Both the position numbers and the translations under genes were made by a program. 42,858 nt of DNA from an uncultured Eubacteriales bacterium (GTDB lineage Bacteria; Bacillota; Clostridia; Christensenellales; CAG-138). The DNA is taken from assembly GCA_902765005.1 (NCBI GenBank), contig CACWYB010000016.1:1-42858 (forward strand), given 5' to 3'. The notes beneath the pieces are model-generated. The model was given only the letters and a program-made list of their open reading frames with translations, was not told the DNA's origin and did no database searches. Positions 1 through 42,858 of this stretch are shown here, one piece after another (position 1 is the first letter of the stretch; each line of letters opens with the position of its first letter).

Positions 1-1083
1 CGGCTGGTGGACTTTGCCTGGTCCGACGACGCCATGAGCCGCATGCGGTATCTGTGCGCCGCGGAGGAGACCTTTGACGAGATCCCGGAGTATCGGATCC
101 GGTTCAACACGGACTATGCCGAGGGCGGCGCCTGCTTCCTGCACCTGTCCTCCTCCGATCCTGAGAACTTCAAGGGCGTGGACCCCAGCCGGCTGGAGCG
201 GGCAAACCGGGCCTACGGCAAGTATATGAAGCGGTATCGGGAGCTGGGCATGGGGAGCTATTTCCCCTGGAGCATCGGGGCCCTGGCGTCCCCGGCCTGG
301 GCGAAGCTGGTGTTCCCGAACCTTTCCGAGCAGAAGGCCATGGAGGCGCTCTGGGAGAAGATCTTCATGGCGGTCCGGGTCACCGGCGACGGCACGGCCG
401 TGGAGAAGTGGCGGCAGCATCAGCAGAACCTGCAGCATCACGTGGAGATCCTGAACGGCTACGACTTCGACCGGCTCCACTATTACAACGCCCTGGGCTC
501 CGATTTCACCGTGGGGCTTTGCCAAGGGCACATCTGGTGCGCCGGCGGGGAGGAGACGCCCAAGGGGCAGTTCTTCATGCCAAACATGCCCACGGAGGAG
601 GTGTTCACCGCCCCCGACAGGAACCGGTGCGAGGGCGTGATCTGCGCGGCGCTGCCCCTTTCCAAGGACGGGAACCTGATCCGGGACATCCGGTTCGTGG
701 TGAAGGAGGGCCGGATCGTGGAGGCCACGGCTTCCTCCGGCGAGGAGGTCCTCAAAAAGTCCATCGCCGTGGACGAGGGGGCCAGCCGGTTCGGCGAGGT
801 GGCCCTGGTGCCCTACGATTCGCCCATCAGCAACGCGAAGACCCTGTTCTATGAGACCCTCTTCGACGAGAACGCCGCCTGTCATCTGGCCTTCGGCGAG
901 GCGTACCCCACCACGGTGAAGGGGGCCCTCGCCATGAGCGAGGAGGAGCGGGTGGCGCACGGGCTCAACAAGTCCATCACCCATGTGGACTTCATGGTGG
1001 GCACCGCGGATCTGTCCATCGACGGCTACACCAAGGACGGCCGGTGCGTGCCGGTGTTCAGAAACGGCAATTTCGCGTTTTAA
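1..1083 (+). CDS. M29-family metallo-aminopeptidase, 5' end cut by window
   Basis: This is the last 360 codons of a leucyl/arginyl-type aminopeptidase of peptidase family M29 (AmpS/PepS/AmpT group), a cytosolic dimetal enzyme that removes N-terminal residues from peptides. The reading frame is open from base 1, so the start lies outside the window; family members run to about 410 residues, so roughly 50 are missing. The family's metal-binding pattern is visible in order: Glu in PTEEVFTAP, Glu in RFGEVALVPYD, His and Tyr in CHLAFGEAYP, and His and Asp in THVDFMVGTADLSIDG, followed by a short C-terminal strand. No key residue is missing. The gene is followed by a three-hairpin repeat that should end its transcript. 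Family assignment is firm; substrate preference cannot be read from the sequence. Confidence 0.9.
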   Translation, partial: RLVDFAWSDDAMSRMRYLCAAEETFDEIPEYRIRFNTDYAEGGACFLHLSSSDPENFKGVDPSRLERANRAYGKYMKRYRELGMGSYFPWSIGALASPAWAKLVFPNLSEQKAMEALWEKIFMAVRVTGDGTAVEKWRQHQQNLQHHVEILNGYDFDRLHYYNALGSDFTVGLCQGHIWCAGGEETPKGQFFMPNMPTEEVFTAPDRNRCEGVICAALPLSKDGNLIRDIRFVVKEGRIVEATASSGEEVLKKSIAVDEGASRFGEVALVPYDSPISNAKTLFYETLFDENAACHLAFGEAYPTTVKGALAMSEEERVAHGLNKSITHVDFMVGTADLSIDGYTKDGRCVPVFRNGNFAF

Positions 1084-1093
1084 GGAGAGATAT

Positions 1094-1240
1094 TTTTGCC
1101 GCTTTTTTCTCTTCGGTGAAGAGAAAAAAGCGGCGCAAAAAAGAGAAGCTCAGGAAGACTAATGTATTAGTACTCCTGAGCTTTTTAGTATTCCTAAAGT
1201 TCTTTTTGGTCCTTTTTCTTTCAAGAAAAAGGATTGAGCT
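1094..1240 (+). repeat. three-hairpin repeat element, copy 1
   Basis: This interspersed element of about 147 bases recurs at 13254-13402. It holds three consecutive inverted repeats. Hairpin 1 has perfect 17-base arms at 1098-1114 and 1118-1134 with loop GGT. Hairpin 2 has arms AGCTCAGGA (1147-1155) and TCCTGAGCT (1174-1182) with an inner ACTAA/TTAGT stem. Hairpin 3 has arms TCCTTTTTCTT (1210-1220) and AAGAAAAAGGA (1223-1233). There is no coding potential. It fills most of the 295-base gap between the aminopeptidase and the next gene. Confidence 0.85.
1147..1186 (+). terminator. intrinsic terminator inside repeat copy 1
   Basis: Hairpin 2 of the repeat (AGCTCAGGA ... TCCTGAGCT) runs straight into TTTTT. 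It is the best candidate for ending the aminopeptidase transcript. Confidence 0.65.
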
Positions 1241-1260
1241 TATAATGTATACCTCTAATT

Positions 1261-1277
1261 GTTAAAGAACCTTTAAC
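1261..1277. promoter_or_regulatory. inverted repeat upstream of YARHG promoter
   Basis: A perfect 7-base inverted repeat, GTTAAAG-AAC-CTTTAAC, lies 35 bases upstream of the -35 box at 1313. It could be an operator; nothing identifies the protein that would bind it. Confidence 0.3.
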
Positions 1278-1312
1278 TTTGCCCGAAAGCCGGTCCGGGG
1301 CGGTTCGCTTTC

Positions 1313-1341
1313 TTGAATTTGGGGCTTTGTTCGCGTATAAT
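1313..1341 (+). promoter_or_regulatory. sigma-A type promoter for the YARHG block
   Basis: TTGAAT (1313-1318), a 17-base spacer and a consensus TATAAT (1336-1341) sit 37 bases before the ATG at 1379. Confidence 0.75.
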
Positions 1342-1378
1342 ATTGCCAAAGTATCCGTAAACGGGGGAGGAGCGCTCC

Positions 1379-2647
1379 ATGGAACAGGGGACGAAAAAGA
1401 CCTACACCGTCAAGCATCCCGGCCGGTTCGCGGCCATATTGGCCGTGGCCGTGGGGCTCATTCTGCTGGCACTGAGCTGGGCGCTGTTCCTGGGCCGCAT
1501 CCGCCGCCGGACAGCTGACCTTTCGGCCTACACCACCCTGACCCGCACCGGCGACACGGTGACGGCGGTGCTGGATGTGGAGAGCCTTCTTGCTGAACTG
1601 GAGCTCCCCAACCCCCGCCTGGAGCCGAAAGCCGCCCGGAACCCGGCGGTAAAGGCCCTTATGGCCATGGAGCTTACCCTCTCCTTCACGGAGGAGCCGG
1701 ACGTGGTCCGGGTGGACGTGAAGGCGGACGAGGGCGCCCTGCGCCGCCGGGGCGTGTCCCTGAAGGAAAAGAGCTGGGTGAGCTCCGTGAAGGTGCTGCC
1801 CCGCACCGCCGGCATTGAGGAGGCGCCTCTTGCGGCGACGGAGGTGGTCCGCCCCCAAACCGTTTTGGCCGACGGGTATCTTACATCCCTTCTTGACGAG
1901 GAGGGCAAGGGCCTGAACCTGCGCCCCGTGTGCGAAAAGGTCCATTTCGAGCGGGACCGGCTGGCAAAAGAGATATTTGGTAACAACTATGTTACAAATA
2001 AAACGCATCTCTGGTTTATAGTATACCCGGAGGGCAGCCCCCGCCACAACCTGTACCGGGCGGTCTACAGCCTGACGGAGACGGTTGCCCCCGAGGGCCG
2101 GTCCATCGGCAGCTGCTTTTTCACCGTGGACGTGGTGGACCTTGCCTATACCGCCGACGCCGGCGTCACCTTTGCCGGCACGGACGTGGCCATCTGCGAC
2201 ACCCTTCAGGCGGCGGAGGACGTGAGCGCCTTTGCTGAGGCGGGCTGCACCGTGACCCCGCTGATCGGCGGCAGCGTCCGGGGCGAGAGCCGGCCCCTCT
2301 TCGACTACAACGGCTTCGTCCGCTTCGTGGGCCTGCCCGTGAGCTACCCACTGCCCAACGGCCTCATGTGGTCTCCCACCTACGACGCCCTGGAGGAGGA
2401 CGACGTGTGGCGGCTCGTCGGCACCGAGGAGCGGACCATGCTGGAGCTGCTTGCCTACGCCCAGGCGGAGATCAACGCTCGGCACAACTACGATTTCCAC
2501 GGCCGGGAGCAAGAGCCCTTCCATGACTACTACGCCGCCTTCCCCTGGTACGCCGGGGACAACCCCTCGGCGGAAAAGGACATGAGCCTGACGGAACATC
2601 GGAATCTGGACCTGCTCCGGGAGATCATGGCTCTGCTGGAACGATAA
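1379..2647 (+). CDS. membrane-anchored YARHG-domain protein 1
   Basis: This 422-residue protein has a short Lys/Arg-bearing N-terminus, one membrane segment at about residues 17-38, and the rest outside the cell. The C-terminal 65 residues fit the YARHG domain: AYAQAEINARHNYDF, then a WY-containing turn and LTEHRNLDLL. YARHG is a presumed extracellular wall- or peptide-associated domain of unknown activity found mainly in Firmicutes. The region after the membrane segment (VLDVESLLAELELPNP) is similar to the same region of the protein at 3535-5145, so the two are paralogues. The start is set by GGGGGAGG before ATG 1379 and by the promoter at 1313-1341. Two co-directional membrane proteins follow with short gaps, suggesting an operon. 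No enzymatic motif is seen. Confidence 0.75.
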   Translation: MEQGTKKTYTVKHPGRFAAILAVAVGLILLALSWALFLGRIRRRTADLSAYTTLTRTGDTVTAVLDVESLLAELELPNPRLEPKAARNPAVKALMAMELTLSFTEEPDVVRVDVKADEGALRRRGVSLKEKSWVSSVKVLPRTAGIEEAPLAATEVVRPQTVLADGYLTSLLDEEGKGLNLRPVCEKVHFERDRLAKEIFGNNYVTNKTHLWFIVYPEGSPRHNLYRAVYSLTETVAPEGRSIGSCFFTVDVVDLAYTADAGVTFAGTDVAICDTLQAAEDVSAFAEAGCTVTPLIGGSVRGESRPLFDYNGFVRFVGLPVSYPLPNGLMWSPTYDALEEDDVWRLVGTEERTMLELLAYAQAEINARHNYDFHGREQEPFHDYYAAFPWYAGDNPSAEKDMSLTEHRNLDLLREIMALLER

Positions 2648-2666
2648 CTTTGGAGGTAAGAGGAAC

Positions 2667-3524
2667 ATGAAAACGATCCGCACCATCATCGCCACCCTGT
2701 CCGGGGTGCTGCTGACCTTCGCGTTTGTGGCCTGGTTCAGCGTGCGCCGGAACGCGGCGTTCATACAGCGCACCATCTACCAGGGCTTCGACCAGACCTT
2801 CGTGGTGGCCCTGGTCATGGGCTGCGCCTTTTTGCTCATCGCCATCATCCTCACGGTGGCCATCGCGTCCACCGAGTCGGATGACGAGGAGGAAGAGGAG
2901 GAGCTGCCCCTGCGGCCCGCCCCCCGGCCCAAAGCCCGGCCGGCGGAGCGCCGCGCGTCGGCCTCCGACAGCGATATGGCCTATCGGCGGGTGGCCCGGA
3001 ACATGTCCATGGACCGTCCCCGTTCCCAGGGGCGCAGAGCGGCTCAGGAAAGCGGCTTTGCCCGGCCCAAGCCTGTGAGGCAGGAGCAGCCGGGAACCGC
3101 CGCCCAGAGGGCCTCTAAGCCCGTTAAAAAGGCGGAATCCTCCGCCCGCAAGCCCGCCCCCAAGGCGGAGGTCCCGGAGGCGAAGCAGCCTGACCCCGCC
3201 CCCCGGGAGGCCATGGAAGCGGCGGAGGAGGAAAGGGTCATCCTCGCCCAGCCGGCCGCGCCCAACCCGGAGCCGGAGGCGGCGGAACCCCTTGAAAACA
3301 CCATGACGGAGGCGGCTGCGGAGCTGACGAATATCCCGGCGGAAGCGCCGTCGGAAGCCCCCGCCGCGCCCGAAGCGGAAGCCCCCCAAGCGGAAGCCGC
3401 CGAAGCCCCCCAGGCAGCGGATGAGGAAGCGCCCCGGGAGGAGGGCACCGTGCGCTGCGTGTTCTGCGGCAGCGCCGTGAGCCGGGACAGCCGGTTCTGC
3501 CCCCACTGCGGGAAGAAGCTGTAA
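2667..3524 (+). CDS. two-TM protein with Ala/Pro/Glu linker and C-terminal zinc ribbon
   Basis: This 285-residue protein has membrane segments at about 3-24 and 44-68, then an acidic stretch and a long low-complexity linker rich in Ala, Pro, Glu and Lys (about 90-255). It ends in a rubredoxin-like zinc ribbon with two CxxC pairs (VRCVFCGS ... RFCPHCGKKL). With two membrane segments the tail is predicted to be on the cytosolic side. Zinc-ribbon proteins of this kind are often found beside or fused to YARHG domains in Clostridia, and here it sits between two YARHG genes, 19 bases after the first and 10 before the second. The likely role is a scaffold or sensor in the same envelope complex; this is inference from context. 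No closer family is recognised. Confidence 0.7.
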   Translation: MKTIRTIIATLSGVLLTFAFVAWFSVRRNAAFIQRTIYQGFDQTFVVALVMGCAFLLIAIILTVAIASTESDDEEEEEELPLRPAPRPKARPAERRASASDSDMAYRRVARNMSMDRPRSQGRRAAQESGFARPKPVRQEQPGTAAQRASKPVKKAESSARKPAPKAEVPEAKQPDPAPREAMEAAEEERVILAQPAAPNPEPEAAEPLENTMTEAAAELTNIPAEAPSEAPAAPEAEAPQAEAAEAPQAADEEAPREEGTVRCVFCGSAVSRDSRFCPHCGKKL

Positions 3525-3534
3525 GGGCAAAGCT

Positions 3535-5145
3535 ATGGATACGCGCGGAAGACAAAAGCTGTTCATGGCGCTGACGGCGCTGCTGTGCCTGGCGTTGCTC
3601 TCATCGGCGGTGCTGCTGAGCGTGAGCTATTTCACCCGGGGCCAGAACCTGCGCGCCGTGGACATGAAGAAATACGCTAAGGTGGAGATGGAGGACGAGG
3701 TGTACACCCTGTCCGTGGACGCGGACGCCATCATCCGGGACTTCCACCTGCCCAATCCCAAGACCACCAGCATCGATTTGAGCCGCTTTCCCGACGTGGC
3801 CACGGTCTATTCCCTGAGCTTTCTGGTGACCCCCCGGGAGGAGGGCGGCTGGCTCATCCAGACCGGGAGCGACAGGGCGGACGCCGCGGCGGATCTTAGG
3901 CGGGGCGGTCTGAAGCTGGTGAACACGGAGTGGGTCTGGAACGAACAGGACATGAAGAACGCCTACCGGGATGGCCTGGAATACCCCCGGCGGATCAGCG
4001 CCAGGAAATACGTGCTCTGCAGCAAGAACACCCAGGGGGACTTCGTCCTGACCATGGACCATGAGCGGCTGCTGCGGGCCACGGGCTGGGATCTGCCCGC
4101 CGATGAGAGCGCCCGCAAGGCCCACACGGGCTACAAGGCGGTCATGAGCCTGGGGTACTATGTAACGCCCCTGGTGGAGGGCTTCCTGGTGGAGACCAGC
4201 AGCACCCTGGAGAACGTGTACAGCATGCTCCTTGAGAACGGGGTCCGGCTCACGGACACCACCTGGACCTACACCTTGACCGAGGTGGAGACCCTCTACG
4301 CGGAGCAGCATCCGGAGCCGGAGCCCACGGAACCGGCGGAGACCCCTGCCCCTGAGCCCGGCGACGGGGAGGAAACGCCCGAGCCTTTGACCTCTTCAGA
4401 GGCGGGCGGCCCGGACGAGCAGGGGCGCAGGAAGCTGGCGGAAAACAGCCAGGCCCTTGCCAGCCTCTACCATGTGGACCAGACCCCCGCCCGCCTGGCC
4501 ATCCAGAAGGCCAAGGAGCAACGGTACGGCGACAGCCTCCAAAGCAGCGAGGTGAGCTACAACGCCTTCTGGGTGGGGAAAAACGAGCAGGCGGAGTTTG
4601 GCAACTGCTTTCGGATCGTGTACACCCTCAAGACGAAAACCGGCACGGAATACCTGACGGCGGACCTCTACAACCTTTCCGAGGACGCGGCGCCCCAGGC
4701 CGAGGACGTGTTTTTGACCGCCGCCAAATCCCTGGACGAGGCCAAGGCCCTGGACGCCTTTTCGGAGGAGCAGTACACCCTGTATGAGCTGAAAGAGGGG
4801 AGCATGGCCTTCCCTGAGGACCAGGGCCGATCCCCCTTCGATGAGAACGGCTTCCTGTTCCCGGATAGCCTGACGGACAAGATCGACGAAGCCCAGGTTT
4901 GGGCCCTGCCCATCCCCGAGGAAATGACCCTTCTTGCCCTGCTGGGCTACGGGCGCAACGAGATCTTCGCCCGGAACGGGAACAAGTTTTCCGACACCAG
5001 CGTGTACACCCGCTTCTATTCCCAGTACACCTGGTTCCAGCCCAAGGGGAGCGTAACCTATAACGCCATCAAGCAGAACTACCCCGTGGCCGCGGAGAAC
5101 ATCGATTTTCTTAAAACCATGGAAAAGCTGATCAAAGAGGGATAA
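3535..5145 (+). CDS. membrane-anchored YARHG-domain protein 2
   Basis: This 536-residue protein has a single membrane segment at about 10-33. Outside are two tandem, mutually similar modules (each has a VTP...EGG/EGF...ET/QT core followed by a WVW or WTY strand, about residues 40-140 and 155-260), a Pro/Glu linker near 260-290, a second domain, and a C-terminal YARHG domain (YGRNEIFARNGNKF ... YTWFQ ... ENIDFL). The first module resembles the N-terminal module of the gene at 1379, including the shared LPNP motif. Only a weak AAGGG precedes the ATG, so translation may be helped by coupling to the gene 10 bases upstream. Function is unknown; an extracellular sensing or wall-binding role is inferred. 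Confidence 0.75.
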   Translation: MDTRGRQKLFMALTALLCLALLSSAVLLSVSYFTRGQNLRAVDMKKYAKVEMEDEVYTLSVDADAIIRDFHLPNPKTTSIDLSRFPDVATVYSLSFLVTPREEGGWLIQTGSDRADAAADLRRGGLKLVNTEWVWNEQDMKNAYRDGLEYPRRISARKYVLCSKNTQGDFVLTMDHERLLRATGWDLPADESARKAHTGYKAVMSLGYYVTPLVEGFLVETSSTLENVYSMLLENGVRLTDTTWTYTLTEVETLYAEQHPEPEPTEPAETPAPEPGDGEETPEPLTSSEAGGPDEQGRRKLAENSQALASLYHVDQTPARLAIQKAKEQRYGDSLQSSEVSYNAFWVGKNEQAEFGNCFRIVYTLKTKTGTEYLTADLYNLSEDAAPQAEDVFLTAAKSLDEAKALDAFSEEQYTLYELKEGSMAFPEDQGRSPFDENGFLFPDSLTDKIDEAQVWALPIPEEMTLLALLGYGRNEIFARNGNKFSDTSVYTRFYSQYTWFQPKGSVTYNAIKQNYPVAAENIDFLKTMEKLIKEG

Positions 5146-5213
5146 AATAATTGCATTTCCACCGCAACCCTTCCGGGGGTTGCGAAGTGTTGTAGATGAG
5201 GAAGGAGCGAGGG

Positions 5214-5726
5214 GTGGAAGCCAAGATCGATCGAGCCGGGAGAGCCCCGGTGCCGCTGGATCTGGAGGAGCTGTATCGTGCCTACGCGGACATGATCTAC
5301 CGGCTGGCCCTGGTGCGCACGCGCAACCGGGCGGACGCGGAGGATGTGCTGCAGGAGGTGTTCTTCCGGTGCCTGCGGCGAAAGCCGGCCTTTGCCGATG
5401 AGAACCATCAGAAGGCCTGGCTCATCACCGCCACCATCAACGCCAGCAAGAGCCTGCTTTCCAGCGCCGCCCGCCGCCATGGCGCCGGGTCCGAGCCCCT
5501 GGAGCAGCTCTCCACACAGGACGATACGGACAACAGCGTGTATCTGGCGGTGCTGCAGCTGCCGGAGAAGTATCGGACCGCCGTGCATCTGTTTTACTAT
5601 GAGGGATACTCCGTGGAGGAGATCGGGCGGATGACGGACACCAATCCGTCCACGGTAAAATCTCACCTGCATCGGGCCAGAGAGGTCCTGCGCAGCGTGC
5701 TGAAGGAGGATGATGGGGATGTTTGA
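5214..5726 (+). CDS. ECF-type RNA polymerase sigma factor
   Basis: This is a group 4 (extracytoplasmic function) sigma-70 factor of about 170 residues. Region 2 is recognised by LEELYRAYADMIYRLAL and the RNRADAEDVLQEVF helix; region 4 by LPEKYRTAVHLFYYEGYS followed by the helix-turn-helix EEIGRMTDTNPSTVKSHLHRAR. An ATG exists at 5196, but GAAGGAG at 5201-5207 is well placed (6 bases) for the GTG at 5214, so that start is preferred. The next gene, a membrane protein with a small cytosolic N-terminus, starts inside the end of this one (8-base overlap), the classic arrangement for sigma and anti-sigma. The target promoters are not evident. A CGCAACCC/GGGTTGCG hairpin at 5163-5184 lies just upstream. 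Confidence 0.9.
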   Translation: MEAKIDRAGRAPVPLDLEELYRAYADMIYRLALVRTRNRADAEDVLQEVFFRCLRRKPAFADENHQKAWLITATINASKSLLSSAARRHGAGSEPLEQLSTQDDTDNSVYLAVLQLPEKYRTAVHLFYYEGYSVEEIGRMTDTNPSTVKSHLHRAREVLRSVLKEDDGDV

Positions 5727-7734
5727 ACAAGAGTATATGCGAGCCAATGACCGGATTCATCCCCGTCAGGACCTGCTCAAAGACCTGCAGAAGAACTGGG
5801 AAGCGGAGCAAGCCGAGGAGAAAAAGGGCCGGGTGGTGGCTTTCCCCACCTGGATCAAGGTGCTCAGCGCCGCCGCCGGGATCATCCTTTGCGTGGGCAT
5901 CGGCATGGGGTCCATGCTGCTGCTGAGCCGCAAGGGAACAGCCAACATGTCCGCGGAGGCGGAGGCGCCCCAGATGGCCTACAGCCTGGCGGAGGACGCC
6001 GCGCTGAACGACGCGATCCGCACCGAGGGGATCACGACCGCAACGACGCAGCAGGAGGCAAAGGCCGAGGCCGCGCCTGAGGATGCGCCGGCGGAAGCGC
6101 TCCCGGAGCCGGAGGCGCCGTCCCTGCTCATGAAGGCGGCGGAGGTTCCCGCCCCTGTGGGCATGCACCGGGCCCTGGATGAAGAAGAGATCGCCCAGGC
6201 GCTGGGCTTTGCATCGGCGGACCAGGGCGACGAGGCCCCGGAGCCGGAAGCCCCCGCCGCCGGCGTGCCGGAGGAACCCGAGGCCCAGCAGAATGCTCCT
6301 CTCGACGGAGCGCAGCCCGAGGCGGCCCCCGCCGAGGAGGATGAGCTGGCGGAACTCTCCGAAGAGGATGAGCTGGCGGAGCCCGTCGAGGAGGGCGAAA
6401 CCGAACCCTCCGCCGCCGATGCTCCTGCTGACACGGTGACCGCTGCCGCCGCCCAGCCGGAGGAATCGGCTTTGTATGGTTCGGCGGCCATCCCGCCCCA
6501 GGGCCGGCTCATGCGGCAAGGGGACGATTTCGCCGTGTTCATGCCCACCACGGAGCAGGTGCACATCGTTCAATACGCCAATAACAAGCTTTCCAACGTG
6601 TTTTCCCTGGGTCTGAAGGCCAATGGCACCCAAGTGAAGGACGCCCTTTGGCTGGGCGACGAGCTGCTGGCCCTGCGGGAGGCGGCGGGGAACACGGAGC
6701 TGCTGCGCTTCAGCGTGGCGGACTGGAAATCCCCCCGGCACCTGAAGGACATGACCCAAAGCGGCGCTTTTCTGGCCGCAAAGGAGCTGGGCGGCCGCCT
6801 CTTGGTGCTCACCCGCTTCGAGGCCAGCCCGGAGGCGCCCCTGCCCCAGGTGGACGGGGCGGCCCTGTCCGCCGATGAAGTCCTGCTGGACCGGGAGCGG
6901 CCCGGCACCGCCTTTGCCCTCCTCACGGTCTATGACCCGGCCCTGGGGGCCTTTGGGGCCCGGCTGGCCGTCCTTTCCGACGTGAGCGGCATGGCCGCCG
7001 CCGGGGAGCAGGTCCTGCTCTGGAGCCAGGGGGAGACCCTGCAGCTCCTGGCCCTTTCCCTCGGCGAGGAGGGGCTAAACCTGGTCGCGGAGGCGGAGCT
7101 GGAAGGGGATCTGGTGGACCTGTACGCCCATGAGGCCGGGTACACCCTGCTCCTGCAGCGGGGCGAGGAAGCGGCCCTTGTGACCTTGGACGGGGCCCTG
7201 GCGGAGCAGGCTTCCCTGTCGGTCAAGGCCGGCGCCCTCCGGTGCGGGGAGGCCTATGCGGGCGGCGCGGCATTTTTGACCGAGACCGCCCTCCATGTGC
7301 TCACCCCGGCGGGGGACAGGGCCCTGGAGCTGAACGCCCATGCCCTGCGCCGGCTGTCGGAGGTGCGGCTCCTGGCCGTCACCGCCGACGGAACCCTCCA
7401 CCTGGTGGGCACCGACGGGGAGCTTCGGGAGCTGAGCTCCGCCCTGGTGAAGGAGGATATGGCCCTGATCCTGGAGGATCCCGCCAAGATCGCCTTTGAG
7501 CCGACCACCGGGCGGATCGCCTTCCCGGCGGGCAAGCGGGTCTATCAGTTCATGGTCAACGATAAGGACGAGCTGCGCCAGCGGGGCTACCCCCTCAGCT
7601 TCGGCGACCACAACGACCAGGAGCTCCGGGAGCTGCGGTGCCTGCTGCTGGAGGATCGGGCCATCGTCTTCTATAAGGCCGGGGCCATGCTCTGCAACGT
7701 GAACCTGGAGCGCATGCTCACCAACAAGTATTAA
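5719..7734 (+). CDS. probable anti-sigma membrane protein with extracellular beta-propeller-like domain
   Basis: This protein of about 671 residues has a cytosolic N-terminus of about 40 residues, one membrane segment near 43-65, an acidic Ala/Glu/Pro linker to about residue 250, and a large C-terminal region of repeated beta strands (about 255-670). Recurring blade-like segments such as DDFAVFMPTTEQVHIVQY resemble secreted beta-propeller domains of clostridial sigma partners. Upstream ATG codons at 5710 and 5713 abut the AAGGAGG at 5703-5709, so the ATG at 5719, 9 bases from it, is the better start. Overlap with the sigma gene and the topology point to an anti-sigma factor that responds to an outside signal. 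The short cytosolic part has no obvious zinc-binding HxxxCxxC motif, so how it would hold the sigma factor is unclear. Confidence 0.7.
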   Translation: MFEQEYMRANDRIHPRQDLLKDLQKNWEAEQAEEKKGRVVAFPTWIKVLSAAAGIILCVGIGMGSMLLLSRKGTANMSAEAEAPQMAYSLAEDAALNDAIRTEGITTATTQQEAKAEAAPEDAPAEALPEPEAPSLLMKAAEVPAPVGMHRALDEEEIAQALGFASADQGDEAPEPEAPAAGVPEEPEAQQNAPLDGAQPEAAPAEEDELAELSEEDELAEPVEEGETEPSAADAPADTVTAAAAQPEESALYGSAAIPPQGRLMRQGDDFAVFMPTTEQVHIVQYANNKLSNVFSLGLKANGTQVKDALWLGDELLALREAAGNTELLRFSVADWKSPRHLKDMTQSGAFLAAKELGGRLLVLTRFEASPEAPLPQVDGAALSADEVLLDRERPGTAFALLTVYDPALGAFGARLAVLSDVSGMAAAGEQVLLWSQGETLQLLALSLGEEGLNLVAEAELEGDLVDLYAHEAGYTLLLQRGEEAALVTLDGALAEQASLSVKAGALRCGEAYAGGAAFLTETALHVLTPAGDRALELNAHALRRLSEVRLLAVTADGTLHLVGTDGELRELSSALVKEDMALILEDPAKIAFEPTTGRIAFPAGKRVYQFMVNDKDELRQRGYPLSFGDHNDQELRELRCLLLEDRAIVFYKAGAMLCNVNLERMLTNKY

Positions 7735-7763
7735 TATCCCGGTTTCACCTGGCATACAAAAAC

Positions 7764-7793
7764 GGGAGGGGCGAAAGCCCCTCCCGCTGTTTT
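7764..7793 (+). terminator. terminator after anti-sigma gene, probably bidirectional
   Basis: GGGAGGGGC-GAAA-GCCCCTCCC is followed by GCTGTTTT. On the minus strand the stem is followed by a T run, so it may also end the convergent surface-protein transcript. Confidence 0.85.
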
Positions 7794-7803
7794 ATCCCTT
7801 CTC

Positions 7804-10800
7804 TCACTTCCACAGCTCGCACAGATCCACCGCCATCGTGCGGTAGAGCCCCAGCACGGCCTCCTCCGGCGCGGCAAGGTTCTCCGGATACAGGATCTCA
7901 TACAGCGGCCGCAGCGCCTGTCGGTAGAGGTCGAGCCCCTTGCGCGTCTTGGCGATCAGCTTCTTGCCGGCCGCGTCCGCCGCCCTGTACTTGGCGTTCA
8001 CCTGCGTGTCGAGCGCCTTTTGCCACATGCTCGCGCCCGTGCCGAAGGAGTTCGCCTCCGCGACGTTCGACAGGCTGCGCGCCAGATTCCCCCGCAGCGC
8101 CGCCATGATCTCGGCGTGCGCTTCGCAGTACAGTTCCATGTATGTCGCTTCCGCTTCGCCCTCGCCCACGGAGCGCGCGCACGTTTCGCCCGGCGCCACA
8201 CCGCCCAATTCGGCATAGGCGTTTGTCAGGCTGTCCGTCGGCTCGCCGCCGTGCAGGATGTGGCAAAGCTCCGTGCAGTGCAGCCGCAAAATCTCCGTGA
8301 TCCGGCGGCATCCCGCGATCCGATCCGCCGTGGTGTAGAGCAGCTCGGTTTCGTACCGCAGTTCCGCCATGAACCGGTCATGGGCCAGCAGCAGCGCCCC
8401 CGCCGCGTCGCCCCATGCCGCCTCGTACAGATCCTGATACCCCTTTTCGACCGCGTTGAGCCACAGTTCAGCCACCGCGTTCCAGGCGTCGAGAGAATCC
8501 TCGTTGCCCTCCAGCAGCTCCGCCGCGGCCTTGGCGACCGCCTCATGCTCCCGGCAATGCCGCAGCGTGTAGGTCGCCGCCCCATCGTTGGCGGCTTGGA
8601 TGTCGAGCATACACGATACATAGCTGCCGTCCGCGTGCACAAGGATCGGCGTACCCGTCGAATCCTCGATGATCTCGCCGTCCGGGTCCAGCTTCGGCGT
8701 CGTGTCGTCCTCCTTCACAGGCGGGGTGATGCCGCCGGTCACGCCGGTGGTAAGCCCTTCCTCGCTCGTGTACGACTTGACCTTTTCGCTCGTCACCGGC
8801 ACGCCGGCCTTGCCCTCGTACTGCCACGTCGCCGTCGCATAGTTGATCACAATGCCGTGACCCACATCGTCCGCCGTCACCGTGTGCTGATACGCGATGG
8901 ATTTGCTCTCGCCCGGCGCAAGGCTTCCGATCGTGTCGATCACGCCCAGGCCCGCTTTTTCAAGGCTGTCCCGCACAACGATGTTCGTCGCTTCCACCTC
9001 GCCCGTGTTCTTCACCGTGATCCCGTAGGTGATCGTTTCGCCTTCCTCATACCACAGGCCGTTGGCCGGGGCGCTCGTTTCCGTCTTGCTGACGTATACG
9101 CCCGCCACCACGCCGTCGATCTTGCCCATCGGGTCGTTGCCCTTTTCGGGATCCGGCTTATAGTCCGTGTCGCCGTCCGGGTCGGTCGGCGCGCTGACCT
9201 CGGTGCTTGTGATGATCTCTTTGTTGCCGTCCTCGTCCGTTGCCGTCACGGTCGCCACGTTCTTGATCACCAGGATCGACTTATCCAGCGCCGTCACCGT
9301 GCCGCCCGAATAGTGGATCGGATCGCTCGCCTCGCCCGGCTCTAACTTGTCGATCGTGGCGATCACGCCGCCGCCGTCCTTTACCTCGATGTTCGTGTAG
9401 GTCTTGTCCGTGTTGTTCGTGATGACGATCGTGTATTCGATCTCCTCGCCCTCTTCGTAATACTTGCCGTTGGCGGGCGGCTTCGCCAGCGCCTTGCTTA
9501 CCGTCGGCGTCTTAGGCTTGCCGAGGACCGTTGAAGTGACCGTGTTGGTCGTCATCTCCACCGGTTCGCCGGTCACCGCATCGGTGAATTTCGCTGTTGC
9601 GGTGTTGGTGACATAGCCGTTATCCGCATCCTCCGGCGTGACGGTATGGAGAACACGAACCCACATCGCCGGATAGACAACTCCCGGGTCCGATTCCAAA
9701 TGTAGAGCGCCGCTGTTGTTCCACGTCTCGTACTCGCTGGCCGCGTTGGGGTCATCCAGCACAAGGTCCGAAAAACCTATGTTTTCTTCCTCAGGATTGT
9801 AATACCAAAGGCTAATCCAGTATATGATTGTCTCCCCGACCTGATAGCCGTTCGGATCGGAAGGATGGCTGATCTCTTTCTTTGTAAACTCCTTTTTGAG
9901 CCCATCCTCCGGCAGCGTCCAGTCCTCGGCCTCGGGGCGGGCGATCTTAAAGGTGCGGATGATATGGTTGCTCTCGCAAAGCGGCGCTGCTGTCGCCGGA
10001 TCGGCGCCGGGTTCATAGCCGACCACATACCATTCAAATGTTCGCGAGCCGAAATACGGCGAATCCTCCGGCTCCGGCGTCACCCAATTCGAATATGCTT
10101 TGATCCACCCAGGCGAGGAACACGATCCCCCCGGCGTTACATTGCTTCCCATGAGACCCGGGGAAGATTTTGGGGCGCCCTTGGAAGATATTTTAATCTC
10201 ATATAAATCCAGAGGCACATTCCCGGTGTTGATTCCCTTTAAGTCAAATTCAACTTTCTCCGATTTAAATACATCCCCGCCGTCATGCGGATAAACTTCC
10301 TTGAACGCGTTTTCGGGAACCATTTCGAGCTTCACCGACGGCGCCGGCTCCGGCGGCGTCGTCCCCTCCGGATAGGTCAGGGGGATGAAAACCTTCGCAT
10401 GGTTGGTCGAATACGATTTTCCGTCCAGATCCGTAAATACCCATACGGACTCAACCCTAAACATCTGACCTGATAGATACCCAAGCGTCACAGTTATATT
10501 TCGATTCAACGTCGTGTCTTCGCCGGGCTGCAAAATTGCGTCGTTTATGTTGATCTTGATTGGCACATTGCCGATATTGGTGACGGTCATTTGGACGGGC
10601 ACGATTGCGCCCTCATAGCACTTGCCCTTGCCGGCGTCCTCCGCCCAGCTGATCGAAAGCCAGCCCTTGGGATTCGCGTCTGATCCGGTGGCGGGCAGCT
10701 TTGCGGTCTTGGTATGGCTGGGGTCCCGCTGGCAGGTATAGGTGATCTCGCCCTCCTCGGTCTCGGTGGGCACCTTTGTCACCTTGCCGCCGTCCCAAAG

Positions 10801-12036
10801 GTGGCCCAGGGCGGCAATCGCCTCCGTTTCAGACAGCGCCGCGCCGCAGACCGCGCAGACGCTCCCCGCCCCGTGGCCCGGCTCGGTGCAGGTCGGCTCT
10901 TTGGCAGGGGCTGTGCTCGGGGTATGGGCGGTCTTGGGCAGCGTTTCCGTTTCCGTATAGCCGCAGCTGGTGCATTGGCGCGCCCGCTGTCCCTCCGTGG
11001 TGCAGGTCGCCGCCTTGGTCGTGCTCCACGCGCCGAAGGTATGCCCGGTGGCGGGGATCGTCTCGGTTTTTTTCTCGCCGCAGCGGGAGCAGGTGTAGGT
11101 TTTCACGCCCGCTTCCGTGCAGGTAGCGGCCTTGGTCACCGCGCCGCCGTCCCAGTTGTGCCCGGTCGCGGCAATCGTCTCGGTCTTTTTCTCGCCGCAG
11201 CGGGAGCAGGTGTAGGTTTTCACGCCCGCTTCCGTGCAGGTAGCGGCCTTGGTCACCGCGCCGCCGTCCCAGGCGTGCCCGAGAGCGGGGATCGTCTCCG
11301 TCTCGGCCAGCACCGCACCGCAGACCGAGCAGACGCTGCCCGCCCCGTGGCCCGGCTCCGTGCAGGTCGCCGCTTTGGCAGGCGCCTCGCTGGGGGTGTG
11401 GGCGGCCTTGGGCAGCGTTTCCGTCTCAGCATAGCCGCACACGGTGCAGGTGCGCTCCCGCTGGCCTTCCGCCAGGCAGGTGGGCTCCTTGGTCGTGGTC
11501 CACGGGCCGAAGGTATGCCCGGCCGTGATGGGGATCGCTTCGGTCTTGGTATCGCCGCAGCGGGAGCAGGTGTAGGTCTTCACGCCCTCTTCCGCGCAGG
11601 TGGCGGCTTTGGTCACCGTGCCGCTGTCCCAGTCGTGGCCCAGGGCGGGGATAGACTCAGTCTTCTGCTGGTTGCACCACGTATTCGTAATCATGCGGTG
11701 ACAGGTATAGGTGATTTCGCCCGCCTCGGTGCAGGTTGCCTCCTTGGTCACGACGCCCTCGTCCCAGTCATGGCCGGGGGCGTACCGGGTGATAGTGCTC
11801 CTGCCGCATATGGTGCAGTATACCTTCGTTACCGTCTCGACGGTGCAGTTCCCCTGCTGCAGCGTTTCCCATTTAATGTCATGTATTGGCGGATCGTAGC
11901 CCAATTCTTTCGCCTTGGGGCATTCCTCATCTGTCCACGACAAGTCTTCTCCGTCCGCGTGGACGTGGGGCGCCGGGGCCAGGCCCAGCAACAGCAGCAG
12001 GGCCAGGGCAAAGGCAAACCATCGTTTCGTTTTCAT
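7804..12036 (-). CDS. large secreted surface protein with CxxC repeats and DUF11-like domains
   Basis: This is a 1410-residue exported protein. The start at 12036 is preferred over 12081 because AAGGAGGG precedes it and a signal peptide begins at once (MKTKRWFAF ... HVHA|DGE, cleavage near residue 27). Residues about 45-440 are tandem repeats of about 39 residues with the pattern GHxWDxGxVTKxATCTExG...YTCSRCG...TExIPA, each with CxxC pairs. Residues about 470-1050 look like Ig-like or DUF11-type adhesin domains (YTIVITNNTDKTYTNIEV, YGITVKNTGEVEATNIVV). The last 330 residues are helical, Ala/Glu-rich, with several Cys and two loosely similar halves. No LPXTG anchor or C-terminal membrane segment is seen, so attachment is unexplained. 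Codon choice (many TCG, CCG, GCG codons) looks different from neighbouring genes, which may indicate transfer. Probable adhesin or wall protein. Confidence 0.75.
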   Translation of the reverse strand: MKTKRWFAFALALLLLLGLAPAPHVHADGEDLSWTDEECPKAKELGYDPPIHDIKWETLQQGNCTVETVTKVYCTICGRSTITRYAPGHDWDEGVVTKEATCTEAGEITYTCHRMITNTWCNQQKTESIPALGHDWDSGTVTKAATCAEEGVKTYTCSRCGDTKTEAIPITAGHTFGPWTTTKEPTCLAEGQRERTCTVCGYAETETLPKAAHTPSEAPAKAATCTEPGHGAGSVCSVCGAVLAETETIPALGHAWDGGAVTKAATCTEAGVKTYTCSRCGEKKTETIAATGHNWDGGAVTKAATCTEAGVKTYTCSRCGEKKTETIPATGHTFGAWSTTKAATCTTEGQRARQCTSCGYTETETLPKTAHTPSTAPAKEPTCTEPGHGAGSVCAVCGAALSETEAIAALGHLWDGGKVTKVPTETEEGEITYTCQRDPSHTKTAKLPATGSDANPKGWLSISWAEDAGKGKCYEGAIVPVQMTVTNIGNVPIKININDAILQPGEDTTLNRNITVTLGYLSGQMFRVESVWVFTDLDGKSYSTNHAKVFIPLTYPEGTTPPEPAPSVKLEMVPENAFKEVYPHDGGDVFKSEKVEFDLKGINTGNVPLDLYEIKISSKGAPKSSPGLMGSNVTPGGSCSSPGWIKAYSNWVTPEPEDSPYFGSRTFEWYVVGYEPGADPATAAPLCESNHIIRTFKIARPEAEDWTLPEDGLKKEFTKKEISHPSDPNGYQVGETIIYWISLWYYNPEEENIGFSDLVLDDPNAASEYETWNNSGALHLESDPGVVYPAMWVRVLHTVTPEDADNGYVTNTATAKFTDAVTGEPVEMTTNTVTSTVLGKPKTPTVSKALAKPPANGKYYEEGEEIEYTIVITNNTDKTYTNIEVKDGGGVIATIDKLEPGEASDPIHYSGGTVTALDKSILVIKNVATVTATDEDGNKEIITSTEVSAPTDPDGDTDYKPDPEKGNDPMGKIDGVVAGVYVSKTETSAPANGLWYEEGETITYGITVKNTGEVEATNIVVRDSLEKAGLGVIDTIGSLAPGESKSIAYQHTVTADDVGHGIVINYATATWQYEGKAGVPVTSEKVKSYTSEEGLTTGVTGGITPPVKEDDTTPKLDPDGEIIEDSTGTPILVHADGSYVSCMLDIQAANDGAATYTLRHCREHEAVAKAAAELLEGNEDSLDAWNAVAELWLNAVEKGYQDLYEAAWGDAAGALLLAHDRFMAELRYETELLYTTADRIAGCRRITEILRLHCTELCHILHGGEPTDSLTNAYAELGGVAPGETCARSVGEGEAEATYMELYCEAHAEIMAALRGNLARSLSNVAEANSFGTGASMWQKALDTQVNAKYRAADAAGKKLIAKTRKGLDLYRQALRPLYEILYPENLAAPEEAVLGLYRTMAVDLCELWK
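11047..11280 (-). repeat. two tandem 117-bp units inside the surface-protein gene
   Basis: Units 11164-11280 and 11047-11163 are each 117 bases (39 codons) and differ at about six positions. They encode two consecutive CxxC repeats, while the flanking repeats are much more diverged, so this pair looks recently duplicated. Confidence 0.85.
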
Positions 12037-12083
12037 GTTCTCCCTCCTTCTTTGGCGTTGGTTGGCGGTGTGTTTCAGCATAC

Positions 12084-12123
12084 AAAAAAGCGCAGCCGGA
12101 GCATGTGAAGCTCATGGCTGCGC
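12084..12123 (-). terminator. intrinsic terminator in the 5' leader of the surface-protein gene
   Basis: On the minus strand GCGCAGCC (12116-12123) pairs with GGCTGCGC (12090-12097), with an inner GAGC/GCTC stem, followed by T6 (12084-12089). It lies between the predicted promoter (12237-12265) and the start codon (12036), so it would stop transcription unless relieved. It could also end ribU readthrough. Confidence 0.6.
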
Positions 12124-12201
12124 AAAAGCGGCGCAACAGTATTGGACAGATCTGCCTCTGTCTGTCTGCGTGTCTGTCTGAAATCTGGCAGGTCGTTCCA
12201 T
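12112..12201 (-). CDS. possible 29-residue leader ORF ending at the leader terminator
   Basis: An ATG at 12201 opens 29 codons whose TGA (12112-12114) lies directly after the 5' arm of the leader terminator. A poorly spaced AAGGG is the only ribosome-binding candidate. The ORF spans the CAGACAGA-type short repeats at about 12150-12180. It is listed because a ribosome finishing this ORF would cover the terminator arm; coding status is unproven. Confidence 0.2.
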   Translation of the reverse strand: MERPARFQTDTQTDRGRSVQYCCAAFAQP

Positions 12202-12236
12202 ACTCGTCAAGCCCTTCTTGAGTAAAATTCAACTAA

Positions 12237-12265
12237 AGTATAGCAAAATTATCCCCGCTTGACAA
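12237..12265 (-). promoter_or_regulatory. sigma-A type promoter for the surface-protein gene
   Basis: On the minus strand TTGTCA (12260-12265), a 17-base spacer and TATACT (12237-12242). It gives a leader of about 195 bases. Confidence 0.65.
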
Positions 12266-12285
12266 GTTTCTTTGGCTAAATTTCC

Positions 12286-13005
12286 TCAGCCGGCCAGCCG
12301 GGCCTTCTTTTTTTCGTCGCCCAGGTGCAGAAGGGGAGAGATGCGCTTGTACAGGAGCATGGTCAGCAGGGACACCACGATCCCCTTGAGCAGGTTGAAG
12401 GGGACCACGGCGAACAGAACCAGGGTGGACACGCTGTTGATGGCGCCGTTCACCTTGGTGCCCATGGCCACGATGGCGTCCAGCGGCATGCCGAATAGGG
12501 CGGAGAATTTGGGCAGCAGGTATATGGCGTTAAAGGCGCTGCCGAAAACGGTCATCACCACCGTCCCCAAAACAAGCCCCCAGATGGCCATCCGGCGGCT
12601 GGGGCGGCTGTGGTAGAGGATGCTGGCCGGGAGCACGAAGGAGCAGCCCACGGCGAAGTTGGCAAAGTCGCCCACGAAGGCGGTGGTGGTCCCCTTGAGG
12701 ATGAGCTTGAGCATCACTTTCAACAGCTCGCTGACCACCCCCGCCACCGGGCCCAGATAAAAGGTGCAGATGAGCACCGGCAGCTCCGAGAGGTCCAGCT
12801 TGTAGAAGCCGGGGGCGAAGAACAGGGGGATCTCAAACAGCATCAGCACCCCGGCCACGGCGGAGAGCAGGCCGGTGTAGGTGATGTAGTGGGTGTCGGA
12901 AAGGGATTTGCGGTGCTTCACCAGCCGCTTTTCAAACCACAGGGCCAGCAGAAACAGCCCTGCGAAGATGGCCAGGCACACCAGGATGAAGGTGATGTTT
13001 TGCAT
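12286..13005 (-). CDS. ribU: ECF transporter riboflavin-specific S component
   Basis: This 239-residue integral membrane protein is an energy-coupling-factor substrate-binding (S) subunit of the RibU type. It imports riboflavin together with the shared EcfA/EcfA'/EcfT module, which is not in this window. Its membrane segments include ITFILVCLAIFAGLFLLAL at the N-terminus, a segment not present in the shorter family members of about 190 residues. The family signature is seen in FAPGFYKLDLSELPVLI, GPVAGVVSELLKVMLKLILKG and VGDFANFAVG. The upstream FMN riboswitch supports riboflavin as substrate. ATG at 13005 is preceded by AGGAGGC. It is transcribed from its own promoter at 13218-13246 and is probably monocistronic, since a separate promoter lies just downstream for the surface-protein gene. 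Confidence 0.92.
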   Translation of the reverse strand: MQNITFILVCLAIFAGLFLLALWFEKRLVKHRKSLSDTHYITYTGLLSAVAGVLMLFEIPLFFAPGFYKLDLSELPVLICTFYLGPVAGVVSELLKVMLKLILKGTTTAFVGDFANFAVGCSFVLPASILYHSRPSRRMAIWGLVLGTVVMTVFGSAFNAIYLLPKFSALFGMPLDAIVAMGTKVNGAINSVSTLVLFAVVPFNLLKGIVVSLLTMLLYKRISPLLHLGDEKKKARLAG

Positions 13006-13024
13006 GAGATACAGCCTCCTGACG

Positions 13025-13060
13025 AAAAATTCCTGAAGCTGTGGTCAGCCTCAGGAATTC
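13025..13060 (-). terminator. expression-platform terminator of the FMN riboswitch
   Basis: On the minus strand AATTCCTGA ... TCAGGAATT followed by TTTTT, between the riboswitch aptamer and the ribU start. This fits transcription termination when FMN is bound. Confidence 0.8.
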
Positions 13061-13091
13061 GTGGAGCGTCTATCAAAGCAGGCGCGCGAAT

Positions 13092-13208
13092 GTCTTTTCC
13101 CATCCGGACTGTACCGTCGGTCCCGGAATCGCACCGGGTCGGCCTCCAAAGGAGGTTCATGGACTTTCACCATCGGTCGGGAGTTTCACCAAAGACTGTC
13201 TATTCGCT
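13092..13208 (-). promoter_or_regulatory. FMN riboswitch (RFN element)
   Basis: Minus-strand blocks match the conserved RFN aptamer: GGTGAAACTCCCGACCG, TGGTGAAAGTCCATGA, and the 3' closing block CCGACGGTACAGTCCGGATG followed by GGAAAAGA. It lies between a sigma-A promoter and a terminator in front of ribU. Flavin mononucleotide should switch ribU off. Confidence 0.95.
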
Positions 13209-13217
13209 TCGTGGGGC

Positions 13218-13246
13218 AGTATAGCACAGGATGGAGGGTGTGTCAA
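13218..13246 (-). promoter_or_regulatory. sigma-A promoter of the FMN riboswitch-ribU unit
   Basis: Minus strand TTGACA (13241-13246), 17-base spacer, TATACT (13218-13223), just upstream of the aptamer. Confidence 0.85.
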
Positions 13247-13253
13247 TTTTTTG

Positions 13254-13402
13254 TTTTGCCGCTTTTTTCTCTTCGGTGAAGAGAAGAAAAGCGGCGCAAA
13301 AAAGAGAAGCTCAGGAAGACTAACTTATTAGAATTCCTGAGCAGTTTAGTATTCCTAAAGTTCTTTTGGGCAGCTTTTCTTTCAAGAAAAGCTGCGAAGC
13401 TT
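13254..13402 (+). repeat. three-hairpin repeat element, copy 2
   Basis: Second copy of the element at 1094-1240, same strand orientation. Hairpin 1 is nearly identical. Hairpin 2 keeps its GCTCAGGAA/TTCCTGAGC stem (13309-13317, 13334-13342) with changed inner bases. Hairpin 3 has different but self-complementary arms, GCAGCTTTTCTT (13370-13381) and AAGAAAAGCTGC (13384-13395). It occupies the gap between the ribU promoter and the 3' end of cysE and may end the cysE transcript. The rest of the 410-base gap 13006-13415 is the FMN riboswitch, its terminator and promoter. Confidence 0.85.
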
Positions 13403-13415
13403 CCAATCTGTTCAG

Positions 13416-14291
13416 CTACAGCTGCGCGCTCTCCAGGGAGCTTTCGCCCATGATGTCCCGGGTCAGGTGCTCGTCGGTGACGGCGGCCCGGGTCAAAACC
13501 ATCTTCCCCGCCTCCACGGAGTGGGTGAGCCACACGTTGCCGCCGATGATCGAATCGCTGCCGATCCGGGTCTTCCCGCCCAAGATGGTGGCGCCGGCGT
13601 AGATGACCACCCGATCCCCAATGTCCGGGTGCCGCTTGATCCCCTTCACCGGGTTCCCGTCGGGCCCCAGCTCAAAGCTCTTGGCGCCCAAGGTCACATG
13701 CTGATACAGCTTCACGTGCTTTCCGATGGTGGTGGTCTCACCGATGACCACGCCGGTGCCGTGGTCGATGAAGAAGGAATCCCCGATGGCGGCCCCCGGG
13801 TGAATGTCGATGCCCGTGCTCCTGTGGGCATACTCCGTCATCATCCGGGGCAGCAGGGGCACCTTCTCCAAATACAGCACGTGGGCCAGCCGATAGGCGG
13901 CGATGGCGGGAAACGCCGGGTAGCAGAGGATGATCTCCGCCACGCTGGCGGCGGCCGGGTCCCCCTCATAGGCGGCCGTCAGGTCCGTTTGCAGCTGCCG
14001 GTGCACCTCGGGCAGGGCGGCCAGCAGCGCCTCCGCCACCGCCTCCGGCGCCCGGTCCTCCGGCAGCACCCGCTTCAGGCACGCAAACAGCAGGTCCATT
14101 GCCTCCCCCAGGGCCGTCTCCCGGGAGATGGGCGCGGGGGCGTACTGGGGGAACATGGCCGTGGTCAGCCAGTCCGTCAGCTGCTCCGTCTGCTTCCGAA
14201 ACCCCTGCAGGTTCCCGTCAGCCGGGCGCTCTTCATGTTGGGAAAGGGCCCGGGTGACCTCAAAGAAACGCCGTCTCGTGGATTCGTTCAT
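13416..14291 (-). CDS. cysE: serine O-acetyltransferase
   Basis: This 291-residue CysE acetylates L-serine with acetyl-CoA to O-acetylserine, the substrate of the adjacent cysteine synthase. The N-terminal half is helical; the C-terminal half carries left-handed beta-helix hexapeptide repeats. Active-site and family motifs are plain: [59 protein letters not shown] and [11 protein letters not shown]. It is of the longer clostridial/EpsC-like form rather than the form of about 215 residues found in Bacillus. It follows cysK by 2 bases and belongs to the same transcript, so the leader attenuator upstream of cysK should control both. The three-hairpin repeat follows the stop. Confidence 0.93.
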
Positions 14292-14293
14292 GC

Positions 14294-15226
14294 TCAGTTA
14301 CCGAAAAGGGCGGTGGACAGGTACCGATCCCCGGTGTCGGGGAGCAGGGCAACAATGGTTTTGCCGGCGTTCTCGGGGCGCTTGGCAAGCTGCAGGGCCG
14401 CCCAGAGAGCCGCCCCGGAGCTGATGCCCACCAGCACGCCTTCGCTGCGGCCCATGCGCCGGCCGGCCAGCAGGGCGTCCTCGTTGGTCACGGGGATGAC
14501 CTCGTCATAGATCGCCGTGTTCAGCACCTCCGGCACGAACCCCGCGCCGATGCCCTGGATCATGTGGGCCCCGGCTTTGCCCTCCGAGAGGACGGGGGAG
14601 GAGGCGGGCTCCACGGCCACCACCTTCACCTGGGGGTTCTGCGCCTTCAGGTATTCCCCCACGCCGGTCACGGTGCCACCCGTGCCTACGCCGGCCACGA
14701 AGATGTCCACCTTGCCCTCCGTGTCCCGCCAGATCTCGGGGCCTGTGGTGGCCCTGTGGGCGGCGGGGTTGGCCGGGTTCACGAACTGACCGGGGATGAA
14801 GGCGTTGGGGATCTCCTTGGCCAGCTCATCGGCCTTGGCGATGGCGCCCTTCATGCCCTTGGCACCCTCGGTGAGCACCAGCTCCGCGCCGTAGGCCTTC
14901 ATGAGCTGTCGCCGCTCCACGCTCATGGTTTCGGGCATGACGATGATGATCCGATACCCCCTTGCCGCCGCCACGGAGGCAAGGCCGATGCCCGTGTTGC
15001 CGGAGGTGGGCTCGATGATGACGGAGCCCTTTTGCAGCAGGCCCTTTGCCTCGGCGTCGTCGAGCATGGCCTTGGCGATCCGGTCCTTCACGGAGCCGGC
15101 GGGATTGAAGTATTCCAGCTTTACCAGGACGGTGGCCTGCAGGCCCTCCTCCTTTTCGATGTTCTGTATCTCTAACAGGGGCGTGTTGCCGATGAGCTCA
15201 TCGGCGGAAGAATAGATGCGGGACAT
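14294..15226 (-). CDS. cysK: cysteine synthase A (O-acetylserine sulfhydrylase)
   Basis: This 310-residue PLP enzyme makes L-cysteine from O-acetylserine and sulfide. The PLP-binding Lys is K47 in NPAGSVKDR. Other family marks are the substrate loop [10 protein letters not shown], the phosphate-binding [12 protein letters not shown] and the cofactor-ring Ser region GISSGAA. Length is normal for CysK. The ATG is preceded by AGGAGG with good spacing. It is first in a cysK-cysE operon with a promoter at 15454-15482, a Cys-rich leader ORF at 15337-15417 and an intrinsic terminator at 15279-15309 in between. All point to control by cysteine supply. Confidence 0.95.
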
Positions 15227-15278
15227 GGATGAACCTCCTATACTGATCAGAATATGATTTGTTTCGCCTCAGGGTAAC

Positions 15279-15309
15279 AAAAAACGGAGAGCCCCATCAG
15301 GGCCCTCCG
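15279..15309 (-). terminator. attenuator terminator of the cysKE leader
   Basis: On the minus strand a 10-bp stem (5' arm CGGAGGGCCC, 3' arm GGGCTCTCCG, with one G-U pair) is followed by T6. It lies 27 bases after the leader-peptide stop and 53 bases before cysK. The 3' arm plus the first T (GCTCTCCGT) is perfectly complementary over 9 bases to the leader peptide's Shine-Dalgarno region at 15422-15430. Confidence 0.85.
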
Positions 15310-15336
15310 ACATGATCCAAATCGATCGCGGGAACT

Positions 15337-15417
15337 CTACATGGGTACAGCAAAGGCCGACTGCCGAGCGCAGCACTCGTTACAACAACAGATGCAGTTG
15401 AAGGTCGCCTTTGTCAT
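15337..15417 (-). CDS. cysteine-rich leader peptide of the cysKE operon
   Basis: This is a 26-codon ORF too short for routine gene calling. It has a clear ribosome-binding site (CGGAGAG, 7 bases before the ATG at 15417) and lies about 30 bases after the predicted transcription start. Residues 6-17 read FNCICCCNECCA: six Cys in nine positions (8, 10, 11, 12, 15, 16), encoded by both TGC and TGT. The stop is TAG at 15337-15339, and an intrinsic terminator follows before cysK. Promoter, translatable Cys-rich peptide, terminator, then Cys biosynthesis genes is the logic of amino-acid attenuation: cysteine shortage should stall ribosomes on the Cys codons. An alternative is a functional metal-binding peptide, but the position argues for a leader. 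Confidence 0.8.
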   Translation of the reverse strand: MTKATFNCICCCNECCARQSAFAVPM

Positions 15418-15432
15418 GGTAGCTCTCCGTTT

Positions 15433-15447
15433 GTTTCCTATCGGTTT
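15433..15447 (-). promoter_or_regulatory. possible CymR-like operator at the cysK start point
   Basis: Minus strand AAACCGATAGGAAAC covers the predicted +1 region and contains the imperfect palindrome core CCnATnGG. As I recall it, this resembles sites of the Rrf2-family cysteine repressor CymR in Firmicutes. It is a single weak match. Confidence 0.25.
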
Positions 15448-15453
15448 AGTATG

Positions 15454-15482
15454 TTTATACTATATGCCCGCCGCCTTGTCAA
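15454..15482 (-). promoter_or_regulatory. sigma-A promoter of the cysKE operon
   Basis: Minus strand consensus TTGACA (15477-15482), 17-base spacer, TATAAA (15454-15459). Confidence 0.85.
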
Positions 15483-15504
15483 GAACTTTATATATTATTT
15501 TGGC

Positions 15505-16923
15505 CTATTGCCGCAAAATAATGCTCCCGTCGATGGCGTTGATGGTGAGGAAGGACCGGCTGTCGTCCGATTCCACGCCCTTGTCCCGCAGCCTGGCCAG
15601 GTAGTCGTCCGGCTCCCGGGCTCCCAGAAAATCCCAGCAGGGCACCAGCAGGCCCCCGTCTCCGTTTTGCGCCGGAACGGTCACCAGCCCCAGCCGCACC
15701 TCGGTGATCCGATAGCTGTCGTCGAAGCTGTAGCTGTCCGCTATATTGTCCACGATCAGCACCATCTTCTCAAAGATCTCCCGTATCGTCTCAAAGGGCA
15801 GGAGCTTGGCCGCCGCCACCTCCGTGGCTCCCAGCGTGCAGGGGGCCTCATGCTCCAGCAGGGCAATGCCCTTCTCGTCCACCAGCACCCGGCACTGCTC
15901 ATACTCCCAGGCCCGATTGTATTCGTTAGGCTCCACAACGGGCTGGTCCGTGCAGGTCAGCGGCGTGCCGTTCACCGCCGGCGTGAACACAAAGGCCCAG
16001 TAGGCCCTGTATTCGTTCCCCTCCACCACGGTGTCCCCCCGATAGCAGCGCACGCTCCGGGCGGAGGCGCAGGCCAGGTGATCAAGGCCCATCCGCTGCA
16101 GGGTTTCCTCCGCCGCAGTCTGGGCCGCCTCCCGGCTCATAGGCAGCTCGTTGGGCCAGCGGTGGCCCAGGAGGGGGAAGTGGATGTAGCTGCAATCCCC
16201 CCGAACATATCGCACGCCGCTGCGGCTGTATTCGGAGCAGCTGTCGATGCTCAGGTTGGATACGGTGCCGTCATCATTCAGGGCGTTCAGGAGCAGATAG
16301 CGGTCCTTGGTCTGCTGCTTGCCTTCCTGGGTCCATACGTTGAGCATCTCCCAAGTCCAGGTGGGGGCAAAGGTCTCCAGAGTCTCCGGGGCCTGGGCGG
16401 CCTCCTTTACCAGCTCCTCCAGGTGGTCTTCAAACTCCGCTTTGTCGTCGTAGCCGCTCCAAACGTCGCTGCCGTATTCTTCCCAGTGGTCCAAATCCTC
16501 CTTCTGCTGCAGGATCTCCGCCTCCAGCATAGCCTTCGTTCGGGCGCGCAGCGGGTCCACGCAGCGGATGTTCTCTCCCAGCAGGGCGGCGGCGAACCGG
16601 CGGGCGTCCTCGTCGGTGAACAGCTGCGGCGATACCCGGGCCACCGGCAGCTCGCCCTCGGGCAGAAGCACCTGGGCGTCCACGGTCACCGTCAGATGCC
16701 CGCCGCCGCTGGTGAGCTTGGTTTCATAGCTCTTTGGAGCGCCCAAACGGCTGTACCAGTCCACCCCTTCCTGGGGGCTTTCGGCGGGGGCGGCGCCGCC
16801 TCCCTGGGCCTTTTCGATCATCTGCTCCTGGTTCTTGTTCACGATAAGGGGCTCCTTGGGGGTCTCCCGGCAGCCCGTCAGCAGCAGGAGCAGGGCAAAA
16901 AGAATGAGAGTCGTTCGCTTCAT
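15505..16923 (-). CDS. lipoprotein 1, DUF6034-like
   Basis: This 472-residue secreted lipoprotein starts MKRTTLILF and has a lipobox LLTGC with the lipidated Cys at about residue 18. The start at 16923 is set by AGGAGG; the longer upstream reading frame has no signal peptide. After the Cys it reads TPKEPLIVNKNQEQMIEKAQ, a motif shared with the two other lipoproteins in this window (17816-19375 and 19385-20803). All three also share LLPFExxRxxxEKM near the C-terminus and end in N-A-x-D-G-S. This fits the clostridial DUF6034 family as I recall it; function is unknown. It has its own promoter with TGTAAT direct repeats, the same boxes found before the lipoprotein 3-2 operon and the nearby response regulator. 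It is likely anchored to the outer face of the membrane. Confidence 0.8.
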   Translation of the reverse strand: MKRTTLILFALLLLLTGCRETPKEPLIVNKNQEQMIEKAQGGGAAPAESPQEGVDWYSRLGAPKSYETKLTSGGGHLTVTVDAQVLLPEGELPVARVSPQLFTDEDARRFAAALLGENIRCVDPLRARTKAMLEAEILQQKEDLDHWEEYGSDVWSGYDDKAEFEDHLEELVKEAAQAPETLETFAPTWTWEMLNVWTQEGKQQTKDRYLLLNALNDDGTVSNLSIDSCSEYSRSGVRYVRGDCSYIHFPLLGHRWPNELPMSREAAQTAAEETLQRMGLDHLACASARSVRCYRGDTVVEGNEYRAYWAFVFTPAVNGTPLTCTDQPVVEPNEYNRAWEYEQCRVLVDEKGIALLEHEAPCTLGATEVAAAKLLPFETIREIFEKMVLIVDNIADSYSFDDSYRITEVRLGLVTVPAQNGDGGLLVPCWDFLGAREPDDYLARLRDKGVESDDSRSFLTINAIDGSIILRQ

Positions 16924-16953
16924 GGTCGTCCTCCTTTGTTGATTTCTATATCC

Positions 16954-17007
16954 AGTATATCGTCCGGATGTAACCAAAAGGTTGCAAAGATGTAATGTAC
17001 TTGTAAT
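16954..17007 (-). promoter_or_regulatory. activated promoter with response-regulator boxes, lipoprotein 1
   Basis: Minus-strand -10 TATACT at 16954-16959 with no good -35. Plus-strand TGTAAT (16991-16996) N5 TGTAAT (17002-17007) lies 31 bases upstream. TGTAAC (16969) and a weak GGTTGC (16980) continue the same 11-base phase toward the -10. Confidence 0.6.
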
Positions 17008-17025
17008 TCCGGGGCAAAAACCGCC

Positions 17026-17054
17026 TTGCCCGCCGGGCAGCCTTCTGCTACAAT
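17026..17054 (+). promoter_or_regulatory. sigma-A promoter for the DUF4867 gene
   Basis: TTGCCC (17026-17031), 17-base spacer, TACAAT (17049-17054). The TGTAAT boxes of the divergent lipoprotein lie 18 bases upstream of the -35 and could act on both. Confidence 0.6.
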
Positions 17055-17141
17055 AGGGCAGAGGCGGCCCCATGTCATTTGCCGTCGAACAGATTTTCAC
17101 CCCCCCCCGGGGTGAAGCGTGAACACAAGGAGAAAAAAACC

Positions 17142-17771
17142 ATGAAGGTCTATTCCGTTACCGATCCTGCATTCGGCCCCTACGGCAAGGTCCTGGAGGG
17201 CTACGACACGGCGGCGCTCCGAATGGCCATGAACCGGATCCCCCTGCCCGAATCGGGCACGACCTACCGCCCCGGCATCGAGAGCCTGGAAGCCTGTCCC
17301 ATCTTCGAGGAGCTTGAAAACCGGGCCTACGGCGGCATGCCCATCCAGCTGGGCATGTGCTGGGGCCGGAACACCAAGCTCAACTGCCTGGAATATCATC
17401 GGGACAGCGAGGTGAACCTGGGCGCCACGGACTTCATCCTGCTGCTGGCGAAGGCGGACCAGATCGAAAACGGCCTGCTGGACACCGCGAAGGTGAAGGC
17501 CTTCCGGGTCCCCGGCGGCGTGCCCGTGGAGGTCTACGCCACCACCCTCCATTACGCGCCCTGCCAGGTGCCGGAGGAGGACGGCTTCCGGGTGGCGGTG
17601 GCCCTGCCCAAGGGTACCAACACGGAAAAGCCCGCCTTTGAGCCCCGGTGCGCCGAGGACACCTGGATGACCGCGAAAAACAAATGGCTCCTGGCCCATC
17701 CCGACTCCAAGGAAGCCAGGCGCGGCTGCCATATCGGCCTTGCCGGGGAGAACATCGACATCTCCAAATGA
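17142..17771 (+). CDS. DUF4867 family protein
   Basis: This 209-residue soluble protein starts MKVYSVTDPAFGPYGKVLEGYD and fits the Firmicutes family DUF4867. The start at 17142 is chosen because AAGGAG precedes it and the family begins there; the in-frame extension upstream is not conserved-looking. It contains a cupin-like run (MCWGRNTKLNCLEYHRDSEV, then the HYAPC segment), consistent with a beta-barrel sugar- or metal-binding fold, but no reaction is known to me. It stands alone on the plus strand between lipoprotein genes, has its own promoter, and ends at a bidirectional terminator. Confidence 0.8.
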   Translation: MKVYSVTDPAFGPYGKVLEGYDTAALRMAMNRIPLPESGTTYRPGIESLEACPIFEELENRAYGGMPIQLGMCWGRNTKLNCLEYHRDSEVNLGATDFILLLAKADQIENGLLDTAKVKAFRVPGGVPVEVYATTLHYAPCQVPEEDGFRVAVALPKGTNTEKPAFEPRCAEDTWMTAKNKWLLAHPDSKEARRGCHIGLAGENIDISK

Positions 17772-17789
17772 TCCATCCGAGCAAACAAC

Positions 17790-17817
17790 AAAAAGGGCCC
17801 TATTGGGGCCCTTTTTC
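17790..17817. terminator. bidirectional terminator between convergent genes
   Basis: AAAAAGGGCCC-TATT-GGGGCCCTTTTT has A and T runs on both sides. It serves DUF4867 (+) and lipoprotein 2 (-), whose stop codon overlaps its edge. Confidence 0.9.
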
Positions 17818-19375
17818 AGTATCCGATATGGGGGTCGATGATGGACCCGTCCACGGCGTTGAGGATGAGCAGGGGCTGGAACATCGTGTCCGAGTAGCCG
17901 TTCACCTGGCCGTAAAAGCACCAGACGGGCGTGAGGATACCCCTCGTGAAGGAATCCCGGTCGAAGATGCGCCAGAGGCACAGCCGTACGTGGTCGATCT
18001 CGATCTCCCAGTCCTTGTCCACGCCGTAGTTGGCGTAGACTATGGGCAGCATCTTTTCAAAGATGGTGCGCACGTTCTCAAAGGGCAGCAGGGTGGACCG
18101 GTCCGTGATGATGGATTCCACGGCCAAAGGCCCGATCCACTCCACTCCCTGGATGCCCTCGTCGTCAACAGCCACCTCCAGCACCTCGTAGTGCCATTCC
18201 GGCCCATAGCCGGCATCGTCCACCCGCACCTGGCTGATGCCGAAGAAGCTCTCCACGCTCACCCCCGCCACCTGGCGCAGGAAGCGGACAGCATAGGCCT
18301 GACGCTCCGGCAGGGCTCGCTGCAGCGCCAAATCATCGGGGTCCCAGTATTCAGCGGCGCCTATCTCCTGGCGGCTGGACAGCAGATATACCCCGTCTAC
18401 GACCATATCCGTCACGCCGCAATCCGCTATGAGCTGCTCCGCCTGCCGCCGCGCTTCGGCAGGGGTGAGGGAGAGGAGGAGCTTTTCCGGCTCCAGATGT
18501 CCCTCGATGATCAGTCCTTCCGGCAGCCGCGCCGCCTCGCCGGTCAGGCTTTCCTTCGTTACATCCAGCAGCTGCGTGCTGGTGGTGTAGGAGCCCATGT
18601 GAAGGCCGTTTCGTGTATAGGACAGGTTTGATCCGCTGCGGGGCGTAAAGTATTGCTCGTTCCCGTCTCCGTCGGTCTCGGCGTAGCTGCCGGCGTTCTC
18701 GTAGACGGCGTCATTGGTCACAGTGAACGTAGCCCCGTCTTTCTCAAAGGGACGCTCGATGGCCTGGACGGCGGTGCCCTTGGCCGAATTCTTCCCCATA
18801 AAGTCCCAGCTGTATGGCTTCAAAGTGCCGTCGTTGGGGACGAGGGCCACTTCCTCCGGGGCTTTGCTGTATTCCTGCTGCAAGCCTGTTATTTCATTCT
18901 GGAGGGCACGGATTTGGAATTCATCCTCGCTTCGCCCCCCGGCCGCCAGCTCGTCCACCCTGGCCTGCTTCTCCTTGATCTGCTGCTCTATGTACCACTT
19001 GGGGGAGGCGGTGGGGATATCGTACATCGGCTCCCCAGCGGTCAGTGCCCGGAAGAAAGCATAGACCGTCTCCTGGTCGAACCGGGCCGCCTGCACGTAG
19101 ACCAGGGGCAGAGCGTCCGCCTCCGGCAGGATCACCGGGGCTTCCCCCCGGATGCGCACCCGGGTGGCCTCGTTCTTCAAATCCAGCACATAGGTCCTGG
19201 GGCAGCCCAGCTGATCGTACAGGCTGCTCCCGGCCTGGGCCGGCTCGGCGCTGCCCTTGGCCTTCTCAATGAGCCGCTCGTTGTCCTTGCCGATGACGAA
19301 GGGCTCCTTGGGCGTGGGCTGGCAGGCGGTGAGCATCAAAAACAGAACAAGTATAAAAATACGTATTCTACGCAT
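17816..19375 (-). CDS. lipoprotein 2, DUF6034-like
   Basis: This 519-residue lipoprotein has signal MRRIRIFILVLFLMLTAC (Cys at 18), then QPTPKEPFVIGKDNERLIEK, the same post-Cys motif as its two paralogues. A coiled-coil-like segment lies near 125-165 (KEKQARVDELAAGG...IRALQNEITGLQQEYSK). The C-terminus carries LLPFENVRTIFEKM and ends NAVDGSIIDPHIGY. The ATG follows GAGGTG at short spacing. It begins 9 bases after the stop of lipoprotein 3, so the two form an operon under the TGTAAT box at 20868-20884. Role unknown; three diverged copies suggest different ligands or partners on the cell surface. Confidence 0.8.
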   Translation of the reverse strand: MRRIRIFILVLFLMLTACQPTPKEPFVIGKDNERLIEKAKGSAEPAQAGSSLYDQLGCPRTYVLDLKNEATRVRIRGEAPVILPEADALPLVYVQAARFDQETVYAFFRALTAGEPMYDIPTASPKWYIEQQIKEKQARVDELAAGGRSEDEFQIRALQNEITGLQQEYSKAPEEVALVPNDGTLKPYSWDFMGKNSAKGTAVQAIERPFEKDGATFTVTNDAVYENAGSYAETDGDGNEQYFTPRSGSNLSYTRNGLHMGSYTTSTQLLDVTKESLTGEAARLPEGLIIEGHLEPEKLLLSLTPAEARRQAEQLIADCGVTDMVVDGVYLLSSRQEIGAAEYWDPDDLALQRALPERQAYAVRFLRQVAGVSVESFFGISQVRVDDAGYGPEWHYEVLEVAVDDEGIQGVEWIGPLAVESIITDRSTLLPFENVRTIFEKMLPIVYANYGVDKDWEIEIDHVRLCLWRIFDRDSFTRGILTPVWCFYGQVNGYSDTMFQPLLILNAVDGSIIDPHIGY

Positions 19376-19384
19376 ATATGCACC

Positions 19385-20803
19385 TCAATATCCCAGCAGC
19401 GGGTCGATGACACTGCCGTCCACGGCGTTGAGGCAAAGAATGATCTCATCCCCCTGGTAGTAATCATATCCGCCGGAAAGTCCATAGGTGGCATAGTCTT
19501 TCCAACCGTCGGACTCGGTCTCCAGCAGCGTCCCATAGAATACCCAGGCGGGGATCAGCAGCCCCTTGAGCTCCTGGGTGTTGTTTTGCTCCCGCACCCG
19601 CATGAGCTCCAGGCGCACGTGGGAGACGTTCACCTCCAGGGATTTCAGGTGCTCCCGCCCGGCGGGGTTGTATACGATGGGCAGCATCTTCTCCGCCACG
19701 TCCCGGATGTTCTCAAAGGGCAGAAGACTGGTGGATTCCGACAGCGTGTCCAACACTGTCAATGGTTCATACCAGTTGATGGACACCATGCCCTCAGCGT
19801 CCACCACGAAGCGCAAGGTCTCCATCTGCCATGGGATGGAATATACGTTGTCAAATCTTGATATACTGGAGGAAGAGGCCGCCACGGACACGCCCTTTAC
19901 CCGGCGGCGGCAGTCCACGCATAGGGCATAGTGGCTTCCGTCCTGGATGATGCCGTCCGTGGAGCCGTCGGCGGCGTCGTCGATCAAAAAGACCGTGGCG
20001 ATCTCAAGGCCGGGGCCCATGACCTGCAGCACCTCGTTCACCTGGTCGATGATCTTGTTGTAGTCAAGCCCATCGGGCAAAGGGGAGGCAGGACCCACCT
20101 CCTGGGCGTGAATCATCGAATAGCCTACCTCCCTGTCCCACAGGTGCCGATAATAGGACAGGGAGGACATGTCGTCGGCGTTGGGGCAGGTATAGATGTT
20201 CAGCTCCCTTTCCTGGTTGTTGGCGTCCAGGATCAGCCGGGTGGCGTCGAACCGGCCGCCCTGCCGGGTCTCATAGGTCCCGTCGGTGATCCGGTTTTCC
20301 GAGGTCTCGGGGGCGGCTTCATAGGCTTTTTTCAGATACTCAAGCTCGTCCAGCAGGCCCTGCTCAAATTCCTCCCGGGTCATGTCGGCGTCCTTGTCCG
20401 GGCCCTTTTCGATGAGCTCGGTGCAATGGCGGATGTCCTTTTCGATTTCTGCCTTGGTCCTCTCCCGGGGCAGGCGCATCTCCTCCCCGCAGGACAGCAG
20501 GCGGAACAGGTCATAGGCCTTTTCCTGGGATATGCCCTGGGCCCGGACCCATACCATGGGCAGGGGCTCCTCCGGCACGTATACGTCTGCGTCGATGGCA
20601 TAGGTGAAGTTTTTATTCTGTTCCGTGAAGGTCCAGCGTTCGGGAACCTCCAGTGGGGATGACGCCGTCTCCGGTGCCTGGGTGGCCGTAGCCTTCTCCA
20701 CCATGACCTGCTGCTCCTTGGGCACGATCAGGGGCTGCTCCGGCGTCTTCTGACAGCCGATCAGCAGCAGGAGGGCAGCCAAAAGAAGGATCGTTCGTTT
20801 CAT
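19385..20803 (-). CDS. lipoprotein 3, DUF6034-like
   Basis: This 472-residue lipoprotein starts MKRTILLLAALLLLIGC with Cys at 17 and then TPEQPLIVPKEQQVMVEKA. It shares with its paralogues the post-Cys motif, LLPFENIRDVAEKM and the ending NAVDGSVIDPLLGY, nearly the same ending as lipoprotein 2. It is first in the operon with lipoprotein 2. The gap of 88 bases to the kinase gene at 20892 contains a TGTAAT-N5-TGTAAT box, so it has its own promoter rather than depending only on readthrough from the response regulator and kinase. Function unknown. Confidence 0.8.
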   Translation of the reverse strand: MKRTILLLAALLLLIGCQKTPEQPLIVPKEQQVMVEKATATQAPETASSPLEVPERWTFTEQNKNFTYAIDADVYVPEEPLPMVWVRAQGISQEKAYDLFRLLSCGEEMRLPRERTKAEIEKDIRHCTELIEKGPDKDADMTREEFEQGLLDELEYLKKAYEAAPETSENRITDGTYETRQGGRFDATRLILDANNQERELNIYTCPNADDMSSLSYYRHLWDREVGYSMIHAQEVGPASPLPDGLDYNKIIDQVNEVLQVMGPGLEIATVFLIDDAADGSTDGIIQDGSHYALCVDCRRRVKGVSVAASSSSISRFDNVYSIPWQMETLRFVVDAEGMVSINWYEPLTVLDTLSESTSLLPFENIRDVAEKMLPIVYNPAGREHLKSLEVNVSHVRLELMRVREQNNTQELKGLLIPAWVFYGTLLETESDGWKDYATYGLSGGYDYYQGDEIILCLNAVDGSVIDPLLGY

Positions 20804-20867
20804 TTGTAAACACCTCTCTTTCTGTCCTTAGCCTACAGCAGGAGCGGGGGAGAAGTCTTTTCCGTTT

Positions 20868-20884
20868 TGTAATAAAAATGTAAT
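20868..20884 (-). promoter_or_regulatory. response-regulator box, lipoprotein 3-2 operon
   Basis: Plus strand TGTAAT (20868-20873) AAAAA TGTAAT (20879-20884). A poor -10, TAGGCT (20830-20835, minus strand), lies 32 bases downstream, almost the same spacing as at the other two boxes. Confidence 0.55.
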
Positions 20885-20891
20885 CGTTCCC

Positions 20892-22271
20892 TCAGAACCG
20901 CACCCGGAACGCGGTTCCCTTGCCGGGCTCGCTCTCAAGGGTGAGGGCGGCCCCATGGGCGTCGGCGATGGCCTTCACCAGCGCCAGGCCCAGGCCGCTG
21001 CCGCCCTGCTTGCGGCTGCGGGCCTTGTCCACCCGGTAGAAGGGCTCGAAGATCCGCCCCTGGGCTTCGGAGGGGATGCCCCGGCCCCGGTCGCTGACGG
21101 TGAAGGTCCGGTCCGCATAGGTCAAAAAAACCGGTTTCTCGGCCGCGTCCGGCTCGTAGCTTCGGGCGGCGTTCTCCACCAGGTTCATGAGCAGGGACAC
21201 CATCAATGTGGCGTCCAGCGGCAGCGTATCGTCGTCGTCGCAGCGGACCTGAAGGGTGACGCCCCGGCTTTGCAGGCTCCTGCGGCTCAGTTGCTCCGCC
21301 TCCTGCAGGATGGCCGCCGGCCTGGCGGGCTGCGTTTCGATGCCCCGGTCCAGGAGCAGCAGGCTCATCAGGCTTTGGATCATCCGGCTCATGTAGGCCC
21401 CGGCCCCCTGGATGTAGCGGAGGGAGTCGGCCCGCTCTTCGTCGCTGAGCTTGGCCCCGTCAAGGAGCGAAGCGTGGAGGCTCAGGGCGGCCAGCGGGGT
21501 CTTGAACTCGTGGCTCACCCCGCCGATGAACAGCCGCTGCCGCTCATTCTGCTCCGTGAGCGCTTCGATCCGGCTCTCCACGGCCTGGGCCATATGGTTA
21601 AAGCTGGCGGCCAGCTCGCTCACCTCGTCCCGCCCCGGGGCCTGCACCCGGCGGTCGTAGGCTCCGGCGGCGATCTGCCGGGCGGCGGCGGTCAGGCGGG
21701 AGAGAGGGGCGGTGCTCCCCTTCACCACGAAGAACAGCAGCCCCATGCCCAGCGCCACGCCCCCCAAACACACCAGCAGAAAGAGCCTGGTGAGCCGAAA
21801 GATGGCGTCGTACACCTCTGTGATATCCCGAACCAGGCCCACGTAATAGGTTTCGTTGTAGATCCATTCCTGGCTGCCCACGATCAGCAGCTGCCGCCCG
21901 TCCACCGGACCCCGGAAGACGCCCACATCGCCCGTCTGCCGATCCGGCTGGGCGTATCGGCTGGGGTCCACGGACACGGAGGAAAGGAGGATGTCCCCGT
22001 CCCGGATGAGCACCCCCTCCCGGTCGGCAAAGCGGGCAAAGCAGTAGCGGACCAGGCTCTCCCGGAAGGAATCGGAGTCGTCGCTCACGGCATAGTACCG
22101 GGCCATGGAGGAAAAGGAGTTGGCCAGGGCCTGCTGCTTGTCCCGGGCCTGGTCCTCCGCCAGGGAGAGGATGGTCCTCCGGGCGTACAGGAGCAGCACC
22201 CCGGCGCAGACGAGCAGCACCAGCAGCAGCACCGCCCCCGCCAACAGGCTGATTCTTTGGCGCAGTTTCAT
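20892..22271 (-). CDS. two-component sensor histidine kinase 1
   Basis: This 459-residue membrane kinase is of the OmpR-partner (HPK) class. Membrane segments at about 8-30 and 161-183 enclose an extracytoplasmic sensor of about 130 residues; a HAMP linker spans about 184-236. The phospho-acceptor is His254 in GGVSHEFKTPLAAL. The N box (LLMNLVENAARS), G1 (VSDRGRGIP), F box and G2 (GGSGLGLALVKAIADAHG) of the ATPase domain are all present, so it should be active. The ATG lies 1 base after the response regulator's stop, so the pair is co-transcribed. Gene order, regulator first then kinase then lipoproteins, suggests it senses a surface state linked to those lipoproteins. Confidence 0.93.
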   Translation of the reverse strand: MKLRQRISLLAGAVLLLVLLVCAGVLLLYARRTILSLAEDQARDKQQALANSFSSMARYYAVSDDSDSFRESLVRYCFARFADREGVLIRDGDILLSSVSVDPSRYAQPDRQTGDVGVFRGPVDGRQLLIVGSQEWIYNETYYVGLVRDITEVYDAIFRLTRLFLLVCLGGVALGMGLLFFVVKGSTAPLSRLTAAARQIAAGAYDRRVQAPGRDEVSELAASFNHMAQAVESRIEALTEQNERQRLFIGGVSHEFKTPLAALSLHASLLDGAKLSDEERADSLRYIQGAGAYMSRMIQSLMSLLLLDRGIETQPARPAAILQEAEQLSRRSLQSRGVTLQVRCDDDDTLPLDATLMVSLLMNLVENAARSYEPDAAEKPVFLTYADRTFTVSDRGRGIPSEAQGRIFEPFYRVDKARSRKQGGSGLGLALVKAIADAHGAALTLESEPGKGTAFRVRF

Positions 22272-22272
22272 G

Positions 22273-22935
22273 TCAACGGTCCTCCAGCCGGTAGCCCAGC
22301 TTCTGCACGGTTTTGATGGCCTCCTCCAGGCCCAGCTTGCGGCGCAAGGAGGAGATCTTCACGTCCACGGATCGGCTCTCGCCCATGTAGTCGAAGCCCC
22401 ACACATCGCTGAGCAGCTGCTCCCGGGTGACGGTCAGGTTCTTGTGCTTCATCAGGTACAGCAGCACGTTATACTCCAGGGGCCTGAGCTCCACCCGCGC
22501 CCCGGCCTTGTAGACCGCGTGGTGGTAGTCGTCCAGCTCCACGTCCCCGGCCCGGTAGATGCGGTTGAGCCGGCCCGTGCGCAGGAGCACCTTTTCGATG
22601 CGCACCAGCAGGGCCATCATGTCAAAGGGCTTGGTCACATAGTCCTCCGCCCCGTCCAGCAGGCCCTTGATCTCGGAGGCGGCGTCGGCCTTGGCGGTCA
22701 TGTAGATCACGGGGATGCCGTAGGCCTTCATATGCTCTAAAAGCTCGAAGCCGTCCAGCCCCGGCAGCATGATGTCCAGCAGAGCAAGGTCGTATCCGTG
22801 GTCCTCCGCCAGGCTGTCCGCGGCCTCCTGCCCGTCCTCGAAGCGGGTACACCTATACCCCACGATCTTGAGATTCAAAGCCACGGCGTCGGCGATGGCC
22901 TGGTCGTCCTCCACCAAAAGAATGCGGTTTTCCAT
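22273..22935 (-). CDS. OmpR/PhoB-family response regulator 1
   Basis: This 220-residue regulator has a receiver domain with phospho-acceptor Asp54 (LALLDIMLPGLDG), the acidic pair EDD at 9-11, Thr in YMTAKAD and Lys in YVTKPFD. A winged-helix DNA-binding domain follows (ELRPLEYNVLLYLMKHKN, VDVKISSLRRKLG). The start at 22935 (MENRILLVEDD) is where the family begins; a longer open frame upstream is not homologous. Upstream lie a TGTAAT-N5-TGTAAT box and a palindrome around the -10, consistent with autoregulation. Winged-helix regulators of this family bind direct repeats with 10-11 base spacing, which is what the three boxes in this window show. Confidence 0.93.
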   Translation of the reverse strand: MENRILLVEDDQAIADAVALNLKIVGYRCTRFEDGQEAADSLAEDHGYDLALLDIMLPGLDGFELLEHMKAYGIPVIYMTAKADAASEIKGLLDGAEDYVTKPFDMMALLVRIEKVLLRTGRLNRIYRAGDVELDDYHHAVYKAGARVELRPLEYNVLLYLMKHKNLTVTREQLLSDVWGFDYMGESRSVDVKISSLRRKLGLEEAIKTVQKLGYRLEDR

Positions 22936-22954
22936 GCAAAAAAGTCCTCTCTTT

Positions 22955-23019
22955 CCCTGCATATAGCATATCATGCAGGGGAAGGAGAGGATGCTAAATA
23001 GTTGTAATATCTTTGTAAT
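22955..23019 (-). promoter_or_regulatory. promoter region of response regulator 1 with TGTAAT box and palindrome
   Basis: Plus strand TGTAAT (23003-23008) N5 TGTAAT (23014-23019). Minus strand -10 TATGCT (22965-22970) is 32 bases downstream. The -10 sits inside the inverted repeat CCCTGCAT (22955-22962) / ATGCAGGG (22973-22980). Confidence 0.55.
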
Positions 23020-23030
23020 TCTTGCCGTTT

Positions 23031-23783
23031 TCAGGCGGACGTCAGGCGGATGGTGAAGCGGCTGCCGCCCATGGTGATCGTTTTGACCAGGGAGAACCGG
23101 TCGTCCAGGGGCAGGATGATCCTCACCTCGTCCCCGTTCGCCTCCGTAACGGCGGCGGAAAGGTCCGGGTTGAAGCCCAGCCGCTGCGCCATGTCCGAAA
23201 GGCCCAGCAGGGGCGCGTCCTGGGGATAGAGCACGGCGGAAGCCATCATGGGCTGGCCGGTTCGGCTGTCCAGATAGGCGGTGAGAGAGAAGGCGTCCCC
23301 GGAGGGCAGGTCCAGCCAGGCCTGGGCGGTCCAGAGGGAGTAGCGGCTGCCGTCGGCGGTAAGATAGTCCCGCAGCGTGGCGGCGGTCCGCGCCTCCCCG
23401 GCGTTGGCGCTCACGGCGGCCTGCAGCTCCGCGTTCTGTCCGGCGGCGGCCATCATGTCCATAAAGAGCGTATTCCACATGCTCTGGATCAGGGCGTTGG
23501 CCTCCGCCTCTGTCAGCTCGTCGGGCAGGGGGTAGCGCTGGGCGCCCTCGGTCTGCCCCGCGTCAAAGAGGGCCAGGCGGGTGGAGAGGGACAGGGGCGC
23601 CCCCACGGCGGTGCCGCTCTCCAGGGTGAAGGGCTCATAGGCCGGCCGGTCGTAGAGCCGGCGCTCCTCGCCCCGGAGCAAAAGACTGCTCACCAGCACG
23701 CACAGCAGGGCCGCGGCGGACGCGCCCACCCCCAGCAAAACGTAGAAAAGGGTGGTCTTAGTCCTGCGGGTCAACTTCCTCAT
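23031..23783 (-). CDS. membrane-anchored extracytoplasmic protein of the second two-component operon
   Basis: This 250-residue protein begins MRKLTRRTKTTLFYVLLG and has one membrane segment at about 11-36; the rest is predicted outside. The start at 23783 is chosen because AGGAGGCCAGTC precedes it and the hydrophobic segment follows; it overlaps the end of the kinase gene by 26 bases, so translation is probably coupled. I recognise no domain. Residues from about 185 (LGFNPDLSAAVTEANGDEV) to the end look like a small beta-rich module. The position, third in a regulator-kinase-membrane protein operon, resembles operons where such proteins modulate the kinase (as YycH/YycI do for WalK), but no sequence similarity to those is claimed. 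Confidence 0.65.
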   Translation of the reverse strand: MRKLTRRTKTTLFYVLLGVGASAAALLCVLVSSLLLRGEERRLYDRPAYEPFTLESGTAVGAPLSLSTRLALFDAGQTEGAQRYPLPDELTEAEANALIQSMWNTLFMDMMAAAGQNAELQAAVSANAGEARTAATLRDYLTADGSRYSLWTAQAWLDLPSGDAFSLTAYLDSRTGQPMMASAVLYPQDAPLLGLSDMAQRLGFNPDLSAAVTEANGDEVRIILPLDDRFSLVKTITMGGSRFTIRLTSA

Positions 23784-25215
23784 GACTGGCCTCCTTTCCG
23801 CGCTTGTCCTTGGGCAGGGGCAGATCGAACCAGACGCTGGTTCCCTTGCCCACCTCGCTCTCAAAGTGCAGTTCGCTGCCGTGGAGCTGGGCGATCCGGT
23901 TCCCGATGGCCAGCCCCAGGCCCGCCCCGTGCTGGGCCCGGGACCGGGATTTATCCACCATGAAGAAGGCCTCGGTGATCCGGGAGAGCTCCTCCGCCGG
24001 GATGCCGATGCCGTGGTCCGTGACCGTGATCCGATACCGGTTCTGCTGCTTGCGGCCCGTGAGCTCGATGCTCTTGCCGGCCTCGGAGGCCTTGCGGGCG
24101 TTGTCGATCAAATTGGTGATGAGGGTGAGCAGCAGGTCCTTTTCATACAGGATCTGATACTGCTCGATGGAGGTTTCCAGGGTGAGCCCGTGGTGCTCCA
24201 GCATGGGGGTGACCACGGCGATCACGTGGCCCAGCACCCGGCGGGCGTAGCCCCGGGTGAGCTCGAACTCGTTTTTGTCCAGCACCACCAGGTCCATGAG
24301 CTTCAGGGAGAGGGCCTCCAGCCGCTTGCCCTCGGAGAAGATGAAGTTGGAGGCCATGAAGGCATCCTCCTCGTCCAGCTCCGCCGAGCGGAGCATGTCC
24401 GCGTAGCCGATGATGGAGGTCATGGGGGTCTTGAGCTCGTGGGAGAAGCTGGCCACAAAGTCCTTCTGCTGCTTGGCGTAGCCCTCCAACGTGGTCACCT
24501 TCTGCTCGATGGCCTCGGCCATGGTGTTGAAGCTCATGGCCAGATCCCCGATCTCGTCCAGGGAGTTCACGTTGGCCCGCACATCGTACTGCCCCTCCTC
24601 GATGAGCTTGGTGGCCCGGGTCAACACCCGCACGGGCCGGGACACGAAGTAGGAGATGAGGAGCATGGCCCCGATGCACACCACCACGGTGATGAGGTGC
24701 AGGGACACGAAGGCGGCCACCTGGCTTCGCCGGGCGGCAAACAGATCCTCCGCCGGGAAGCGAACGGAAAGGTAGTATCGGTCCATGCCGATGGGCACGC
24801 AGCCCGCGGTGTCCAAAAGGGAGCCCTCGTCGGAACGGATGAGGGAGTAGACGAAGCGCCGCTCCGTGAGCTCCGAGTAGCTCAGCCGCTCCCCAAAGCC
24901 CGTCCCCGTGGAGGCTAAAAGCCGCCTGCCGTCGTCGTAGAGGGCGCAGCTCACCCCCCGCAGGTTGGCGGCCCCGACGGACCGGTCCAGCACCTCCTGG
25001 AGCATGCGGGGGCTGGTGCTCTGGTAGTACATGTTCAGCACGGAGATCTCCGCCTCCAGGGAGGAGGCCATGGCGGAATAGGCCGCCTCCGCCTCCCGGA
25101 CCCGGAAGGAGAGGGCGGCGGAGAAGCTGCGGCCGATGAGGGCGTGGCCGAAGGCAGCAAACAGCACCGCCACGATAAGGACGGTGCAGACGCTGATCTT
25201 TAACGCAAATCTCAC
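23758..25215 (-). CDS. two-component sensor histidine kinase 2
   Basis: This 485-residue kinase has membrane segments at about 7-27 and 167-190 around an extracytoplasmic sensor of about 140 residues, followed by HAMP (about 191-243). The dimerisation domain carries His259 in ASFSHELKTPMTSI, and the ATPase domain has N box ITNLIDNARKAS, G1 VTDHGIGIP and G2 GAGLGLAIGNRIAQLHG. It starts 25 bases after the stop of regulator 2 with a good AGGAGGC. The C-terminus is Lys/Glu rich and overlaps the next gene. It is similar in layout to kinase 1 but clearly diverged, so the two systems are not a recent duplication. The signal is unknown. Confidence 0.93.
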   Translation of the reverse strand: MRFALKISVCTVLIVAVLFAAFGHALIGRSFSAALSFRVREAEAAYSAMASSLEAEISVLNMYYQSTSPRMLQEVLDRSVGAANLRGVSCALYDDGRRLLASTGTGFGERLSYSELTERRFVYSLIRSDEGSLLDTAGCVPIGMDRYYLSVRFPAEDLFAARRSQVAAFVSLHLITVVVCIGAMLLISYFVSRPVRVLTRATKLIEEGQYDVRANVNSLDEIGDLAMSFNTMAEAIEQKVTTLEGYAKQQKDFVASFSHELKTPMTSIIGYADMLRSAELDEEDAFMASNFIFSEGKRLEALSLKLMDLVVLDKNEFELTRGYARRVLGHVIAVVTPMLEHHGLTLETSIEQYQILYEKDLLLTLITNLIDNARKASEAGKSIELTGRKQQNRYRITVTDHGIGIPAEELSRITEAFFMVDKSRSRAQHGAGLGLAIGNRIAQLHGSELHFESEVGKGTSVWFDLPLPKDKRGKEASHEEVDPQD

Positions 25216-25240
25216 AGGCTTGCCTCCTTGGCCCCGGTTC

Positions 25241-25933
25241 CTATTCCTCCGGCTGCTCCAGGGGATGGAGCTCGTCCTCCGGGATCTCCAGCCGGTAGCC
25301 GATCTTGTGGACGGTCTTGATCCGATCCGCCCAGTTCAGCTTCCGGCGCAGACGCTGAATGTGGGAGTCCAGGGTGCGGCTCTCGCCGATATAGTCCGTC
25401 TCCCAGATGCGCTCGAAAAGGGTCTCCCGGAAAAGGGCCGTGTTGGGGTTCTGGCAGAAGAGGACCAGCAGATCGAACTCCTTTCTCGTCAAATCCACCC
25501 GCTGGCCGTTTTGATACACGTCCCGGGCGTCCAGATCGATGCTCACGTCCAGGATCTGCAAGGTGCCCTGGCTCTTGTTGTACCGGCGCAGGACCACCTC
25601 GATCCGGGCCAGCAGCTCCACGATCTCAAAGGGCTTGACGATATAGTCCTCCGCCCCCAGCTTCAGCCCCTTGACCCGGTCCATCACGTCCGCCTTGGCC
25701 GTGAGAAAGATCACGGGGATGCCCAAAGGCCGGATGAAGGACAGAAGATCGTAGCCGTCGAACTTGGGCAGCATGATGTCCAGCAGCACCAGGTCGAAGG
25801 CGTTGGCTTCCAGCAGGTCCGCGGCCTGCTGCCCATCGTAGGCGCAGGTGACCACGTACCCCTGGCGGCTCAGATTCATTCGGATCAGATTGGCAATGGG
25901 CAGCTCGTCATCCACAACAAGAATCTTGATCAT
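25241..25933 (-). CDS. OmpR/PhoB-family response regulator 2
   Basis: This 230-residue regulator starts MIKILVVDDELPIANLI and has phospho-acceptor Asp52 (VLLDIMLPKFDG), Thr in FLTAKADV and Lys in YIVKPFEI. Its C-terminal winged helix has DLTRKEFDLLVLFCQNP and LDSHIQRLRRKLN. It heads an operon with kinase 2 and the membrane protein at 23031. The ATG at 25933 follows GAGGTGAGAG. A -10 TATACT lies at 25964-25969 (minus strand). The last residues are acidic and Pro-rich (EIPEDELHPLEQPEE), a tail beyond the normal family end. Confidence 0.93.
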   Translation of the reverse strand: MIKILVVDDELPIANLIRMNLSRQGYVVTCAYDGQQAADLLEANAFDLVLLDIMLPKFDGYDLLSFIRPLGIPVIFLTAKADVMDRVKGLKLGAEDYIVKPFEIVELLARIEVVLRRYNKSQGTLQILDVSIDLDARDVYQNGQRVDLTRKEFDLLVLFCQNPNTALFRETLFERIWETDYIGESRTLDSHIQRLRRKLNWADRIKTVHKIGYRLEIPEDELHPLEQPEE

Positions 25934-25956
25934 TCTCTCACCTCAACGTTTCGGTA

Positions 25957-26006
25957 TGGTGGGAGTATACCACCCAAATTCGGACAAAATGTAAAATCTT
26001 ATCGAC
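25957..26006 (-). promoter_or_regulatory. promoter region of response regulator 2
   Basis: Minus strand -10 TATACT (25964-25969) lies within a short GGTGG/CCACC inverted repeat. One TGTAAA half-site (plus strand 25990-25995) is 20 bases upstream, and the next 11-base step is degenerate. This may be a weak site for either regulator. Confidence 0.4.
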
Positions 26007-26020
26007 AAGAGGAAGCTTTT

Positions 26021-27136
26021 TTACAACTTTTTTTGCTTTTTCTGGAATAGGGTCCGCTTTTTCGGCCGGTCTGCTTCCGCCGGCACGGGGATCTTCCGCT
26101 TGGGGAACAAGGTGATGACCCCGTCCCGCTCCAGGCCCACCAGCACCGCGCACAGCAGCGGCAGCCCCAGCATGCCTACGCCGCCGAAGACCCGCAGCCC
26201 CACGAACATGCACATGAGGGTGAGCAGGGGATGGAGGCCCACATGGTCCCCCACGATCCTGGGCTCGATGCTCTGCCGGATCACGGTGATGATGACGTAG
26301 AGGACCAGCAGCCCCACGCCCCGCTTGGTGTCCCCGGTGACCAGGGAGATCACCGCCCAGGGGAGCATGATGGTGCCGCTGCCCACCACGGGCAAAATGT
26401 CGAACACGGCGATGATGGCGGCGATGAGCAGGGAATACTCCACCCCCAGGATGGTGAGGCCGATGGACTGCTCCACAAAGGTGATGCACATGATGAGCAT
26501 ATAGGAGCGCAGCAGCCGGCCGATGGTGGTCTTAAAGTAGGTAAAGCCGGCCATGAGCTTGTCGTAGTGCTCCTGCTTGATGCGCCGGGCCACGGCCCAG
26601 CTCAACAGCCCGAAGTCCAGGGAGATGAAGTAGGTGGCGATGACCATGAAGAGGATGTTGAGCAGGGAGGAGGGCAGGGCGGACATGAAGCCCGTGACCA
26701 CCCGGGTGGAAAACTCCGCCACCTTGGCCCTTAGGGACAGGAGCACGCTGCTGCCCAAGTCCTTGAGAACCTGGACCACCCCGGGATCCAGACGGTCCGT
26801 CCACTGGGAGGCAGCGTGGGCCACGCTCTCCGCCGCCGGGATGATGACCGTGTTGAACCGGGTGACGGCGGTGCGGGCAAAGGTGAAAAGCTGGGAGCCG
26901 ATGAGGATGGTCAGCACCGCCAGCAGGATGAAGAACAGCGTTACCAGCACCGTGGACACCAGCCGGCGGTTGAGCTTGAGCTTATTCGAGATGGCGTTTG
27001 CGGGGGCGCGGAGCACCAATGAGAAGAGAAACGCCAGCAAAAAAGGCATCAACAGGGGCAAAACAAACTTGAACCCCAGGAAAATGAGGCCGATGAGCAC
27101 CGCCGCGTAGGCGAACCGTATGAGAAAATGTTCCAT
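26021..27136 (-). CDS. ytvI: sporulation membrane protein YtvI (AI-2E transporter-like fold)
   Basis: This is an integral membrane protein of about 371 residues in the AI-2E exporter/PurR-permease superfamily, best matched to sporulation protein YtvI of Bacillus and Clostridia, which acts in spore formation by an unknown mechanism. About eight membrane segments are visible, with family stretches PLLMPFLLAFLFSLVL, NILFMVIATYFISLDFG, LLIAAIIAVFDILPVVGSG and QSIEPRIVGDHVGLHPLLTL. The ATG at 27151 would be at the transcript's 5' end; the ATG at 27136 has AAGGA 5 bases before it and is preferred. It has its own promoter divergent from the feo operon. Other members of the superfamily are general exporters, so the sporulation role is by family, not context. 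Confidence 0.8.
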   Translation of the reverse strand: MEHFLIRFAYAAVLIGLIFLGFKFVLPLLMPFLLAFLFSLVLRAPANAISNKLKLNRRLVSTVLVTLFFILLAVLTILIGSQLFTFARTAVTRFNTVIIPAAESVAHAASQWTDRLDPGVVQVLKDLGSSVLLSLRAKVAEFSTRVVTGFMSALPSSLLNILFMVIATYFISLDFGLLSWAVARRIKQEHYDKLMAGFTYFKTTIGRLLRSYMLIMCITFVEQSIGLTILGVEYSLLIAAIIAVFDILPVVGSGTIMLPWAVISLVTGDTKRGVGLLVLYVIITVIRQSIEPRIVGDHVGLHPLLTLMCMFVGLRVFGGVGMLGLPLLCAVLVGLERDGVITLFPKRKIPVPAEADRPKKRTLFQKKQKKL

Positions 27137-27159
27137 GCGTTCCTTCGTCATACACCATC

Positions 27160-27188
27160 AGTATAGCAGTATTGTGTCCAATCGTCAA
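27160..27188 (-). promoter_or_regulatory. sigma-A type promoter of ytvI
   Basis: Minus strand TTGACG (27183-27188), 17-base spacer, TATACT (27160-27165). A sporulation sigma promoter was not seen. Confidence 0.7.
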
Positions 27189-27233
27189 AGAAAAGAGTGA
27201 AAGAAAAACGAAAAATAACGAAAAGAAAAGCTA

Positions 27234-27262
27234 TTGACAAGTTAGCAAATGCAAACTATAAT
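27234..27262 (+). promoter_or_regulatory. consensus promoter of the feo operon
   Basis: TTGACA (27234-27239), 17-base spacer, TATAAT (27257-27262): both hexamers are perfect consensus, implying strong transcription when not repressed. Confidence 0.92.
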
Positions 27263-27288
27263 AGGGCGATGGTTAGTTGAGACTAACC
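27241..27288 (+). promoter_or_regulatory. putative iron-regulator operators in the feo promoter
   Basis: The inverted repeat GGTTAGT-TGAG-ACTAACC (27271-27288) covers the transcription start. The -35/-10 spacer holds a degenerate copy, GTTAG-N6-CAAAC (27241-27256). The common pattern GTTAG-N6-CTAAC recurs before feoB (27784-27799). Placement is typical of repression, likely by a DtxR-family iron regulator. Confidence 0.65.
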
Positions 27289-27308
27289 GCTGGAGAAAGG
27301 AGGCGCCT

Positions 27309-27521
27309 ATGATGCCATTGCTGCTTGCGGAGGTGGGGGAAAGCAACCTGATCCGCCATATCGGAGGCACACCGGAGGTCAAGCGTCACTTGGAGGATTT
27401 GGGGTTTGTGGTCGGCGCCAACGTAACGATCATCTCCCGCATGGGGGGCAACGTGATCGTGAACGTGAAGGAAAGCCGGCTGGCCATCGATGAGAAGATG
27501 GCCCAGAAGATCATGGTGTAA
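27309..27521 (+). CDS. feoA: ferrous iron transport protein A, first copy
   Basis: This 70-residue SH3-like FeoA-domain protein supports FeoB-dependent Fe2+ uptake. Family marks are the start LLAEVGESNLIRHIGG and the central HLEDLGFVVGANVTIISRMG, ending in DEKMAQKIMV. The start at 27309 is set by AAAGGAGG; the longer frame upstream overlaps the promoter and operator. It is first in a feoA-feoA-feoB-small protein operon. It is only moderately similar to the second FeoA 24 bases downstream, so the two copies probably have separate jobs, as in other Firmicutes with paired FeoA proteins. Confidence 0.9.
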   Translation: MMPLLLAEVGESNLIRHIGGTPEVKRHLEDLGFVVGANVTIISRMGGNVIVNVKESRLAIDEKMAQKIMV

Positions 27522-27544
27522 CGAGCGTAAAAGGAGGAGAAAGC

Positions 27545-27766
27545 ATGAAAACGTTGCGGGAAACGAATGTGGGCGAAACCGTGAAGGTGGTTCGTCTTCA
27601 TGGGGAGGGCGCCGTGAAGCGCCGCATCATGGACATGGGCATCACCCGGGGCACGGAAGTATTCGTGCGGAAGCTGGCCCCCCTGGGAGACCCCATCGAG
27701 GTGAACGTGCGGGGCTATGAGCTGTCGCTGCGCAAGGCTGACGCCGAAATGATCGAAGTCGAATAA
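27545..27766 (+). CDS. feoA: ferrous iron transport protein A, second copy
   Basis: This 73-residue FeoA-domain protein is the more classical copy: GETVKVVRLHGEGAVKRRIMDMGITRGTEV, then VRKLAPLGDPIEVNVRGYELSLRKADAEMI. The GYELSLRK motif is the family's C-terminal signature and is absent from the first copy. AAAGGAGG precedes the ATG. It presumably docks on FeoB at the cytosolic membrane face. The 59-base gap to feoB contains a second operator-like palindrome. Confidence 0.92.
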   Translation: MKTLRETNVGETVKVVRLHGEGAVKRRIMDMGITRGTEVFVRKLAPLGDPIEVNVRGYELSLRKADAEMIEVE

Positions 27767-27783
27767 TTTTTTTTACCACAGAA

Positions 27784-27799
27784 GTTAGCTACGGCTAAC
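27784..27799 (+). promoter_or_regulatory. second feo operator upstream of feoB
   Basis: GTTAGC-TACG-GCTAAC, a perfect 6-base inverted repeat matching GTTAG-N6-CTAAC of the feo promoter. It lies between feoA2 and feoB and could allow separate control or roadblock of feoB. Confidence 0.55.
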
Positions 27800-27825
27800 G
27801 AAAAGCAAGGGAGGATAAAGCATTT

Positions 27826-30324
27826 ATGGATATTCGCATCGCCCTGGCGGGCAACCCGAACAGCGGAAAAACCACCCTGTTCAACGCGCTGACCGGCTCC
27901 AACCAGTTCGTGGGCAACTGGCCCGGCGTCACCGTGGAAAAGAAGGAAGGCAAACTCAAGGGCTTTGAAGAGGTCACCCTCACCGACCTGCCCGGCATCT
28001 ACTCCCTTTCTCCCTACACCCTGGAGGAAGTGGTGGCCCGGAATTATCTCATCGAGGAGCGGCCCAACGCCATCCTGAACATCGTGGACGGCACCAACCT
28101 GGAGCGCAACCTCTATCTCACCACCCAGCTTACAGAGCTGGGCATCCCCGTGGTCATCGCCATCAACATGATGGACGTGGTGAAGAAGAACGGGGACAAG
28201 ATCAATATCAAGGAGCTGTCCCGTCAGCTGGGCTGCCAGATCGTGGAGATCTCCGCCCTGAAGGGCACCGGCGTGAAGGAAGCCGCCGCCGCGGCCGTGG
28301 AAGCGGCCAAAAACGGCAAGACCATCCCCCAGCACACCTTCTCCGGCCCCGTGGAGCATGCCCTGGCCCATATCGAGGAGGCCGTGGTCCACAGCCTGCC
28401 CGAGGAGCAGCAGCGTTGGTACGCCATCAAGGTCTTCGAGCGGGACGACAAGGTGCTCTCCCAGCTCAAGATCGAAAAGAGCACCCAGGAGCACATCGAA
28501 AAGGATATCCAGGCCGCCGAGAAGGAGCTGGACGATGACGCCGAGAGCATCATCACCAACGAGCGCTATCTCTACATTGCCGAGATTTTGAAGTCCTCCT
28601 ACAAGAAGCACAAGGCCGGGCAGCTGTCCACCTCCGATAAGATCGACAAGGTGGTCACCAACCGCTGGCTGGGCCTGCCCATCTTCGCCCTGGTCATGGC
28701 CCTGGTCTACTGGATCGCCATGGTGGGCGTGGGCGCCTCCGCCACCGACTGGGCCAACGACGGCCTCTTTGGGGACGGCTACCACCTCTTCGGCATCGGC
28801 ACCTCCGCCTATGAGGAGGAGGCCGAGGCCTACGGCGACGCCATGAACGCCATCGGCGCTTTCTACGAGCTGGACACCGAGGCCGAGGACTTTGACGCCG
28901 ACGCCGCCCTCGCCGAGCTCAAGGCCGTCACCGGCGAAGCCACCGCCACCGTTACCGTGGAGGATGAGGAAACCCTTGCCACCGAGGACATGACCGTCTA
29001 CTTTGACCAGGTGCCCGAGGACGCCGGGGACGACGTGATCGGCATGAGCTTCCAGGATGCCGTTGCCTACGTGGAGGAGAAGGGCTTTGAGGAGCCTGAC
29101 CCCGCGGACTACGGCGTGTGGGTGCCCGGCGTGCCCGCCCTTGTCGACAAACTCCTTTGCAACGAGGAAGGGGAGCCCAAAGTGGCAGATTGGCTCTATG
29201 GCCTCATTCAGGACGGCATCGTGGCCGGCGTGGGCGCCGTGCTGGGCTTCGTGCCCCAGATGCTGGTGCTCTTCCTCATGCTGGCCTTCCTGGAGGCCTG
29301 CGGCTACATGGCCCGTATCGCCTTCGTGCTGGACCGTATCTTCCGGCGCTTCGGCCTGTCCGGCAAGAGCTTCATCCCCATGCTCATCGGCACGGGCTGC
29401 GGCATCCCCGGCGTCATGGCCTCCCGTACCATCGAGAACGAGCGTGACCGCCGCATGACGATCATGACCACCACCTTCATCCCCTGCGGCGCCAAGATCC
29501 CCTTCATCGCCATGATCGCCGGGGCCATCTTCGGCGGTTCCTGGATCGTGTCCGTGTCGGCCTACTTCATCGGCATGGCGGCCATCATCATCTCCGGCAT
29601 CATGCTGAAGAAGACCAAGATGTTTGCCGGCGATCCCGCTCCCTTCGTGATGGAGCTGCCGGCCTACCACTGGCCCACCCTGGGCAACGTGCTCCGCTCC
29701 ATGTGGGAGCGCGGCTGGTCCTTCATCAAGAAGGCGGGCACCATCATCCTGCTCTCCACCATCGTCATCTGGTTCCTCTCCCGCTTCGGCGTGGTGGACG
29801 GCGCCTTCAGGATGCTGGAGGAGGACGAGATCGGCCTGAGCTTGCTGGGCCGTGTGGGCAGCGCCATCGCCTGGATCTTCGCGCCTCTCGGTTGGGGTGA
29901 ATGGCGGGCCGTGGTGGCCTCCGTCACCGGACTGGTGGCCAAGGAGAATATCGTGGGCACCATGGGTGTGCTCTACGGCGGCGGGGAAGGCACGGTCTAT
30001 CAGGCCCTGGCCTCCACGTTCACCGGCATCACCGGCTACAGCTTCCTGGTGTTCAACCTGCTCTGCGCCCCCTGCTTCGCGGCCATCGGTGCCATCAAGC
30101 GGGAGATGAACAGCCGCAAGTGGACCTGGTTCGCCATCGGTTACCAGTGCCTGTTCGCCTATGCCATCGCCCTGATGATCAACCAGTTCGGCGGCCTGTT
30201 CACCGGCAATCTGAACATCATCGGCCTGGCTGCCGCCCTCATCCTCCTGTGCGGCATGATCTACATGCTCTTCTTCAAGAAGTATGAGGAAGCCACCAAG
30301 CTGGAAAAGAACGTGAAGATCTGA
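27826..30324 (+). CDS. feoB: ferrous iron transporter FeoB
   Basis: This 832-residue Fe2+ transporter has a cytosolic N-terminal GTPase and a polytopic membrane domain. GTPase motifs: G1 GNPNSGKT (9-16), G3 DLPG, G4 NMMD and G5 SALKG. Membrane gate motifs: FIPMLIGTGCGIPGVMASRT and FIPCGAKIPFIAMIAG. An acidic insertion, about residues 325-430, rich in Asp, Glu and Ala, lies between the first and second membrane segments and is predicted to be extracellular; classical FeoB has only a short loop there. ATG 27826 follows GGGAGGA at rather long spacing. It is downstream of two feoA genes and followed by a small Cys-rich membrane protein, a standard clostridial feo set. Confidence 0.96.
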   Translation: MDIRIALAGNPNSGKTTLFNALTGSNQFVGNWPGVTVEKKEGKLKGFEEVTLTDLPGIYSLSPYTLEEVVARNYLIEERPNAILNIVDGTNLERNLYLTTQLTELGIPVVIAINMMDVVKKNGDKINIKELSRQLGCQIVEISALKGTGVKEAAAAAVEAAKNGKTIPQHTFSGPVEHALAHIEEAVVHSLPEEQQRWYAIKVFERDDKVLSQLKIEKSTQEHIEKDIQAAEKELDDDAESIITNERYLYIAEILKSSYKKHKAGQLSTSDKIDKVVTNRWLGLPIFALVMALVYWIAMVGVGASATDWANDGLFGDGYHLFGIGTSAYEEEAEAYGDAMNAIGAFYELDTEAEDFDADAALAELKAVTGEATATVTVEDEETLATEDMTVYFDQVPEDAGDDVIGMSFQDAVAYVEEKGFEEPDPADYGVWVPGVPALVDKLLCNEEGEPKVADWLYGLIQDGIVAGVGAVLGFVPQMLVLFLMLAFLEACGYMARIAFVLDRIFRRFGLSGKSFIPMLIGTGCGIPGVMASRTIENERDRRMTIMTTTFIPCGAKIPFIAMIAGAIFGGSWIVSVSAYFIGMAAIIISGIMLKKTKMFAGDPAPFVMELPAYHWPTLGNVLRSMWERGWSFIKKAGTIILLSTIVIWFLSRFGVVDGAFRMLEEDEIGLSLLGRVGSAIAWIFAPLGWGEWRAVVASVTGLVAKENIVGTMGVLYGGGEGTVYQALASTFTGITGYSFLVFNLLCAPCFAAIGAIKREMNSRKWTWFAIGYQCLFAYAIALMINQFGGLFTGNLNIIGLAAALILLCGMIYMLFFKKYEEATKLEKNVKI

Positions 30325-30364
30325 ACACCCATAGCAAAACGCAGGGAAAGGAGTGAACAAGAGC

Positions 30365-30541
30365 ATGCTTTGGCTGCAAGAAAACGGACTTACCCTCATC
30401 ATCTCTCTGGCGCTGCTGCTGATCGTGTTCTTCATCGTCCGCGCCCAGATCAAAAACAAGCGGGCGGGGAAGACCTCCTGCGGCGCCGGTTGCGCCAATT
30501 GTCCCATGCACGGCGCCTGCCATAAGGCGACGAATCGCTAA
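30365..30541 (+). CDS. FeoB-associated Cys-rich membrane protein
   Basis: This 58-residue protein has one membrane segment (LTLIISLALLLIVFFIV) and a basic linker followed by a Cys cluster, CGAGCANCPMHGACH. The family is a small protein encoded right after feoB in many Firmicutes (annotated as FeoB-associated Cys-rich membrane protein). It may hand over or sense iron at the cytosolic face. A GTG at 30353 opens the frame, but AAAGGAG overlaps it, so the ATG at 30365 is preferred. It is the last gene of the feo operon. Confidence 0.85.
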   Translation: MLWLQENGLTLIISLALLLIVFFIVRAQIKNKRAGKTSCGAGCANCPMHGACHKATNR

Positions 30542-30569
30542 CCCAACCGACTGTACAGCATATGAAAAC

Positions 30570-30600
30570 GGCCCGCGGAACTCCCTCCGTTCCCGGGCCG
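30570..30600 (+). terminator. hairpin after the feo operon
   Basis: CGGCCCGCGGAAC pairs with GTTCCCGGGCCG (one bulge), followed by CTTTCCTTT. The stem is strong and the T tract imperfect. Confidence 0.65.
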
Positions 30601-30665
30601 CTTTCCTTTGCTTTCGAAGGGCGGCGGAACTTGTGAAAAAGCTGCAACTTTTGACGATCCATGGC

Positions 30666-30693
30666 TTGAATAGATCAGGGGCTCGTGTATAAT
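30666..30693 (+). promoter_or_regulatory. promoter of the amylase gene, giving an almost leaderless transcript
   Basis: TTGAAT (30666-30671), 16-base spacer, TATAAT (30688-30693). The next in-frame ATG begins at 30700, where transcription should start. Confidence 0.6.
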
Positions 30694-30699
30694 GAAACT

Positions 30700-32625
30700 A
30701 TGTTTTTCCAGCATGATTCATTGGACATAGCCTATCGTCGGCCCCAGGGCGCCGTGACCGCCGGGCAGGAGGTGACCCTCTGCGCCCGCATCAGCGGCAT
30801 GGGGGGGCAGGTGTTCCTGCTCCTGCAGGACAGGATGGGGGAGCGGCTGCTGCCCATGTGGCCCGCCGGGGACCGATTTGAGACCAGCTTCTTCGCCATG
30901 GGCGAGCCGGGGCTCATGTTCTATTGCTTCCTGGTCCGGGAAAACGGCCGGGACTACTATTACTGCGGCAGCTCCGGCAAGGGCGAGCTGCGGGAGGGCA
31001 GGGGCCCCCTGTGGCAGATCACGGTCTATGACGCCGGGTTCGAGACCCCCGCCTGGTTCCGCTCCGCCGTGGCGTATCAGATCTTTCCCGACAGGTTCTG
31101 CCGAAGCCAGAGCGCGCCTATGGCGCTTGGCGCCGCCCAGCACCAGCGCATGGGCCGGCAGGTGTATCTGCACCGGAAGTGGGACGAGGAGCCCTTCTAC
31201 GCCCCTCACGGGGGCAACCGGAACTATGCGCCGGACGATTACTTCGGCGGGGATCTGAACGGCATCCGGGAGAAGCTCCCCTATCTTCAGGAGCTGGGCA
31301 TCACCTGCCTGTATCTCAATCCCATCTTCGAAGCGGACAGCAACCACCGGTACAACACCGCGGACTACCTGCGCATCGACCCCCTGCTGGGCACGGAGGC
31401 GGATTTCAAGGCCCTGTGCGCCGAGGCGGGGGAGCGGGGCATCCGCATCATCTTGGACGGCGTCTTTTCCCACACCGGGGCGGACAGCCGCTATTTTGAC
31501 AAGCGCAACCGCTATGGCAACGGGGCCTATCATCATCAGGATTCCCCCTACTACGCCTGGTATCGGTTCTATCACTGGCCGGAGCGCTATGAGTGCTGGT
31601 GGGGGTTCGACACCCTGCCCAACGTGGAGGAGAAGGAGCCAAGCTATGGCGCCTTCATTCACGGCCCGGAGGGCGTGCTGAGCAAGTGGCTCCGGGCCGG
31701 GGCCTCCGGCTGGCGGCTGGACGTGGCGGATGAGCTGCCCGACTGCTTCATTCGTGACGTGCGCAGCCGGGTGAAGGCGGAGGACCGGGAGAACGTGCTC
31801 ATCGGCGAGGTCTGGGAGGACTGTTCCAACAAGCAGGGGGCCGAAGGCCGCCGGGGCTATGTGGACGGCTTCGAGCTGGATTCCGCCATGAATTATCCCC
31901 TGCGCACGGGCCTTCTACGGTTTTTGAAGGGGGAGGAGGACGCCTTCGATCTGGAGGGGCGGCTCTGGTCCCTCATGGAAAACTACCCCAAGCCCTTCCG
32001 GGACGCCTGCTTGAACCTGATCTCCTCCCACGACGAGACCCGGGCTCTCACCTATCTGGCCGGCGGTCCGGACCGATTCACCGCCACCCGAGCCGAGCAG
32101 GCGGCCTTTCGGCCCGACGCCGGGGCCCTGGCCCGGGCAAAGCGCCTCTTTCTGGCGGGCACGGCTCTGCAGATGCTGCTGCCCGGGGTCCCCTGCATAT
32201 ACTACGGGGACGAAGTGGGCCTGACCGGCGGCGGCGACCCCTTCAATCGGCGGCCCTATCCCTGGGGGCGGGAGGACTTCGTCCTGCGGGACGCGGTGCG
32301 CACATTGGTGGGGCTTAGGCGGGGGAGCCAGGCCATCACCGCCGGCCATCTGCGCATGGGGGCCCTGTCGGGCCAGTGCTTCGCTCTGATCCGGTATCTG
32401 GGGGAGGAATGCGTGGTGCTCCTGGTGAACCGGAGCCCGGTGCCCGTCACCGCGTCGGTCTATCCGTCCCTTCTCTATAAGGGGGAGGACGGGAGCGTGC
32501 CGGTGCCCCTTGCCGGCGAGTACACGGAACTCTTTACCGGGGAACGGCGGCGGGCGCGCAGCGTGTTCAGCGCCCCGGTCCCCGCGGAGGGATATTGCAT
32601 CTTTCGGAAGGAAACGAGCCTATGA
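30700..32625 (+). CDS. GH13 alpha-amylase family glycoside hydrolase (neopullulanase/cyclomaltodextrinase type)
   Basis: This 641-residue enzyme has an N-terminal beta-sandwich of about 120 residues resembling CBM34, then the GH13 barrel. Conserved regions: I DGVFSHTG; II GWRLDVADELP with nucleophile Asp341; III LIGEVWED with acid/base Glu370; IV SSHDETRAL with Asp445. YLNPIFEADSNHRYNTADY is typical of the neopullulanase/maltogenic amylase group that acts on maltodextrins, cyclodextrins or pullulan. There is no signal peptide, so it is cytosolic and acts on imported oligosaccharides. An in-frame GTG at 30685 lies inside the promoter, so ATG 30700 is chosen; it has no Shine-Dalgarno. The stop overlaps the next gene's ATG (ATGA). 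Confidence 0.9.
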   Translation: MFFQHDSLDIAYRRPQGAVTAGQEVTLCARISGMGGQVFLLLQDRMGERLLPMWPAGDRFETSFFAMGEPGLMFYCFLVRENGRDYYYCGSSGKGELREGRGPLWQITVYDAGFETPAWFRSAVAYQIFPDRFCRSQSAPMALGAAQHQRMGRQVYLHRKWDEEPFYAPHGGNRNYAPDDYFGGDLNGIREKLPYLQELGITCLYLNPIFEADSNHRYNTADYLRIDPLLGTEADFKALCAEAGERGIRIILDGVFSHTGADSRYFDKRNRYGNGAYHHQDSPYYAWYRFYHWPERYECWWGFDTLPNVEEKEPSYGAFIHGPEGVLSKWLRAGASGWRLDVADELPDCFIRDVRSRVKAEDRENVLIGEVWEDCSNKQGAEGRRGYVDGFELDSAMNYPLRTGLLRFLKGEEDAFDLEGRLWSLMENYPKPFRDACLNLISSHDETRALTYLAGGPDRFTATRAEQAAFRPDAGALARAKRLFLAGTALQMLLPGVPCIYYGDEVGLTGGGDPFNRRPYPWGREDFVLRDAVRTLVGLRRGSQAITAGHLRMGALSGQCFALIRYLGEECVVLLVNRSPVPVTASVYPSLLYKGEDGSVPVPLAGEYTELFTGERRRARSVFSAPVPAEGYCIFRKETSL

Positions 32626-33071
32626 CACCCAAGTTTCGGTTGGATGAACTGAACAAAGCCCTGCTCATCACCTGCGGCGTCTGCTATCTGGCCAGCTTCG
32701 TGCTGAACCGCTATCCCACGGCCAGCGGCCTGTTTCGGCTGCTGTTCACGGCGGCGGCCATCTACCTGGGCATTCGGCTCTTTGCCGGAAACGTGGCCAG
32801 GCGGGAATCCGAGAACATGAAATTCCTGACCGGGCTCACGGCGGTGAAGGAATTCTTCCACCGGCCCGCGTCCGCCCGGCAGGCCAAGAGCGCCCCTTCC
32901 GGCCAGGAGGGAGGGCTTCTGAACAAATGGAAGCGGCAGTGGCGTGAGTACAGGACCTATCGCTACCTCATCTGCCCCCAGTGCTCCCAGCGGCTGCGGG
33001 TGCCCCGGGGCAAGGGAAAGATCCGGGTGACCTGCACCAAGTGCCGCAATCAGTTTATTGCCAAAAGCTGA
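32622..33071 (+). CDS. small membrane protein with C-terminal zinc ribbon
   Basis: This 149-residue protein overlaps the amylase stop by 4 bases (ATGA), so translation is coupled. Two hydrophobic stretches, ALLITCGVCYLASFVLN and GLFRLLFTAAAIYLGI (about residues 13-55), look like membrane segments. A basic linker follows, then a zinc ribbon LICPQCSQRLRVP ... VTCTKCRNQF with two CxxC pairs. GGAAGGA precedes the ATG. Why it is tied to an amylase is unclear; no family beyond the zinc ribbon is recognised. It may be a membrane-bound nucleic-acid or protein-binding adaptor, but that is only suggested by the domain type. Confidence 0.65.
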   Translation: MTPKFRLDELNKALLITCGVCYLASFVLNRYPTASGLFRLLFTAAAIYLGIRLFAGNVARRESENMKFLTGLTAVKEFFHRPASARQAKSAPSGQEGGLLNKWKRQWREYRTYRYLICPQCSQRLRVPRGKGKIRVTCTKCRNQFIAKS

Positions 33072-33086
33072 AAAACAGGCTATACT
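33058..33086 (+). promoter_or_regulatory. sigma-A promoter of the DUF1858 gene
   Basis: TTGCCA (33058-33063), 17-base spacer, TATACT (33081-33086), starting inside the end of the zinc-ribbon gene. Confidence 0.65.
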
Positions 33087-33113
33087 ATACCAAACACACA
33101 AAGGAGAACGACC

Positions 33114-33323
33114 ATGAAGCAAGTTACCAAAGATATGAATATCCTGGAGATGGTCATGATGGACGAGGGCATTGCGGAGATCCTCATGGAATCCGGTATG
33201 CACTGCCTGGGCTGCATGCTGTCCCATTTCGAGAACCTGGAGCAGGCCTGCGCCGTTCACGGCATCGACGCCGACGCCCTGGTGGACCAGATCAACGAGT
33301 ACTTGGAGAACCAGGGAGAGTAA
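33114..33323 (+). CDS. DUF1858 protein (hybrid-cluster-protein-associated redox disulfide domain)
   Basis: This 69-residue protein fits DUF1858/TIGR03980: VTKDMNILEMVMMDEGIAEILMESGMHCLGCMLSHFENLEQACAVHG. The CLGC motif is the presumed redox disulfide. Relatives occur beside or fused to hybrid cluster protein, but none is present here. It is monocistronic, with its own promoter and terminator, and AAGGAG before the ATG. Likely a small cytosolic redox or metal-related protein. Confidence 0.88.
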   Translation: MKQVTKDMNILEMVMMDEGIAEILMESGMHCLGCMLSHFENLEQACAVHGIDADALVDQINEYLENQGE

Positions 33324-33354
33324 GGCTTTTTGTGCCTTTAGGCCACACTCAAGG

Positions 33355-33385
33355 GCTCCCGGTCCATGCGGCGGGGAGCTTTTTT
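33355..33385 (+). terminator. terminator after the DUF1858 gene
   Basis: GCTCCC (33355-33360) pairs with GGGAGC (33374-33379), followed by T6. Confidence 0.8.
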
Positions 33386-33420
33386 GCAAAAATACATGCA
33401 GGTTTTGCGTGTGTTTTGCA

Positions 33421-33449
33421 TTGACCCGGGGCCAAAGGAAGCATATACT
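33421..33449 (+). promoter_or_regulatory. promoter of the marR-gltS unit
   Basis: TTGACC (33421-33426), 17-base spacer, TATACT (33444-33449), 37 bases before the ATG at 33486. Confidence 0.75.
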
Positions 33450-33485
33450 TAAAGAAACAAAAGTTTGTGCCGGGGAGGGAAGCGT

Positions 33486-33941
33486 ATGCTGAGCGAATCG
33501 TTGTCTCGGGTCATGCTGCGGATGCGGCTGGGGTTCCTGCGCAAGATGTTCATCTCCGTGCGGGAGGAGAGCAAGGATCTGACCCCCATGGAGATCTTCT
33601 GCCTGGAGGGCATCGAGGCCATGGAGCGGCCCACCATCTCCCAGTTTGCCCGCTTCACCGGCATCTCCCAAAGCAACGCCACCTATCGGGTGAACTGCCT
33701 CATCCGCAAGGGGTATGTGATCCGGGTCCCTTCCCAGCGGGATCGGCGGGAGTATCACCTGGAGCTGACGGAAAAGTTCAGGGGCTGCGGCCGCGCCTTC
33801 GAGCAGAGCGTGCGGGTGCTCTCTAAGCGCATCGCCATGCGCATGAGCCGGGAGGAGACGGAGAAGCTCACCGCCATTCTGGACGATTCTTTGGACAAGT
33901 GGAACGCCCTCATGGAGAAGGACGATCTATTAAAGGGGTAA
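33486..33941 (+). CDS. MarR-family transcriptional regulator
   Basis: This 151-residue winged-helix repressor has recognition region TISQFARFTGISQSNATYRVNCLIRKGYV followed by the wing RVPSQRDRREYHLELTEKF, the MarR pattern (DxRxxxxxLT). Long helices at both ends would form the dimer. The GTG at 33465 opens the frame, but GGGGAGGG is placed for the ATG at 33486. It is 42 bases upstream of gltS on the same strand and probably shares its transcript, so it may control the transporter and itself. No effector can be deduced. Confidence 0.88.
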   Translation: MLSESLSRVMLRMRLGFLRKMFISVREESKDLTPMEIFCLEGIEAMERPTISQFARFTGISQSNATYRVNCLIRKGYVIRVPSQRDRREYHLELTEKFRGCGRAFEQSVRVLSKRIAMRMSREETEKLTAILDDSLDKWNALMEKDDLLKG

Positions 33942-33966
33942 GGCGCCGCCCCCGATTCAGGGCGCC
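33942..33966 (+). promoter_or_regulatory. inverted repeat between marR and gltS
   Basis: GGCGCC (33942-33947) is repeated at 33961-33966. It starts right after the marR stop. It could form a hairpin that lowers readthrough into gltS or stabilises an mRNA end. There is no T tract. Confidence 0.3.
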
Positions 33967-33983
33967 GTAGACAAGGAGAACCT

Positions 33984-35429
33984 ATGACCATCCGTGCGGC
34001 TGTATCCGAATTCACCAGTTTCCAGAGCATCGAAGTCTGGAATTTCATCATCATGCTGGCCATCCTCTCCGGAGCCTTGCTCCTGGCCGGCGCCCTTCGG
34101 CGCATGATCCCGCTGCTGAGAAGGTCCCTCTTGCCGGGGGCTGTGCTGGCGGGATTTTTGCTGCTTATCGGCGACGGGATCTACCGGGCTTTTTCCGGGG
34201 TCAGCTTCTTTCGCAGCGGCAACAACCTCATCACCCTGGAGGCCATGACCTACCATGGCCTGGGCCTGGGCATCGTGGCCATGAGCCTGAAACAGAGCCA
34301 GCGGGCCAAGACCCCCGGCCGGAACCGGGAGATCTTCCGCTCCGGCGCCATCACCGTTTGCGGCTATCTGATCCAGGGCGTGGTGGGCCTGCTTATCACC
34401 CTGGGCTTCTTCTACCTGTTCCGGGGCAAAGCGTTCGCCTCCAGCGGCATCCTGCTGCCCCTGGGCTACGGCCAGGGCCCCGGCCAGGCCTTCAACTGGG
34501 GCCTCACCTTTGAAAACAGCTACGGCTTTGTCAACGGCTCCAGCTTCGGCCTCACCGTGGCGGCCATGGGCTTCGTGTCCGCCAGCGTGGGCGGCGTGCT
34601 CTACATGAATGTGATGCAGAAGAAGGGCAAGCTGAAGATGGCCCAGAACGCCGACGAGGCGGAGGACCTGTCCGCCGAGACCATCACCGGCAAGGGGGAG
34701 ATCCCCCTCTCCGAGAGCATGGACAAGTTCACCGTCCAGGCGGCCCTGATCCTGGTCACCTACATCCTGGCCTACGGCATCATGAAGGGCATCGACGCTT
34801 CCTTCGGCGGCATCCCCTTCTATGTGAAAACCCTCCAGTCCACCATCTGGGGCTTCAACTTCCTCTTCGGCCTCCTGGCCTGCGTCATTGTCAAGGCCCT
34901 CCTCAAGGGATTCAGAAAAGCCGGCTGGCTCAAGCGGGAGTATCGGAACACCTTTTTGCTGAACCGTATTTCCGGCTGGATGTTCGATATCATGGTGGTG
35001 GCCTCCATCGCTTCCATCGACCTCACGGCTTTTGCCCATCCGGAGTTCATCGTGCCGCTGCTGCTCATCTGCGCGGCCGGTGCCGTGGTCACCTTCCTCT
35101 TCGTCCGCTACGCCAGCCAGAAGCTGTTCCCCGGCTATGCCCATGAGCAGTTCCTCTGCTTCTACGGCATGCTCACGGGCACGGTGAGCACGGGCCTCAT
35201 CCTCTGCCGGGAGATCGACCCCCTCTTTGAAACCCCGGCGGCGGAGAATCTGATCTTCCAGAACCTCTACGCTGTGCTTCTGGGCGCCCCGTTTTTGCTG
35301 GTCCTGGGCCTCATCGCCCAGAATCAGCCCGCCACCACCTGGCTGGTCTTCGGCATCCTGGCCGCCTACTTCCTGGTGTTGTGCGGCGTCCTGTTCGGAA
35401 AGATGCTGTTTGGAAAGAAAAAAGCATAA
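33984..35429 (+). CDS. gltS: sodium:glutamate symporter (ESS family)
   Basis: This 481-residue membrane transporter of the glutamate:Na+ symporter (ESS/GltS) family has about ten membrane segments in two inverted repeats. The signature GYGQGPGQAFNWGLTFE, followed by NSYGFVNGSSFGLTVAAMGF, marks the first re-entrant loop; the second repeat has FYGMLTGTVSTGLILCREID. It is longer than E. coli GltS (about 400), with a polar cytosolic loop near residues 215-250. AAGGAG precedes the ATG. It follows a MarR gene and ends at a good terminator. Glutamate is the family substrate, but related carboxylates are possible. Confidence 0.88.
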   Translation: MTIRAAVSEFTSFQSIEVWNFIIMLAILSGALLLAGALRRMIPLLRRSLLPGAVLAGFLLLIGDGIYRAFSGVSFFRSGNNLITLEAMTYHGLGLGIVAMSLKQSQRAKTPGRNREIFRSGAITVCGYLIQGVVGLLITLGFFYLFRGKAFASSGILLPLGYGQGPGQAFNWGLTFENSYGFVNGSSFGLTVAAMGFVSASVGGVLYMNVMQKKGKLKMAQNADEAEDLSAETITGKGEIPLSESMDKFTVQAALILVTYILAYGIMKGIDASFGGIPFYVKTLQSTIWGFNFLFGLLACVIVKALLKGFRKAGWLKREYRNTFLLNRISGWMFDIMVVASIASIDLTAFAHPEFIVPLLLICAAGAVVTFLFVRYASQKLFPGYAHEQFLCFYGMLTGTVSTGLILCREIDPLFETPAAENLIFQNLYAVLLGAPFLLVLGLIAQNQPATTWLVFGILAAYFLVLCGVLFGKMLFGKKKA

Positions 35430-35437
35430 CGAACCGA

Positions 35438-35462
35438 GGCGGATGCGGGGCATCCGCCTTTT
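35438..35462 (+). terminator. terminator after gltS
   Basis: GGCGGATG pairs with CATCCGCC across a short loop, followed by TTTT. Confidence 0.85.
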
Positions 35463-35479
35463 GCGCAACAGCGGGTTGC

Positions 35480-35507
35480 TTGCAAATCCCGGCCATGCCG
35501 GTATACT
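35480..35507 (+). promoter_or_regulatory. promoter of the XRE/zinc-ribbon regulator gene
   Basis: TTGCAA (35480-35485), 16-base spacer, TATACT (35502-35507). The spacer contains CCGG-CCATG-CCGG, a possible operator for the HTH protein itself. Confidence 0.55.
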
Positions 35508-35536
35508 GAAGGTATCAACAGCAAAGGAGCGGATCC

Positions 35537-35980
35537 ATGGAAGCATATGAAATCTTGAAAACCATGCGGGAAAAGAAGGGCCTGACCCAGGAACAGCTGG
35601 CGCAGCAGGTGATGGTCACCCGGCAGGCAGTGAGCCGCTGGGAAACAGGGGAGACGGTGCCCAATTCGGACACCCTCAAGCTCCTGTCCCGCCTCTACGA
35701 TGTATCCATCAACACCCTTCTGGGCTCGCCTCGGACACTGTATTGCCAGTGCTGCGGCATGCCCCTCACGGAGGATAGCATGATCTCCCGGGAGCCGGAC
35801 GGTGCCTTCAATGAGGAGTACTGCACCTGGTGCTACACCGGCGGCAGCTTCGTCTACGCCTCCAAAGATGATCTGCTGGACTTTCTCCTGGCCCATTCCC
35901 CCAACCCGGACAATCAGCCTGAACCCCAGCGCCGGGCCATGTACGACGGGTATCTGAGCCAGCTGAAGCATTGGAAGTAG
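35537..35980 (+). CDS. XRE-family HTH protein with putative zinc-ribbon domain
   Basis: This 147-residue protein has an N-terminal Cro/C1-type helix-turn-helix (LKTMREKKGLTQEQLAQQVM, VTRQAVSRWETGETVPNSDT, about residues 7-62). The C-terminal putative zinc ribbon (YCQCCGMPLTED ... EEYCTWCYTGGSF) has paired Cys. This HTH plus zinc-ribbon layout is common in Firmicutes, where the second domain also occurs alone and is thought to bind a small ligand or metal. AAAGGAG precedes the ATG. It is monocistronic between two terminators; its targets are unknown. Confidence 0.88.
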   Translation: MEAYEILKTMREKKGLTQEQLAQQVMVTRQAVSRWETGETVPNSDTLKLLSRLYDVSINTLLGSPRTLYCQCCGMPLTEDSMISREPDGAFNEEYCTWCYTGGSFVYASKDDLLDFLLAHSPNPDNQPEPQRRAMYDGYLSQLKHWK

Positions 35981-35999
35981 TTTGATGGGAGAAACAGAA

Positions 36000-36032
36000 G
36001 AGGGAGAAGCTTGCCGCCTCTCCCTCTTTTTT
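36000..36032. terminator. terminator between convergent XRE gene and TIR pseudogene
   Basis: GAGGGAGA pairs with TCTCCCTC, followed by T6 on the plus strand. On the minus strand TTCTGTTTC follows, so it is weaker in that direction. Confidence 0.8.
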
Positions 36033-36048
36033 GCTCTTTTCTGCCGGG

Positions 36049-37409
36049 CTACTCCACAAAAAAATCATATGTATCCGTGAAGTTGCTCTGCTCCGTTCCC
36101 AGATTCACGTATACTCCATACAAATCCTCGATGGTGTATTTCTCCGGCAGGTTCATTTCATAAACGAAGGTGTTGCCCGTCATGCTGTAGGGAAACACGC
36201 CGAGATCCGAGAACGTGTTTTTCTCATACATCGAGATGCCGGTAGTCAAATTGGCAAAGGAGATGCCTGAGTGCTGATTATTGATCGTTAAGTGGATAGT
36301 TACGCCCCTGTCCATCCGAAGGATCACGTTCCAGTACGCTTCGTTCTTTCCGGGCGTCGGCGATATGGGAAAGCCGTCCGGCACGCGCTCATCCGTCAGG
36401 GCGAATCGGAGCGACCCTTCGTCGTTGCCATAGACGAGGAGGGAGCCGTAGTTCCATTCCCCATAGATCAACGTCCGATACCCTTCGGGAAGAGGATCGG
36501 TGTTGCTGATGGGCGTAATATCCCAAAGGGAATCCTTCCAGGTGTTAAAGGATTCAAAGTAAGACAAGGAATAGCCGTAGGGATTATCCTCCTTGCCCCA
36601 CCACTCCGGCACAGCCGTGATCTCCGGTGTCGGCGCAGCCGTGGGATCCGGCGTAGGCTCAGCTGTCGCCTCCGGCTCGGGTGCAGCGGTCGCCTCCGGC
36701 TCGGGTTCACTTGTCGCCTCTATCCCAGGGAAAGCCGTCGCCTCCGGCGTGGCTTGCGGGCCCGTTTGGAAGGCGCTTGTGCCCTTTGCTTTTAGCCTGG
36801 GCACAATCAAAAACCATGCCCCCGCCGCCAGCGCCGCCAGCGCCAGCCCCGCGCCGATCAGGATCGGCCCCCTTTTCTTCTTGACCGGCGCAATGGCCGG
36901 GGCCCCGTAGGCCCCGCCGGCCATCTCCTTCACATCCGGCGTTCCTAAGCAGGGGCGCATGGCGTCCACCGATGCGATCCTGTCCAGCAGCGACGCCAGA
37001 TTCGGATAGGTATAGCCCATGATGGACTGGTAGGTGGAGATTTGCATCTCCAGCCCGGAGCTTATCTCGGTGGGTTCCAGAAACACGGTGAGCAGCTCAA
37101 TGTTCCTGGCCAGGGTAAATCCCGCCGGCAGTTTCGGGAGCTGGCGGAATGGGGGGAGAGAAAGGCCAGGCAGACGGCGCTGCCGCCCAGGTGGTTGGCA
37201 ATGGATTCCGGCCACTCCGTGCCCGGGTCGATGCCCTCGTCGTACCAAAGCCGGTACCCCTTGCTGACCAACCCCCGCAGGATGGGCTGGACCCGCTCAT
37301 AATCCCGGTGGCTGTAGCTGATGAAGATATACGGTTCCGTCCCCTCATAGGGCTGAATTCTCGCTGCTGTGCTCACTTCTGTATCCCTTCCGCCGTGTGT
37401 TGTAGTCAT
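36049..37409 (-). pseudogene. frameshifted membrane-anchored TIR-domain gene
   Basis: This is a second copy of the gene at 37422-38663, split into two frames. The first frame (from 37409, or from a GTG at 37376 with GGAAGG before it) holds the TIR start, RIQPYEGTEPYIFISYSHRD to SSRNCRRD. The second frame resumes at FTLARNIELLTVFLEP and runs through a membrane segment (PILIGAGLALAALAAGAWFL), a Pro/Thr/Glu linker and an extracellular domain to 36049. Relative to the intact copy the break is a clean loss of the 7 bases GATCAAC at about 37119/37120, inside the codon of the predicted catalytic Glu. The rest of the frame has no stop, so the damage is recent, a sequencing error, or programmed. It starts 12 bases after its neighbour's stop. 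Confidence 0.85.
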
Positions 37410-37421
37410 GCGTGCCGCGCG

Positions 37422-38663
37422 TCACGCCGGCCGCGGCCTGGTGTCGCCGATCAGGTACACCGGATACCCAAACGAACCGCCGTTCTCCGTCCCCAGAAAA
37501 ACCGATATGTCGCAGACATCCTTTGTGGTGAACCCTTCCGGCAGAGCCACTTCAAAGCAGAACGTGGTCCCCTTCAGGGTATAGCGAAAACTGCCGATCT
37601 CGGTGAAGGTCCGGTCCTTTTCTATGATAATGCGGGTGCGTAGCATGTTAAATGATGATGTAAAATCGTCAGCGCCCAGGAAGAGGCGCATCAGCTCCTC
37701 CTCCTGGAGCATGAACCACACCTCCCACTCCGCCGAACGGTTCCCCGGATGCTCCGAGAAGGGGTATCCATAGGGGATGCGGCCGTCGGTAAATTGAATA
37801 TAAACGGTCTTCTCGTCCTTTTCGCAGAGGGCAAAGGCCCCGTCCTCCCATTCCGCCTGGGCCAGCAGCGTATACCCTTCCGGGATCGGTTCCGGGGATA
37901 CCGTGGGCAAGGGCGTGGGCTCCGGGGTGAGTTCGGGCGTGGCTGGCGGCGTGGGTTCCGCCGTCGCCTGTGCCGTCGCCTGTGCCGTTGGTTCAGGCGC
38001 AGCTTCCAAAACCGGTGCCTCCGTCGCCTGCAAGGTCGTCAAAGCGGCAACCGGCGCGCGTTCCCTTTGCCGCCTTGAGCCATACAGGCGCCAGGCCCCG
38101 GCGCCCAGCGCCGCCAACAGGAGCACCAGGGCGATCAGCCAAGGGGCCCGGCTCTTCTTTTTCGGCGCAGGGAAGGAGGCCCCCGGGGGCTTCTTAACGG
38201 CATATGATGTATCCCAGGCCCCCCGGCAGGGCGCCAGCGCGTCCAGGGACCCGAGCCGGTCCAAAAGAGCAGGGGTGTCCGGATAGCTATACCCCATGAT
38301 GGACGGGTGGGTGGAGAGCTGCATCTGCAGCCCCGGGCTGATTTGGGTGGGCTCCAGATAGAGCGCCAGCAGATCAATGTTCTTGGACAGGGCAAAGTTG
38401 ATCTCCCGGCGGCAGTTCCGGGAGACCGCTGAAAAGGGGGAGATGACGGCGATGCACACCTGGCTGCGCTCCAGGTGGTTGGCGATGGATTCCGGCCACT
38501 CCGTGCCCGGATCGATGCCCTCGTCATACCAGAGGCGATAGCCCCGGTCGATCAGGCCCTGCAGAATGGGCCGGATGCGGTCATAATCCCGGTGGCTGTA
38601 GCTGATGAATAGGTAGGGGCCAGCCCCTTCGTAGGGCTGTATCCTGTCTGTGATCCCTTCCAT
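37422..38663 (-). CDS. membrane-anchored TIR-domain protein with extracellular domain
   Basis: This 413-residue protein has an N-terminal TIR domain (about 8-145): box YLFISYSHRDYDRI, LWYDEGIDPGTEWPESIANHL, VISPFSAVSRNCRREINFAL. Glu87 in NCRRE is at the position of the catalytic Glu of NAD-cleaving TIR domains. A basic stretch and a membrane segment (about 173-194) follow, then a Pro/Thr/Glu-rich stalk (about 207-255) and an extracellular domain of about 155 residues. The TIR domain is therefore inside and the C-terminus outside. No partner protease, SMODS or Thoeris component is nearby. The start lacks a good ribosome-binding site. The tandem copy downstream is broken. It could be a surface receptor, an NADase effector or a scaffold; NADase activity is inferred only from the Glu position. 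Confidence 0.8.
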   Translation of the reverse strand: MEGITDRIQPYEGAGPYLFISYSHRDYDRIRPILQGLIDRGYRLWYDEGIDPGTEWPESIANHLERSQVCIAVISPFSAVSRNCRREINFALSKNIDLLALYLEPTQISPGLQMQLSTHPSIMGYSYPDTPALLDRLGSLDALAPCRGAWDTSYAVKKPPGASFPAPKKKSRAPWLIALVLLLAALGAGAWRLYGSRRQRERAPVAALTTLQATEAPVLEAAPEPTAQATAQATAEPTPPATPELTPEPTPLPTVSPEPIPEGYTLLAQAEWEDGAFALCEKDEKTVYIQFTDGRIPYGYPFSEHPGNRSAEWEVWFMLQEEELMRLFLGADDFTSSFNMLRTRIIIEKDRTFTEIGSFRYTLKGTTFCFEVALPEGFTTKDVCDISVFLGTENGGSFGYPVYLIGDTRPRPA

Positions 38664-38689
38664 TGGGCGTTTCTCTCTCTCGTTTGCGC

Positions 38690-38708
38690 CTGTTCGATTC
38701 GCGAACAG
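38690..38708. promoter_or_regulatory. inverted repeat upstream of the TIR gene
   Basis: CTGTTCG-ATTCG-CGAACAG, a perfect 7-base inverted repeat 27 bases before the TIR start. There is no T tract, so it is more likely an operator than a terminator. Confidence 0.35.
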
Positions 38709-38738
38709 AACGCAAAAATGCGTACGGTCTTTTTCTGC

Positions 38739-39353
38739 TTATAAGCCCAGATCTTCCTTCACGAGCAGCACATGGAAGGCCTTCACCGGTCGGGTGGGGG
38801 CCTCCAGGATAAAGGTCACGTTGCACATGCGGGCGGTGGTCCGGCAGTCAAAGCATTGGTTTGTCTTGGCGCAGGGGGTGTCCAGGCCCAGCCGCCGGGC
38901 GTTGGAGGGGCAGGCGCAGCGCTTGATGCGTTCAATGGCCTGGTCCAGGGAGCCGACGATCTTGTTTTTGCCGACGATGACGATCACCTCGTGGGGCCCG
39001 TAGATGAGCCCGGCGGCCCGGTTCCCCGTACCGTCGATGTTCACCAGCCGCCCGTCGGTGGTGAGGGCGTTGGTGGAGCTCAGATACACGTCCGCCGTAA
39101 GGGCCTTGTCCCGGGCGGATTGCTTAGCTTCCTTGGCCGCCAGCCAGTGCCAGTAGACCGGGTTGCCGTTGGCCTGCAGGGCCTCGGCAAGCCCCATGTC
39201 CCGCACGGTGGCGCTGCCGCCGATGCCTACGCTCTTTTTTTCGATGATCTGCAGGGCCGCCGCCTTGGCTTCCGCCGCCTTGTCGAACACCTGTGGCAGG
39301 AATCGGCGGGCAAGAAGGGCGTGAGTCAGTGCGGCGTAGTCGATTTCTGCCAT
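38739..39353 (-). CDS. LUD-domain (lactate utilization/DUF162) protein
   Basis: This 204-residue protein of the LUD superfamily (LutC/YkgG-like) has motifs VGIGGSATVRDMGL, STNALTTDGRLVNIDGTGNRAAGLIYGP and VIVIVGKNKIVGSLDQAIERI. A Cys-rich C-terminal part (CACPSNARRLG ... CAKTNQCFDCRTTARMC) may bind a metal or cluster and is typical of the clostridial stand-alone form. The N-terminus (about 90 residues) resembles the LutB/LutC nucleotide-binding-like half. It starts 13 bases after the hbd stop and shares its strand, so it is probably the last gene of the butyrate block. A link between lactate use and butyrate formation is attractive but not shown by the sequence. Confidence 0.85.
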   Translation of the reverse strand: MAEIDYAALTHALLARRFLPQVFDKAAEAKAAALQIIEKKSVGIGGSATVRDMGLAEALQANGNPVYWHWLAAKEAKQSARDKALTADVYLSSTNALTTDGRLVNIDGTGNRAAGLIYGPHEVIVIVGKNKIVGSLDQAIERIKRCACPSNARRLGLDTPCAKTNQCFDCRTTARMCNVTFILEAPTRPVKAFHVLLVKEDLGL

Positions 39354-39366
39354 GGGTATAGCCTCC

Positions 39367-40206
39367 TTATTTCGTATAGGGGAAGAAGCCCTGGCCGGAC
39401 TTCACGCCCAGCAGGCCGCCGCGAACCATTTTCCGAAGCAGGGGATGGGGCCGATACTTGGGGTCCCCGGTTTCGCTTTGGAGCACCTCCATGATGGCCA
39501 GCACCACGTCCAGACCGATCATATCCCCCAGGGCCAGGGGGCCGATGGGGTGGTTGGCGCCCAGCTTCATGGCCGTGTCGATATCCTCGGCGCTGGCCAC
39601 GCCCTCGGCGTACACCCCCACGGCCTCGTTGATCATGGGGATCAAGATCCGGTTCACCACGAACCCGGCGGCCTCGTTCACCTCCACCGGGGTCTTGCCC
39701 AGGCTTTCGGCGATGGCCTTGACCTGATCCACCAGCTCCCGGGGCGTGTTGATGCCGGCGATGACCTCCACCAGCTTCATGACCGGGGCCGGGTTGAAGA
39801 AATGCATGCCGATAAGGGGCCGATCCAGCTTGGCCCCGATCTCCGTGATGGACAGCGACGAAGTGTTGGAGGCAAAGATGCATTCCTTCTTCGCGATGGC
39901 CATAAGCTCGGTGAAGGTCTGCTTCTTCACCTCCATGCTCTCAAAGGCGGCCTCCACGATCAGGTCGCAGTCGGCGCAGATGTCCTTGGTGCCGGTGGCG
40001 ATCCGATCCAAAATGGCTTGGGCCGCTTCCGGGGCCATCTTGCCCTTTTGCACCCGCTTGTTGAGCTGGCTTTCGATGCGGCCCTTGCCCCGGGCCGCCA
40101 GCTCCGCCGTGATGTCGCACAGGCGAACTTCAAAGCCCTCGCACTGGGCAAAGGCCTGGGCGATGCCGGAGCCCATGGTCCCGGCGCCGATGATGCCAAC
40201 GATCAT
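39367..40206 (-). CDS. hbd: 3-hydroxybutyryl-CoA dehydrogenase
   Basis: This 279-residue NAD(P)-dependent enzyme reduces acetoacetyl-CoA to 3-hydroxybutyryl-CoA in butyrate formation. The Rossmann motif GIIGAGTMGSGIAQAFA is at the N-terminus; the catalytic region has FASNTSSLSITEIG and GMHFFNPAPVMKLVEVI (His and Asn of the active site). The C-terminal helical domain has GFVVNRILIPMINEAV and KLGANHPIGPLALGDMIGLD. Length is normal for clostridial Hbd. It follows crt by 9 bases. Confidence 0.95.
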   Translation of the reverse strand: MIVGIIGAGTMGSGIAQAFAQCEGFEVRLCDITAELAARGKGRIESQLNKRVQKGKMAPEAAQAILDRIATGTKDICADCDLIVEAAFESMEVKKQTFTELMAIAKKECIFASNTSSLSITEIGAKLDRPLIGMHFFNPAPVMKLVEVIAGINTPRELVDQVKAIAESLGKTPVEVNEAAGFVVNRILIPMINEAVGVYAEGVASAEDIDTAMKLGANHPIGPLALGDMIGLDVVLAIMEVLQSETGDPKYRPHPLLRKMVRGGLLGVKSGQGFFPYTK

Positions 40207-40215
40207 ACTACCCTC

Positions 40216-40992
40216 CTAATTGTTTTGAAATTCAATGTTTTTCTGCTTGTTCAAAAAGGCCTGCATGCCCCGCTTCTGATCCTGGGTGTCAAAGCAGCCG
40301 GAAAACGCCCGCACCTCCGCGTCGATCGCTTCGTCCATAGGCAGATCCACGCCCTCGCTCATAGCGGCCTTGCAGGCTCGGACGGCCAGGGGCGCGTTCC
40401 TTGCGATCCGCTCCGCCAGCTTCTTTGCCGCGGGCAGCAGCTCCTCCGCGGGATAGACCCCGTTCACCAGCCCCATGCTCAGGGCCTCCGGGGCTTTCAC
40501 GTTCCGGGCGGAATAGATGAGCTCCTTGGCCCGGCCCATGCCGACAAGGCGCATGAGCCGCTGGGTGCCCCCGAAACCCGGGGTGATGCCCAGCGTCACC
40601 TCCGGCTGGCCGAAGACGGCGTTCTCGGCGCACAGGCGGATGTCGCAGGCCATGGCCAGCTCGCAGCCGCCCCCCAGAGCGTAGCCGTTCACGGCGGCGA
40701 TGGTGGGGCAGGGGAGGGTCTCGATCCGGCGGAACACCGCGTTCCCCCGGCGGGAAAAGGCGGCGGCCTCCTCTGGCGTCATGTCCGCCATGGCGGCGAT
40801 GTCGGCCCCGGCGGCAAAGGCCTTCTCCCCGGCACCGGTGAAGAGGACGCAGCGAACAGAAGCAAGGTCAACGGCGTCGAGAGCCCGGTCGATATCCGCC
40901 AGAACCTGGGCGTTGAGGGCGTTGAGGGCCTCCGGCCGGTTCAGGGTCAGGGTCAGAATGCTTCCCTCCTGGCTGGATTGCACAAAGGACAT
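40216..40992 (-). CDS. crt: short-chain enoyl-CoA hydratase (crotonase)
   Basis: This 258-residue crotonase-fold enzyme interconverts 3-hydroxybutyryl-CoA and crotonyl-CoA. The oxyanion-hole segments are FAAGADIAAMADM and NGYALGGGCELAMACDIR; the catalytic Glu pair region is FGQPEVTLGITPGFGGTQRL. The C-terminus (CFDTQDQKRGMQAFLNKQ) is normal for the family. It is between thiolase and hbd with gaps of 9 bases each, in the canonical clostridial order. Butyryl-CoA dehydrogenase and EtfAB, needed for the next step, are not in the window. Confidence 0.93.
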   Translation of the reverse strand: MSFVQSSQEGSILTLTLNRPEALNALNAQVLADIDRALDAVDLASVRCVLFTGAGEKAFAAGADIAAMADMTPEEAAAFSRRGNAVFRRIETLPCPTIAAVNGYALGGGCELAMACDIRLCAENAVFGQPEVTLGITPGFGGTQRLMRLVGMGRAKELIYSARNVKAPEALSMGLVNGVYPAEELLPAAKKLAERIARNAPLAVRACKAAMSEGVDLPMDEAIDAEVRAFSGCFDTQDQKRGMQAFLNKQKNIEFQNN

Positions 40993-41001
40993 ATTTCCTC
41001 C

Positions 41002-42180
41002 TTAGTCTCGTTCCACGATGGTGGCGCAGCCCATGCCCCCGCCGATGCACAGGGTGGCCAGGCCCCGCTTGGCGTCGCGCTTCTGCATCTCATGGAGCAA
41101 GGTAACCAAAATGCGGCAGCCGGAGGCGCCCACGGGATGCCCCAGGGCGATGGCGCCGCCGTTCACGTTCAGCTTCTCCGGATCGAAATGAAGCTCCCGG
41201 GCCACCGCCACGGATTGGGCGGCGAAGGCTTCGTTGGCTTCGATCAAATCAAAATCCTTCACGGTGAGGCCGGCCTTGGCCATGGCCTTTTTGCTGGCGG
41301 CCACGGGGCCCACGCCCATGATAGCCGGGTCCACGCCCGCCAAAGCGCCGGTAACGAACCGGGCCATGGGCGCCACGCCCAGCTCCTTGGCCTTCTCCTC
41401 GGATAGCAGCACCACGGCGGCCGCCCCGTCGTTGATGCCGGAGGCGTTGCCGGCGGTGACCACCCCATCGGGCTTGAAGGCGGGCTTGAGCTTAGATAGG
41501 ATCTCCACGGTGGTGGCGGGCCGGGGGCCTTCGTCCGTGTCCACGGTGACGGTCTCCTTCTTCTTTTTCACGGTGACGGGCACGATCTCCTCTTTGAACC
41601 GGCCCTCGGCCATGGCCCGGGCGCACTTTTGCTGGGAGGCGGCGGAGAACTCGTCCAGCTCTTGACGGCTGATGCCCCATTTTTCCGCCACGTTCTCGGC
41701 GGTGATGCCCATGTGGTAGTCGTTAAAGGCGTCCCAGAGGGCGTCGTTCACCATGGTGTCCACCAGGGTGCCGTTGTTCATCCGGTAGCCGAAGCGGGCC
41801 TTGGGCAGGGCGAAGGGGGCGTTGCTCATGCTCTCCGTACCGCCGGCCACCACGATGTCCGCGTCGCCGGAGGCGATGAGGGCGGCGCCCATATTCACCG
41901 CGGCCAGCCCGGAGCCGCACACCACGTTCACCGTCAGCGCGGGCGCCTCCACGGGGAGGCCGGCTCGAATGGCGCACTGGCGGGCCACGTTCTGCCCCAA
42001 AGCCGCCTGGATGACGCAGCCCATATACACCATATCCACCTTCTCGGCGGGCACGTGAGCCCGCTGCAGGGCCTGGGAGATGACAAGAGCGCCCAGATCC
42101 ACGGCGCTGACGGTGCTGAGGGCACCGCCCATGGTGCCGATGGGCGTGCGGCATGCGCCGGCAAGAACCACATTTCGCAT
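41002..42180 (-). CDS. thlA: acetyl-CoA C-acetyltransferase (thiolase)
   Basis: This 392-residue biosynthetic-type thiolase condenses two acetyl-CoA to acetoacetyl-CoA, the first step of the crt-hbd pathway. The nucleophilic Cys is in [14 protein letters not shown]; the acid/base pair is His in [17 protein letters not shown] and Cys in [10 protein letters not shown]. The start at 42180 ([15 protein letters not shown]) is where the family begins; the frame is open to 42216 but that extension overlaps the likely leader. AAAGGA is the ribosome-binding candidate. A TATGAT -10 candidate lies at 42222-42227 with no convincing -35. First gene of the thiolase-crt-hbd-LUD block. Confidence 0.94.
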
Positions 42181-42267
42181 AAACAGGAAGTCCTTTCTGT
42201 TAATCTTGTGTACCAATTTGTATCATACACCCTTTTCCTCGGCAAGGAAAGGGGCGGCGGGAAAAAA

Positions 42268-42435
42268 GGCTTTAATGCAATTTGCCGCACAGGCTCCACG
42301 CTGCAGGGCGAGATCGACGCGGCGACGGAGAACCTGGCGGCGGCTATGATGGAGCTGTACAACACTCTGTTCAAGATTGGCGATCATTACTTTGAAGGCG
42401 TTGTATACATTGAACTGAACAATATTGGCAGGTGA
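42268..42435 (+). pseudogene. truncated gene remnant A (C-terminal end)
   Basis: An open frame ends TLQGEIDAATENLAAAMMEL ... FEGVVYIELNNIGR then TGA. Its protein-like composition and lower GC than the neighbours suggest the tail of a real gene whose beginning is gone: the frame runs back into the thiolase promoter area with no start signal. I do not recognise the family. It is followed 9 bases later by remnant B on the same strand, so the two may be the edge of a lost mobile element. Confidence 0.4.
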
Positions 42436-42444
42436 ATAAATGAT

Positions 42445-42711
42445 GTGACAAAAAGAAAAGATGTAACTCAGGACATTTTGCGCTCATACGAACAGAATCC
42501 GAAGTCACAATTCCTGAGGACATCTCTTATGAAAATTATAGAAGATGAATCCCCCAAAAGCAATACCTCTACACGAAAATCTATAGACACCGACTACATG
42601 CGCCTGGCGGAGAAGTACAAGAGAAGGACCCTGTCAAAAGAAGACGAAAGCAATTACGACATCGACACCGACGCGATCCGGGAGGCGTTCACGGTGATCG
42701 ACACCGCATGG
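42445..42711 (+). pseudogene. truncated gene remnant B (N-terminal end)
   Basis: A GTG at 42445 with AGGTGA upstream opens VTKRKDVTQDILRSYEQNPK and continues through DTDYMRLAEKYKRRTLSKED to TVIDTAWKKK. The frame then runs without a stop through the rpsU terminator and antisense to rpsU to the window edge, so the natural end has been lost. It is charged, helical-looking and AT-richer than its surroundings. No family is recognised; small proteins of integrative elements often look like this, but that is only an impression. Together with remnant A it fills most of the 588-base gap between the thiolase start and rpsU. Confidence 0.4.
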
Positions 42712-42743
42712 AAAAAAAAAAGGAAGGGCCTTTGGGGCTCTTC
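42712..42743 (-). terminator. terminator of rpsU
   Basis: On the minus strand GGAAGAGCC pairs with GGCCCTTCC (one mismatch) followed by a run of ten T. Confidence 0.88.
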
Positions 42744-42768
42744 CTTCGTTTGCGGTTTTGCTTTCAGC

Positions 42769-42858
42769 TCAATACTTGCGCTTGCGGGCGGCTTCGGCCT
42801 TCTTCTTGCGCTTCACACTGGGCTTCTCGTAGTGCTCACGACGACGGACCTCGGCGAG
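42769..42858 (-). CDS. rpsU: ribosomal protein S21, C-terminal 29 codons
   Basis: The minus-strand frame entering at the window edge reads LAEVRRREHYEKPSVKRKKK then AEAARKRKY and TGA. This is the highly conserved basic C-terminus of the small-subunit protein bS21 (EKPSVKRKKKAEAARKR), which helps 30S subunits in translation initiation. The start lies beyond the window. It is followed by a strong terminator. The stop is at 42769-42771. Confidence 0.93.
   Translation of the reverse strand, partial: LAEVRRREHYEKPSVKRKKKAEAARKRKY

Follow-up and report, generated by a model that had tools for sequence, protein, structure and literature searches.

A probable cysteine-responsive leader-peptide attenuator upstream of cysK-cysE in uncultured Clostridia

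The attenuators of the trp and his operons of Escherichia coli follow a logic of four strands (1 to 4), in which a ribosome at the leader stop codon masks strand 2. Polycysteine attenuators are also known from mycobacteria. Reports on comparable leaders exist for several lineages. Cysteine leader peptides have been described upstream of the cys and cbs operons of Mycobacterium, Propionibacterium, and Bifidobacterium (PMC1262725). In the Rhodobacterales, the uORFC-8-2 motif upstream of cysS contains a short upstream ORF with tandem Cys codons, for which ribosome-mediated attenuation has been proposed (PMC8632094). Histidine leader peptides have been reported upstream of hisS*/hisZ in Bacilli (PMC2965389). 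In Clostridium perfringens, the genes under cysteine-responsive T-boxes include cysK-cysE, and the same report states that other mechanisms may exist where clostridial T-boxes are missing (PMC2940859). A search of the open-licence literature by titles and abstract openings found no leader-peptide attenuator of cysK in Clostridia among the matches listed.

The locus described here comes from the genome of an uncultured Eubacteriales bacterium (2.38 Mb in 45 contigs, 77% complete). The window, that is, the whole stretch of 42,858 nucleotides that was analysed, carries on its minus strand a promoter, a good ribosome-binding site (RBS), a 26-codon ORF with six Cys codons, a terminator with its T6 run, and cysK-cysE, all at the places given in a first-pass annotation of the DNA (Table 1). 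Three features of an attenuator are present, namely a short Cys-rich ORF preceded by an RBS, a conserved intrinsic terminator between this ORF and the first gene, and a mutually exclusive antiterminator, the 5' strand of which would be masked by a ribosome at the stop codon. The first-pass annotation had proposed a Cys-codon leader-peptide attenuator of cysK-cysE in a Firmicute, and the present analysis supports that proposal: most probably, transcription of cysK-cysE is controlled by ribosome-mediated attenuation in this leader, with charged tRNA-Cys as the signal. The leader had no Rfam match at the gathering threshold. The sole Rfam match within the window is an FMN riboswitch (RF00050, 83.3 bits, 13200-13088, minus strand) located 3' of the serine acetyltransferase gene; beyond it lies an ECF-transporter-S-like gene (13005-12286, with a weak NCBIfam match below the cut-off), and the two perhaps serve riboflavin uptake. 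The serine acetyltransferase scored 159.2 against the cysE model, under that model's cut-off of 210.65. The window also contains three adjoining lipoprotein-like paralogues (17100-15505, 19375-17816, and 20803-19385, minus strand), two of which were searched against NCBIfam without a match, and a protein of 1425 residues (12081-7804, minus strand) with Cys-containing repeats of the CTEPGHGAGSVC type and a DUF11-type repeat match.

Table 1. Parts of the cysteine leader region and the genes that follow it, in window coordinates; (-) denotes the minus strand.
Feature	Position	Remarks
Cysteine leader region before cysK-cysE	15482-15279 (-)	Order: promoter, RBS, 26-codon ORF, terminator, T6
-35 hexamer TTGACA	15477..15482 (-)	Same in 10/10 aligned genus members
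-10 hexamer TATAAA	15454..15459 (-)	17 bp spacer from -35
ACTAAACCGATAGGA block, directly 3' of -10	15436..15450 (-)	Candidate operator; invariant in 10/10 genus members
Leader Shine-Dalgarno (SD) ACGGAGAGC	15422-15430 (-)	
Strand 1, leader SD plus start codon (AACGGAGAGCTACCATG)	15415..15431 (-)	Strong pairing with strand 4 in the genus; in relatives, pairing with strand 2 (weak in the window)
Leader peptide ORF MTKATFNCICCCNECCARQSAFAVPM	15337..15417 (-)	26 codons, stop TAG
Cys cluster, codons 8-16	15370..15396 (-)	Six Cys: residues 8, 10, 11, 12, 15, 16
Core UGU UGU UGU		Codons 10-12 of the window leader
Predicted hairpin enclosing the Cys codons, 5' arm	15403..15412 (-)	End of codon 2 to codon 5
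Predicted hairpin enclosing the Cys codons, 3' arm	15352..15361 (-)	
Strand 2, antiterminator 5' strand CCCATGTAGAGTTCCCG	15329..15345 (-)	Leader stop codon inside
Strand 3, terminator 5' arm, loop, and first 3'-arm bases (CGGAGGGCCCTGATGGG)	15293..15309 (-)	Partner of strand 2
Strand 4, terminator 3' arm GGGGCTCTCCG	15285..15295 (-)	
Terminator CGGAGGGCCCTGATGGGGCTCTCCG	15309-15285 (-)	11 predicted pairs, -20.6 kcal/mol including U tract
Terminator U tract T6	15279..15284 (-)	
cysK, cysteine synthase A	14294..15226 (-)	NCBIfam TIGR01139, 461.6 bits, cut-off 350.95
Serine O-acetyltransferase (cysE / EpsC type)	13416..14291 (-)	EpsC model NF041874, 153.8 bits, cut-off 150

The leader recurs in relatives of the source organism. 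A blastn search with the leader region matched 10 of the 103 family genomes, all from the window's genus (10 of its 12 genomes, the window's own included), and the leader ORF was kept in all ten. Nine of these leaders are full length (L002-L010); L011 is cut by a contig end and, being incomplete, was excluded from the genus leader alignment. The genus peptides read MRKATFNCICCCTVxxGRLVxPM or similar, with the first Cys changed to Tyr in L009, and there is hardly any variation across the genus in the -10 region, ACTAAACCGATAGGA, most of the SD, AUCUGUUGUUGUA, CCCAUGUAGAGUUCCCG, or the terminator. Conservation among relatives had been named in the first-pass annotation as a check, and within the genus the Cys codons, the Pro-Met-stop end, and the SD are all kept. 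In the wider family, 82 CysK matches were obtained in 76 of the 103 genomes, and the upstream regions were examined for 70. To count as a Cys leader, an ORF of 8-60 residues had to begin with ATG behind an SD and to contain a CC as well as three or more Cys in nine. Such an ORF was found upstream of cysK in 23 of these 70 regions (9 from the window's genus), while the antisense control gave 0/70 and five shuffle sets gave 0-1; three of the 70 regions (L115, L127, and L130) have no start codon at the assumed gene start, and L127 is counted in the 23. Among the named cysK loci, 11 of 80 had such a leader (two being genus members), with 1 in antisense and 0 in shuffles. A second genus (g22) contributed 13 clear leaders, for which MxNRxRFxCCCxCFAMPVCVSG is the typical form; all of them have a terminator or a hairpin resembling one. 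Four further cysK loci (L027, L031, L032, and L061) have the same layout, with peptides like xxMMCCDxRCExRVxFVIPI. The genome of L031 contains a second Cys leader (L215, 1421-1480 on the minus strand and upstream) before an O-acetylhomoserine/O-acetylserine sulfhydrylase gene, which passes TIGR01326 with 579.3 bits (cut-off 495.1). Since the Cys-rich frame recurs together with a terminator, these bacteria probably sense cysteine by the progress of the ribosome along the frame.

Other Cys-containing ORFs were seen as well. A short one lies close before cysK in L027, L028, and L031 (ERCC) and in L032 (RCRCR), with none seen in the window, and it may be a translational leader. Other Cys-rich leader ORFs precede cysK in L085, L067, and L074, with different terminators or weak hairpins, and are perhaps of independent origin. 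The set of 27 leaders used below is without L127, L028, L066, L067, and L074, in which the start is uncertain or the terminator is absent or weak. L026 and L029 were also left out, being genus members already present under other names. A covariance model of the genus leaders, run over 396 genomes of the order, recovered five genus members and one weak match in G375 (L025, E = 0.0014), which was rejected as having no Cys leader. A profile of 17 peptides, run over an equal number of genomes of the order, matched 85 of them at E up to 1, with only the five genus matches below E = 0.001; among the 25 further loci that it gave, the 16 inspected (L181-L188, L191, L194-L197, L199, L202, and L204) were judged to be chance matches. 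Over 391 genomes of the class at E 0.001, only the window's own genome was matched by this profile, which is insensitive and misses the known cysK leader of G077. The pattern CCDxxCE matched 5 of 150 genomes related to that of L031; besides the two leaders of the L031 genome, the other four matches were unrelated sequence.

Cys codons in seven ORFs of the window are UGC in 65 cases and UGU in 6, and the six of the window leader comprise three UGU, which form the core, and three UGC. In the 28 leaders compared, UGU accounts for 54 of the 56 codons at the first two core Cys positions, and the Pro codon within strand 2 is CCC in 27, the remaining leader (L085) being without Pro. In 17 aligned peptides, two Cys and the Pro are invariant. 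Judged from these sequences, which are related and so not independent, the choice of UGU and CCC is a nucleotide constraint beyond that on the peptide.

The terminator has a competitor within the leader. The first-pass annotation had proposed the SD itself as the antiterminator, and that the SD is the only one is not supported: a separate strand, CCCAUGUAGAGUUCCCG, which runs across the leader stop codon, can pair with the 5' arm and loop of the terminator at a predicted -20.8 kcal/mol, compared with -20.6 kcal/mol for the terminator. This hairpin of strands 2 and 3 (2:3) has 16 to 20 pairs and -19.1 to -22.0 kcal/mol in all nine full-length genus leaders. The terminator stem (3:4) is paired in 98.7% of cells, with double changes in five of eight pairs and a covariation score equalled by 0/500 shuffles. 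The outer helix of 2:3 (CCC plus two), aligned in 19 diverse leaders of the 28, is paired in 89.5% of cells, and two of its five pairs have double changes. Shuffles scored as high in cells paired in 15/500, in double-change cells in 7/500, and in covariation score in 13/500; in the number of double-change pairs (75/500) and in pair types (172/500) the helix was not better than shuffles. Slid versions of the helix were all lower in cells paired and in score. From these alignments the covariation of the outer helix appears moderate, and it is undercounted in L143, L146, and L150 because MAFFT misplaces the loop there. In a register set by eye for 27 leaders, the base after CCC and its loop partner are A-U in 13, G-C in 10, G-U in 2 (L148 and L215), and mismatched in 2 (L027 and L061); as this variable base pairs with the terminator loop, it is free of the 3:4 constraint. 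Duplex shuffle tests covered 18 of the 27 leaders. The 2:3 duplex of the window alone was not better than shuffles (p = 0.236), 6 of the 18 representatives reached p < 0.05, and the combined value over ten was 1e-5, the combined p-values here and below not being independent because five of the ten representatives belong to one genus. Swapping strands between lineages supported 3:4 and, less so, the pairing of strands 1 and 2 (1:2); it did not support 2:3, for which the exchange caused little or no weakening.

The conserved parts, the competing helices, the covariation of the terminator, and the moderate covariation of the 2:3 outer helix are features of the compared sequences. For the stalling, the footprints, the response to cysteine, and the role of strand 1, we infer the following course. 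When cysteine is plentiful, the ribosome would clear the UGU codons, halt at UAG, and cover strand 2, whereupon strands 3 and 4 would make the terminator and transcription would end. When cysteine is short, the ribosome would stall on the UGU run at codons 10-12, and strand 2 would be free on leaving the polymerase; it would then pair with strand 3 and block the terminator, and cysK-cysE would be transcribed. In the window's genus, the leader SD (strand 1) could then take strand 4 (1:4) and so fix the read-through fold. Strand 2 is a possible partner of the SD in related lineages, where a leader that is not being translated would therefore enter the terminating fold.

Predicted folds were compared for several ribosome states, with the footprints masked (assumed, after textbook values, to reach from -14 to +15 of the P site) and the RNA folded at the length it has immediately before strand 4 appears. 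When a ribosome stood at the stop codon, 2:3 exceeded 0.5 in 2 of 27 leaders, and the number was again 2 when the start was occupied too. With a stall at the Cys codons and a free SD the number was 15, with 1:2 competing; with a stall and an initiating ribosome it was 26; with a ribosome on the start codon alone, 24; and in naked RNA, where 1:2 averages 0.88, 14. Because the start-codon ribosome alone gives 24/27, these folds separate a ribosome at the stop codon from a free strand 2, and not stalling itself. As modelled, the contrast between a covered and a free strand 2 agrees with classical attenuation, and the need for an occupied SD in antitermination is a prediction. In full-length folds at equilibrium the terminator prevails in most states; antitermination would therefore have to be kinetic, and whole-leader equilibrium folding, dominated by the terminator, says little on it.

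Several other explanations have to be weighed against the proposed attenuator, and two of them concern strand 1. According to the first-pass annotation, the SD itself would be the antiterminator: continuous initiation would cover it in ample cysteine, and a stall would free it, block initiation, and let it capture the terminator 3' arm. The 9-base complementarity on which this was built has no mismatch and is part of a longer one; the best duplex comes to -22.9 kcal/mol, at p = 0.002, which is the lowest value attainable when the SD region is shuffled 500 times with dinucleotides preserved. Within the genus, 1:4 is the strongest duplex among the alternatives (-23.5 in several members), at p = 0.002 in 4/4 representatives, and the minimum-energy fold of the window holds it together with 2:3. 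Elsewhere the pairing is weaker, not absent: of the 14 representatives from outside the genus, five reach p < 0.05 (L032 0.002, L061 0.01, L119, L143, and L132), with combined values of 2e-7 over ten representatives and 7e-6 over nine without the genus. However, 1:2 is stabler than 1:4 in 13 of these 14, the longer strand-2 segment favouring 1:2, and in the commonest type of the second genus (L124, L129, L132, and L134) 1:2 reaches -22.1 to -28.8 (p 0.002-0.018), with 1:4 at background in L124, L129, and L134. Some 1:4 complementarity would be expected as a by-product, GGAG being common to strands 1 and 3, each of which pairs with strand 2. Strand 4 adjoins strand 3 across a 3-nt loop, so that a competitor located about 120 nt upstream would be expected to come too late unless strand 3 is already taken. 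The SD region of L009 and L010 has A in place of a G, which costs one 1:4 pair and turns a 1:2 G-U into A-U. In full-length equilibrium folds, moreover, 1:4 occurs mainly with the ribosome at the stop codon (at least 0.90 in 7/9 genus leaders; window 0.62), and once the ribosome stands at the first core Cys codon it drops below 0.05, to 0.03 or less, in 5/9 (window 0.42, L109 0.90, and L112 0.66). The model would require the opposite, except if ample cysteine keeps the SD covered at all times, a condition that the annotation had itself stated. These predicted folds argue against 1:4 as the main switch, though not in every member, and the SD as the antiterminator is rather unlikely; the pairing is not dismissed, because within the genus it equals the terminator stem in strength. 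It is conceivable, and is put forward tentatively, that the RBS pairs instead with strand 2, and that antitermination needs two ribosomes at once, the first stalled one ribosome length downstream and the other on the start codon, where it bars strand 1 from strand 2. The 1:2 duplex was at p < 0.05 in 10 of 18 representatives (8 of 14 outside the genus; not the window), with combined values of 9e-6 over ten and 5e-5 without the genus. In all but one of the 27 leaders the core CC starts at codon 9-11, and the predicted 2:3 fold is commoner with stall and initiation than with the stall alone (26 vs 15 leaders). Under the assumed footprint, strand 1 would not itself be covered by a ribosome at codons 10-12. 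On the other hand, 1:2 is weak in the window (-12.6, p = 0.38), although it reaches -18.8 (p = 0.016) in L108 of the same genus; initiation without a stall already gives nearly the same number of folds, the codon spacing may be simply inherited, and the footprint sizes are textbook values. In the more general form of this idea, for which the odds are likewise well below even, the leader's own RBS would be a working switch strand, paired with the antiterminator strand or, in the genus, with the terminator arm, and would take two inputs, namely stalling at UGU codons that lie roughly a ribosome's length from the start codon, and whether that codon is occupied by a second ribosome.

It is improbable that an uncharacterised T-box, another ligand-binding RNA, or a repressor is in control and the ORF incidental. 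Such control is suggested by the T-box of cysK-cysE in C. perfringens (PMC2940859), by the invariance of ACTAAACCGATAGGA after the -10 hexamer, and by one Rrf2-family gene in the window genome, near a NifS-type cysteine desulfurase gene; against it stand the leader's lack of an Rfam match and the retention of the Cys codons, the rare UGU choice, and the leader end while the remaining peptide varies. A T-box covariance model had no match upstream of the window cysK, nor in 20 further cysK loci. That ACTAAACCGATAGGA is the same in 10/10 genus members means that a repressor may act as well as the attenuator, and as a predicted operator it makes a second control possible. Words like GATAGGAA/AATAGGAA stand 3' of the -10 in L027, L031, L061, and L215, and none were seen in the second-genus promoters inspected; in the window genome ACTAAACCGATAGGA has no other site with fewer than 3 mismatches, and the Rrf2-family gene falls short of the cut-off with the IscR model as well as with the CymR model. 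Least probable of all, with very little in its favour, is a functional Cys-rich small protein, e.g., a metal binder. The conserved peptide with its CCC would fit one, but the C-terminal half is variable, both in length and in sequence, codon choice is constrained at the nucleotide level (CCC and UGU), and the end of the ORF sits within the antiterminator helix.

The proposed cysteine attenuator can thus be set beside the described systems. In the trp and his attenuators of E. coli strand 1 overlaps the control codons, whereas in the window leader the best strand 1 is the SD with the start codon; if the leader RBS is indeed a switch strand, initiation or queueing would be a new input for the textbook mechanism. 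Attenuation by cysteine leaders is classical and little described in this group, and the leader proposed here is a clostridial variant of it. As Cys and His leaders have already been described, the kind is known, and what is new is the lineage, the combination with this operon, and the strand-1 design. The actinobacterial leaders likewise have a run of Cys codons in a leader peptide ahead of cysteine genes, but in that report the Cys codons sit close to the stop, and a search for a conserved terminator hairpin gave none (PMC1262725), whereas the clostridial leader has an intrinsic terminator and antiterminator, and its core Cys codons are further from the stop. The uORFC-8-2 motif resembles the window leader in its tandem Cys codons (there usually 14-15), a stem containing them, and an intrinsic terminator; it differs in belonging to Alphaproteobacteria and to cysS rather than cysK, and in the dominance of UGC there and UGU here; the two are likened by layout (PMC8632094). 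The His leaders of Bacilli are another case of leader-peptide attenuation in Firmicutes in which a T-box was replaced, although they concern histidine, Bacilli, and hisS paralogues (PMC2965389). The T-box(Cys) of C. perfringens shares with the present locus the operon, the signal of cysteine supply, and premature termination, but there the RNA senses the tRNA directly, without a leader peptide (PMC2940859). With cysK-cysE under a proposed codon-stalling attenuator in uncultured, partly gut-derived Clostridia and under a T-box in some clostridia, the comparison is one of sensor replacement.
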